From Isoetes taiwanensis (Eukaryota; Streptophyta; Lycopodiopsida; Isoetales; Isoetaceae), in NCBI GenBank assembly GCA_021234155.1, contig JAJEKV010000336.1, positions 62,001-126,000 of the forward strand: a stretch of 64,000 bases of DNA, read 5' to 3'. Position 1 is the stretch's first letter; every line of letters starts with the position of its first letter. The notes under the pieces are model-generated. The model was given only the letters and a program-made list of their open reading frames with translations, made no database searches and was not told the DNA's origin. Shown here piece after piece: positions 1 to 64,000 of this stretch. The translations under genes were made by a program, and so were the position numbers.

Positions 1-639
1 TTTTGAGCCATTATCTCCCCAAGATTTCGGTTTTTCTCATGATTTAATTCCTGCCACCTCTTTAAAGATCATCTCAAAACAATTCTGCAATATGTTTCTG
101 TGCAGATCCAGTGGTGTGAACTTTAAATCCAAAGAAGCGGCTGAGTGAATCTACAGTAAAGGTGTGTGCCTATAGGCCATCGAGCCTAAGAAGAAGTTCG
201 ATTGTTTGCCAGCCTTAGCCAGAGCCCTCAATCTCCCAAAGACTTAAAGACATTGAAGCAGCGATCAAAAGCCGAGCAGGTTGAATTTCATGTTTGAGGA
301 TTTACATCCCTAAACTTCTCTTCACATTTTGAGACCCATCTTCAAAAGTTCCAGCGAGGAATGAAGATTTCGCCAAAAGGCATTGAACGCTGATCAAAGA
401 AGAGCTCAAAGAAGAAGGTAACACTTTTTGGCCCTCAAAACCAAATGAAGATTTCCAAGTTTATGCAATATTATTTTCATTTGCTGTAGGATTACCTTAT
501 TTCGAACAATCAACAAAATTATGGGGAAGCGTTTTTTGAAACCTGAGGTGAATTACCCGGAGAATCCTGAAGTCTAGCTTTCTTTGCCCTAATAATATTT
601 TTGACCCACTAAATTCCCCCATCTTCTGATACAAGCTCC
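1..639. other. unassigned region upstream of the gypsy pol remnant
   Basis: No open frame here shows a recognisable domain. It lies directly upstream of a decayed Ty3/gypsy pol on the plus strand, so it may be more of the same element, too degraded to align by eye. Confidence 0.3.
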
Positions 640-2115
640 AAAGATTCAAGTGTATATGAAGGTCAATCCTCTTCCAATGTTGTATGGTAAACAAGCCACG
701 AAGACCAAATTCTATAAGTGGGTTGCCATGCTTCAAGACTTTGCCATTGAAGTCCATCTTATCCATGAGAAAAGGATCCGAGTAGTTTTATACCCTATGC
801 CTTCTACAAATATGGATTTGACCTACAAGAGGATCAAGCAGAAGAAGAAGTGTGTCATTTAGTTGGAGAAACCGTGTCTTGGATGCAAAACCCAATTTTG
901 TCAATTATCTAAGACATCAAAGAGATCCTGCCACATTTTTCACCATCCGAGAAAGTTAAGTTTAGAAAAAGATGTCTAACATATATGTGCTGGTTGGACA
1001 TTTTATGTAGGAAGATGCCTTCTGAGATTTTGTTGAGGTGCTTGGTGAAGAAGAACGGTACAAGCTCTAAGACATGCTCATGACCTCTAGCGTGGTGGAC
1101 ATTATTCTATGGATGCCACGCCAAAGAAAGAATAAGTTCTGGATACTATTGGCCTACACTTCATCATGATGTCAAAGGATGCGTCTTGAGTTATTATATT
1201 TGTCAAAAAGCATGCCAGCAATAGCGCACGAAGAATTACCTCCCCTTTCACCTATTGTATTTTATTACATTTCTTGTTGGGGATTAGATTTTGTTGGTCC
1301 TATACACCCATCTTCCCTCGCCAAACATGAATACATCTAGTGCTAGACTTCTTCACTAAATGGGCTGAAAGCAACTCCATTGACATAGTGCCAATGAGAT
1401 ACCGACAAGTTTCCCTCATCTAATATATGTGCTAGGTTTGGTACCATTGAAAATTGTTTTACGACGAGGCCTTTTGTGAATGAAGTAATAAGAACAAGCT
1501 TACCCAATTGCTTGAGATAAGACATACAAAAAGTTCTGCTTACTACCCTCGAAATGGCAGGCAGAATCCACCAATAAGACTCGATATCCATTATGAAGAA
1601 GGCGGTAGATAGGTTTCCAAGAAGGCATACAAAGTTGATCTATGCCCCCTCTGGTCCTGAACCACTTATAAAGTGGCTATAAAAAACACTCCTGCCTCTA
1701 TTGTATATGGTACTAGCGTCATTCTACCCTTTGAGCGCAGGTACTTTCATCAGGATGATGCAAATACAAGTCAAAGTGAAGAGGATGCTATTGAGTGCAA
1801 GCGGTACGCGGATCTCGGCCCTTGGAGGAACTTCCGGAGATAAGACTCTGGTGATAACAGATCACAAGATGAAAATCAAGAAGAAATTTGACAAACAAGC
1901 GTTAGGTGTCAACTATCGAGTTGGTGATTTGGTGCTTAAGTTGGCTAAAACAAAGATCCCACTCTAGGTAAGTTTTCTCGTGAAATTGGGAAGGTCCATT
2001 TTGTCATTTCTTCACATCTTTGGAGCAAACTCATATTACTTACAAGAGTTAGAATCTGAGGAGGATTTTGCCAAATCCTCTCAATGCACAATGACTTGAA
2101 AGCTTATTGGATCTA
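640..2115 (+). mobile_element. decayed Ty3/gypsy retrotransposon pol (RNase H end and integrase)
   Basis: Conceptual translation across several frames gives ordered fragments of a plant Ty3/gypsy polyprotein. Around 650-790 VNPLPMLYG and KWVAMLQDFAIEV resemble the RNase H region. Around 1140-1210 GYYWPTLHHDV followed by YYICQKACQ matches the H2C2 zinc-binding start of integrase. Around 1690-1730 TPASIVYGTSVILPFE matches the integrase segment usually read as TPFSLVYG-EAVLPVE, and around 1910-1970 YRVGDLVLKLAKTK matches the C-terminal integrase region. Frameshifts and stops break every domain, so this is a dead copy. The 5' part lies outside the window. The order of domains is seen in the sequence; the family assignment rests on remembered family patterns. 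Confidence 0.75.
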
Positions 2116-3300
2116 AACTAGCTAATGCTAGTTAGTATAGTTGTAGGTAGTCTAAAAAGGTTGAAGTAGTTGAAATTGTTCTAGATATGATTTGCTAACA
2201 CTATGGGAAGAAAACCAAAAAAAAGAAGAAAAGCTGAAAAGAAAAGGTATGTGTTTTGATCATTAACATTGTCATTTGCAGGTTCATTAGTTGTTCTGTT
2301 TAAAGCCCGACCCGGAAAAACCATTGCCTCCTAAAGTTGTGCTCACATGCGAGAACTCAAAATCATCATGAACAGTTCTTTGAACATCTCATTGATGAGT
2401 ACCAGGATTAAGTACTAATCTGAGTTATCATGTCATTTGCAGGACCATCCTAGTCTTCCATACCATTCATTTTTCATTTATTGGCCTCCCATTCATATAA
2501 GCCTTGCTCATACTTTTATTCATTGCTATTCATCCACGCATCATCAAAAAAGCAGTCCTCCTAACTCTCTATTTCATGTCATTTGCGGGGATCATCCTTT
2601 ACCCACTAGCCTTGACTTTATACCACCACCATTTTTTTCTTTTGGGCAAATTTGCGGGACCATTACATCTTCTAGAATGTATACGCACCCTTCCATAACA
2701 TTCTAGCTTCATCCACCAAGTCATTTCTTCAAGACTCCTACAAGAATGGGTATTTGAAATCCAAAAAGTATCAAGTTTTATCCACAAGATCATTTGAAGC
2801 AGATTTTGGACGTTCCCCAAGTTTCAACACTTATGGGAAGTCAAAAGAACATGGTAGCAGACCCTACAAGTCACAAATGTTCAAAAGTTCTTCTTTGTGT
2901 TCAAAGTTGAGAATTCATCACCAAAAATGTGAAGTACACATAGTTCTATCCGGTTTCTATTCGGCACCATTTTTCCATACATGAACACCTCAAAGAAAAC
3001 CTTATATTATCTCAGAACAGGATATGCATTGATTTGGCATTCACTTTCATATATTTGCACTTTTCAGAGCTTTTATGCTGCATTCTAAGGAGCTCTGATA
3101 TTTCAGAACAGGATAATTCAGATTCAGATGTCGAGAAGCTTTTAAACAGGTTTCAAGGCCGGGGACCAGCCATTTTTTCTTTTTAAAGATGTTGCCCTTG
3201 AAGTGGCAACATGAAGAAGAGATGAAGATATGAAGAAAATTCCAAGTATTGGAGAGCTATTAAAGGAAAAGTATCAGGGCTGAAAGAGAATCTAGGCCAG
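2116..3300 (+). other. noncoding 3' part of the gypsy element with short motif repeats
   Basis: This stretch follows the end of the integrase-like frame. A short motif close to TCATTTGCAGGACCAT recurs near 2268, 2430, 2580 and 2655, diverged between copies. It reads as the untranslated region between pol and the 3' LTR, but no polypurine tract or LTR start could be fixed. Confidence 0.35.
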
Positions 3301-5110
3301 ATGAGTACCCCTGCCAAAACCTCAGCCAAAACTAGCCATCCTTGATTTTTCCCAAATTTTGAGCCTATCTCCTATTTTTTTCTTGAATTTCCCCTATCGC
3401 TAGCCAAATATGCTTCTAAAGATGCCTAAAAATCCAAAATGCCAAAAAATCTATACCTTTGCCAAGTGGCATCCTAGTCATCATCCTAAAGTGCCAAAGA
3501 TGTCAAAAAGTCAAGTAAAAAGTCAAAATGGAAAGCCAAAAGGCACACTTTCTAAAAATACCCTTGCCACGTCATCAAAAAAAATGCCACCTAGGATGGC
3601 CACCTTGCTCAAAAAAAATGCTTTGTCATCCAACTTTGGTTATATCTTTGCCACTTGGGCCAAAATCATGCCACCTCATCAAAAATATCAAGGGGCATTT
3701 GAAATCTCGAAATTCCACTTAGGCAAAAAGCCATGTTTGACTCTGCCACATCATCCTTCACTATGCCAAGTCATCATTTCATCATTATGTCACCATCCAT
3801 TGCCCAGTCACCATTGATTCACCTTTTTAGCCCAAAAAATCAAAGTGCCATTTTCCAAAATTTGACCACATCATCTTGTAGCCCCAATGAAAATATGCCA
3901 CCTGGCACAAAAAATTTCCAAAAAAGACCCTATATAGACCTTTAAATTCCACTTCTTGGGAATCGTGCCCTTTTAAAAAATATAAAAAATTGTCCTATTC
4001 TACCCACCCCCTGACCTAGATTCCTTTCCAGCCAATCACCCCCCTCCACGTGGCTCACCCGGGCGTGTGGGGCGGTGGAGGTACCGAATCCCACGTGGGC
4101 AAGACACGTCAATTTATAAGTTTGCGTGGATCGGGCTATATATCCCCTGGGCTGACTTTTCGATTTCGGCCTGTGGGATATATCCATTGAAGAAAATTCT
4201 GCCAAGATCCATTAGGGTTCTATGATTCTCAGCTTCCCGCGCAATTTGAGTGATCTGTAGCATTCGCCGATCATAACCGACTTCTGGAACCAATCGAATC
4301 ATGAAGAAGATGCCGAATTAATGGAGATCATGCCAAGAACAGAATATTGCCTATTTTTGGGAAAAAAGAGTTCGTAGCCATATACAGACAAATCGGAGCT
4401 CTAACTACCACCGAGGGTCTATAAAGATGATCCAGAGCCGTATTCTACTAGGGAGAGAGGAGATTTTTGATTAGAAAACCGCCCTTGTTCTTGAAAGCCA
4501 AGATTCTTGAAGTTCGATACAAATTCTATTTGAGTGATCGAATGGATTACCCGGCGAGTGTATTATGTTCCTAAGATAATCTGAGAAAAGTTTTCTTGAG
4601 CAATTCATGGTGTTTCCCCTTTCTTCAATCGATTTCTCGAAGTTTTTAATCAAAAAATTAGGGTTTCCCATTTTTATTTTACCCAGTCCATTTCGGCGAA
4701 CTTTTGCCCACGAATTCCCCATCAATCTTTATCAACAAATGAGTTGAAATCAATTCAAGTTATCGATATTATCTAGATTTAGCTAAATTGATAGCTATCC
4801 TGCCAGAATTTGTTCAAAAAAATTCATCATGCATTCAAAGGAAGTTTGCCTGCATCCCCAAGTTTTTTCTTCAATCATTTTCACTACTTTGTTGCAGAAA
4901 ACATCCCAGTTATACACCCGCATTCACATATCACCTCATTTCCTCACATTTGCACCTCTTTTCTCATCTTTTCACATCCCCCTCACCACATCCTTGGCTC
5001 TTCAGACCCTAAACACAGAATTTGCAAGTATCTTTTTAGGAAATCCCACAATTTAGAGATTTGTGCATCACGTTTTTTGCAAGGATTACGTGAAAAGATT
5101 TAAAAGTGTA
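3300..5110 (+). repeat. probable 3' LTR of the gypsy element
   Basis: The region lies where a 3' LTR is expected. From about 3480 to 3830 it is rich in a loose repeat of TGCCAC followed by TCATC, typical of a repetitive U3, and this is followed by a promoter-like block at 4030-4145. No second LTR lies in the window, so the boundaries cannot be tested. The long open frame at 3410-3817 is a by-product of the simple repeat. Confidence 0.4.
4030..4145 (+). promoter_or_regulatory. promoter-like block: two G-box type CACGTG sites and a TATA box
   Basis: CCAATC occurs at about 4032. CACGTG cores follow at about 4047 and 4092, then ACACGTCA near 4104 and TATATAT at about 4137. This order is typical of a plant promoter and suits transcription start in the LTR U3. 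Function is inferred. Confidence 0.45.
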
Positions 5111-6512
5111 ATTTTGTCTCAATACATGACTATATTTTCCAAACAATGCATCCACATTAGGAACCCCAAATTGACTCTTTCAAAAATACCCACAGCTGTT
5201 AAGTAGGATAGGAAAGAAAACATCCACCTGTTCTTATTTTGACCAGCACAATTATCTAGTTGCAAGAGGAGCTTTACGGGGTAGATCCGAGGTTTTATGC
5301 GAGATGTTGAAGCTCCAACATGTTCATTAGGTCCATTCCTCCTAAATCTTGCCTTGCTAAACTTTTCAATACTATTAGGGGTTCCATCCAACAATGCACT
5401 ATGTAGTGCCGGCTAGTTGTGGGATCCTGTAGGTGACCATTGTAACCCTTCTCATAGTTTCTTAAACACCTCATGATACTCCCAATGTGAAAATCTAGAC
5501 CATCACTCCACAACTCTAAATTGAAATGGCCATAATAGGTCTGATCGCCCATGCAATATTGCTTTGGAGTCATTGAAATCTGCAAAGGGTATGATCTTCC
5601 ACATGACTTAGGAATGTACTTGAATTGTGGAAGACAAGTCTTGTTGGTCCATTTTATCATGTATAATACATAGATAGTTATTAGGTTCCATTCGGATAAG
5701 GTCCTCCACATCCAATAAGTTGATCTACATGATAGTTGATACGTCATATGGTCCTTCATATGTTCCCTTATCTTTGCCCCTTAGACTTGGTTGCCTGTCT
5801 TATCTAGTGTCTCCTTCAACTTAGCACATAAATTGCACTTGGCAAAGTTGTTTTGAAGTTGCTATGGTTACATGCTTGAAATGCTTATTCCATAGCCTAC
5901 TAAAACTGGGCTGGGATATAGAGGCCACTCCAAGTTCCCGAAGCAATGCATTTATTTCCTCTAATATGCTCTTCTGGGTACAATGGGATGGCAATCTCTT
6001 TTCAACAATAACTCTACCCTGTTCATCCTTCTTACTCTTATGTGGCATGTTTTCTGCATTGAAATCCACATATCTAGTTTCAAATATTTTCTTTGCAGCT
6101 ATAGTTCTTGAGGTAGGCCTTACCAGGCCAATGTTCTGATATCAAGGTATTGTATTGCTTGTGTTCTCCTCTTCATGACATCTCTAACCTTTGGTGAAAC
6201 TTTGGTATTGTCAAGCCAAAATTCACGAACCTGACATTTGATTGAATCATCGATTCTATTTGATCTTGGCATCCTTCCTGCCAAAGCCCATACATTTGCT
6301 CCACTTAATGACATTATCTTCCTTCTTGCTGCAGCTTTGGATAAATTTCTTGGCTGTATCTTTAGCAATTTTGAAAAAACATTCTTGTTTATATCTCCTT
6401 TTTTTCCAGCAATCATTGATAACAGTGAATGTTTTGCAGCCAATTTATCTTTGCTATTAGCAGACTTTACTTCTTGAAGCCCATCTTTCAAGTTTCCGAT
6501 CATTGATTTCAT
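5070..6512 (-). pseudogene. decayed transposase-like protein, element 1 (DUF7869-type)
   Basis: Read from 6512 leftward, the N-terminal part contains GANVWALAGRMPRSNRIDD and VREFWLDNTKVSPKVRDV, typical of the N-terminal region of this family. Around 5870-5910 comes SISQPSFSRLWNKHFKHVTI, then a Cys-rich FAKCNLCAKLKETL near 5810. The core follows: LQLDNCAGQNKNRWMFSFLS near 5230-5290 and GIFERVNLGFLM near 5160-5200. The VGHTHED block expected next is deleted, and VDALFGKYSHV resumes at about 5120-5150. Several frameshifts make this a pseudogene. The conserved D of LQLDN and the missing HTH/D block are the presumed metal-binding positions of an RNase H-like nuclease; that role is inference. The family name is from memory. 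Confidence 0.75.
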
Positions 6513-7136
6513 AACAATAACTTCGAAGGATTTCCAATTCTGGTTCGAAAGCGGAGAAAAAGCACGTCATCTTGCAACAAACGATCACAAAAAATTAATC
6601 TTTGATCTCGACGAAGCGTTTGCCGAATCGAGGATGCAATCCAATCGACCTGTCAACACGCTTCTTTATTTGTTTTGTGGCATAACACGGCCAATGTCGG
6701 CATACTTGCGCTTAGAACCATCTCTTCCATTGGAAATTCTCACCCTCCATGAGCAGTTGAAATTGATTTGTATTTCTTGTAGATTCAATTGGCATGTGTG
6801 TTTATACGGAATTCCTTGATTGTTAAAATCTGTGAAAGGGGAATTTGGAAAGGAGGGACGGATCCATTCAATTGGTTGGTGGTTAGGTGGTTAACCAAGA
6901 ATTTGGGGGAATGGGGATGATCTTGCAATCATTGCATATCTGACACAAAATGACAAACCATAGTATCTTGATGTACATCTAAAATGTACCCCAAAAAAGC
7001 ACAAATTCGTCCTTCAATTCAGTACAATGTACGTACACCCTTTCATGCTTTTACCCGGGGAATGATGAAGAAGAAAGGTATCGTGACAATGTTCCCTTTT
7101 TTGATATCCATGCATTTTACAAACTACAAGCATATA
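6513..7136. other. region upstream of element 1 transposase; no gene seen
   Basis: By analogy with elements 2 and 3 this would be the gap between divergent genes. I found no open frame with recognisable content. Confidence 0.3.
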
Positions 7137-7230
7137 GAAATCGCGCCTGGTGCGATTTCAGGTTTCCTAGAGCATATTTTTAAATTATGTTGACATGCAT
7201 CATTAATGAAATCGCGCCTGGCGCATTTTC
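7137..7230. repeat. two copies of a GCGC-cored inverted repeat (element 1 motif)
   Basis: Copy one (7137-7159) has arms GAAATCGC and GCGATTTC around GCCTGGT. Copy two (7208-7230) begins with the same GAAATCGCGCCTGG but is centred on GCGCCTGGCGC. A third copy lies at 8415-8436. They sit upstream of the element 1 transposase, where elements 2 and 3 carry their own palindromes. Confidence 0.7.
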
Positions 7231-7594
7231 ATTTTCCATTTCTTTCATCTCATACGTTATTGTTCTCCTTACAGAAATGATTTGGCTTCCCCAAAAGTAC
7301 TGGTCTTTGATTTGAATTACCTAAAGCAACGTTTGAAAAGTCATGGTATGCGCAACAACCATTTGAGACACGTACCAAATATGTTTACCCGCGCCCTTAT
7401 CTGAAGGAGATGTTGGACCAGGCCTTGACCTGTTTTTGCAGCAATTTGGTCATCTATGGAGCATAGAAATATACATGATGTTTTGAAAGTAGCTAAATAG
7501 AAATTGAGGCGTCCATCGGGATCAAAGCAAATGTGCTTCATTCACAAACCCTAAAGAACCGAAGGGTAAAAGATATTTGTGAAATGCTTGCAAC

Positions 7595-7783
7595 ATGATG
7601 GATGCCCTAGGTGTTGAGGATAAGGAAGGCATGGTCATGGTGGATGATGACGCTCTAAAGTGTTGCTTCAATCAGTCACAGTCATTGAATCCGCCACCCT
7701 ATCATCCTCAAGATTTTGACAAAGATGACTTCCTGCTTCACTTTGTTAGTGTCCTGCAGGAAATAGCTTCGGAAAAATGGTGA
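7595..7783 (+). other. short ORF, possible exon remnant
   Basis: A 62-residue frame contains LNPPPYHPQDFDKDDFLLHF. The NPPPY run recalls the (D/N/S)PP(Y/F/W) motif of amino-methyltransferases. The following DKDDFLLHFV loosely resembles AEFDSFLRHFV that follows the DIPYG motif in the element 2 methyltransferase. If real, it would be a shard of the plus-strand partner gene of element 1. The resemblance is short and could be chance. Confidence 0.25.
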
Positions 7784-8078
7784 AGAGATACAAACACTAT
7801 ACCCAAGAACTTGATCGGACAGGGAAATTGTGAGGACCTTGAGAAAATCATTCTAGAAAGGGAACGCGTTTTGATATATATATGTATCGAGGAAATACAC
7901 TTTCCAAAAAGTTTTGAATATGAAATATACTTTACAACCTAAAGGTTTTGAATATATATTGTGTTCTTATATCAAACATTATTGGTTTACGGTAACGTAT
8001 TGTTTTTTTATATTATGTGTATGGTTTTGCTATACTTGCAATAATTTGTATGTATATCCGGTCAATAATTTAGGTGTG

Positions 8079-8086
8079 TATAAATA
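8079..8086 (+). promoter_or_regulatory. TATA-box candidate (TATAAATA)
   Basis: TATAAATA lies about 330 bp upstream of the third element 1 palindrome and is followed by GC-richer DNA up to about 8360. It could serve the plus-strand partner gene of element 1. No coding exon was recognised after it. Confidence 0.35.
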
Positions 8087-8414
8087 GGTATGCATGAAAT
8101 TGGCAAACCATCGGCGGTCTCCGCCTTCCGCTTTGTTATTATGGCACATTCTATTACCTGCAAGATGAACCATGCGGACTCTGAGGTGCCGCGAAGCTAG
8201 AAATAGAACTTCGGGGACTGGCTTGATGTCGTTGCTATGAATCCCCCGCTTCTATCCCGATCCCTTTGATGTTGTAATCCATCTTATATGGAAATCGAGA
8301 GCATGGTTTGTTCATGATCGGCGGGGATCTCCGGATCGCTCACCGGCGCTGGCGGCGATGAATCGGATTAGTTTTTAAGTTTATGTTCTATTATAATGCG
8401 TTATTTATGCCAAG

Positions 8415-8436
8415 CAAATCGCGCACTTGCGATTTG
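8415..8436. repeat. third copy of the element 1 inverted repeat
   Basis: The arms CAAATCGC and GCGATTTG flank GCACTT. Placement downstream of a TATA candidate parallels the arrays in or near the first intron of the plus-strand genes of elements 2 and 3. Confidence 0.65.
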
Positions 8437-8869
8437 AACCATTTAAAATCTCTATTTTGTAGCAACTTGCTTGCTGTTATTTATTCGTAAAGCATTACAA
8501 TTTCAATGTTTAGATTTCGTTGTCGTCCGTGAATGTGCGAATTAATAAGCAATTTCCTGCTTTTTCTGGGTCATTTGCATCGAATATTTGAATGCCTTTG
8601 CATTTTAATATAAAATGCATCTTCGTAGCCCAAAAATGAACACAGTGCAAAAGTGTGGTTAATTCAATATAATGGTCAATAAAATGCTTATACGGCGCGG
8701 TTTTGGAATAGATATAATCCCAATTTAATTGAATGATGGTTAAAATACATTACTCCAACAGCTTAGTAAAAAATGAAGCATACAAACTCCAATGAATGCA
8801 GTAGAAAAATTGCAGGTCAGATGTGAAAAATTTATCCCTGAAGCTCGTTTGGGTCCATGTCAGGTGAAT

Positions 8870-8981
8870 ACTGTATGCATGATTTTCTCGGAGCAAAAAG
8901 GCGCTAGGAATTGCCTCACAACACGGCAATTGATCCATGTTTTAGTGTATGCTATATGCATGACTTTCTCGGAGCAGGAAA
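8870..8981. repeat. imperfect tandem duplication, about 80-bp spacing
   Basis: A segment reading TATGCATGATTTTCTCGGAG is repeated about 80 bp downstream as TATGCATGACTTTCTCGGAG. No coding meaning was found. Confidence 0.5.
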
Positions 8982-9664
8982 AAACTAGAAGTAAAAATAA
9001 AAATTGCCCCAGACAAAAAGTACCTGATTATGCAATCTCTGCAGCTTGCGATTTGGCCCTGTTCTCACCACAGCCTGCAACTCATAATCCCTTCAATTAT
9101 TTGTCTGCCCAACATGCATAAAAGTTTCTACGTTCCATGTAAATACTGGAAGGTGACAAGAATTAACCAAATATTGCAATGTAACGTCAGATTCCTTGAA
9201 CTAAATCTTATAACAAGCATTTTGATAAAGTTGACTGAAGCAAACCTCAAACTGCAAAAGAGTTCTAAGGATGATGTTTTTAAGCAATTTTGTGTTACGC
9301 ACCACAAGTGAGTGTCCCTATCTCGTCCAATAGGATGCATTTGATCTGAGGCAGAAATAAAAATATAAGAAAGCTCAAACCCATGCCTATCCAGATAAGC
9401 ATTAGGTGCCTTAGGTGCATTCTCAAATGCCTGTCCAGTTCAAGGCCTTCATGTCACAAGCGTTGCAAATACAACCTAAGCAAAAAAATATGTTGGATTC
9501 CAGTCTTGCAGACGCTTCAAGGAAAAAACTGTTTCGTAGAGTAAAGAAACTGCATAAAAGTGGTATAAAATACCGAGAGTTGCAATCTGTGGATTGGTGC
9601 TTACCTTCCTGTGCTGCTTTCCGGGCAGATAATTTATCATGTCATTTCATCAAAACGTTTGCAC

Positions 9665-9832
9665 CTGATTTCTGATTGCTTTTATTTTGCTATCAACCTG
9701 CTTCTTGCCTGAATCCGATAGCTTCTGTAAATTTTCCGGAAAACTTTTGGGGTTTCCCTCAAAAAGTGGAATAGGGTCAAAAACAAATAAATCAAATGGG
9801 GTTGTTTCAAGTCCGTCGCCCTCTCCATCCAT
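9665..9832 (-). CDS. possible first exon of an unidentified plant gene
   Basis: An ATG at 9832, preceded on the minus strand by a C/T-rich leader, opens a 56-codon frame (MDGEGDGLETTPFDLFVFDP at the start, ending KAIRNQ). A GT donor follows directly (CAG|GTGCAA). The upstream DNA (9900-10030) resembles plant promoter sequence. I do not recognise the product and could not connect later exons. It abuts the truncated end of the element 2 transposase near 10040, which suggests that a different locus meets the element here. Confidence 0.35.
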
Positions 9833-10677
9833 CGAATTCGACAAGGCCTAGAAGAAAGTCGAGCAAGCAGAAGCAGAGGAGGGAATTGGGATGGTCGGAG
9901 AAGAGGAGAAGTGATTTTCAGGGACTTTCTAATTTTCACGGCCGTCGGATGCAAAATTAAAAAATCTAATGGTTGAGATTAAAAATAGCTGACGTGGCAC
10001 GACATGTGGCATAGCTAGGAATGCAGGAAATCGGAGTTGGAAAACAAATTCACGAAAATCACAAGTCTCGCTAAGCACTTCGACAACTGGAGTTGGACTG
10101 TAGGCTTTCTCGATCACACTGCACAGGGAGTACAGACAAAATGCCTTTTTCCTGTGCAACCTTACAGAAAATCGACTGAACATTTGGTCTACTTGATCAT
10201 GCGTGTGGCCAACAAGTAAGAAGCCAACCTTGACCTTTCAGAAGATACCTAATTGGACCAGCATTGCACAGTAGGCAAATAGAACTTGGTTTTTGTTTTC
10301 CCTGCTTGTATTGTCTAGCTGTATGTAGAGCACTAAAGGCAACTTCTTCGTTGCCAGAAGAATCTTGTTCAGTATTGTCACCGTGAGGTTAGGATCACTG
10401 TGTATACTCTGCACTTTACCACGCCCTGAAAAACTAAAGCACCAACTAGATGCAACTTCAAGAAGTCGGCTTCATCTAAATCTTTAGGAACATTTATAAA
10501 ATGAGGAAGGAACGTCTTCTTTTGATTCATGCCATCTACTGCCACAGACATGTATTCAAGAGGCCTCTCCAAAGCTTTTTTTCTGTGTTTTCCAAGCTTC
10601 TTTCTTTCCAGGGCTTGAGCCTCTCTGTGTTCCTATAATTGTTGAGACATTTGTCAATATCACAGTCACTTGCGTTG

Positions 10678-10896
10678 CTATGCGCGCATAGACACAATGA
10701 CACGTATTTGGTTTCTCGCTATGTGCGCATAGACAAGTGACCAGGGTACATGAAGCATGCTATGCGCGCATAGACAAGCGACCAGAAAATAGGAAGCACG
10801 CTATGCGCGCATAGACCAGAGTCCTTGCTTTACAAATTGTGCTATGCGCGCATAGACAAAAGACAAATCTAGTTAAACTGTGTTACGAGCACATAG
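10678..10896. repeat. 41-bp phased palindrome array A (CTATGCGCGCATAG)
   Basis: Copies start at 10678, 10719, 10760, 10801 and 10842, with a decayed one at 10883: every step is exactly 41 bp. Four of the six are perfect 14-bp palindromes. The 27-bp spacers have diverged strongly; only two adjacent spacers are clearly related. The array fills the intron just upstream of the transposase exon that starts at 10632. Confidence 0.9.
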
Positions 10897-11156
10897 ATAT
10901 GGGAACAGTACTTTGAAACAAAGAACGTACTTTTCTCGGGAAGATTATTTGTCATGGACCTTTTCTCCTTCAATACAGAATAGGTAGAATATACCGAGAA
11001 CCGGTGCCTTTCTGGGATCCTAACACAAGGCCCCCAAAATTGAATCATTATGATTTTTTTTTAATGGTTTGTTGGCGAAAACCAAATCCATAAATCAGTA
11101 CATGTTAGTGGGTTCAAAAGTTTACAAACCATGTCTAGTTAACTAATACGGTTCAC

Positions 11157-11345
11157 CAACATATTTTTCTAAGGTGATAAGACAACATTGTTTTATGACA
11201 TGGTATTGAAACATGGCAATTTTAATTGGTCTCTGTAACAATTTAAACTATAGGGTTCTTCAACATATTTTTATAAAGTGATAAGACAATATTGTTTTAT
11301 GACATGGTATTGAAACATGGCAATTTTTATTGGTCTATGTAATAA
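11157..11345. repeat. about 106-bp tandem duplication near the left end of the TIR element
   Basis: The segment starting AACATATTTTTCTAAGG is repeated about 106 bp on with few changes, including a shared GACATGGTATTGAAACATGG. It is an AT-rich subterminal repeat of the enclosing element. Confidence 0.7.
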
Positions 11346-11895
11346 CTTAAATTATATGATATGAACTACTATTTAGTATGTCAAGTTTATTAGACTAGTA
11401 TTTGATCACATCTATCTTCTTCAATATATTGATATGGTAATTTTAAGCGCATATTTCTCATGATACTTTACAATGATTAATCATCAATACACAACGTGGT
11501 AAATAATTCTAGTTTAAATATGCTAATATGGCTTTTTTTACCTTGTTTTTCTCCATGGTACTAAAACATAATTATGACAGTTAGTTTTTCTAACAACTTA
11601 AAATATCTAACACGAACTAATGCTTAGTATTTGAAGTTTAATAGAATGGTATTTGATCGCATTTATCTTCCTCAGTATATTGACTTGATAAATTATTTAG
11701 ATATTTGTAGCAATCAATGGACAAGATATACCTAGTTTCTAATATACGATATTTGATAGTGCTTCCTGACCTAGTAATATAATATTAGAGCATGATATTT
11801 GGCCTTAATTAGCACAATAAACTTAAATGCTTTGAACATGTTTGATCACAAACCATGTTGTTACATGTAATGATTATTAATTGGTATTCGTTTAT

Positions 11896-13096
11896 TTTAT
11901 TTTATTTTATTTTATTTTTTTTTTGAAGAAACGGAGGTACCACTTTTTTATTTTCTGAAATAAGAGTACATGCAACAGCACAGGAGGAGATTACTATAGG
12001 AGCTCACACCTCAACTTCTTCATCTCCCCCTGGCATGCTTATTTAAACTCCTAATGAGTCAGATAGGAAATACATACACCAAAATACTCCTGAATAGCCC
12101 TTGATGAAGTAGAAAAGTAAACAAGAACACGAAACCTGTTTTGAAGTTGCTCCGGAAGTAAGCTGCAGTATGATCCTTAATGACATCGAAGGCATGTCGT
12201 TCGATACAGCGATCCACTCAAGCATATTAGTACTTGAGTTTTAACTTAAGCATCAGCACTTAAGTATCTAAAATGCTCAAGCTTATCAGTACTTGAGCAT
12301 GGATGGGCATATCAGTACCCTGGTAAAAATGTTCAAGTTAGAACATTAAAAATCCCTAGCTGTGCATAATGTCACTGTGCCATGTAGACCAATCAGCCCC
12401 ATCGAATCTTTTGCCCCTCCCGAGAAAAAGATAAGCCAGCTTCCTCTTGGAATATCAGACCCTAGTAACTAAAATGCTGCATTGTGGGGATTATGTACTC
12501 ATCATTCTGGTGCACTACGAGAAACCCAAGAACGCCTTCAAATCAAAACTTCACTGCCTTGTCTCTTAATCTGCTTTACCAATGAACTAATTCTTCCCCG
12601 CTAGCAAGGAAAAGGAGCAAAATAGACACGAAAGGCTTACTTTTCTATTTCTGACTTATGGTATTCCCCGCCTCAAGTTACAGTCTAAATAACTTCACAA
12701 ATTTGATACATCTTCTTTCTTTGCCTTGGTGTATGCATCTATAGAAAGGAGCCACGTTAGTGGCTGCTAAAGAAGCGATCCCTTCTACACCTTATGGGCC
12801 AGCATCCCAATTGGGCCATACCTTTTCAGTGTGTCAATGAGACATAGAACATACTGCCAAGAAAGAATACCTGGTGCATCACATTAGGGCCGTCTGAAGA
12901 AAAATAGACCGGCACCGTAGACAGATATGAAATGCTGCTGATAGAAGGAACAAACCTCTTCGGCCCTGCTAGCATCCATCGTTGAAAAAGGAGCATGATT
13001 CCGCTGTACTGGGGCGACCTAGAGCACAGGCGGCCGCCTGCCCTAGCCGCTGTGTAGCAGCGCCTTCGCGTGGCCGCCCATCAGAAGTGTTAAACC
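11896..13096 (-). mobile_element. 1.2-kb retroposon with poly(A) tail and 12-bp target duplication
   Basis: The perfect 12-bp direct repeat GTATTCGTTTAT flanks it at 11884-11895 and 13097-13108. Right after the left copy lies a T-rich (TTTTA)n/poly-T stretch, which is the poly(A) tail of a minus-strand retroposon. The 5' end (13096) is GC-rich. A short minus-strand frame around 12950-12985 begins MDASRAEEVCSFYQQHF but soon hits stops. It could be a processed pseudogene or a LINE-mobilised noncoding RNA. The source gene was not recognised. Confidence 0.75.
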
Positions 13097-14064
13097 GTAT
13101 TCGTTTATAAAACAATCTCACTCCAATATTTATCATTGTTTTTACTTAGGAGAAAAAAGAAGACAACATTTGAAAATGCTCATTTACACTTCTTATATTA
13201 CTAGGAAATTGTGACTACAATTCTGAAGGACAGATTATATAGATGAACAACTCTTTCAATGCAAGGATTCTCTCATTCGCTGAATTCCCATCTATTGCAG
13301 CATTTGTACTACATGACTCTGCACCAAAGAGCTTGCTGGATCTGCATACACAATGTTGAGCAAAAAAATTCAGCATAAAAAAAATAAACTGAACAACAAA
13401 CATCAAACTCTGTGTTGTGCAGGAACAAACATGCATAAGTTGAAGGAACAATTGTGCAATTGTGAAAGTGCACAACTTTCAAACTTCAAGCTAAAGAAGC
13501 TGGTATAGAAAGTTTTTTTTTTTCGAACCAAATGCAATTACTCCTCGAGTTGTGGGTTTAAAAAACTCTTTACAAAAAATATGAATGCAAACATACCCCA
13601 TCGTTCCTCAATTCCACAAGTCAATCCCATATAAGCTCCACCAAGGCATCCTGCATGTTTTATAAGTATCTCTTCAAAAAGTAATAAAGATTATTCATAC
13701 AAAGAAATATTACCGCCATTTTGCCAAGATGATTTTGCCTGAAAAATGAGCAAATGAGTAGGTGCACCTTAGCCATTTAACAAGGACTGCAATTTCGGCA
13801 TTTTATCATAAATGCCACTACATAGAAAAAAAAAAAAGATGGGCTTAACTCCATGATGTCCTGAAATTACATTTACATCTTTATGATAAAAAATATGTCA
13901 ATTACTAATCATATGCTCGATCAAGCAAGCCGTAAATATAATCAAACATGCAATACTTGCTGCATTGGCTAATCAAATGACATAAGGAAAGCAGGATAAC
14001 AATCAGAGATCATGTTTTAACACCTTATCTGCCATATTTCATCCAAAGATCCAGGCTAACACAA

Positions 14065-15928
14065 ACAGCTAGAGAACCCCTGACGTTCTCGAGCACTTGG
14101 GTGGTAGGGAAGGCTGCAGAATCCCAAACCCTACGAATTCAATAGGGTTTAAGTATCGGGGCACCAAAACAGCTTCATTTGTTAATCCAACCCGTCAAAA
14201 TGGTAGCTCGTGGTCCGAGGAAACATCTTGAAAAAGAAAAACTAGACATCCACTGCACGAATGTGCCATACCCCAAATTCCCCCCTTTCTCGACGCAAGG
14301 GCGCGGCAAGGAGCAGGACAAGTTTGGATATATAGTACCTGGGGAGGGTGTTTTCTTCCTCCCCCTTGGGGTTTCTCTTCAAGCCCTCGAGAGAAGCCTG
14401 CATGCAAGTTCTCGATCACTTGGTGGTAGGGGAAGGTCGCCAAATCCCAAACCCCCTACTTAATTCAATAGGGGTTTAAGTATCGGAACATCAAAACAGC
14501 TCCGTTTGCTAATCCGACCGTCAAAATGGTAGCTCATGTCTGAGGAAACATCTTCGAAAAGAAAAACTAGACATCCACTGCACGAATGTGCCAATCCCCA
14601 AATTCCCCCCTTTCTCGACGCAAGGGCACGGTAAGGAGCAGGACAAGTTTGGATATATAGTACCTGGGGAGGGTGTTTTCTTCCTCCCCCTTGGGGTTTC
14701 TCTTCAAGCCCTCGAGAGAACCCTGCACGCAAGTTCTCGAGCACTTCGGTGGTAGGGAAGGCTGCCGACTCCCAAACCCTACGAATTCAATAGGGTTTAA
14801 GTATCGGAGCATCAAAACAGCTCCGTTTGTTAATCCGACCGTCAAAATGGTAGCTCATGTCCAAGGAAACATCTTCAAAAAGAAAAACTGGACATCCACC
14901 ACACGAATGTGCGAATCCCCAAATTCCCCCCTTTCTCGAGGCAAGGGCACGACAAGGAGCAGGACAAGTTTGGATATATAGTACCTGGGGAGGGTGTTTT
15001 CTATGGGGTTTCTCTTCAAGCCCTCGAGGGAACCCTGCGACGCAAGTTCTTAAGCACTTAGGTGGTAGGGAAAGCTGCGAATCCCAAACCCTACTTAATT
15101 CAATAGGGTTTAAGTATCGGGGCACCAAAACAGCTCCATTTGTTAATCCGGACAGTCAAAATGGTAGCTCATGTCCGAGGAAACATCTTGAAAAGAAAAA
15201 CTAGACATCCATCGCTTCTTAATGTGTTAATCCCCAAATTCCCCCCTTTCTCGACGCAAGGGCGCGGCAAGGAGCAGGACAAGTTTGGATATATAGTACC
15301 TGGGGAGGGTGTTTTCTTCCTCCCCCTTGGGGTATCTCTTCAAGCCCTCGAGAGAACCTTGCATGCAAGTTCTCGAGCACTTCGGAGGTAGAGAAGGCTG
15401 CCGAATCCCAAACCCTACGAATTCAATAGGGTTTAAGTATCGGAGCATCAAAACAGCTCCGTTTGTTAATCCGACCGTCAAAATGGTAGCTCGTGTCCGA
15501 GCAACATCCTTGAAAAGAAAAACTGGACATCCACCGCACGAATGTGCCAATCCCCAAATTCCCCCCTTTCTCGACGCAAGGGCACGGTAAGGAGCAGGAC
15601 AAGTTTGGATATATAGTACCTGGGGAGGGTGTTTTCTTCCTCCCCCTTGGGGTATCTCTTCAAGCCCTCGAGAGAACCTTGCATGCAAGTTCTCGAGCAC
15701 TTCGGAGGTAGAGAAGGCTGCCGAATCCCAAACCCTACGAATTCAATAGGGTTTAAGTATCGGGGCACCAAAACAGCTCCATTTGTTAATCCGACCGTCA
15801 AAATGGTAGCTCATGTCTGAGGAAACATCTTCAAAAAGAAAAACTGGACATCCACCGCACGAATGTGCCAATCCCCAAATTCCCCCCTTTCTCGACGCAA
15901 GGGCACGACAAGGAGCAGGACAAGTTAA
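14065..15928. repeat. satellite-like tandem repeat, about 320-bp unit, nearly six copies
   Basis: The landmark GGGTTTAAGTATCGG occurs at about 14145, 14472, 14793, 15106, 15429 and 15749, giving periods of 313 to 327 bp. Each unit contains GTTTGGATATATAGTACC, which includes a TATA-like core, a C-rich CTTCCTCCCCCTTGGGG block and a CCCAAACCCTA block. The array ends abruptly near 15927. Open frames on both strands across it exist because the unit length is often close to a multiple of three; they look like by-products. Confidence 0.9.
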
Positions 15929-16984
15929 CAATGTTTAGGAATTTCATATGTGGAAAAGAGATGGCAGTCTTGGGATTGTCTCTTAAGGGTATTAACTGTT
16001 ATGAAGGAAGGTGCAGGAAAAAATATCTGCTTCTTCTTGATTGAAGAACCTTCTATTTGAGGTACTTGAGCTTAGTTCATCTCCTTTTGTTTTGTAATCA
16101 TAAAAATCTATTATGTTTACTCTAAGTTCAATCACTTGCCATAATGTTAAGTTGGCTGCGATGTTTAGCTTTACATTTGGAGCGGTTTAATAAGCTAGCT
16201 ATAAAATTATTTTTTACCTTGATATTGTAGTAGTTTTTTGAGCTAAGCATTATAAAATTGTTAGTTAAGATGGTGTCGATGGTATCTCTATATTTACATA
16301 TGAGTGGTCATTATTCCTGCGCTAAACCTCACAAAACAATTGCCAATTTCTTGGCTAAATGACATTACAAGGTTTCTTACAATATTAAGTAACGGAGGCA
16401 AAGCATTCACCTTTGGTTTTTGACGTTACACTAATCACAAATTTCTAATATTGCTACGAAGTTACAAGCTAGATATCCAATTCACTACAAGGTTTCTTTT
16501 ATTGGGAAGCAACACATTGATTTTAATCTATGTCATTAGTGACATGTTGTTTATTTTTCTTTTGTAAAATTTATTGATAAGGCTCATTTGATTCTACGAA
16601 GCCTTACACGCGTATGCTTCCTATATATTTAGAAGCTTTGCATCTTTATTAAGGCTCAAAACAATTGCATTTGGAAAAATACAATATTAACAACATGATT
16701 AACACAAGAATAAACTATTAACGAGCATAGTAAACAACCACGTAAAGAAAACCTTAGCATCTTTGCAAATTTTAACATGGTTCTCAAACTAATAAGAAGA
16801 ACGCGGTAGAACAAATTTGTGACAACTAGCATGTAAACGCATCTGAAATTATGATACTAAAAATGTATATAGAAAAATCATTCCATTAAATTAATAATGA
16901 TTTTCAAAGATCATCATAAACTCTAGAATTCATAAGTTAAATATAGTACGAACTAGGAATGGTTTTGCAAAATCAAGATGTGCT

Positions 16985-17640
16985 TAAAACACATCTTCTA
17001 AACTATTGATGATTTCAAAAAATAATTGTACGATTGTAGAATTCATGTAATTAAACATGATATGAACTAGCAATGATTTTGCTAAAAAACTATACACTTA
17101 AAAACAATCTCACAAATTAGTTATGATTTCTATAAATCTTTGAATTAGTACAAAAAATACGATATGAAGCACTGTTGGTCTTGCAAAATCAATATATGCT
17201 TAAAATACATCTTCTAAACTATGGATGATTTCAAAAAACTATTATATGATTATGGAATTCATGTAATTAAACATGATATAAACTATTAGTGATTTTGTTA
17301 AATCAATCTACACTTAAAAACAACCTTATGAACTAATAATGATTCCTAGAAACTAGTGTAAAATTTTGAATTAGTACAAAAAATATGATATTAGCCACTA
17401 CTGGTTTTTCAAAATCAATATATGCTTAAAACACCTCTTCTAAACTATTGATGATTTCAAAAACCTATTGTACAATCGTAGAAGTCATGTAATTAAACAG
17501 GATATGATTTTGATAAATCATTGTACATTAAAAAACAATCATACAAACTAATGATGATTTCTAAAAACTACTGTAAATTTATGAATTAGTACAAATAATA
17601 TGATATGAACTACTATTGATTTTGCAAAACTAGGAAGAAC
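16985..17640. repeat. AT-rich tandem repeat, about 220-bp unit, three copies
   Basis: The phrase CTTCTAAACTAT(T/G)GATGATTTC recurs at about 16995, 17211 and 17437. The flanking text, including AATTCATGTAATTAAACATG, also repeats. It is a subterminal repeat of the TIR element. Confidence 0.75.
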
Positions 17641-18602
17641 ACATGATTTTTCTTTACATTTTGTATTGTCGTATAAAAAAATCATATATATGCTGGTTTT
17701 CATGCTAATTTTTTATACAAGTTCATTTTTGGGGGCCTTGTGTAACAAGATTGAATTCTTGCTTCCGCAATCTTAAGAAGTAAGAGTAGGATATGAACGA
17801 CTGACTTGAAGACTGGAAAAGATCTTTGTACATGATATAGACTTCTTTCTTGGTAATGTTGTCCGTAAGATGATGAACAGGACTGTTGGGTAGTCGCTCA
17901 CAGTTTAAGTCAAAGAAGCCCACCAACCATGCTTTTGCTTCCAAGCAATGCACATCAAATACTTTCTTTGGGTGACAGTAGTCGTCAATGCACGGATTTC
18001 TGTCTAACCGTTTTTGTACCCTTGGCATGCGACGACTTCTAATGGCATGTATTCTTTTGAAAGCCACCTGGGAAACAGTTACGTTCAACACGTAGTATGA
18101 AAAACTGTCGCCTCGTTCAGGCCTCACGTGATATGCTAGGTAGGATTCCTGGTCACCTTTAGACATTGACAAGAAGGATTGTCTTGTTTGCCTTAAGGAC
18201 GAAAAAGGGAAGTTGCTGAAGAGGTCTCTCTGCAGAATCTATTATGTTTTGCAACGAACGGTGCAATTCCTGTAGAGGTGAAGGAGTTTCAAAAATTGAG
18301 TGGGTGGTGTGAGTAGGTGAGGCCGAGGAAACACCTTGTCGGAGTGAGGGAGATGGTGTTCTAAACACAGAGGAACGCTGTAGAACGTGTGTTGACGAAG
18401 GAGTTTGAAAGGAGGTAGACCCACGCATTAAGTGTATTGGCGACGGAGAAACAAAGCTTCCAGATGGACTATCAAGGGACGGTATGTCACGTAAATCTTT
18501 GTCTTCACTGCTTTGTGTGGGTGTGCTCAACCCGCCTCGAGGCAATAATGAAAGATTCGCAGGCGGAGATAAAAAACTTTTTCTTGAGTGGCTGCCGTCC
18601 AT

Positions 18603-19141
18603 GCTACAAATGGATAAAGACCTGTACTCAGAAACAAATATGCACCACACCTACTGTGCATGTACTAAGTAAGGAAGTACACTAACTAATTAAAATAGTA
18701 TTAGTAGAAGCTTGCCTATGCGCCAAGATAGAGGGTGTAAGATGAATCGCTATTGCCCATGCGCGCATAGACAAGATGTCATAAATTACTGTGAGAGATA
18801 AACCTGTTACCTACTTGAGCACGGGGAAGACGTAATAATAAAGTCTATAGCTCAAGCGAAGGAAGACAAGATAAGATAAACAACTGTAAAGGAAGAGCGG
18901 GAAATACGAAGAGACTTTGTGTGGGGTTGACACTCCATAAAGGATTGCATGAAATGACACGCTACACTCTTCATGTATAATCTCATAGAAAATATCCAAG
19001 TACTAACGTAGACAATAAATAGAAAAAGGGCACATTTCGCATCGAGAGGGCACCGAAGCTCCCTGGCGCCGACCTGCCTTCACACTCACTCGCTTTTTTA
19101 CATATCGAAGTCTATAAGAAGTCGCATAGACTCGCTTGCAA
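18603..19141. promoter_or_regulatory. divergent promoter region of element 2, with two palindromes 41 bp apart
   Basis: This 540-bp gap separates the ATG of the minus-strand transposase (18602) from the first ATG of the plus-strand methyltransferase gene (19142). A perfect-but-one palindrome lies at 18757-18770, and a decayed copy starts at 18716, exactly 41 bp away. A weak TATA candidate, CTATAAG, precedes the plus-strand ATG at about 19112. Shared control of both genes from here is inferred. Confidence 0.6.
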
Positions 19142-19335
19142 ATGGCAGGTGGAAGGTACGTCAAGATCTTAGCTGCTAGTTAATTAGCTCATTTTTTTTT
19201 TTTTTTGTGCATTATTTGCTTAATTAGGCTGCCTCTAAAACGATTAAAAATGTCAATTTCTTAAGTATTTCTGGCCTTCTTCCTATGTTCTAGATATGTT
19301 TTGTTTGTTTTAGGTCATTTTGTGATTGGGTTTAT

Positions 19336-19641
19336 CTATGCGTGCATGGGAACAAAGGTTTTTTTAGTGCTTGTCCTTGCTTAGCCTATGCGTGCATAGA
19401 CACAAATCTTTTTTCTTAAGCTTTGCCTATGCGTGCATAAATACAAAGCTTTTTTTCTCAAGCTTGACTATGCGCGCATGGGCTTCAGCCTTTTTTTTAA
19501 TCTGATCCTGTGCGCGCATGGGCATAACACTTTTATTGAAGGTCGCCTATGCGCGCATGGGCTCAAAGCTTTTCTTTTGTAGTATGCCTATGTCACTATT
19601 GGGGATAAGATTTTCTGAATTGGTTGGCTATGCACGCATAG
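19336..19641. repeat. phased palindrome array B in intron 1 of the methyltransferase gene
   Basis: Copies of CTATGCGYGCATRG start at 19336, 19386, 19427, 19468, 19508, 19547, 19588 (decayed) and 19628. After the first step of 50 bp the steps are 41, 41, 40, 39, 41 and 40. Spacers are T-rich and diverged. The intron has no other evident function. Confidence 0.9.
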
Positions 19642-21270
19642 GCAAACGATGTTTTAATACTTTACTGTTCTTAATATTTTAGTAAGAAGAGAAGCCTTGC
19701 ACGGGGTAGCCAGGATGATGAAGGTGGACCCTTCTCAGAAGGCAGCCAGGAAGAGGAGGACGACGAAAGACAAGAGTCAGGATGCAGTTCTGGCTCCAAG
19801 TCAACACCAATTTCAGGAGGCCGAAGATGGCTCCTATTTTTGTAAGGATCAGCAATGGTTGCTTGTCAGGGATACCGGTGATCCAGCAACTGCGCATTTT
19901 TTGTATTTATACATTTGTTCTGAGACCGGCAAGCAAACACAAGACCTGGAAAGCTTCGGAAGATGTTGCGGGCTCGTGGATGCTGATATGTTTGGTATGT
20001 TCCACATCAAGTGCACAACCACCACCAAGGGCAGTGAACATGTATATTCTGTGGATAGTTCATTTTTTTGAGCTGAGTTTGTCTTCTCCAGAAGATATGC
20101 AAGGCTACATTCAGGCAAGAATGAAGAGTAAAATTGTAAGTGTTATTTTCCTGCACGAGAAGACTTTACCAACATGTTTGGTCTATGACATCATAGGTTT
20201 TGTTTGCAGGATCTTGTTCCTATACTAAAGGATCTTCTTTTGAACAAGGATCCTCTGTTAAGTTCTAGCGCACCTCCTGCTAAGCTGCTGAAGGATGCCA
20301 TGCCTCAAGTTGCCAAGATAATCATCCCCAGAATCTCAGAAACTGTTGAGATGGCAACAATAGATGAAGAGGAACCTTCGGATCCCGAATCTGAAGAGGA
20401 AGAGTTTGAGGTTGAAGTGGTGGAGAGGCCAAGAAAAAAGAAAGCCAAAAGAAATTATTACAAGGCGGGCCTGGTGACTGACACTGCTCCACCAACTAGC
20501 AAGGCATCAAAAAAAGCCACTAAGGTAGTTTTGCCTCCAGCACCGGGTACAAGGATTGCCAGTAAGGAAAAAGACATGACTTCTAGGAAGCTCGAAGAAA
20601 TTGAGCTGAGATGTCGTGTGCCTGGGATCATGCACCTGCAGGTTGATTGTGTTAAGTTGTGCCCAAAGGATGAGTCTGGTAAGAGACCTTTGCAGGTGAG
20701 AAAAATTTACTCTGGTCATTTGTCTGCTCTTAAGGAACGCATAAGGGACAGACCAAATGCAGCTACAGCACCGCACATTTGCATTGTTGACCCTTCCTAG
20801 TGCACGGAAAAGGGATTTGTTTGTAAAGGAAGAGGATGAAAGCTACAGGTATTTTGTTTTGGGTGGCACTCACAGCTTTAAGGCGAGGAGGCAGCTTTAT
20901 AAAGAAACTAAAGAACACTGCTTCTCTCAAATATTTGCATTTGTTTACGTGGGTGTCACTGACTCTGAAGCCAAGTTGCTTGCTATGAGCCACAATGTGG
21001 ACAATGAATATCGGATGAGCATGAGCTTCACTGACAAAATTAAGCTTATGCATAAGGAATACGAGCTTTTTAGGTCAGAGCGTAAGGGTGACAAAGATAT
21101 AAAGGATGATCAAAATCTTTATCTGGCTCTTAAAGAGCAGTGTGCTACAGAGTGCTGCTTAACATACAACTCCACTGATGCCAGAGCATCTCTTGTGAAG
21201 TACGACAACTACTTCCAACTAGCTTTTAGGCATGGACGTGTAAGATAACTTTCTTCTCCAAGTTCTTTGA

Positions 21271-21284
21271 CCATGCGCGCATAG
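21271..21284. repeat. single palindrome copy in a methyltransferase intron
   Basis: CCATGCGCGCATAG, one mismatch from the consensus, lies in the 89-bp intron between the exons ending at 21239 and starting at 21329. Confidence 0.8.
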
Positions 21285-21828
21285 CTGTTCAGTTTTCTTA
21301 CCTTTATTTCTTTCTTGTTCCTTTTTAGGTCTGGGAACTTCAAGAAATTTTTTTTGATATGTTTGCTGAGGGTACACTGAAATCCAAAGGAAAGGTGAAG
21401 GATCCAAAAAGAAAAAAAATGGAACCTGCAAAACAGAAGGACATGGGCATCATGGTTTGGAGGGAAATGCAGGGTTTAAAAAATACAGAAAAAGTTTGTG
21501 AGGTGCTGCAGAAGGTGGTCAATGGCCACTTTACCTTGGAAGAGATGCAGGGTGAATTCAAACAGTAAGTTAAATTCCTGATCCAAAACACTAGCTAGTT
21601 CTTGTTGGTAGTTTACGTTCCAGAGTTTTTTAAGACTCCTTACTTTTGCAACCAAAAGGATTGTGCACTCTGTCAGTAGCAACTCATGGTCCACCTTAAC
21701 TGTGACACATGGGAAAAAGTTAAAGAATTATACCCTACATGGTCGTCAGATGAAAAGATAAACCAGTACGCTTTGAATTTCACGAACTGGGTAAAATTTG
21801 TTGTTCCCCTACTTATCTTCTTGTGTGC

Positions 21829-21997
21829 CTATGCGCGCATAGCACTACAAGAAGTCCATTACTGTGGTGCTATGCGCGCATAGGCTGACACTCAGAACTT
21901 TTGTTTTCTTCTTCTTACTAAAGTTGTTTTCTTGTTGTGTGGCTATGCGCGCATAGCACCACAAGAAGTCTATTATTGTGTTGCTATGCGCGCATAG
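21829..21997. repeat. phased palindrome array C in a methyltransferase intron
   Basis: Four perfect CTATGCGCGCATAG copies start at 21829, 21870, 21943 and 21984. Each pair is 41 bp apart, and the pair is duplicated with a 114-bp shift. All lie in the intron between the exons ending at 21790 and starting at 22057. A decayed copy (CTATGCGTGCAAGG) starts at 22509 in the next intron. Confidence 0.9.
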
Positions 21998-23229
21998 GAA
22001 GACACTTTGCATTTTCGTCTTCTTGTTCTTACTAAAGCTGTGTTCTGTGGTTTTAGAAAAAGAAGGACCCGATGCCGCCAATGTTTCTTAACATGGTTAG
22101 ACTTGCTAAGGAAGAGCGCGCCAAGCTAAAGAAGAAGGAAGAAGCTGAGCAAAGTTTTGTACCAACAGAATTTGAAAGGTTTGACATGTTTGGCCAGAAT
22201 TGTTTATACCAGATATATCATGGAAATTGTGTCAAACTTGACCATACGTTGAAACCTGGCAATTATTCGTTGTGTATTGCTGATATTCCTTATGGGTTCA
22301 AGCTACCTGATAGTTGAGGAGATGATTCTCCATTTACTTATGCTGAATTTGATTCTTTCTTGAGACATTTCGTCAAAATAAATACTGCACCGCTTTGAAG
22401 GATAGTAGTTTTTCATTCAAGTAATCAGGTAGGTATGGTACAAGCTGCAATGAGAGAGCACTGCAAAGCTGGTTACGAGCCAGCCATTTGGTAAGTTATT
22501 TCTTTTTGCTATGCGTGCAAGGCTTGTAAATGTTTGGGAACAGATGCACATTGGTTACCACAGCATTGGTGAACAGAGAAGCATTTTGCACTATAATACT
22601 GCTGGAATGGATTTGCGTAATGCGTTTCAATTCCAAGCAGTCATTCAGAAATTAACAGACCCAGTACACCAGGGTCGTATAGTCAATCCTTATCAGGAGC
22701 CTCAACAGCTTATTAATACCCTTTTAGAGATGTTTTCACATCCAGGTGACTGGGTCGTCGATGCCTTCTCAGGGTTAGGGACCACCTTGGCTTGTGCTTT
22801 AAAAAAGGGTCGCAACTGCCTTGCAATTGATTTTGATAAGGATTCTGTGGTTTATATGAAATCCAGAATAAGTTCTCTGCACAGCCTGCTAGATGAAAAG
22901 CAGGAGGTTGGCCTTAAGGATAAGGATGGTAATCCCGCAGCTTCAAGCTCAGAGCCTTTGCCGCCACTCACCGGGAACACCAACGATCCGGCCGAGTTCG
23001 TCGAGCTTGTTCCTGTAGAAGAGCTTCAAAAGGTTGTGGAAGAGAAGGATGCCTCAGACACTGACGAAGTTAATCCTGACAGCTCTACTAAGGTTCCATC
23101 TCCTCCAAATTCTGATGATGAACTTGTTCACGAGGATCCTCCTCTTGATATTTAATGTGTGCTAAAAAAAGGACATTTTTTTAAGTGCCTATATTATTGT
23201 ATTAAATTACTGAAATATAACTTTGTTGT

Positions 23230-23243
23230 CTATGCGCGCATAG
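23230..23243. repeat. last palindrome copy, downstream of the methyltransferase stop
   Basis: A perfect CTATGCGCGCATAG lies 75 bp after the stop codon. No copy was seen to the right of it, so it marks the minimum right extent of element 2. Confidence 0.85.
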
Positions 23244-24274
23244 ACATTCTTCCTTCCCTTTGTATTTTTGTGTCGTATGAAAGTGCATCTTCTTAGTGTG
23301 TCTTAACACAAAATCTGTCGCTCGCTTTTAGAATGCAACTTTATTTTTTGGTATTTGTTTTTTTTTAAATGGTCAAAACTGTCGAATTTACGTTTTTTTG
23401 AAAAAGAAATATGCAATTGCACCACAGGTCATTAGTGCGTTTGCACCGTCACCTTGTTACCAAAAAACCTATTTGGAGTAATCTGAGAGTGTACTTTTTT
23501 CCAAGTTAAAGAATTCATGCATATTAAGGAACCCAATATGCTGGTTGATAACTCTGGAGCTAGCATAAAGCTTTGCTCTATATGAGAGCAACTTGACAAA
23601 AGCTGCATCACTCTACAGTAACGTGCAACATGAAAACAATTAGCTAATAGTCTCATTAAGATGAAAACAATTAACTGATCGTCTCCTAAGCGAACTGGTT
23701 GGTTCAAAGCTTCATTAGATGAAGCAATCCCTTAGCCTGTAGCAGGGTACCTAAAGTTTTTGTCTTCAGTCTTTTATTAATTTCAGGAGGCGTAATCAAT
23801 GTATGAAAGTAAATCCTAACCCTAATCTATAACATGGCCTATGTGCCACCTATGTTTGACACGACCATCTATGCTGCATAACCTCATAGCTATAAGGTAT
23901 CTTATGTTACTTTTTCATTTACTTCAATCTATCTGCGCCGCCTTCTCACTCACATTTACACAAACAATTTCACACCTGCCCTACTGGTATTCCAATTTTG
24001 CATTTACATAATTCTACTTTCAAAGGTCCAGAATACTAAGTTGATATAAACATTTTGGATTTTCTCACTAATCTTTTTACTTTGCATTTTTCTTTTTACT
24101 TATCACTTTTCTTTGATTAGAAAAGAAAAACCCTTGCTTTAGGTATGTAGAACGTTTTTCAATAGTTTTTGGATAGAAAAGTTGCATATAAGTTACAAGT
24201 TTATAGTTACAAGTCATTATAAGTCGTATAATAGACATTTGAGCAGACGCGCCACATCCTATATTATAATGTTA
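23244..24274. other. intergenic; no gene seen
   Basis: AT-rich DNA with T runs. The right end of element 2 should lie in the first part, but I found no inverted repeat matching its left side. Confidence 0.4.
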
Positions 24275-24757
24275 CTAGTAATAACGCCCAGCGTTGCTGG
24301 GCATACGTTGGTAGCATGTAATAGTTTTGGCCGCAATGAGAAAAGCGGGGCAATAATCTAACATTTTTTTATTTTTATTATAACAAAAAACTTTTCTAAT
24401 ATTTAACGTCTAAAGAAACTTACTTAGTTCATGTAAGATCTCAGAGAGCATTGCGTAGAAAAGGATGGTGCTTCTTCATAGCAATTCTGATCTCTTCCGT
24501 TTTTTCTGAAGGTTTTGTTTGTTGATGAATTTAACCTCTATTATGTTCCCAAGTTCCTGTTGGTTGGCTATAGTGATGGCATCTATGTTCGCGTATGTAT
24601 GGTGTTGTCCACCTAACCTCTTAAGGACCTTCTTGTTGTTTTTTAGCATGTTACTCCTTGGTATGAAGATGGCCTTGTCATACAACAGGTGTACATCTGT
24701 CTCCATTATTTCCTTGTCGAAGATGAAGTCCAAATAATGGCGTGTCTTAATGCCCAA
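24275..24757 (-). mobile_element. Helitron 3' end with Pif1-type helicase remnant
   Basis: On the minus strand the element ends in a hairpin (CCCAGC AAC GCTGGG) followed about 9 bp later by the terminal CTAG next to a T, the hallmark of a Helitron 3' end. Upstream on the same strand, a 93-codon frame (24757-24476) contains YDKAIFIPRSN and QHHTYANIDAITIANQQELG. These resemble the segment of the Helitron helicase that follows the ATPase core (usually A-x-L-x-P-x-N, then Y-x-S-x-D-x-I). The helicase is truncated, so this is a fragment. Confidence 0.65.
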
Positions 24758-27600
24758 TCAAAGAGAAGGGGAGCTAAGGTGCAAACTAATTTTTTAATTG
24801 AATTCCATATGCTAAATGGAATCAAACTTGGACATTATGATCATTTAATATTTAAATAACAATGAACATCTATGTGTGTTTATTTCCTAAATACCTTTGT
24901 ATAAACATCATGTTCCTATTTTTGAATGTTGAGCCATAAACTTCTTTACCTATAATACTTTGAATTCTTTAAATATAATATGCTCAAGGATTTATATAAA
25001 GAAACTATATGTTGATCTGTTGCTTGTAGAAGAGGGGCGTTTTTGTGGGAAGTAAATAACAATGTGGATTAATTATAAGGGTTTTGCACTTAAAATATAT
25101 ATGCAGGAAAAACAACCCCCAACAAAAAAGTCTATCTTTTCTGAGCCCTTTTTGTTCACAAATATGAAAGTCATGTTAATTCCCTAAGAACCGTTTGTAG
25201 ATTCTTTTATTTGACGATTTATTTTGATTTTAGAAGTCCAAATGGACGTAGATAAGCAGCACCACTTTTGTATACTTATTTGCATTAACACACACCAATA
25301 TTAGACTATATTAGACTGATACCGAATTCAATTAAGAAGCAATACATAAAGTTGAAATTCCATATTGTCGTTATCTAAAATGTTTTAAAATCATAATGCA
25401 ATAATTCCTTTGCCAAGTTTTGGAAAAAAAGTAGGATGTGTAGAGTGAGAGAACAGACCCATGACCTCACTTTTCTAGCCCAATGTTTGTTTAAGATAAG
25501 TCTAGAAGGAGTATCGTAAGAGTTCTCTACCTAAGGGAACAATTTTCCATATGTATTATTATGTACACCTTCAATAGTTCCTCTCTTCAAACCTACAATG
25601 CTAAGCCCATATGTAATCAATGTCCCGGTAACTGCATATACAATGGCTCAACCATTGCCTAAGCTTTTATCTTTATCATGGGTGAACATTCCTCTTATAC
25701 AACCTATAGACCAAAGAAAAAGACACGAGAAAGCAATTAGGAGTCGCACGAACCGCTTTGCCAATGTCTTTGGCTCCACGATGTCTTCCACCTTCATTTA
25801 TGTCATGTCAAACATTTCTTGTAAAACAGCCTAACAAACAGGGTTAGCGAAAGTCGAGACATTTGATGCATCGTTACTATTATTATTAGTGTTCCCAATC
25901 AGGTACGTAATGCTCATGAATCCAGTTCATATTCTAACCTATTGCAAGTGTTGACAAAACCCTCGCTCTTGCCCATGATTGATAACTTCATCCGCTTGTA
26001 CCATCAAAACAGATGTTAAAAATATCAAGTATTAATTACGGTTCCTTTGATAAATAGGAAATGTAACTTTCATTGGTTTACTTCACCGCAGTTCATGCCA
26101 TTGATATAACGAGGCATGAATGTATTTGCTCCATATCAAAAATTTCTGCGGATGTACATACATGTAGAGCACTTGTATATGTGACCTGATTTGGCATCTC
26201 AAGTGCTTCCATATTTCATATCTAAGCGTAAGAATGGCGCCGCCAATAAATATGTCAAGGAAGCAAAGTGCTTCGCATTTCATATCTGGCGTATAAGAAT
26301 GGGCACCGCCAATAAATATGTCGAAGCATATTAGACCTGAATAGCACCCGGTATGAATGTGGTTTTCCCATTCGGGCTTCTTCAAAGACCGCAGCGCTTA
26401 CCACATTGACATACACGACACTATCTAGCTTGGATCTCTTGGACTGCATGATCTTAAGACTTGGCAAGCATAATTCATGTCTTCAAACTTGGTATTCATG
26501 TCCAAGAGCTTCAAGCACTAAGATATCTGTTTTGATGTCAATTCTAGAATCAACATTTATAGACTTTTCCCACCCTAATGATTTGTATAAGCGATTTTGC
26601 GGATAGAACATTTACATAAGTAACAATCTACGGCTTGAACTCATCTTGCTTCATCTATTAAAAAATCTTGCTTGCTACCTTTCCATCTCCATGATTATAA
26701 CCTGCAACCATTGTCGTCACATCCATTCGGACATCATGTCAAATAACTAACTTGCATCAATTTACGCTTCCACACTTTAAATTCATGTTGAGCGAGCATT
26801 TTTTACAACAATCTTTGGTTTCTCTTGTTTGAAAATGCCTCTTGAATTGCCTTGCATTCTGAGAATGCAATTGAGATCGCTTTGCATACTGTTTTTTCTT
26901 ACAAAACACTTAAAAGTATTTAGAATGCAGCCACCTTTGTTGTTTTCCTTGGCATGCCCAACATGGTCATTTTGTATAAAACATGATCCTGCTATTATTT
27001 GTGTTTGCTGTAGAAGACATTCAATTGCGCATCTGACATCATGGATGGAACAGAGGTGTCTGTAGCTTCCAAGGCCGCCCTAAAATCCTCTATTTGCAAA
27101 AAGAAACGGTTAGCCGATTATGTCATCCAATCCTCCACAGGCTGCTATGACATGCAAAACGAATTTAAGGGCCATGCAGTATGTAAACTTGCTCATAAAA
27201 TTACCATATTCTTCCATTTCGTGCCAAGGCTCCAACTGCAGAAAAATGATCTGAATTCATTATTGCTGCTGCATTACCTACGGTAATTCTAAGAGTTGCA
27301 AATATATATAGGGAAGCTATTATAAGAATCGAATATCTTAGTTGCAGAAAATGTGTGAGCATCCATACCTTTGTTTGTTTCGTCTCACCAACTGAAGAAC
27401 ACAGGCAAATGATGTCGAGATGCTACTGTTTGGCTTTATGATGATTTTCAGCTCCTTTCTTCATATTTGAGCAGAACAACCAGATGTAGTCTGAACTGAA
27501 GGTTTCTTTCTTTCTTATATCTAAGCCTTAAAACCAGCTGCAAACATAGCAATCCATCTGCAAACCAGCTTCAACATAGGTCTAGAACCGAATAAGCAGT
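24758..27600. other. intergenic; no supported gene
   Basis: Several short open frames exist, the longest about 100 codons at 26083-26385, but none has a recognisable motif or a plausible splice structure. Around 26220 and 26280 a phrase about AAGAATGG(C)GCCGCCAATAAATATGTC is duplicated. Confidence 0.4.
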
Positions 27601-27978
27601 TTCCAGGAGCCATCAATCCATCGGAGCTCATCGATTCAATATCATGTGAGCAAAGTCGAAACCGGAACTCCAAAGATTTGTGTAGCATGCGCACTTCATC
27701 ACCTCGGTTTGTCTCTTCCGATGCGGGAACAACGGCACCTCATCGTAAAACAACGATACATGATATTTTATGAAGGAAAAGCAAGCAGACAAACTTGCTT
27801 CTGAAGAGCTAGAGCCGCACTCGCGAACCCTAGGGAAAAAAATCCCAAACTCTGTTGCTAGCAGCTCGAAGGTGCGATGGCCGCCGTCGCTAACCCTAGA
27901 AAAAAAAACCCAAGTTATCTTAAGAATATGACGTGGCATAATCTCCTCCATTGGCTTCATCAAATCTGGAGCGTCCAA

Positions 27979-28058
27979 ATTAGGGCTGGGTCCAACACTT
28001 ACACAATAACATTATAATATAAGATGCTGTAATTCCTCGATTTGGATCCAGCCCTAAT
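27979..28058. repeat. 15-bp inverted repeat around a 39-bp repeat unit
   Basis: ATTAGGGCTGGGTCC (27979-27993) and GGATCCAGCCCTAAT (28044-28058) are complementary at 14 of 15 positions. They nearly enclose the 39-bp segment repeated at 32580. Confidence 0.6.
27988..28026 (+). repeat. 39-bp direct repeat, left copy
   Basis: It starts GGGTCCAACACTTACACAAT and is identical over 39 bp to 32580-32618. The two copies are 4.59 kb apart in the same orientation. Confidence 0.85.
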
Positions 28059-29108
28059 CTGGATGGATACGATTGTGCTTTGCTCGGACGGTCCGGAACT
28101 TGCCTTAGGGAAACGTGGCCCAAAAAAAATACAAGAACAAAAGAAAAAAGTTTCGTTAGGGTTTAGGTCGGAGCTATACAACGGCGATGGCGGCAAAGAT
28201 AACAACTTTAAGTAGAAGGAAACATGTGTGGGGACAGAATCGAAGGTGGATCTATGGGGGGCACCTCTGGTAGATGCAACAGAAGGACCTCAACTCGAGG
28301 CATTGAAGGCCCGTCAAGTATAGTAATAACCATGGCTTTTCTCACAGCCATCTAACTTGCCCATTTCCAAAACATCACAGATATGCATGGTATGGTATGG
28401 TTGGGGATAGCTAGTGAATGACCCCGATCAAAAGCTCAAGGGAGCTGTGCAATTCGCCCAAGTTTCCCTTGCTGATCGAGACGAGCAGCTGGATGTAGCA
28501 ACCGCCGATTACCCAGGTTAGTTTGGGACCGCAAGCATCCGTTGCAATTCTCGCGCAAACTCTGCAGTAAGTTATAACAAAACCAGATTTCGATTATACC
28601 GTTGGAGTTACCTTGCTTAGATGGTCTAGATGACTTTTAAAAGACTGGACTTCTCCAAATCGGCCTCCTAGAGTCTGAAGAACAAGTCCCGGATCATTTG
28701 GAGCTAATTTCGAAAAGCTTCCAATTGTTATCCATGAACGCCATCTCCCGCAACTACTATTTAACTAATTTCAGACCATTCTTATAGTCTTAGGACAGTC
28801 CATTAGCTTCGGAATATCATCATAGAGATATAGAAAATGTATAATGCAAGAAAGCCCTCAAAGCCCGACATGGCTGGGATCATCGTAAAGCAGCTTTACA
28901 TTTGATCATGTTGCCTGTAGAACTATTCAACAGGAAATACCATGCTTGATCCCAATTTGTTGTTTGCCTCTTCAACCAGTTGAAAGAAGATGCAAGGAAA
29001 GTGGTCTATTTGGAAGACCCACTTGAGGGGAAGTTGGATGTCTTCAGGACGTTCTTCATTATTGGCCGATGGTAAGAATTTCCTTTATTCCCATACATTC
29101 TCAGACCA

Positions 29109-29330
29109 TTAATCACCGGGCATAAGTTGGAAGTATGCAAATCTTTTGACCGCAATGGGAAATGCGTGCAATAATAATCTAATTTTTGTAACCTATTATT
29201 ATGATAAAAATATCTAAAGATTTAACAACATCTAAAAGCTTCTTCATGTTAGATAGTTCTGCATTGGTATCGTTGATGCATCATTAGGGCTTCATCCCAT
29301 ATAATCATGCTAGTCTATATTGTTAACTTT
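29109..29330 (-). mobile_element. second Helitron-related remnant
   Basis: The first 70 bp resemble the Helitron 3' region at 24300-24370, sharing TTTTGRCCGCAATG and GCAATAATCTAA. Further along the minus strand, a frame near 29300-29250 reads MIIWDEALMMHQ, which matches the Walker B segment of Pif1/Helitron helicases (usually IIWDEAPM). The hairpin and CTAG end seen at 24275 are not preserved here. Confidence 0.55.
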
Positions 29331-29399
29331 GCCAACTCCTGACCGCTTTGGAATATTGCATGTTGATGTCTCATCTATGTTTATCGGTATCTTGAACCT

Positions 29400-32300
29400 T
29401 GAATGCGTAGGGTGGTCCGCCCTGCCCCGGGTTGAGTGTTGATCGGCCCCGGCAAGGTTTTTATAGGAGTGTGATATTTTGCTTCTGCATCGCTTGAGCA
29501 GCCCTCGAGCTAGAAGTGTGAGGGAGTGTTATTTTGTTTTTGCAATGTTCGTATATGAGGGTCAAGTTGACTTCATTGCATTGTCAATGTAAATGTGTGC
29601 CCGACATTGTCGGGCGGTAAACGGTGCCACGCTAATGTAGGAGCTTGTTTGTAATTTTGGCGCTAATTTAGAAACTTGTGTCCGCTTGTGCGACATGTTG
29701 ATGTTTGCAGAAATGGACATGGTTTGATTTACTAATTATTTTGTTGTTGAAACTATATGCTAACAATACCATCAATGTTAAATTGTCCAAGCACGGGAAC
29801 ACAAAGTTGGAAACCCTGTTAATGATAAACCCATCAAGGTTTCATATAACACTTATTATTGGCCATAATAACTTTGTTTGACAACTTTGTTTATAGGAGA
29901 GGCTTATGCATTGCTCTCTTTTAAATCATTAGCTAAGAAATATCTATTTACCAATACTAACTTATAATTTTGATTGTACATTAGCTAAGATATATTATTC
30001 TCAAGAAATTATATTATGCATCTATTTAGTCAAGATGTGTGCATTATCCTTAGTGCATTGTGTAACATTGATGATACATGTAATATAGATCAAGACATCA
30101 AGAATAGAAATGTAACATTGATCATGATGATCGCGATCATTTTCCCGAACTCAGTATTTCCCGTGGTAGTTGCAATTGCCGGATGTCGCGAAAGTGATGT
30201 ATAATATCGAGGCATTATAGATCAAAGTTTAATGGCTTATACATGGTACCCAAATCCAAAATCTTGTGTTCGTTGAAGCGGTAATTTCCATCGGTAACCG
30301 GCCGCTTCACATGGAGTTTTAAGGACATCCTTCCCCCGCCTTCATAAAAGCATTTAATTGGCCTTGTAACCCCGCTTTTAAAAGGCCGACTTATTCCTCA
30401 AAGGCATGGTTGTCCTTGTTGACTCCAAAACCCCGAAATGAATGTTCCACTTGAGGATTTCCATAACTAAGGTAGCTTAATGCATCCATGTTTTATGTGA
30501 ACATATTTTTTGCAAACTGCTATACTTGCAAAAGAAAGGAAAAGATGGTTAGCAACATGATAAATATGATCGAAAGCACATACGTGATTAAAGAAACAGA
30601 ACCTGGTTTGGCTTGAATAGTTATTTTGGGAAACTCCAAAGATAACATATTTTTCAAGGTGGAATTTGAGATTGTGAGCCTTAGCTCTTAAAAAGAGAAA
30701 GTCGCCGCTATCCTTGCCTAGCCGATCCAATCGCTTTTTTATGATTAAGAGCACCATAAAGAAAAAGAGCTAGAAAGAGAATCGAAAAAAGTGTAGTTCA
30801 GAAATCCATGGCGAGCTCGTTGCCGGAAAACGCCTTAGAAGTCGCTGAAGAAAATGCTATGGAAGTGCCACTGGTTTTGACATGCACCGCAGGCCGAAGC
30901 TCTTTGTGCTAGGGTTTAAAGTCAAAAGTCGATGCTTTTTCTTCGATTAAAATTGCCCGATCGATGCCCTTCTTCTTGTAACTTCGGCTTCACCGCCAAT
31001 GTAAATCCATAATGTGTTCATCCCCACCGATGCGACTATTTGTGAGGGAAGGCCCTTAGATCCTCCAGACTAAGAAGCATTTCCTTGGGATCGGTGGAAA
31101 AAAAGAGAAATATGTATAAATAGGTCCTCTACTTCAAATTAGAGCGCATAATTCCGTGATATATGGAAAGCTCCACGCATCTTTGAAACGTGGAAGGGGG
31201 TGGTTTCAACACACCCGCTACAAATATATCTCAAGATAAGCCATCTCCTTTGGGATCGAAGATATAGACTATCCTCCCACCGCCGCAGAGTCAATAATGT
31301 TTTCTTTTCCCCAAGGAAAGTACACACCGAAATATAGACCGCCACATTTGAGCTCACCAACATTGAAATAAGTGCCTAATAATGCACTTTCTCACCGATC
31401 CTTATAAGCTCATTTGCTTCTCTTTAAATCCATGGGCACATCATGCAAATGCTAAAATCATATCACGGCTATAATTGATCTCAGATCCGCTATGTATTCA
31501 TCTAGCAACTCAATAAGATTCTCGCAATCAAGTAGCACGCTTTTGAAAACCCAACCATCCGAAAACAAAGTTTTCAGATCGACAATTGTTCTATTCTCAT
31601 CAATATAAATCCCGCCCTCTAAAACGAATATAATTATACCCGCAGAGGGCCCAACAACTTTGCCATATTGTCATCATAGGTGGGGATAAACACACCACTC
31701 GCCAAGAAAACTATGTGTAATCCATCCTACCATTTTGCAGGAATGATTCCGAAAAGGACCTCGATAACCCTAATAAGAAGCAATATCTTGCAAACCCAGA
31801 AAAGAAGAAATATGCATAAATAGGACGCCTATTTCTAATCGTGAGTAGGCATTTCCCAGATATAATAAAACTTCACGATTTATGGATTCCCTTACAGATC
31901 GATCAACCTGGCCCGTGGTAAATCCATAAGCTTTCAACTTCAATCGAATTGTACATTGTGGTCGGGCATAGCGTAAGACTCATCTAACCGGGTCGAAGGA
32001 GGTCCGTGGCCATGGTTGGTTTTCAAATTAGAACAATGCAAGACCCATAAACCGCGAAGAAATCATTGCAATCGATGTGGTTCAAAGATCGTAACAATGC
32101 CGAACAAAACCAACAAAGCCGAGACTCGCAAATCAAAGAAGAAAAGAAAACATACCAAAAGAATAAAATCAGGATCAAAGGCGAGGAACCTTAGGGAAGT
32201 CCACCTTCTGACGTGGCCAAAGGCTCTACGAATCTTAGCCGCCATAAGAAGGGCATGGGAAGCTCGAAAATGTGACTAACAGGTAGAAAAATTAAAACCC

Positions 32301-32579
32301 TAATTTGTGCTCTGCTTTGCCGTAATGAAGAAAGCGATTCCTCTTCTTGCCTCTTCCTCTTTATGTTCCGCCTTTAGGGCCTATTCGAAGTTGTTTCGCT
32401 TCCATGTTTTCGCTTCCAGCCATGCTTAGCTTCGTGAAAGACTCAAAAAATCGGGCCGAAGCTCGCAGACCGGCCCAAAGCTCTACACCATTGAAACAAA
32501 AAAAAAAAAAAAAAAGGATGAGAAGAGAAGAAATCTTGGGTCAGGTAATGTCGATGGATCTCGGTACCGGCCCAAATTT
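29400..32579. other. repeat-derived intergenic DNA; no supported gene
   Basis: Only short frames without motifs occur. The plus-strand frame at 32016-32279 is Lys/Arg-rich and the opposite strand also opens with an ATG there (32245); neither is recognised. The stretch lies between the two 39-bp direct repeats. Confidence 0.35.
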
Positions 32580-32618
32580 GGGTCCAACACTTACACAATA
32601 ACATTATAATATAAGATG
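32580..32618 (+). repeat. 39-bp direct repeat, right copy
   Basis: Identical to 27988-28026. The flanking bases differ, so the repeat is limited to the 39 bp. Confidence 0.85.
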
Positions 32619-33224
32619 TAATATTTTTTCCATGTGTATAAGTTAGCTAAGCAGAAGTCTTTAAGAGGCAAAACAATGAAACGCCACACAGAATGGTACA
32701 AATCACCAGTAAGACCTTTCAGTTATTTTTCAAGCCTATACATATTCAAATGTGCTGAGATGGCATGTAAACATCCTGAACATCCTGAACATGCAACTTT
32801 TACTTCATAGGATACCATCCATCTTGAACATGCAACTCATTACTTTTGCTTCATAGGATCTTGAGACTTTATATTTGTCTCTTTGCTTGAGCTTTTATGC
32901 ATTCTGCTGAGAATTTATTGTGTTTATTCACATATGCTTCCAGGTCGTAGGAATAAGGAGTATTTGTCTTGAGGAGTCAGGTTTAACTTCTCAATCCCAT
33001 TCAAGATGGGGCTACAAGTTCATATGAGCCCTCTAGGGATTGATTTATGTCAATGATGCATTTGATAAAATCAAATGCTCAATGCTAGATTTGACAAATT
33101 TGAAGGTATAAAACCCATGTTGAACCAGAAGTTCAATTTTCTTATATAGGTGGTTTCAAACATGGTTTAAATTATGTTATTAACAGGTTCAAGATGTCCA
33201 CGTTATTAGGATCATGGCATTTTC

Positions 33225-33259
33225 AAGGAAGGAAGGAAGGAAGGAAGGAAGGAAGGAAG
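33225..33259. repeat. (AAGG)n microsatellite
   Basis: Nearly nine uninterrupted AAGG units. Confidence 0.95.
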
Positions 33260-34289
33260 TATCATGGCACCAACTTTAGGCGCAACATCAATGGACAAGG
33301 TATCTAGGCATTATTTTCTAGCATAATAATTTGTGTTCTCAGATTCAATTGCATGAATATGCGGTGATCTTCGCTTTAAAAAATAATCACTATCATCTTT
33401 AATTCTATTCATATATGCAAATTTTACTTAGCATGTAATCAAGGATAAATTATTTTTATGATTTGATCATTTATTAATTGTTTCTACAAGTTGACCCGCC
33501 AGCTCATTGGCAAAATGACATTTGAAAAAATCTTCTTACAATAGCTGTGCAGATGATTCCATGAGGCTCAATGTTGAAAATGCAAGTTTTAGCTCAATGA
33601 AACTCCATAACTTAATCTGTAAATAGCTGATATGTGGATCCATGTTGCAAAGTCAAGGAATATCAGAGTTTCTTTGACCAATTTAGTTTTTCCTCGGGCC
33701 AATTCTTGCAAAGAAGTTATTCCTCATCTTCATTGTCGTTCCTTACATTTAGCCAATACCTCAGCGACTTTACAATGGAGGCAAGCATTCAGCCAATACC
33801 TCAGCGAAGCATGCAAACACGAAATTTACAATGGAGGCAAGCATGCAAACACAAAATTTAATGGTGCATAAGGTGCCCTTTGAATGCAATGCAATATTCA
33901 CAAGGGCAATTGTTTGGCAATATTCACACGACAATTGTTTTGGTAACTGTTTTGTTAGTGTGACTCCCCTTTACTCAAACTATATAACAAGCATCTTTTG
34001 CATGATTTATCTATTCATTTTTGTTATCAAAGCCTTGGAATCGTCTTCAAACATGTTATACCAACAGGAAATCCTTCAAGCGATATGATGCGCTTTTAGG
34101 CCACAAACGGAATTGCTACATTTATTCCTTTGGCCAAATTTATGTATTTCTATTTGTATTAGACAATGCACCTTATTTCCAGATGCATTTTGAAGTTACA
34201 AATGCAGAAAACACCAGGATACTCATTATAATGCTCAGTCGCAACATCGCAGTTATTTTGCTAACATTTCCTATATGTTTTGATTGTCC

Positions 34290-34335
34290 CATAAGACCTT
34301 TCTTTGTCCTATAAGACCTTTCTTTGTCCTATAAT
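34290..34335. repeat. 21-bp tandem repeat
   Basis: ATAAGACCTTTCTTTGTCCT occurs twice in a row, followed by a partial third unit. Confidence 0.9.
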
Positions 34336-34497
34336 AGTGCCAAACAAAAATACTGTGCCAATGTTTGAGTGTTGCGATATGAACAGTGTTTTTGTATTTC
34401 ATGCAACCATGAAATAGAAACCTATAATAGAGTGGCAGTATTTAACAGTGGTAAAAGCCAAAATGTGCGCACATACTTTACTATAGACACATATGTA

Positions 34498-34540
34498 TAA
34501 AGAAAGAAAGAAAGAAAGAAAAAGATAGATAGATAGATAA
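34498..34540. repeat. (AAAG)n and (GATA)n microsatellites
   Basis: A run of AAAG units passes directly into four GATA units. Confidence 0.9.
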
Positions 34541-35306
34541 ACGCATAAGAAACACTTATATTTCGAAAGAGACACTTATATTTCAAAAGTTCTATCTCAA
34601 TAAAACATTTATAACAAATATAAAGACATTTTTGGAAAATCATAAATAAGCCATGGATACGATTGGTATTGGTCTTACATGCGTTACAAATAATTCATTA
34701 GCTGCTTCTTGGTAGAGGTGAAGGCCAACCAAGTTCAGCATAGCAAGGTTACTTTCACACCCTTCTATGCATATCTAACTCATCATCTTGAAGATTGACT
34801 CCACACCAACTCCACATTTCATAATCAAAGATATACCCATAAAAAAGCTTTAACAAGCCCACTCACACTCTTGCTCATAATTCATGCTTACCTTCTTAAT
34901 GATGTGGCCTTGGTTTATTAAATAACATTATTGTGTTTGTGTGTATTTATGCGTACATGTGTCTGTCGTGAATCAAAATCTTGGCAAGGGTTCAAATAAC
35001 ATTGGCTAGGATATTAGGGGCAGGTTCATGTTGCTGCTAGGTTAGACAACAACATGACTTTGCCATGACAAGGGGGGATAGGGATATGCTCTGCAACAAT
35101 GACAACAACAACAATAGTATATCTCTCTATCTTGATCTTCTAAGTGCAAAGAGGGTAATCTTCTAAGTGCAAAGAGGGTACTTTACTTCAACATGAAGGA
35201 ATATTATCGTTATTATTTTGTCAAAGATTAAGACTGGAGCAAAAGGAAAGAGCGTTTTTTAAAACTATTCCAGAATTACAAGAATTATCTCTTAAACATC
35301 ATTCAC

Positions 35307-35480
35307 AAGTTCTTACTACCAAGCAACGCTGGGCACCGTTACTAGTAAGCAAAGAATTTTTTTGAAACATTATATTTTGGAAGGTGTAATTTCGGCAAGT
35401 TCTTACTACCCAGCAACGCTGGGCACCGTTACTAGTAAGCAAAGAATTTTTTTGAAACATTATATTTTGGAAGGTGTAAT
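35307..35480 (+). mobile_element. duplicated Helitron 3' terminus
   Basis: The hairpin AGCAACGCTGGG (CCCAGCAACGCTGGG in the second copy) lies 8 bp before the terminal CTAG, which is followed by T, at 35342-35345 and again at 35432-35435. The whole unit of 90 bp, including about 45 bp downstream of the CTAG, is repeated in tandem. It is the same terminal type as the minus-strand end at 24275. Confidence 0.65.
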
Positions 35481-35504
35481 TCCGGCAAGCTTGAAATTTC
35501 GCCT

Positions 35505-35581
35505 GAAATTTCGAGGTGATGTGGCGGGTCCAAGAGCGGCATCAACCACGAGTGGACTCTGCCACATCACCTTGAAATTTC
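35505..35581. repeat. 21-bp inverted repeat with 35-bp loop
   Basis: The arms at 35505-35525 and 35561-35581 are complementary at 20 of 21 positions (core GGTGATGTGGC / GCCACATCACC). This could be a very short MITE or a hairpin in a transcript. It lies just downstream of the Helitron termini. Confidence 0.8.
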
Positions 35582-36423
35582 GAGCTCGACGGAATGTTGG
35601 CGGCGCCGGTTGTAAGAGGACAGTAGGGCTGACGGAGATAGGGGACGGCAGGGGCAGCCGAGTTGAATCGACTCTATTTTTCTTCTTGAAACTTTTTTTG
35701 GTAACGAAAAAGCAAACGATATTAATTCTAGGGCTGTAAATAATTAGTTACGAAGTACACAATGGTTAACCCTTTAAAAGAGTTGAAAGCACCTGTCAAG
35801 GCTTTATACAAGGCTTTGTACCAGACAACATGACAGCATTCACACATACTTAATGCTATAATGGTGGAATAAAGAAATGGCATCAATGTCTTCAAAGACA
35901 TGCAATAAAAATATTCAAAGTTTGAGCCATGGCAGACCTTACTCACACCTGATAAGCAACAACAAGAAAGAGCTAGCTTGCCCAATTTATTAGATACTCA
36001 TGTGGAAAAAAGTGTACTAAACTAATGAATGAAGGAGCCCACAATGGAAGAGGAAACTTAAAAGCTGACCAGTGGAATCTCATGAGCTAGGAAAGAAAGC
36101 GAAATGGCAATTGTACCAAGCCTAGAAAGCAAAGAAAACTTGAGGGTTACTGTTTTTTTTTTAACCATGGAAAAAGTGGGTGCAGGTTAGGCCAAGTGCA
36201 GCAAAGGAGGTGCATATAGTGCTGCCTTATAGTGGAAGGTGCGATTTTCACCAAACAAACAGCCATGGAATAAAAAAAGTTTGGATGCATGTGCATGCCT
36301 GTCTTATGCTGCAAGCTACAAGTCTCGTCAGTGAAGAATAAATTGGCATAAGAAGGTAGATGCTGCTTTGATTGGCATAAGAAATGGCATGAGTGCTGCT
36401 GCTGCTTCTTTTTCTTCTTCAGA

Positions 36424-37139
36424 AGGAGCAGAGAATTAGGCCACTATGCAAGCAGCAGTGCCATTTTGTGGGAGGAAAGACCAGGAAAGCCTAAGCATTT
36501 GTACAGATCGTGCTCTTTCGGCAAAGAATTATATCAGCATTATTCTGCTAGGCATGTTTTAACTGCATGCAATTCCCTAAAGCTTCCTTCCAGGTTGCAG
36601 CATCATAAGATCTCACAACATAGTTCTTCCCTTGCCCTTATGATGAGTATGTTATCACAGCCTCTGCTCCTCATTCCCTGCCCCTTGTGCAAGGAGGCAG
36701 TCAGAATTTTGGCTCTGAAATCAGGTCCCTTTGGAGCTCTAAAAGCCCTGGAATGACCAGACTTAGCCCTAATGTGTCTAGGGTTGGGAAAAAATCATGC
36801 CCTTCTTTGCTGCAATTGATGGGAGATGAAAATTTTCATACCTCAAGCAGAGGCGGCCAAACTAGAAAAGTTTCTCTCCAGGAACTGATGCAATCCCATA
36901 CAGATGCAGAAAAGAAAGAAAATGATGCTCTATTTGGAAGGAACATGAATGAAAATGCATTTACACATGAAAATTCAAAAAATATTGGATGCAAACGTGC
37001 ATCTGATCAGGATCTGTGGCAGAATACGTACTCGAAATCATCAGAAACCGGAGCTGCTCTTCAAGTTATTTCCCAACCGAATAGGTTCAGACAGAAACGA
37101 GGGATCCTTGGCCTGCTCTGTTCGGCCGGAATAAGGTAG
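36424..37139 (+). CDS. possible exon of an unrecognised protein
   Basis: An open frame at 36687-37139 encodes a hydrophilic, Ser/Asn/Lys-rich protein (for example RKVSLQELMQSHTDAEKK near the middle). Another frame overlaps upstream from 36466. A GT directly after AAG at about 37136 could be a donor. No domain is recognised. It could be a first exon of a plant gene or a chance frame. Confidence 0.25.
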
Positions 37140-39480
37140 AGAGCATTTTTGTTGATATAGTTTGTATGGTGTGTATAGAAACAAATTCCATGTATCGATG
37201 CAAATGATTTCCCTAACATGATCTTTTATCGAAGGATGTATCTAGAACTTATTAGCCATGGCAATTGACAAATACTCTTTTGTAAATTGCTATACTTGTT
37301 TCCTTAAGTGGCAGTTTACATACACCAAATCGTCACGATGGTGCCATGTTTTGCCTGAAGAAACCTGAAAAAATTTGGTGATGGACGTGAATAATGGCTA
37401 GGCATTTTTCGTGGATCTATCTATCTTATGGTTGATAAAATTTAGTTGAAATATCTCTAGCTCATAGATTGCAGAAGCCAAATTTCTCATAAATCACCGA
37501 CGCATAAGATAACCATTGCATCTTTTAGGTTGGCTAGAAGATTTATTAGGGATGTTATAAGCCAAGGACGTGACTAGGTTCTTTAGCCAAGGACGTGACT
37601 AGGGCTCCTATAAGCCAAGGATGCGACTAGGTTCTCTATCGTGAAACAACTACTCATTATCCCCTTTATTCTACATTTATGAAGGATACTTGCTCCATAT
37701 TGATCTTGGGAATAACACGTTTAGTAGATTACATCTCATTGCCTCCTCCTCCCACGTCTCTCTATTTTTTTCTTTCAAAGACAAAAATCTCAAACATGTG
37801 GTCATTGAATTGATCACGGATCCTACTTTTTTGTGATCATCTAACCAAGTTCTTTGCAAGATCACTATGCCAATACACCTTGATTTAAGTTGCATCAATA
37901 CCTAACCCTCCCTCCCTCCCCCCAAGCACATTTTTTTTTTTTTCTTGTCTAAGTTTTATTAGGAAACTAATCCTAATTGTTGTGAAGTTGATCCAAATGA
38001 TGAAGTGGAACTTGTGAAATCTTAAAAATAAAATGTAGTCTAGAGTATTATCTTGTTATTCATGTAGATGTGTCTCCAGCAAAGCTATTTTCGTAGGCAT
38101 GGCATAGTTAAAGATGAACTATAGCATAGAATCTTCAACCTGGCTCTACTAGTACCAAGTAGAAGTTTCACAAATAAGAGATGCCATATAAACGTACTCC
38201 AATTTTCGTTTGTTGTTTATATCACTATTGCACGGAATAATTTGCACATTTCTAATAGTAGGCATGCCATTGTGGAAGTCTAATATGGTTCCCAGATATA
38301 GAGCACTAGCTTCATGATTTTGGACTCGAAGAATGGCATGTCTTTGGATCTAGTGACCATGTGGGCCTAGGTTGGATAGCAATCCTCCTAGAACATACAA
38401 GCTCTTTACATTCTCAACATAATAGTTTTATGTGTTAGATGGTACCATGTCCCTCGATATTACGAAGTATGGACACTCATGTTTTACTACCACATGGAGG
38501 CAATTCCATAGTTGAAACCGCCTCTGACTGCTTCTGAATGGCATTATATCCAAGTGGGACCAGAAGATGGTTCCCACTAGAGAGCCATAAACCTCAAAAA
38601 ACAACATAGAAGAGACATTTGTTGTCCGTGTAAAGATTCATGTCCTTAGACGATACATTTAAAACATCAAAGACACATCACCTAATGTTGTATACAAGAC
38701 TTTAAACTATTTTGTTTGGATACTGCCGACATACATAACATACTCTTATGTTGTGAAATTCTTAATCTGGATTAGGTAAGATTTCAACTTCTTGCAATGT
38801 GGTGGGAAGCTTTTAGTCTAAATGTCACATTCATGCTATCATCAAAGAACAATAGGAGACAAGCTAGTGGCTAAAAGACTTAATTCTCCACTATAAGTGC
38901 ACTTTTATAGCACTAGCAACGAATGGTGCTAGCCAGCATTACATTGTGATTGATTTAAAGACCTACACTTCCTAGCCACAAAAAGACGCACATGGAAATG
39001 AGAAAAAAGGTTTATACATTTCTATGCACATGGAAACCAATACTAGGTCTTTTATTTTTTAACTTTTTTTTTGGCTTCTAGTAAAAAACCAGCAGATTTT
39101 TGGACTGTGGGTCAATCTGGTGAAAGAAATTAAGGAAGCTACCGAACGGGGAGATGAAGACCCATATATTTAATTCTTGTGAAATCGGGTGATGCCCAAA
39201 AGTATGTTGGTTAGCAGCCTTGTTTTGAGCTGCTGATAACAAAGAATTTGCAAAGGCTTGAAGAAAAAGATGGCGAATGGGTAAAATACTGATAAGAAAC
39301 AGCATTTTCTTTCTTCCCTGTGCATAATGATGCGTATATAATCAATTTCTTAGTTTCGTCTTTTCTGTGTCTACTTTTGCTGATCCAGCCAGACCAATGA
39401 ATGCTGCATCGTGTTCAGATCCAGAATGGACCTGCAGTACGGTCATATCAGACAATTAAAAAAATGTTTAGAAGGAAATG
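37140..39480. other. intergenic; no gene seen
   Basis: AT-rich DNA. Near 37555-37640 the phrase AAGCCAAGGACGTGACTAGG occurs three times with small changes. Nothing else stands out. Confidence 0.4.
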
Positions 39481-39535
39481 TTTAGAATATATCAGACAAA
39501 CAAATACGTTTGAAAAGAACAGAAAAGGATAATGT

Positions 39536-39562
39536 GGTTTCGCCCGGATCTGAAGCGGATGT
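39536..39562 (-). repeat. truncated copy of a tRNA-Val 3' end
   Basis: The sequence from GAAAAGAACAGAAA through the first part of the tRNA T-arm (TGGTTTCGCCCGG) is present here and again 53 bp on, where it leads into the intact tRNA gene. Only the acceptor end and part of the T-arm are duplicated. Confidence 0.75.
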
Positions 39563-39588
39563 TGGGAAAAGAACAGAAATGGAAAATG

Positions 39589-39662
39589 TGGTTTCGCCCG
39601 GGTTTGAACCGGAGACCTTCAGTGTGTTAGACTGACGTGATAACCAACTACACCACGAAACC
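39589..39662 (-). tRNA. tRNA-Val (anticodon AAC)
   Basis: On the minus strand the 74 bases fold as a standard tRNA. The acceptor pairs GGTTTCG with CGAAACC, the D-arm region reads GTGTAGTTGG (box A), and the anticodon stem-loop TCAGT CTAACAC ACTGA gives AAC. The T-arm has GGTTCAAACC (box B), and the last base is a discriminator A. A TTTT terminator follows 2 bases after the end (39583-39586). No intron is present. The gene encodes the valine tRNA used for GUU/GUC codons after A34 modification. Confidence 0.93.
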
Positions 39663-39760
39663 TTCATAGTAAATATCTTCGTTATGGAATAATGAAAGTT
39701 TTTTTGATATACTATTTGAAGACCCTCCCTTGCATTTCCAGTCTATCTAAAGAGCGAATT

Positions 39761-39873
39761 GGCCTCGATTGGATTCGAACCAGGGATCATCAGGTATGCC
39801 CATGCACCCGGCCTCCTCGAATTTGAGACTTTCGGCTACTAGACTGACGTGTTAACCACTACACCACGATGCC
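39761..39873 (-). tRNA. tRNA-like sequence with a 41-base excess in the anticodon arm
   Basis: The minus strand reads GGCATCG at the 5' end and CGAGGCC at the 3' end (6 of 7 acceptor pairs). The D-arm and the left side of the anticodon arm are nearly those of tRNA-Val (GTGTAGTGG, then CACGTCAGTCTA). The right side resumes as CCTGATGATC and a GGTTCGAATCC box B. Between the anticodon-stem halves lie 48 bases instead of 7, as if a 41-base intron were present. Aligned to tRNA-Val the anticodon position reads AGT. The T-stem is poorly paired and no TTTT follows closely, so it may be a pseudogene. Confidence 0.45.
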
Positions 39874-39899
39874 AAAACGTACATAAAATATACTATTTA

Positions 39900-42290
39900 T
39901 TTTATGTGTTTTCATTTGATACTTCGGCCCTAGAAGAGTATTATCTAACATACTAGGTGCTACATTTTTGCATGTCTTTTCTAGTAGCAATGGTCCATGC
40001 ATGTTGCGTATCACAAAATGCTAGTTTTCTTTAGTTCGGGAGCACTTGCAATTTATTTAGATTAACGCCCATTTTAGATAGTTTTAAGCAATGGCAAAGA
40101 TGATGTTTCGATCTAAAGTATACTATACACTTTAGAAAGTATACTTGTATTATAAAGCTCTCTCATATTACCATGTTGGTCGCTAGTTTAGTGGGATACA
40201 ATCTTGAAATACATAATACATTCTTACTATGTAACCATGTGCATAAATGCAATTCAAATCAAGACAATTCAGATAGAATATTTACATCAAAATCTTGTTC
40301 TCCAACCAACCCATAAGAGGCCATCAAATAATATCTACGCCTCTATGTAATTCATATCGAGACTATTTTGTTGAAGTACATCATATCGCCAATTGCCATA
40401 AATTTGTTGCAATTTGTGATCTAATGTATGTTTGAAAAAATGATAAGTGTGTGCATATCAAAATCATTCACATGTAATAGTAAAAAGGGCTAGCACTCAT
40501 AAGTCACCTCTCCTATAGTCTTGCAAACATAGTACAAGTTGCCTTTTTATAGTTGCTTTTCAATGGTTTAAGACCAAGAGCCAATGCTTCCACTTTCCTT
40601 AAAGTTTTACTCGCAACGTGGAAAACAATGAATAAACTGTTCACATTAAGTAGCAATGGTCTAGATGCTACTAACACCCCACCGTGGTGGATTCTAGTAA
40701 ATTTCCAAAACAAAAAGGGACCGCTTGCATTAATAGTAGATGCTAGAGTGGTAAGAGGATGGACCAATTGTGGTATAATTTTTTGTCATCATGGTACGAG
40801 AATAGTCGGTTATGTAGATATGCAAAACTTTAAATTGAATTTGGCCCACGACATTATGATAGAGCAATGTGGAAAATCCGATCATATACAAAATACAAGG
40901 AATAAGCCTTCAGATCCTCATCCCTCCCTTCATGCAGGGCCATTTATAAATGCCTAAAAACCACTGGTGTGATTCCCTTGCATTCCAATGGAATATGCAA
41001 ATCACAAAAACAGAAGTTAAGAATGTTGGAAGAGGGTCTGTCTGAAATTTATTCTTCTAAGAGAGTTTCTTTGTGAACGCAAAAGTCACAAAGTATCAAG
41101 ATGTTGTGTGTCCATTATGCCACGCGTGATGTTGTGTGTCCATTATGCCACGCGTGCAAAGCGGACAATTGAGCATTGCAACAATGCCTAGTAGAATTGG
41201 AGAAATCGTCTTCCATGGAGAATAGAACTCAGGCACACAATTCTCTTGTTAGATGTACGTAATTCTGATCCTTTCGGGTCTAGGGGAACTTTCATCAAAC
41301 TCTAGTGGCTACGGATCCTCAAAACCATGTATAAGGGTGTAGGTTCACTTGCTATATAGTCATGTAACTTTTACTCAATATAATATAATCTTTAACCATA
41401 AAAAAGAAGAGGAAAAGAAAAAAAAAAACATAGCTTTCAAAATTCTACCCTATAAATTTAAAGAGTAAAACCTAATCCACTATTGGTTATTATACAAACC
41501 GCTTAGTAAACACAATTTACGTTATTTTTCGTATAATATAAAGATCATCCTCGAGTTTCATAGTCAAAGCATATTCAAAAGAGGAGCAACTACTATGTGC
41601 CTCTATGCTAGCAAATGTGATTGTGGCATTTATACCAACGAAGGGCAAGATAATGAGTCACCTTCAATTTTGCTACATCTTGAAGCAGCTACACTCGACA
41701 CCTTGGATAACTTTGACATCATTCTTTCCAACATGGCCGAACATTAGGATTATGTCAAAGGCTAGTACAAAACAACAACAAAGATCCTATGGGTAGAAAG
41801 CTAGCAAAAGTGAGTTCAAATACTTCAGACTCACAAATACTATGGTAATTGGAGCTCTCTAATTTTTCTCTAGACCAAAGTCGCATGTAATGAAATTTAC
41901 TTCAAAAAGCTCATAGGTGTCGTTTTTAACACAAAAACCATCATCGCTCCACCAGAGCAAGAGATAGAAAGTACTTACTTCGCATGCCGTTACATTTGTA
42001 AATCCCAATGTTCGATTTAATTCGACTTCTTTCACCCAAAATAGGCCTAATTTATATCCATGAAATATCCTAGTCTGCTGGTATTTTTCAGAACAATATT
42101 TTTGCAGATAGGCCTAAACTCCGAAAGATATTTGCGACAAACAGATTTGAACGTGTTCAAAGAGAACGAAATAACGTACACGTTACCAAACGGATCACGA
42201 TTTTGCCTCAAAACTCCAACGTTTTTGCCTGATACTCCAAAAAATGGTTCTTCTGGCCTCGGTTGAGAAATTTTTTTAAAGGAGCGAAAA
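39900..42290. other. intergenic; no supported gene
   Basis: A plus-strand frame of 134 codons (40553-40957) overlaps a minus-strand frame of similar quality; neither is recognised. A 28-bp tandem duplication (GATGTTGTGTGTCCATTATG at its start) lies at about 41100-41158. Confidence 0.4.
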
Positions 42291-42295
42291 GAATA

Positions 42296-42369
42296 TGGCT
42301 TCGCCCGGACTTGAACCGGAGACCTTCAGTGTGTTAGACTGACGTGATAACCAACTACACCACGAAACC
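42296..42369 (-). tRNA. tRNA-Val (anticodon AAC), second copy
   Basis: It is identical to the copy at 39589 apart from changes in the T-arm and acceptor: GGTTCAAGTCC instead of GGTTCAAACCC, and CGAAGCC pairing with GGTTTCG through one G-U. The anticodon loop CTAACAC is the same. TTTT follows 6 bases after the end (42287-42290). The downstream flank also shares GAAAAGAA with the first copy, so the pair arose by duplication. Confidence 0.92.
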
Positions 42370-43154
42370 TTTGATGTGAAATTGTTTGTTTGGTAATTAA
42401 TTTTAGGGTTTATTATGGTCAATGGGCCATGAAGTATCTACATAACTGACCTAACTAAGGTACACAACATTAGTACAGGCTCAGCGATGACCATGTCCAT
42501 TTTGCAATTTCTCATCGTGATCCCCACCATATTATAAATAAAAAGGACCCAAGTCATTTCTAAATAAATTATACGATATAAGTTGATTTTTCAACAACAG
42601 TTATTGATTATTTTTTTCTCAATCAATGGAGTATATCAGACCAGCTGAGTTCAATGGTCTGCCTATTTTGTAGCAGCACTGCTTTCCATCATGTAATGGA
42701 AAAAAAACCTGATAATCATGCCAGCAAGTAATTAAATTAGTGCTCTTAATATATATAAAAGAAGGCTCCATAATAAAATTCAATGGAAAACTATATGGAT
42801 CTACAACCACAATTTGAGCATATGAAGACCCTTTCTTCTGATTACATACGTAGTGGAATTATCTGGGTAAGATATGACATTAACCAAGGTCTTAACTGAG
42901 GCTTCTCTGCTCTCTCAGCCTTTTAATCTAAAGACAATTCTCAGCACCTCAAAATTATTTACTTTGGCTCTAAACAGTTGCCTGTTGAACGTTGACATAC
43001 TAACATGCTTCAATGTGTAGAAACCTATGAAAACTCTAACAAATACGTCTAGCTCAGGCTGTTTGGCATATGGCAAGAGAAATTACGAATTTTGGACATC
43101 AAAAGGTGATTTCTCACGTACCACAATTTCACATTGGTGCTATAAATGTCCCAA

Positions 43155-46100
43155 TCAGAAGAAAGAAGGATCTCTATAGCGTGCAAAAATATCTGATATC
43201 CCTGCAACTATTTCGCTTGATAAGGGTCTGTGAAGCTTAAAAGCTTCTATATTCTCACGCAACTGCTCCAACGATGTTGCACCAATTATTGTGCTCGTCA
43301 CAAATGGAGAATCTCGAACAAAGCCAAGTGCAAGCTGCACAGGGCTGATTCCATGCTTTTCTGCAAGCTTTACATAACTTTCAACTGCCGTCTGCAACAC
43401 AAGATGGAAATGTCACCAATAAATTCTGTACATCATATTAGATCGAACAATGCCATAAATGAAAGATTAAAGGGCATGTGCTTTATGGACCATAGTTCCA
43501 TTATATATACTTCTGTGAATTGTCTTGTTCCTCAGAATGGAGAAGTCTATCCTGACCCACGTATGCTTTTCAGGTGCAAAAAGTATGCCATTGCCTTTGT
43601 CTTGGAGTAAGTAAGATATAATTGCATAGTAATGCATATTTTGCCAAAGCAGATAATAAAAGAAAGGGAAAGCAGATAATAACAGCAATGTATCTAATCC
43701 AATTACAATCCAATAATGCATTGATCTAACAAGTTGAATCACAGCACGGGTGATTCCTGCATGCCCAACAACTGCCTTGTATCCATAAATGATCAAAAGT
43801 AAAACAGGAATTATTTGGTGTTCATTTGCAAAACGAATTTGGTTTGGTGACTCAGGTTTAAACTTGGATTCTTTTAGGGTTATTTTTTAAAATGCCCCTG
43901 TATTTTTATTTTTTAAAATTCTCAAAGCGCCCCTAATTTGGAGCATCGACCATTGGGAGCCATTGAGTGTGCAAACTCAAATTTATGTTTGATTTGTAAG
44001 AACATAGGACAGAGAGTGGTAGTGTATAATTCTGATGTTTTCCATTACCAGGATTATGTTCTACCAATGCTAAACAGGGATGCATGCATGTCCTTTACTT
44101 CAGGGAAAACTAGAAAATGACGGGTAAGATGGCCAAAGTTAAGAATTGCAGAACAAGTTGCTGCAACTTGCCAAGGCAGACATGCTTATCCACTATAGGT
44201 GGCAGGCAAGACATAGACTTTCCCACCATCATGTTGATAAACCAATAGGAAAAGAATGCAGACAGACTCTCTAATCTTGACTCCGCCTCACACGTTCTTT
44301 ACTTTTGTTTTTCTTCTGTATTCTCTGTTTTCGATAAGAAAATTTTCTCAAAAGCATCAAAGCCATTAACAAAGACATTTACAGGAACTGAAAAGGGATT
44401 CCAAGATTACCCGAGCAAGGGACTTGTTATAACGAGCCATATAACCAGGGAACAAATTAAGCCTCCCTTTCTTTGAAGCAGCACTATCGTTCATGTACTT
44501 CCCACTTAATGCTCCTCCGGCAAGAGGGGAGTAAGCCAATAAACCGACGTTGTAGTTCTGAGGACAGCAAACCTCTACCAGGTTAACTGCGAAAGAAACA
44601 TCTGTTACTACCACGTTCTGCAGATATGTTCATGCATGCATGCATCTCAAAAAGATGTATTTCAACATGGACATGATCAGACTAGGGTCTTTCAGCTTTT
44701 TGTATGAGAAACATACCCCAAGGAGTACTCAAAAAACGTAAACTAAATAGCACACAAGTACACACCATTTGTTAGTATTATACCATCCTATGCTTATCTT
44801 GATATAGCTGCATCTTAAATCTTATGATCATTTAAAACATGATGATGTTAACAAAATTAATTAATGTTCCACTTTACTACTGTGAAATGGATTTACATCC
44901 CTAAAGATATATATCTAACTTATTTTTAGCATTATTCAAGTGAGGAAGTGAAGATAATTACCTTCAAACGGACAGCGAACAAGCAAACTATAGCTATTCT
45001 GGATGCTGACAACTTTCGGGAGACCATTATTTCTCGCTGCGTACAGAAATTCCATAACACCAAACGAGGTCTCATTTGACACACCAATAAAGCGAACCTG
45101 TCAGAAATATAATACAAACAAGATGCCCAAATAAGTTTAAAGATGTGTCATGATGATGCATCTTCGCATAATATAAGGAGATCCTGGTGCAGCTATCACG
45201 CCTAACATGGGTGAACCCAAGCTAAAGCATTTGCTGTAAGGACATGAAAGCAACAAAATTCCCATGGAGCCAACAGTCCAGGAAATAAGAAATTTCACGA
45301 ATTAAGAAACACTGGGCCAGAGAGTGCATTCCTATGACATCAAAAGAAAGAATTGAAGCAATCAGGTCAACGTGAACACTCTCCCACAAAATTTAATAGA
45401 GGCATGGAATACCAGGTTAGGTTCCTGTTGATGACATGATTTTCACAATAAAGGGGAGTGCTCGGTGGTGGAATGGCAATGCCATAGAAGAATTTTCTTT
45501 GACTTGCATATGCAAAGACTCTTTTGAATCAAAACATCAGTTTGTATTTGCAATTCCTGCGGTCTCCAACCTATATGCCGAGTTGAGAACTACTTCCTCA
45601 CAGAGGTGGTTGATCCTCAACACTGCTCAATTCACAATCAGCTGTCTTGCAAACGTGCCTATGCAGTTCTTATGAATCTCCAGTTGGACAGCACTAAATT
45701 GAGAAAATGTTGTCTTGAGGATCTCAGAATATTTGTGTAAGACAAATCTGATGTGGCAGCTTGTGCTGATGTGCCAAAGCTGATGACATCTGATGCTTTA
45801 AGTCTGACTGTCCAACAAGCCATGTTCATGTGGGCAGTCAAGTAAAAGTTGATATAAAAAATGAGAAGTTCAACCTTAGTGGTGCATCAACTTGAGAGTG
45901 CATTAGTTGAAGAAATAATACCGTTCTAACACAAGCGAAACAACTATCACCAAAGCCAAATATACATCCAGTAGAATACAAATAGAAAGAATAACATGAA
46001 AATGGATAACATGGATTCAAATTTCTAGATGTAGCACCTTGCTTACAAGATGCAATAGCTCAAGTATCGCTAATATGTAGGGGAAGTTTGAAAGCGACAA

Positions 46101-48516
46101 CAATGTTCTGATAAGATAAATAACAAATCACCTTTCCTTCTTCTATCATACTTTGAAGAGCTCTAAGCTGCTTTTCAAATGGAACGCTCTCCCTCCACTT
46201 AGATTGATCATACAGATATTCCCCAAAAAGTGGTACATATCGGTCAGGCCTACAATTATGATAAACATAATTCGGGTGAAGGTTCAACGACTTTGAAAAA
46301 TGATCTGCATTCTATGTTCCAAACTACCAAAAGAATGACATATTAAAAATAAAAAAGGAATAGCAGTTTATCCAACACAAATAAATTGTATCCAGATCAA
46401 ACACGGGCTTGCATCTGATGCTTTATCTATAAATTTGTTGATTAATGTTAATCTCTAATCTATGGACATTGTGTATTTTCAGATCACTATTGTTGGTGTA
46501 CCCTTGCTTTCAGATATAACGTAGTCAGTTCTATCCAGCTTTTGAAGACATAGGAAGGCATTTAATGTTAATCTCTAATCTATGGACATTGTGTATTTTC
46601 AGACCACTATTGTTGGTGTACCCTTGCTTTCAGATATAACGTAGTTGGTTCTATCCAGCTTTTGAAGACATAGGAAGGCATGTTGCAATCTATCAGTCTT
46701 CTCATAAAAAGGATTTGTAGCATTGCCAAATTACTCTCGAAGCAGATAGGGAATTCGTACTTAGAATTATTTAACTAGTTTATCGATTGACAATTGATAG
46801 CAAATAAATCTGTGCATTAGGGACAGGCTATCTTCACTGCCATGCCTTTGTCAAAACTAATCCGCTTGAATGTAGAATTCCATCAGTATAAGGCTTCCCA
46901 TGTATAAGCCTTCCTACATCTGAATGCAAACTAACATGGACAACATCTCAGACAAAGTAAAGACGTGCATATAATCAAGAAAATATTAGTAATTTTGAGC
47001 CTTGAAGTTTTGGACACAAAACATTGCTGGTTGAACTTTGTGTTTAGTTCTTTTTGGTAGAACTAATAGCACATCAAGCTGGCCACAATATCCTAACATC
47101 CATCATAACTAGAATACGGTTTACAAAACTTAAAGCACAAGGAAAAAAACCTAACAATATCACTATTTATCCTATCAAAAATAATATAAAGTAAAGAGAG
47201 CACAAACCAGTGTATTTGAAGCAAGTCTATGTAATCTGTGCCTAGACGTTGCAGGCTCTTCTCTACGCTTTCCTTGATGTTTTTGGCATCTACCCTGACT
47301 GGTCGTTGATCATCCCGCAGATATGTTGATCTCTCCGAAAACCCAGAGACCTTTGTTGCCACTATTACCTTCACATATCAAAATGTTACTTTCCTAGACT
47401 TGGAAAAGTTAGAATTGTTTAAACTTGTTACTACCTTATCGCGTTGTCTAGACTTGAGCCAAGTTCCAACATAGAGATCTGTGCGTCCCTGAGTCTCTTT
47501 GCTTGGTGGTACTGGATACTGAAGTGTATTATTATATGTTAAGTATGTCAAGCATATGGCATAGAACATGCATAAATATGAAAGCAAATTATGGATTTAA
47601 ATCAGGACTTCTTATATTTCCTTTCCAGTTGTGAGGAAATAATAAAGAACAAAGGAAACGAAGTTAATTAGATATAGTTCACGAATTTTGTATTTTATCT
47701 ACGTCTTATGTTTCATGCCCAATGTCACTGTACAAATTGGAAACCCCAATTTAGAAACAGAAAGAAGTGGGCGCATTATATGAGTTGGCACTCTGGTTTA
47801 AAGTCAGCACATTCCATGATGTTGCAGATCTTAAACCGCAAGAAAAGGACATAGTAATGATCATTTGGTCCTGTCCAAAACATTAACTTAGTCAGAGGTT
47901 TGGAAACCTAAGTAAACAGAGGTGCAACATCAATATCGGCATTCTTTTCACTCCCAAACAGAATGCCAATATGTCAAAAGAGGTTGTAGTTGAAAGGAGA
48001 ACATATTGCTTGATGCAGCCTGCTTGAAAGGAACAATTCATGCATAAAGAATTTGGGATAAAACTTTATTTACTATGAGAATCTGCAATTTCCCATCAAA
48101 ATATAACCATGTTGATACTAAAGGGGACTGTACCATTTCGGCAGTATCCAGAATGTTGATGCCATTATCAAATGCGTAACATAGTTGATCATGAGCTTCC
48201 TTTTCTGTGTTTTGAGAGCCCCAAGTCATCTGTTTAACATATTGTTCTCAGCTAAGGGTACACAAGAGGAATATTAAGTACTGAAACTAACCGTGCCTAG
48301 TGTGACTTCACTGATGACAAGGTCGGAATCCCCCAATTTTCTGTATTGCAGAGCACAAGTATCAGGAGCAATTGTACCCAACGCCATTCTTGGACCAATG
48401 GACCTTTTCCCATAGCCTGCAGATAAAGAAGGGCATGCAACGTGGGTCCGTAGGGAGGGGGGAACGAGCATGACGGCCATAGCCGTCGGAACGGGAAGGT
48501 GATGATCGATCTTCAA
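43155..48516 (-). CDS. chloroplast-type aldo/keto reductase, eight exons
   Basis: The exons, read leftward, are 48516-48292, 48229-48134, 47518-47435, 47368-47208, 46249-46132, 45097-44962, 44586-44411 and 43391-43155. All junctions are GT-AG, phases are consistent, and together they give 410 residues. The first ~55 residues are not part of the barrel and look like a plastid transit peptide. The enzyme domain starts at LQYRKLGDSDLVISEVTLGT. The catalytic tetrad is visible: Asp in NILDTAEM, Tyr at the start of exon 3 (YPVPPSKETQGRTDLY), Lys in ATKVSG and His in LLQIHW. Near the C-terminus STIIGATSLEQL is the NADPH-binding segment. It closely follows the Arabidopsis At1g04420-type protein as I remember it. 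The substrate is unknown; the family reduces carbonyls with NADPH. No disruption is seen, so it is probably functional. An in-frame second ATG at codon 13 is an alternative start. Confidence 0.93.
46442..46681. repeat. 120-bp tandem duplication in an intron of the aldo/keto reductase gene
   Basis: 46442-46561 and 46562-46681 are nearly identical, with only a few base changes. The duplication lies in intron 4. Confidence 0.95.
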
Positions 48517-48784
48517 TTCTGAGGCAGCTTATCGTTCAAGTTTATGCTGTTGCAAATGAGCCACGTTGAAATCTTTGTATGCTTAAAAAAAGTTGGTCTT
48601 GTGGTTAAAACATTTACAAACAGATCTGGTATCACGAAAAATGTACTACTTACAACATGGAAACTGTTGTTTTTCCCTTGACTGTCATTCTTATGCTGCC
48701 ACGTGGCATCCCCGGAATGGAAAAGGGGAAGCCAATTCCGTGGAGCTCAACTTTAACAGGCTACAACCGGTTGCCTACACTTAA

Positions 48785-49130
48785 ATTTTTATCACTACAA
48801 TCACACTTAAATTTTTACACTTAAATTTTTATCACTACAATCAGTTATGAACAATAGCTTTCAATTCAAGAAAAGTGAACCAGTTTTACAATTGAACACA
48901 GCATTCTCAGCACAGCATTGATCCAAAAACTAAACTTCATGAAACGAACTGAACTTCATGAAATGAACTTCTTCATGAAACTGAAACTTCACTAGAAAAT
49001 TCATGAACTTCACTGAAGAACTAAACACAGCATTGAAGAACTGAACCAAAAACTGAATACAGCAAAAACTTCGTCACAGCAAAAACTGAACACAGCAAAA
49101 ACACTGCTACCACATGGCATTCCACCATAC
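48785..49130. repeat. short-period repeats beside the recombinase gene
   Basis: ACTTAAATTTTTATCACTAC is repeated near 48780 and 48817. From 48900 to 49110 variants of CTGAACTTCATGAAA and ACTGAACACAGCAAAAAC recur. They may be terminal or subterminal repeats of the recombinase element, but no matching repeat was seen at its other side. Confidence 0.5.
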
Positions 49131-49383
49131 AGAGACTTCCAAAGATTGAAGAACACGGCCCGGTTGAAAAAAGCGGCCCGGTTGAAAACCTAAAAGCCTG
49201 GCATCACACTCTGCCAGTTGAAAACTAATAAATATAAACCATAAAAAAAAATAACAGAAAATACATGCATACTTACATCATATAGACTGCGCATCAGAGC
49301 CCTCGCCAACACCCTGTGCATTATCAAACTGTTCGCCAGACCTAAAAATTCAATATTAGAAAAATCAATAAAAACTGAAGTAC

Positions 49384-51691
49384 TTACAACTTCTTCGCGA
49401 AAATTCCTGCATCAGATAAAGTACTAACTTGAATGATAAGCTTGTCAATCTTATTACCTTGAAATGTGATATTCCCACGAAAACGACGATCGACACTACA
49501 ATCTGGGAAATATTTCTTGAGCGACGGACTACGCTCTAAAACAGTATCCAAATCTTTACAATACTCATCATCTATCTCGACAGGCAGATTAACATTAGTA
49601 ATATCCGTTAATCGATTCTGAACACTTGATCTGACAGCTAATCCAGCAGCTTTCCCGGAACTTGATCCAGCCAATCCAGCATTTAAATTTTCAACATTTA
49701 GACCAGACTGTAGGACATCCATCGCTGATGCATTTGCAACAATGCCACTTTGATCATAGCGCTTATATGAGTCTGGATTTCTGTGACCTGTGATAGCCAT
49801 TCCAACCTCAATAGGAACTCCACTTACAGACATCTGCGTTATTGCAGTTGACCTGCAATTCTTGTTAGTAAAATTCCCAACAATTCCACATACTTGTCAT
49901 CTCCCCATGACCAAGTCGAAATGCTCTTGCTAGATGTATGATTTGTATTGTACTGGACCAAGTTCTCAGACTTACAAATTGCGTGCGAGAAAGATGAATC
50001 TTCCCCAATCTTATCCTTTACTTCATAAGCATTGGCAAGTGGCTCTCAAGATGCCTCCGGGTTTCTATTACATCCGGCTCATAGCATGTCGACAAAGTTG
50101 ACGGAAGTCCTCAGCCTACACTTGTTAATGCCCCCATTCCAATTCTTCGACGTTGTCTCACAATATTCTAAATACTCTCTCACAAAATCCTTGCCTCCCG
50201 CACCTTGCGTAACTCTCCCCCACCTCGAATCAAAACCTAGTCATGCAATAAAAAGCAAATCTTTTCTGCAGACCTGACGGTGTATTCACCTGATGCATAG
50301 GATGTGCCAAAATCCTGTTCTAATCGTCCCTGCTCAGAATGTCACTTTTCTTCCGCGTTGGTAGTGCACCTGCACTCACAGACTCCTTCATAGCGATCTC
50401 CAATGCCTTTTTTGCCCAAAAAAAATTTAAATCACTGTAAATATCTATCAGCTTTTCTTCCTTCCTTGTCTGCAAGATTCTTGAATCTTGTGCTCTCCTC
50501 AATATTCTGTTAAAAGGTACGGAATAGATTCTGCAAACTACAGAATCTACTAGTTAGAAAAAATTAAAACAAATGAAATAAATAAAAGAAATAAAACACT
50601 TACGAATCCGGAGGGTACTTCGTGCCATCCTGCCGATGTACACAGAGTGAACTTCTCAAGCATATCAGCAAACCCATTTAACGGAATGTCCTCAATTGCA
50701 GTATCAATTGGAATATTATTGCAGACCCTCCATGCATCGAAACGCCCCCTTGCCCAATCATCTTTTGCTTCTGAAGCATTAGGGCCAGCTGCATCAACCT
50801 TCTCCACTAACACTGGGTCCAATTCCTTAATTCCAGAAAGATTCAATAATTTTCTTTTCTTCTTGGAATCAGCAACATTCTGCACAGCTGTAGGAGTACC
50901 AAGACTACAAAGAGTAAATGAAGGACATTCAGCTTCATCACATTCCTTGCGATCCCCTACTAGATCCCCTAAATTAGACCCTGCAAACAGAAGAAAATGA
51001 TCAGTTAGAAACTTGCACAAGCTTCTCAAAAATATTAGACAAACACAAAAAAACATACCTTCATTTGAGCTCGGATCTACGGTAAGACTAGAAAGCACAC
51101 CTACAGCAATGTTTTCACTAGAAAGGACAGCTGCATGCAACCAGTACTTGAAATATTATAAACAAAAATAGCAACAAGTTTTAGGAACATAAATAGGATG
51201 CCTTTACCTGCATTTCCAAACAAATCCATAGCACTGGACGACTCCACCACTCCTGAAGCAATGCAAGTAAGTTAGACCCTAAAATATTAAATACACAAAA
51301 AATAATGAAACAAATGAAGCCGGAATGAAAAAAATACCTGGATTCAAGCACTTCAAGACACAGAATGCCTTGCATCCGTCCTAACATCTCCATTTCCACC
51401 TGCATTTCACAAAAATCAAGCTCTGTTAGCCAGAATCAAGAAATACAAAATAAAGACTAAACTATTACCTCTAGCAACGTCATCTGAAACGATAGAAGGC
51501 TGAGCGCCTTGAAGAACTGGATAAAAGTTCAAGAAAATAAGAAAAGATCCGAGAAAACAAGTGTGCAAAGCCATAAATGGTGCACTGCCTCCATGCGCCA
51601 TGATCTTGGCCTTTTGACGTGCTATAGCTTTGGCGCGACGCACACCAACCTCAAGAGCAAGAGGACGACGACAGGGTTCCGTTGGCGCCAT
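49384..51691 (-). pseudogene. Crypton-type tyrosine recombinase gene, decayed
   Basis: Putative exons, read leftward, are 51691-51469, 51399-51338, 51252-51208, 51130-51059 and 50980-50604, followed by pieces near 50520-50320 and 50280-49860 and a last exon 49852-49384. The segment near 50750-50610 has WARGRFDAWRVCNNI and, after a 1-base slip, VHRQDGTKYPPDS, a hallmark of Crypton-like/DUF3504 proteins. Next come FNRILRRAQDSRILQTRKEE and, in a broken stretch, YLEYCETTSKNWNGGI. The last exon gives RSTAITQMSVSGVPIEVGM, then ITGHRNPDSYKRY, with the conserved Arg, the GHR histidine and the catalytic-type Tyr of tyrosine recombinases, and a ~110-residue tail. Stops and slips between 50320 and 49860 make it a probable pseudogene. 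Splice sites in the upstream exons look intact. Confidence 0.7.
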
Positions 51692-52290
51692 AGCTCTACT
51701 TCGATCAAAACAGAGCAAAAAAAAGGGGAAAAATTTTTCCGAGCCAGTTTCCATGTTGTGGTGGCATGCCAGGTGGGAGCAGTTTCCGGTGTGGACCGGT
51801 GACCCGCTCCACATACAAGTAGGTAACAAACAATTTTTTTGCCTTTGTTATTTCGAGGTGTTTAGGGCATTACAAAGGAGGCGACCCCTCACTAAGTTTA
51901 AAGATGTAAGTTTATGGGTTTTCGTTGCAACGTTCAATGGGAGCCATTGATTGGCAGAATATTCCTGGTATTGTCCGAGATCCACGACTATTAATATTTT
52001 CGCAAAAAACTAGCATGCCATTTCCTGTAGTCTCGATTTGAACATATGGTCTGAAAATCCGTGGTTTTTGAACTCATCCACAAGAGGGCCATTGCAAAAA
52101 AATTAACGGCGGAAAAAACATATGCAGGAATCATCTGGACGATGGAATGATTTGCATGAAGGATTCCACACTATACAAACAATTAAAGAAGTGAACACGC
52201 CTTGCTCGACCACCTCTCGCTCTCTTGAATCTAGATACGTGGAGTATCTGCGTGCCCTTTGTAGCTTTTTAGTCCCGGGATGTCATGCCC

Positions 52291-52898
52291 TCCTCTTAAC
52301 ACGGCTTCAAACAAGCATTCATAGAGCCTTAAATCCGACCTGAATACAACCTAAACATTCACAGAGCATTCATAGATCCTTAAATCCGACCTGAATGCCC
52401 CTAAACCTCGCTCATCTTCCTCGTTGAACTACACATAGAAAGGCTCCATCCCCTGACCCGCCAAATAGAGTCGAAGAGCTGCATGCGATCGACACGCCCT
52501 TCGCAATCCATGACCATCTACTTCTAAATTGAAGCCATTAAACACAAATCAGAATAAACAGATACTACAATCTCCAGAACTAAACCTTCATTTGCGACCT
52601 CCTCTTAACACGGCTTCAAACAAGCATTCATAGAGCCTTAAATCCGACTGAATACAACCTAAACATTCACAGAGCATTCATAGATCCTTAAATCCGACCT
52701 GAATGCCCTAAACCTCGCTCATCTTCCTCGTTGAACTACACATAACCAGTAAAGGCTCCATCCCGACCCGTTAGAGTCGAGAAGAGCGCATGCGATCTCG
52801 ACTGCCCTTCGCAATCCATGACCATCTACTTCTAAATTGAAGCCATTAAACACAAATCAGAATAAACAGATACTACAATCTCCAGAACTAAACCTTCA
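52291..52898. repeat. 309-bp tandem duplication
   Basis: TCCTCTTAACACGGCTTCAA starts both copies, at 52291 and 52600, and similarity continues to AGAACTAAACCTTCA. The copies differ by small indels. No coding role is apparent. Confidence 0.9.
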
Positions 52899-52999
52899 GC
52901 TGCCAACAAGCAGCTCAATTCGTTGCAAACATACTATTCACATACGATTTTCAATACAATACAGGGCCCAAATCTTAGCCCAACCTTCCCTGAAATACC

Positions 53000-54106
53000 T
53001 CCTGCAAATACCAAACAAAAATGTTGCAAGTTTATGACATCCAAAATACCATTCCCTAATACCAAACGAATTAGGCAAACTATATGACATCAGATTGTTT
53101 TAAGATTCCCAACCACAAGAAAAGCGGGATGAGCACACCAAGCAATACAAAGGAAATACATCTATGTGCTAATGGTTAATTGGATGGGCAATCTCCAGTT
53201 AGACCAGTATCAATCATTTAAAGATATGGATTTGCACAAGAAGGAGGCTGGATCTCCACACCAAATGGGACATAGAGAACTTAATGCTTGACACTCAGAC
53301 CAAGGTTCATACTGGACCAAAGGTGGCCAAGTCAAGGCAATTGACATTGGGTGTATGCTAATCGTATTTAAAGGCTGAGGAAATGGATGTCAAGTTTGCA
53401 TTTGTGTAGGAGAGATATTGTTGAGGTAAGAGGCCTGCCTTTTTCTATTGACTATATGATCTATAAGGGTCAATTTGATGGAAAAAAAATATGCAAGATC
53501 ATTATTTGACTTCTTTGCTAATGGCATCCATGTGACATGCAAATTGATTCTAATAATAAAGAATTTGCTACGATTCATATATATTTGGATTGATTTGGGT
53601 TCTTTTAACAATACAGAATCATAGAACCCACAATAAAATAATAGAACACTGGACTAAAGAAACTTTATTCATGCACAAGTCAATACCATTAACCACCCAA
53701 CCGGATCTGCTGAGTTACGGCAAAACACAAGTGCTATGGCAAATACAAAGCTCTGGCATCTGGCTTATTGGCCCTCCAGGCTAATCTCACTACTTCAAGT
53801 AGCCACAGATCAGAAGCAATTCCAAATCTGTAATGTCGCTGTAGCAGTAATTTGTGACCCCTTGTCACGTTTTTTGTCATTACTCCCTCAGAAGGATGAA
53901 CTAGAAGATGTTCCACCCCAATTCAGAAAGGCTCTGAGCCAGTTCCAATGAAGTAAAAATAGGCTCAATCAGAGTTCTGATTGCGGAGATATGTCTAACT
54001 AAAATTTAGGTTTTATTTATAGATCTCTCCACGACTTTAGCCTTTTTTAGTAGGCAGTTGTTTTTTGTTCAAAATAGCTCCTTGCATTTATTTACGTTAC
54101 ATGACC
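53000..54106. other. intergenic; no gene seen
   Basis: Only short frames without motifs. Confidence 0.4.
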
Positions 54107-54600
54107 TTTTTTTTTTTTTTTTTGAAGAACGACAAACTTTATTCAAGCCAAAAGCCAGGTACAAATGCAGAGGCGGGAATAAAATTTCAGAGCATAATCA
54201 TGATCCACTGAATAGAACCACCAGCCTATATGCATAAGACAACACACTCAAATAGGACTCAAATATCAACTGTCGTTTGGTAGGAGCAAGCGAAGAACAA
54301 TGGTAGGCCTTAGCGATTCTAGCTTGTGCGTCCTGGAGGACTACTACAGGGGAAATATCCAAATCCTGAAAGATACACAATCTTCTGCGCTTCCAGATGG
54401 ACCACAGCAACCATCCTGATGCCAAATGAAATGCTTGACTCTGCACCTTATTCCAAGTATCCGGATAAATAGCCAGAAGCACTTGCTGACTTGTCAATGT
54501 CACATGAAAAAGAGAGAGCAGCCAAGGCTGGAGATGATCACATATAAAGAAACAATGCTCAATGAAGCAGAGTTTCATTAAAGTTGGAATTCTGAAGACA
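54107..54600 (-). mobile_element. 3' end of a LINE (non-LTR retrotransposon)
   Basis: A T17 run at 54107-54123 is the poly(A) tail of a minus-strand element. A 126-codon frame (54578-54198) reads IEHCFFICDHLQPWLLSL near its start and ASGWLLWSIWKRRRLCIFQD in the middle. This is the pattern of the Cys/His-rich domain at the C-terminus of plant LINE reverse transcriptases (H-x-FF-x-C, then W-x-x-WK-R-x-x-x-F). It is 5' truncated. A target duplication was not found. Confidence 0.6.
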
Positions 54601-54639
54601 AGTTGGAATAATTTTTATATAGTATATCTTGGAGGGTTA

Positions 54640-54780
54640 TGTATACCTCAATACTTATAGTATGGTTATGTGTATTACATAAGGTTATGTATATATGTGT
54701 ATACTAGTATACCACAATACTTATAGTACGGTTATGTGTATTACAAAAGGTTATGTATACCTGTTGTATACTAACACAAC
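54640..54780. repeat. short AT-rich tandem duplication
   Basis: ACGGTTATGTGTATTACAAAAGG and its near copy about 68 bp earlier repeat, together with ACAATACTTATAGTA. Confidence 0.6.
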
Positions 54781-55231
54781 CAGATTACAATAAGATAACA
54801 AGTACTATTATTCTTCTACTATTACTTTGAATGATCAGAACCAGCGTATAGGCGCCCAGATCCTTTTCGATCATGAACATTTGATACCCCCTATTCCACA
54901 CGGGAGATGGATGATAACATCAACGGGATCGGGATAATGGCGAGGATTGAGAGCAACGTGGTGAGCCGGTCTTCAAGCGGTATATCTCGCCGCGGTGACC
55001 GCTTTGAAGTCCTCATGATTCATCTTGCAAGTGATAGAATCACGCTCAAGACCGTAATACGCCATAGCTGTGACGGAGGCCAATGTTGTCGCACTCTAAG
55101 CAATTTGATGTATATTTATACCCACCAAAATTATTGATGGTATATACCCACCAAAATTATTGATGGTATATACATAGAAATTATTGGATCATATACATAC
55201 TTGTATGGTACTGTGATAATGGCAATGAACA

Positions 55232-55318
55232 CCAATAATTCACATCAATAATTTTTACTTCACTATAAAAGCAACTCCATCCGTGGTGGTAGAGCTCATT
55301 CATCTCCCATGGCTTCCC
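55232..55318 (+). promoter_or_regulatory. duplicated promoter-like segment, copy 1 (TATA box and ATG)
   Basis: CACTATAAAAGCAACTCC is followed about 35 bp later by CATTCATCTCCCATGGC, an ATG in good context. The same arrangement recurs at 55799. The frame from this ATG (MASLARSSQRTSGSFGATLA) runs about 45 codons. Confidence 0.45.
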
Positions 55319-55798
55319 TTGCCCGATCGTCTCAGAGAACATCCGGATCCTTCGGTGCTACCTTAGCTATAATGATCTGTGTGAATGCTACAGAAATGGT
55401 ATCAAACTTGATCCATGGTCTGCAAATTCAAAGCAGATGGTCCTGCTGAAAGTGCTTGCAAGAAGCTCACCGTGTTAAGGTCCACCTTTATTGGCTCCTG
55501 ATCGAGATCTATGAGTCGAATAGCATCACGTGCTTTGATGTTGATGATGAGTGAATCAGATTCCGCTAAGGATATAATAATGACATGAGTACGACATGAG
55601 TGAATCATCGATGATATGTATACCTGTTAAGGATATAATAATATAAGCACTTATGATTTGTGTATCTGTTAAGGATGATATATATAATATAAGCATAGTG
55701 AATATTAGTTGATGTATAGAATCGAAAGTACATGATAGAATCATACCGCATTCGGTACATGATACTTGTATATGCTCAATGATGGCGCCACATCCCAC

Positions 55799-55877
55799 CC
55801 CAATAATTCACATCAATAATTTTACTTCACTATAAAAACAGCTCCATTCGGGGCTAGAGGTCATTCATCTCCCATGG
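55799..55877 (+). promoter_or_regulatory. duplicated promoter-like segment, copy 2
   Basis: CACTATAAAAACAGCTCC and CATTCATCTCCCATGG are conserved with copy 1, 567 bp away. The frame from the ATG (MDYLPSSVHHIEAIKCSMSH) ends after about 26 codons. The sequence downstream of the ATG is not shared with copy 1. Confidence 0.45.
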
Positions 55878-56555
55878 ATTATTTGCCTTCTTCTGTTCAC
55901 CACATCGAGGCGATCAAGTGCTCAATGAGCCACTCGATCTTGTTGGTTGCCTAGACAGGCATCTTCTTCTTGATCCCTACCGCGAAGAAAAGCTTTTGCG
56001 CTGAGATTCATTGCCCTGCGCCAATTCGTGTTATGATCCATCCGATTTGGCTTCCCGAAAGCATGAGCTATGAGATATCAGGGGATCACTACTACGATCA
56101 CGAAGATGAATGAATCAATTGTTCAACATATAAGCACTTCTCGACCATCATGTATGCATTTATATATTAAAGATGTAAGCAGTTATATATGATCACAAAT
56201 ATAGTAATGTACAAGATCTTATGTATTAAGATGAAAGATATGTATTACAAGTACAAGATCTCATGTATTAAGATGAATAATGTGCTATGTCTTTCCACAT
56301 GTCTACAATATATTTCGAATTTGGACTGTTTTTCGCCCCTCTTGCCATTGGCATCCTGTGCATAATGAATAGCATCTAAATTTTCATACCTTGAAGGATC
56401 GGAAGGATTAGGGCCGCCAACGCTTAGTCAAGCGCCTTTGTAGTCCCCTCCAAGAGGGCTTCCACCACGATACAAAAATATGGCCAAAATATGTAGATTA
56501 CGGATCAAGAACAAACATTCTCCCTCTTGATATCCTAACCAAGTGGGCGGTGTTA

Positions 56556-58747
56556 TCATCTCCGTGTCTGACTAGAACAAACATACCCTTTGTGACATGT
56601 ATGCGTGAGGATCAAACTCTTCAAGAGGCAACACCTTGGATGACCATCCGACGCCACAATAAGATGGTAAAGGTCGTGGTGACCAAGGCAGATATCACGC
56701 CGACCTCTCGAACAAATGTCGTTTGTTAGAGGAGCTTGTCTTGTTTGTGGCCAAAATGCATCATTTTGAGGACGCCCCGGAGCAACATCCTCCAAAGAGA
56801 TAAGAACCCTGGCTCCAATACTCAACACTTGCCGGTATTGCCTTGCAAACAAGCTACTTTCTTGATTCTTACATATGTCCTTCCATAGGGAGATGTATTT
56901 GTTGATGCTATCCTTCAACCCCGGAAGATCCTTCAATGTTGGTCTAGGAGGAATATTTTGTGGCACACCACTTGGTAGCATTGGCTGACCATGTTCATCC
57001 TCTTTCCACATTCTAACTCCGGAGAATCTGTTTGGAAGCCACTCTTTATGTGTAGGACGATTTTGTATTGCATAATGGGCCAATCTCCCGCCATCTTAAA
57101 TTTGAAGAGCAATGGTTCAAGATGCCCAACCAAAGCGTTGGCCCTTATCGGGATGAATCCTTCACAAAAGCCTTCCAATTTGGAACTTCATCAATAAAAG
57201 TATGGAATTGGAGATTTTGCATTGCACTTATTTGAACAAGTAAAGTAGCTCTCGTAGTGTCAAAGCATCCGATGAACTCATCAAGGTTGAAAAATTTCCA
57301 AATAAAGCATCAATATCATCATGGTGTGGCCGAAAGCATCATAAAGCCCACTTGGATCTCATCAAAGACCTTAAGCCAAGTCAAATAAGATAAGTATGAG
57401 AAGACATACCTATTTTTGTTTTGCCCCCGATGCATTATCAAGTTGCAAATAGAGATTTCGGGGAGAGGGTTGAACACCTCAGATTCGCTTGTAGTTGAAG
57501 CATTTGGCAATACTTCGCCATAGAAGCAAGTTTGTTCTTCAAAGGATTGGTATCCTTGATCGCTTGCATCCATTTGCAATCTCCGCAGCTTACTTCCACA
57601 TAAGTCACCTATCTTGTCCTCTTGTACCAATTCCAAGTTATGCAATATCCTAGAAAGTGAACCAATGTGGAAGTTCGAATCATCTTTCCATAAATCAAGT
57701 GAGAAATGACCATAGGCACGACCACCATGCCCATGAGTCGAGCTCCCCGGTCAAACCGCTTCAAGCGATCACCTCTCCATACAGATTTTGCTAGATGATG
57801 ACTTCTAGGCACTAAAGTCTTAATCTGATCCATCTTATCATGTATTATACATAGATGATTTTCGGAGACCATTTGTGACAATGCTCTCCAATGCCAATAT
57901 TGACTCGCAAGAACGTTGCTCTAGCATATGAGCCCGACGTTGAATTGCAAGATTTCGTCTCTCTCTTGTATCTTTTGTTTTTCCAGCTTTTTGCTTAATC
58001 ACCACGCCAGATGTTGCATTTAGAGAAGGTCTGTATTTTTTGCAATGCTAACATCCTGAAATTCCCTTTTCCATATACTATAAAAGGAGTTCAAGGCTAC
58101 AGTTGTTCCTGTAAGCTCTTCAACGACTGCACCAACTTCTTTATGTATAAGCTTCTTATTAAGAATGGAAGGAAGCTTGCGTACGTTTTCTCTTACATCA
58201 TCTCTACCTCTTTTGCTCCTATGGGGAATACTTTCAAAGCATTCTCCTAAATGAATTGCATCTAGCACACATTCGGTGGCGGCTGTAGTGGATCTAGGCT
58301 TCTTAGAGCCAAGATTACCATGTTCAAGCCTACCTTTGCACCTGCTTCAAATCTGCTTTCTCCAATTGTAAAATGTTGATCGACCGATACCTAAAGCCAT
58401 CGCCACCCATCCGCATTGTATTTTAAAAATTCCATCCCCTTGAGCACTACCCTGTCCTCTCCTTCTCCTGTGTAAGTCACACTCAGCACGTCAAAAAAAA
58501 AGGTAACCCTTGCATTGTATGGTTGGGATAAAAATTCTTTTCTTAATTCACGACTTGATGCTTGGTAAGTTTCTTGTTGCAAGTATTTTTTGCAGCAGCT
58601 TGACTTCATGAACTTATTGATTGAAGTTGTGGAGCATAGCCTTTCCTCTTTGCTTTTCCCCTTGGGCTCTCTTGGAATCCTAATGTGTATAAGTATACTT
58701 CCTCTTTCGCTTGAATTGAGCCCGAATGTTGTCCTCAAATGATTCAA
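56556..58747 (-). pseudogene. transposase-like protein, element 3 (DUF7869-type), decayed
   Basis: Read leftward, the order matches the family. SSCCKKYLQ with RVTFFFDVLSVTYTGEG lies near 58600-58450. AVVEELTGTTVALNSFYSIW and REFQDVSIAK follow near 58120-58050. IIHDKMDQIKTLVPRSHHL lies near 57850-57800, and GQNKNRYVFSYLSYLTWLK near 57420-57370. Then FDEIQVGFMM, DALFGNFSTL, EVPNWKAFVK, MAGDWPIMQYK and finally HKEWLPNRFSG with GVPQNIPPRPTL near 57040-56930. At least three frameshifts and a damaged LQLDN block show that it is inactive. It is the most complete of the three transposase copies at the C-terminus. It is divergent to the gene at 61.0-63.3 kb, with the 27-bp repeat array between them. 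Confidence 0.75.
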
Positions 58748-59269
58748 GCTCTATATCCTCATTTTCTTTAGCTTCTCGAGCTTGCAGATGTTGTGAGAGC
58801 AGTCCTTCCATCCAAAAGAAACATCACATCGCTATTTTTTCCCCACTTAGAACAAGTGCATTCTCACTTGGCCTTTCTCGCACAAGCATGACATCTCGTG
58901 ATCCTCTTTCATTAGTTTCCGAAGCACCTTTCCAACACAAAGGCCAACCTTTGTGTCTCCTAAGAATTCATCATCAACAAAGATCCCCGAGGATCCTTTG
59001 AATAGAATTATAGCTTCGTGATATTTAGTTCTAGTACAAGAATGGAGAATGTGGTAATTTGCATTTCCAAGAGTTACGTTCTTGAGTAACTAGGTGGTGG
59101 CTCATCATCATCTCATGGTATTCTCATGAGCAAACCGAGTAGCTAAATCCACCGATGGATCAATCTCTTCATCTCGCATCCGACACCTTCCCACGATTCT
59201 ATGTATGAGTTGTATGAGGTAGGTGTCCCCATGTTCGATCTTGGTGTCTCATCATGGGCTGCATCAATG

Positions 59270-59700
59270 CCATGAAAACGTATGTCACCGAGGCCATTCG
59301 GATGAATGTGCCCACATACCTCAAGAATATTATCCGCAGACCCGCACATGCAATCGGAAGCACCGAAGTTGGCACCACGCCTCGGTAACTTGCACAACCA
59401 CGCTCGTGCATCCACATCCTTCCCATGGATGCTACTTCTATTCAGCCAATGACCTCGCCAACAACAACATTGTCATCGCATAAGTTCACCAAGTTCTCGC
59501 GGTTGCTCATTGGCCGAGATGAAGGAGAACCGGGTGATGACGATGTAGAGGAACTACTAGGCGGGGTTGGGGTTTCCGCCTCGATGATGATACGCGTGAA
59601 GCATCCGACGATTCTCACGCCACGCCTAGGCCATTCGATAAATGTGCCTACGGCCATATAGAACGTTATCCGCGACTTTGCACATGGAATGGGAAGCACG
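59270..59700. repeat. diverged tandem duplication, about 340-bp spacing
   Basis: A segment with GGCCATTCGGATGAATGTGCC, then ATTATCCGCAGAC and ACATGCAATCGGAAGCAC, recurs about 340 bp on as GGCCATTCGATAAATGTGCC, GTTATCCGCGAC and ACATGGAATGGGAAGCAC. Minus-strand frames here are by-products. Confidence 0.65.
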
Positions 59701-59919
59701 CGTGGGATGGAATTATGGCTTCAATAACCTCCACGACGTTCTTAAAGTAGTCAATGCTCTTTCCATGTAGGTGCCCTCTATGCGGTTCATGCCCCCTAGC
59801 AACAACCACGCCCCCACGAGAGGAAGTTTCGCGAAGGTCCTTTTCCCCGCAAGCATGCAATGACACACACATTGTTAGAAACCCCGCTGAAATGAGCATA
59901 AAATATTCATTAAGCAGAC

Positions 59920-60072
59920 AAATGGCGGCGGTGCGCCATTTGTTCAAATAGCGCAGCCGCCATTTATTTACAAAATAGCGCAGCGCGCTTATTTGAGTAA
60001 ATAGCGGGATGCGCTTATTTAGAGACAAATGGCGGCACAAGGCTTATTTGATCTAATGGCGCACTGCCATTT
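59920..60072. repeat. 27-bp phased inverted-repeat array (element 3 motif), intergenic
   Basis: Six units of about 18-23 bp, each with AAAT(G/A)GCG at the left and a complementary (G)CCATTT or GCTTATTT at the right, start at 59920, 59946, 59973, 59999, 60027 and 60055. The steps are 26, 27, 26, 28 and 28 bp. The arms are better kept than the centres. Confidence 0.85.
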
Positions 60073-61044
60073 GGCTTTCTTAGGCACAAAATGGGATACA
60101 AACGAGACATCGCAAGATTACAGATTACACATTAGTAGAGATTACTACGGACTACAAGATTATTACGTGATTGTTACAGACATCGCAAATTACAACACAC
60201 TACGATTATTTCCCTCGGATTGTTACAGTTACTACGATTACTACTGTGGTAGAAACATTATTCTCGCACTTATAGGAGAAATTAGCGGCGGTTAAACTAA
60301 AAGCGTAAGCGATCACTAACCTTTGGGATCATTGTAGATCGAGAATCCGCCATTGAAAGAAGGGAAAAGCCTTGAATCAAGTAGGTCCGCTAACCAAGTG
60401 AAGCGCACCGCTATGAAATGAAGAAGCGCTAACCAAGTGAAGCTCGCTATCAAATGAAGAAGCGCCGCTATGAAATGAAGAAGCCACCGCTATGAAATGA
60501 AGAAGCAACCGCTAACAAGTCCGGGCCCGCAGAACCAACTAAAGCCACAACAACTGAAGGTAGCGCCCAAAGAAGCCATTTGAACCAATGCCTAAGGCGG
60601 AATAGACGCCCGACTTCATGCCAAGTCCTCTAAGGCGCAAGTACCTGCCGGATGTTGAAGCGAGGGAGGGGAGTAAAATCGCGAACCCGCGAAAGTACGC
60701 AGGGAGAAAAGCGCTTCATTCGCTTACCATATCCGTATCTTGCAGATTTTATAAACGGCTTTGAGACTGGGGCCCGGCACAATATATGCGAAAAGTGGCG
60801 GGAATTCAAATTTTAAAATTCTAGTGGGACGGGCGGGGAATTCAAATTTTAGAATTCAATTTGGACGGGCGAAAATTCAAATTCAAAATTTAAAAATTCA
60901 AGTGGCCGGATGGCCCGGAAGGGCTGGCGGCAGGCGAGTACAGCGGGCCAAATCATCAGCGCCATTAATTTCGGCCAGGTTTATTTTCTCTCATTTCATT
61001 TCTTTCATTTCATTTCATCCGCCCGCTATATCACTTTTCGCCAA
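60073..61044 (+). promoter_or_regulatory. upstream region of the element 3 plus-strand gene
   Basis: It contains a short repeat of GCTATGAAATGAAGAAGC (60410-60510), a cluster of GGGAATTCAAATTTTA variants (60795-60905) and a long C/T-rich leader up to 61110. The leader looks like a plant 5' untranslated region. No strong TATA box was fixed. Confidence 0.4.
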
Positions 61045-63304
61045 ATGGCGCCAAATACCAAGGCCTTCTCTCTCCTCTCTCTCTTAGCTTTCTCTCTCCT
61101 CTCTAGCCGTGTTTCTCTCTCTAAGCGCTTCGAAAGTAAGCGCTTTGTTGATCAGGGAGCTTCGAGGGAAAAAGGGTGGAGTAAATTTTACGGTCCTGTC
61201 TGCGTTCCTGTCTGATTCGCGTGATCGATGGATGGGGTTGAGGTTAGTTAAATCTTTGGTTTTAACCGTTTTGAAGGTCATGGGTATTGAAATAAGCGGC
61301 GACCGCTGACATTTCATAGCCGAGGGGTCATGGGATAGTTAGTTTACGCGGTTTCGGTCGAAAGAAATAGCCGGGCCCGCTGTTTCATGTAGCCAGGTGT
61401 CTAGGATAGTGAGTTTTTGTGGTTTTTGTGGTAACCTGGCCATTTTTTTGGGACGTGTTACTTTTGTAGTTTGTTTAGATCAGATGTAGTGTAATGTAAA
61501 TGCATCGCACCGCCATTTCCATGCAAATGGCGCCAATGTGCCATTCTCCCCGGCTGTCGCCTCTCCCTCGGCTTGCCAACAATCTAGAAAGTACTGTGAG
61601 GGCCTTATTATCATTTCGCTTCGCCGAGAATGCCTCGACTCGCTGCTTGGCGGAATAGGGAGTGTACACTTTCGATTGTTGGCTGGCCGAGGGATACCCG
61701 ACCGCCCGAGAAAATGGCTTATTTGCATGGATGGCGCCATTTGCATGGAAATAACCGAGAATGGCGCGCCATTTGCGGGTTTCCGAAATGGCCCTACCGC
61801 TGTCATTTCTCGACCGCAAATGATGGTAGATGGCGCCATTTCGACACAAATGGCGCAGTGGCGCCATTTCCATGCAAATGGCGTAGTGGGTTGGGTTTGG
61901 GTTTCATGATTTGATTGTTGATTTGTTGTTTTCTTGTGCAGCTTCGTTGTCCAAGTCTCAAAACGTTGTGACGGAGAAGACCGTGGTCATGGTGCATGGA
62001 AATTGTCAGGGCAATTCCCTTAGAGGAAGGGGTCGACCCCACAAAGGGGGACAAGAGGAGAGAACTTTGCCGCCTCACAAAGTCAAGAAGTGGTGAACAA
62101 GACGTTGTGATGCAGCTTGGCATCATTGTCAACATGCGGGAGGTGAAAAAGCAGGGAAGATTAGACTTCCTTGGTTGCACAGTGGAGGATCCCGTGAATT
62201 GCGGCGATTGACTCAGACCGCATGGACCGGCGCTTTTAACGATCCGCAGATGATGGAATCCAAGCATCAAGGACCGGGACGGCCGCGCAAAAAGAAAAGG
62301 GGCCGCTGGTTGCCTTCATAAAAGCGTAGAGGCAAAATTGGTATTAATGGCACGGCCGAGCTACTTAGAGGATTTGGCATTCTCCGGATTCGGCTATGGA
62401 CGGATCAAAGAACTCAGGTCACATATTGTCGAGCCAAGACCTCTTGTAATATGCCTCGCTCTAATGGACAAAGACTTGGCTTCGGCTGTGAGATTTCAAG
62501 GAAAAGCCAAACCTTAGGCAAGCCAAGCCAAGGGAAGAAAAAGCCAAACCAAAGGAAGTCCAAATGGAAGGGACGGAGCATGATGAAGAGAATCAAAAGA
62601 AAGACGAGGAAAGTGCCAGGTCTCCTCCCAAGTCAGCTCCCAAGTCTCCTCCTATCAGGATCGGTTCTCCTATCAAGTCCCCCGCCAAACAGATTCGGGA
62701 GAGAACCATTAGTGATACTAAATCCTCCCCACATCGGAGGAGAGGTAAAGGCATCAAGACGATTTACTGAAAGCATTCCGCAGAAAAGGAGGAGGGAAAC
62801 AAAAAAGGAGATGAGGGTCAGAAAGCAGAGGAAAATGGAAAGTCTGGAGGTGCTCTCGGAGTTGAAGATGGACCGTGATGCCGAAGAGGAGTTGGCAGAA
62901 GAAACACTAAAAAAATAAAGCACGGGCCACATGTTTCCTCTAGGTGTGATATATCTAAGAAAAAAATATCCATCCGGGATATGGAAGAGGCACCTCCTAA
63001 CATGACAAAGACGAAGTTGTAAATCTTGAACATGTTAGGAAACTGCGGCAAGTCATTTGCTGAAGATCCCCATCCAGTCTTCACGCCGGCAGATGTGGTG
63101 CCCTTTGATCCAGATACGAAGCAGCTAGTACCCTGGTCGCAAGAATCTGACCTGGCTGGTATGAGGTTCTACATTATCAATGGCAACCATTCTCGGCCTC
63201 ACCCGCTTACCGTGGGTGTCGGGTTGGGGGAAGATGCCGTAATAGAACTCGTAAAGATTTTTACACTTATAGAATGTGCAGAGTTCTTTTCGAGCATTGA
63301 GTGA
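61045..63304 (+). pseudogene. plus-strand partner gene of element 3 (AT-hook and ParB-like remnant)
   Basis: The possible starts are ATG 61045 and ATG 61228. An intron holding the second palindrome array ends at an AG just before 61942. Downstream coding text contains RGRGRPHKGG (about 62020) and GPGRPRKKKRGRW (about 62270-62305), both AT-hook like. A Glu/Ser/Pro/Lys-rich region lies at 62560-62770. FDPDTKQLVPWSQ and then MRFYIINGNHS (about 63105-63195) align with YRYFVLGGTHS of the element 2 methyltransferase protein, the ParB-like motif. Multiple frameshifts and stops break it, and no methyltransferase domain follows in the window. It mirrors the plus-strand gene of element 2 in order: basic/acidic region, ParB-like motif. 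Confidence 0.55.
61510..61886. repeat. second element 3 palindrome array, upstream of the exon at 61942
   Basis: ATGGCGCCAT-type palindromes occur near 61525 and then at about 61712, 61731, 61760, 61787, 61819, 61848 and 61876, mostly 27-31 bp apart. ATGGCGCCAT at 61731 and TGGCGCCATTT near 61832 are perfect cores. A possible acceptor (TGTGCAG) follows at 61941. Confidence 0.8.
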
Positions 63305-63741
63305 CTTGACCTTCTTTCGGTGTGGATGTCAATGACATCGTAGCCAGGACAGTGTTTAAGGAACCCTACGCAGATCAAATACACCTACCGGCCAGATCTC
63401 CCCTATTACATCTTTGGAACAGTGGAGAGGAACCCTATAGTACTTCATTGTAGGTAGGCTTCGAGGTCAAGTTAACGCTGAATGATGCTTATGGCTTTAA
63501 GCCCATCGCGGCTTGCATGGAAGACCTGATTTAGTGAATATGTGGATCTTTCTTTGTTGCTGATTGGAGGAAATGATACTGCCTTTGGATTTTAAGCTTG
63601 GCTGTATATGGTAGAATTCTTCCTATCCGATCCATCTTGGGATCATTCTATTTGATTAAATACTTCCTATCTGGCCTATTGTGGAGCCTTAATAAGGTGG
63701 TTGTACCATGATTCTATTAATATATAAAATATCTTGCATTC

Positions 63742-63759
63742 AAAAAAAAAAAAAAAAAA
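63742..63759 (+). other. A-run, possible retroposed 3' end
   Basis: Eighteen or more A residues follow a cluster of short AT-rich sequence. It may be the tail of a retroposon lying to the left, but no target duplication was found. Beyond it (63760-64000) no gene is seen. Confidence 0.3.
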
Positions 63760-64000
63760 ACCCTCAAATCTGTTTCCAGACTTCCATCCTTGATATTCCC
63801 GACTGGAAATACCAAGTCTGCCTTTGGCAGCCCTAGAAAATTGACAGGAACAATTTCCTAGGCCAGGATAAGGACATAATACTAGATAATTATAAATGTA
63901 CCATATTTTTCCCAATAGAAAATCCTATATTCCAAGTACAACATCAATACAATAGTTTCTTTGTGAATACTATAAGTATTTCCAAATTGTAAAAGAGGTA

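What the first reader, a model, noticed from the sequence alone, without database searches (positions are those of the whole stretch)
10678..23243. A perfect 14-bp palindrome repeated about 23 times with 41-bp phasing
CTATGCGCGCATAG occurs nine times exactly and about fourteen times with changes between 10678 and 23243. By chance a given 14-mer is expected about 0.0002 times in 64 kb. Neighbours are spaced 41 bp in most clusters (five successive steps of exactly 41 at 10.7 kb; 39-41 at 19.4 kb; 41 at 18.7, 21.83 and 21.94 kb), close to four helical turns. Spacers diverge while the motif is kept. This points to arrays of a DNA-binding site for a dimeric protein on one face of the helix.
Basis: seen in the sequence. 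Interest (0 to 1): 0.92.

Follow-up and report, generated by a model that had tools for sequence, protein, structure and literature searches.

The report
Transposon's private palindromic protein-binding site arrays
A jumping gene in what looks like a quillwort genome scatters copies of one perfect DNA palindrome through its non-coding parts, and relatives of the same jumping gene use different palindromes, which suggests that each family carries a protein that recognises its own DNA by its own password.

Summary
The palindrome is real: 20 copies with up to 3 mismatches (9 exact), all inside one interrupted DNA-transposon copy (about 10036-23458). The genome, whose size matches Isoetes taiwanensis, holds 1,551 exact copies against 0 for the reversed control. 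The element has terminal inverted repeats (AACAAGGTGAC...), 4-bp target-site duplications and two divergent genes: a DUF7869 transposase-like gene and a gene joining a ParB/sulfiredoxin-like region to a beta-class DNA methyltransferase. None of the 20 sites lies in an exon of my gene model; they sit in introns, between the genes and in the 3' region. Copies without recognisable genes keep termini plus sites. In another copy the same intron carries unrelated spacers but the same 14-mer, so this is no plain satellite. The key finding: a relative with a diverged methyltransferase carries GTATAAATTTATAC instead (12,556 copies against 17); weaker cases are CTATTCCGGAATAG and, in a possible further family, ATCGCGGCCGCGAT (961 against 0). 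I read them as subfamily-specific recognition sites of an element-encoded protein, most likely the ParB-like methyltransferase, working like the VANC anti-silencing system of Arabidopsis VANDAL transposons but built from different parts. Binding, methylation and anti-silencing are inferred. The window copy is broken.

The parts
10036..23458 (.). DNA-transposon copy (left end lost near 10036, interrupted by a nested element 11023-17743)
   Evidence: Right end CCTTGTT aligned with 9 other copies; 4-bp TSD in 5 of 6 complete copies elsewhere; left limit is where similarity to L016, L022 and L027 stops
10678..10855 (+). Array 1: five palindromes, 41-bp steps, in an intron of the transposase-like gene
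18757..18770 (+). Palindrome (1 mismatch) between the two divergent genes
   Evidence: position against the frames
19336..19641 (+). Array 2: seven palindromes in the first intron/5' region of the ParB-like/methyltransferase gene
   Evidence: gene model by eye
21271..21284 (+). Palindrome (1 mismatch) in an intron
21829..21997 (+). Array 3: four exact palindromes in a 114-bp duplicated intron unit
22509..22522 (+). Degenerate palindrome (3 mismatches) at the acceptor side of the last intron
23230..23243 (+). Exact palindrome in the 3' region, about 0.2 kb from the right terminus
10040..10632 (-). Transposase-like coding pieces; DUF7869 (PF25273) on two open pieces, E 1.5e-18 and 8.5e-18
17744..18602 (-). 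Upstream part of the transposase-like gene, frame broken
19142..20135 (+). 5' part of the ParB-like/methyltransferase gene, frames broken
   Evidence: start inferred by eye
20204..21239 (+). ParB/sulfiredoxin-like region (sub-threshold matches only), frame broken
22057..23155 (+). Beta-class N6/N4 DNA methyltransferase: DIPYG then DAFSGLGTT; PF01555 47.7 bits against cut-off 26.7
23425..23458 (-). Right terminal inverted repeat AACAAGGTGACGGTGCAAACGCACTAATGACCTG
11023..17743 (.). Nested unrelated element with a 22-bp inverted repeat, not part of the system

Best explanation
The palindromes are cis-acting recognition sites that belong to a DNA transposon and are read by a protein the transposon itself encodes. 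Shown: the sites sit in one element family, avoid exons, occur in arrays with changing spacers, persist in copies without recognisable genes, and are absent from diverged relatives that have a different palindrome. This is a VANC-like, sequence-specific anti-silencing system built from different parts.
For: 1,551 exact copies against 0 for the reversed control. 0 of 20 sites in exons of the window copy although exons make up 4,315 of 6,703 bp in my gene model, and 0 of 41 in tblastn-mapped exons of four other gene-bearing copies. In 7 elements with both ends found, 59 of 59 sites (up to 2 mismatches) lie between the ends, none in the rest of the 110 kb fetched for them. Six of these, of 2.7-3.6 kb, keep termini and sites but show no coding match at E<=0.1, except one weak match in L031. 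Window and L016 have unrelated spacers and the same motif in the same intron. Two loci chosen only for their methyltransferase (L036, L037) lack the motif and have their own; L030 gives another; no cross-matches within 3 mismatches in a 4 x 4 table. Genome counts: GTATAAATTTATAC 12,556 against 17, YTATTCCGGAATAR 203 against 20, ATCGCGGCCGCGAT 961 against 0. VANC precedent: short motifs that differ between VANDAL families and accumulate as tandem repeats in introns and upstream regions (PMC5735166, passages).
Against: No binding, methylation or expression data. The sites could be read by the transposase-like protein instead; an array upstream of an unrelated hAT-type gene (L025) shows that palindrome arrays also occur beside a transposase-like gene alone. 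Subfamily D is weak: 4 near-copies, a number reached in 3 of 60 shuffles, and only 3 of 50 listed D sites lie within 4 kb of a listed methyltransferase or ParB-like hit (compared by hand; those hit lists are capped at 150). The kinship of L030 is weak. The ParB-like call is sub-threshold (E 0.0089, 0.067, 1.5), the nucleotide-binding arginine is present in 1 of 5 sequences seen, and the structure model was unusable. L016-L035 were chosen because they hold the exact motif. One locus each was read for D, E and F.
Confidence: 0.55

Rival explanations
1. The palindromes are binding sites of the DUF7869 transposase-like protein, needed to assemble the transposition complex, as subterminal repeats do in other DNA transposons.
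For: Kept with the termini in copies without recognisable genes. A hAT-type element in L025 has a palindrome array just upstream of its transposase-like gene.
Against: Arrays lie deep inside the element, not only near the termini: in L022 several sites are about 4 kb from both ends, and window sites lie in introns of both genes.
Confidence: 0.22
2. A host protein (transcription factor or silencing factor) binds the palindromes and the element has accumulated them as enhancers.
For: Positions between the genes and in introns would suit enhancers.
Against: Different palindromes in related elements of one genome are hard to explain by one host factor; 12 of 13 fetched places with the 14-mer are elements of this family.
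Confidence: 0.1
3. A plain minisatellite: tandem duplication of 41-bp units that happen to contain a palindrome, with no function.
For: Units are tandem, and neighbouring units share some spacer sequence; window against the close copy L027 shows nearly equal motif and spacer conservation (91% against 88%).
Against: Unrelated spacer units with the same motif in the same intron of window and L016; motif above spacer conservation by 10 points or more in 9 of 10 pairs (two of those pairs have only 14 motif columns); single isolated sites elsewhere in the element; avoidance of exons.
Confidence: 0.07
4. The palindrome matters as a hairpin or RNA structure (splicing or processing signal) rather than as a protein-binding site in DNA.
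For: Many sites are in introns.
Against: A perfect 14-bp palindrome leaves no loop. Sites also lie between the genes and near the terminus; sites occur in copies without recognisable genes; subfamilies differ at most of the six central bases while keeping length and symmetry.
Confidence: 0.04

Closest known systems
VANDAL transposons and their VANC anti-silencing proteins (Arabidopsis; PMC5735166 passages, PMC10398659 abstract)
   Same: Short motif accumulating as arrays in non-coding parts (introns, upstream regions) of the element; motif differs between families; arrays evolve by tandem repeats with changing units.
   Different: VANDALs are Mutator-like elements; this element has 4-bp target-site duplications, terminal inverted repeats and a DUF7869 transposase-like gene. 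The VANC21 motif is a 9-mer arrayed in one orientation; here it is a 14-bp perfect palindrome. The candidate reader is a ParB-like/adenine-type methyltransferase. That VANC binds and removes silencing is shown for VANDAL; here it is inferred.
Bacterial ParB-parS and phage ParB-N6_N4 methyltransferase fusions (PMC12704722, abstract and passages)
   Same: A ParB-like region joined to a PF01555 methyltransferase, a fusion the paper reports as frequent in phages; symmetric DNA sites in arrays.
   Different: Found in a plant transposon with introns; ParB fold only sub-threshold; the GxxR box reads GTHS (window, fern), GTHR (L016), GTHT (L022), GTHG (L018). The paper's main text does not contain the words plant or transpos-.
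CcrM/RsrI-type beta-class adenine methyltransferases
   Same: PF01555 above cut-off; best solved-structure matches are RsrI and CcrM; DPPY-like box before the FxGxG box.
   Different: Catalytic box is DIPY or DLPY instead of DPPY; joined to a ParB-like region; activity unknown.

Membership tests
VANDAL/VANC | Mutator-type transposase | tested here: not met
   Pfam scan of ten gene pieces gives only DUF7869 and N6_N4_Mtase above cut-off; VANC itself was not searched for
VANDAL/VANC | Family-specific short motif in arrays within non-coding regions | tested here: met
   weak for subfamily D
VANDAL/VANC | Protein binds motif and removes silencing marks | not testable with these tools
   needs binding and methylation assays
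ParB-CTPase fold | Significant profile match or fold match | tested here: inconclusive
   TIGR03764 E 0.0089 (15.7 bits against 143.75), phrog_723 E 0.067, sulfiredoxin E 1.5; no Pfam ParB match; AlphaFold model pLDDT 42.7
ParB-CTPase fold | GxxR nucleotide-binding box | tested here: inconclusive
   R in 1 of 5 sequences: GTHS window and fern, GTHR L016, GTHT L022, GTHG L018; four of the five are broken copies
N6_N4 DNA methyltransferase, beta class | PF01555 match above gathering score | tested here: met
   47.7 bits against 26.7
N6_N4 DNA methyltransferase, beta class | Catalytic [DNS]PP[YFW] box and FxGxG SAM box in the order IV then I | tested here: inconclusive
   Order met; boxes DIPY and FSGLG (window), DLPY and FSGSG (L036), DIPY and FSGSG (L037), EAPY and FAGTD (fern); consensus boxes recalled
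Cut-and-paste DNA transposon | Terminal inverted repeats and target-site duplication of fixed length | tested here: met
   4-bp duplications in 5 of 6 complete copies
Named superfamily such as Sola (4-bp duplications, recalled) | Transposase related to that superfamily | not tested
   No reference transposases at hand; one Sola search was answered as a listing and none of its papers was opened; no paper in the library holds 'DUF7869'
Satellite/minisatellite | Motif and spacer equally conserved between copies | tested here: not met
   hardly separable for the close pair window/L027

The most novel reading that the evidence does not exclude
A plant transposon family uses a bacterial-type module, a ParB-like clamp fused to an adenine methyltransferase, with subfamily-private palindromes as loading sites. 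The protein loads at the arrays, covers or adenine-methylates the element's own non-coding DNA, and so marks it as expressed territory; diversification of the palindrome (GCGCGC, TCCGGA, AAATTT and GCGGCCGC-type cores) is driven by escape from silencing and from cross-talk between subfamilies.
Probability: 0.25. Interest if true: 0.93.

Novelty: new variant of a known kind. Interest (0 to 1): 0.82.

Why it matters
VANC-type, sequence-specific anti-silencing is, to my knowledge (recalled), described only for Mutator-like elements of flowering plants. An apparently independent system, in what looks like a lycophyte, with other genes and with thousands of palindromic sites, would mean that transposons repeatedly evolve private recognition codes. 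The palindromes are easy to assay, and several protein/site types within one genome make a ready specificity series. If the methyltransferase is active, it would also give a clean test of whether adenine methylation exists and matters in plant DNA.

Tried and rejected
Plain satellite: disfavoured on spacer comparison. Prokaryotic origin of the window: rejected (introns, 1.66 Gb genome). AlphaFold of the fern relative with a 6-row alignment: too poor to use, so no fold search was made. Phage tblastn of the fern protein: 20 records matched; the 8 shown cover only the methyltransferase part at 22-40% identity. Profile comparison of the L030 ParB-like exon with an alignment of window, L016 and fern: probability 12%, E 0.0024 over 30 columns, inconclusive; three pieces of the L030 gene have no Pfam match, so its kinship rests mainly on a GNHS box seen by eye. 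Papers: no paper in the library holds 'DUF7869'; two searches around transposon, ParB and adenine methyltransferase listed no report of such an element (listings, of which one paper, PMC12704722, was opened for passages); other searches or look-ups failed.
Full report
OBSERVATION. CTATGCGCGCATAG occurs 20 times with up to three mismatches in the window, 9 of them exact, all between 10678 and 23243; shuffled windows give 0.84 on average. In the genome that holds the window (1,658,258,908 bases, 1,110 contigs) there are 1,551 exact copies and none of the reversed control. The size and contig number fit the published Isoetes taiwanensis assembly (1658.30 Mb, 204 scaffolds plus 909 contigs; PMC8566536, passages); this identification is an inference.

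THE ELEMENT. I fetched 20 stretches of 10 kb around 13 of the 18 other clusters listed; the listing shows 50 of the 1,551 copies. Twelve of 13 places show the genes or the termini of one DNA-transposon family; L035 shows only a terminus-like 12-mer. The termini read AACAAGGTGAC...; taking the element as AACAAGG...CCTTGTT, 5 of 6 complete copies are flanked by identical 4-bp duplications (ATTC, ATAC, TATG, CACT, AATT); L034 is not. Gene-bearing copies have two divergent genes. One encodes DUF7869 (PF25273, E 1.5e-18 and 8.5e-18 on two open pieces); its QLDN and GHTHxxxD motifs look like an RNase H-type transposase core, which is inference. The other runs from about 19142 to 23155 in the window and joins a ParB/sulfiredoxin-like region to a methyltransferase (PF01555, 47.7 bits; RsrI and CcrM are the best solved-structure matches). 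The window copy is broken: its reading frames are interrupted in several places, a nested 6.7 kb element lies at 11023-17743, and the left end is lost.

GENOME-WIDE LINKAGE. The methyltransferase exon has 150 scored matches out of 2,711 candidates, the ParB-like exon 150 out of 2,404. Comparing the two capped lists by hand, 21 of the 30 best methyltransferase matches have a listed ParB-like match 1.2-2.4 kb upstream on the same strand; 9 do not (in one of these the nearest lies 9.4 kb away). The fusion is therefore a standing gene structure. The transposase exon could not be counted genome-wide (search not answered). In the one homologue search that was answered, one protein was found: 752 aa of the fern Adiantum nelumboides (29% identity, E 2.6e-62).

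WHERE THE SITES SIT. In the window copy 0 of 20 sites lie in exons, though exons cover 4,315 of 6,703 bp in my hand-made gene model; in four other gene-bearing copies (L016/L017, L018/L019, L022/L023, L027), 0 of 41 sites (up to 2 mismatches) lie in tblastn-mapped exons. In the window they lie in introns of both genes, between the genes, and in the 3' region. In seven elements with both ends found, 59 of 59 sites (up to 2 mismatches) lie between the ends. Six of these, 2.7-3.6 kb long (L020, L024, L029, L031, L032, L034; one end of L032 is eroded), show no match to the genes at E<=0.1 except a weak one in L031, yet keep 5-10 sites each.

MOTIF AGAINST SPACER. In the transposase intron, window and L016 have unrelated repeat units but the same palindrome; identity at motif columns exceeds other columns in 10 of 10 pairs of five copies, from 91 against 88% (window/L027) to 88 against 56% (L027/L016). 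The motif columns are those of the first row of each pair, and in two pairs there are only 14 of them. The logo of 136 sites extends weakly to TGY-CTATGCGCGCATAG-RCA; at the four CpG positions 63 of 82 changes are C to T or G to A, as expected for decay of cytosine-methylated copies (inference).

A DIFFERENT PALINDROME IN RELATIVES. Two loci were chosen only because their methyltransferase is about 50% (L036) and 44% (L037) identical to the window's. Neither holds the window's motif. L037 holds GTATAAATTTATAC, 7 sites within three mismatches, 4 of them exact: four in the intron before the last exon, two far upstream, one across its own stop codon. L036 holds 3 CTATTCCGGAATAG-like sites within three mismatches, none exact, in introns. 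By chance one fetched stretch (L030) holds a possible further family with ATCGCGGCCGCGAT, in part at exact 34-bp steps, upstream of a gene with a ParB-like GNHS box (kinship weak). A 4 x 4 table shows each motif only in its own locus; a search for the best palindromic 12-mer without naming it finds the same or an overlapping core, reached by 0 of 60 shuffles for the window element, L037 and L030, but by 3 of 60 for L036. Genome counts against the reversed control: 12,556 against 17, 203 against 20 for YTATTCCGGAATAR, 961 against 0. The first three motifs share the frame (C/G)TAT-six bases-ATA(G/C), with the centre replaced.

PHASING. Spacings in the window family cluster at 41, with 21, 31, 62-63 and 80-83; without 38-44 and 80-84 a clustering near one helical turn remains (27 spacings, R 0.51, p 0.008 against a uniform null, best period 10.9; the range tried was 10 to 11). 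In the L037 family, 25 of 38 listed spacings up to 130 bp are 30-33 or 61-64 bp (p 0.0004 after removing repeats within a contig, best period 10.7). The 34-bp steps of L030 do not fit. Phasing is therefore suggestive, and tandem duplication is enough to explain part of it.

MECHANISM. A site that avoids exons, survives in copies without recognisable genes, is found with unrelated spacers, and differs between relatives is best explained as the private binding site of an element-encoded protein. The pattern matches VANC targets in VANDAL transposons (PMC5735166 passages; PMC10398659 abstract). Two proteins are candidates. I favour the ParB-like/methyltransferase protein because internal arrays between the genes and in introns suit regulation rather than end recognition, and because ParB proteins and many methyltransferases read symmetric sites (recalled); this is inference. 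ParB-methyltransferase fusions are known from phages (PMC12704722 passages), so the gene may descend from such a module.

LIMITS. L016-L035 were chosen by the exact motif. D, E and F rest on one locus each plus counts, and D and F are weak in different ways. The ParB-like call is sub-threshold. No activity was tested.

Noticed in passing
window 11023-17743: Nested 6.7 kb element with 22-bp inverted repeats (ACACAAGGCCCCCAAAATTGAA), probable TAA duplication (PIF/Harbinger-like, inferred), holding 5.7 copies of a 321-bp tandem repeat and a 226-bp repeat.
   Followed up: partly
L025 7222-7471 (C23): Twelve copies of a TTTTCGCGTACGCGAAAA-like palindrome, 20-25 bp apart, upstream of a hAT-type gene (DUF659, E 8.8e-27): palindrome arrays also occur in another transposon type.
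   Followed up: partly
L030 5182-8484 (C79): Possible further ParB-like gene with an ATCGCGGCCGCGAT array, partly at exact 34-bp steps; 961 copies in the genome.
   Followed up: partly
window 5155-6099: Fragment 82% identical to part of L033, overlapping a distant match to the DUF7869 piece (42% over 33 aa at 5182-5280, E 1.6e-6): perhaps another transposon subfamily.
   Followed up: no
G000, e.g. C931:1377182-1379423, C920:391491-393818: Copies whose ParB-like region is 87-89% but methyltransferase about 68% identical to the window's: possible domain exchange, useful for finding the specificity domain.
   Followed up: no
L037 2050-2063: The subfamily palindrome GTATAAATTTATAC contains the stop codon of the methyltransferase gene.
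   Followed up: no
fern protein P0006: Adiantum relative has altered catalytic boxes (EAPY, FAGTD), so it may be inactive as a methyltransferase.
   Followed up: no
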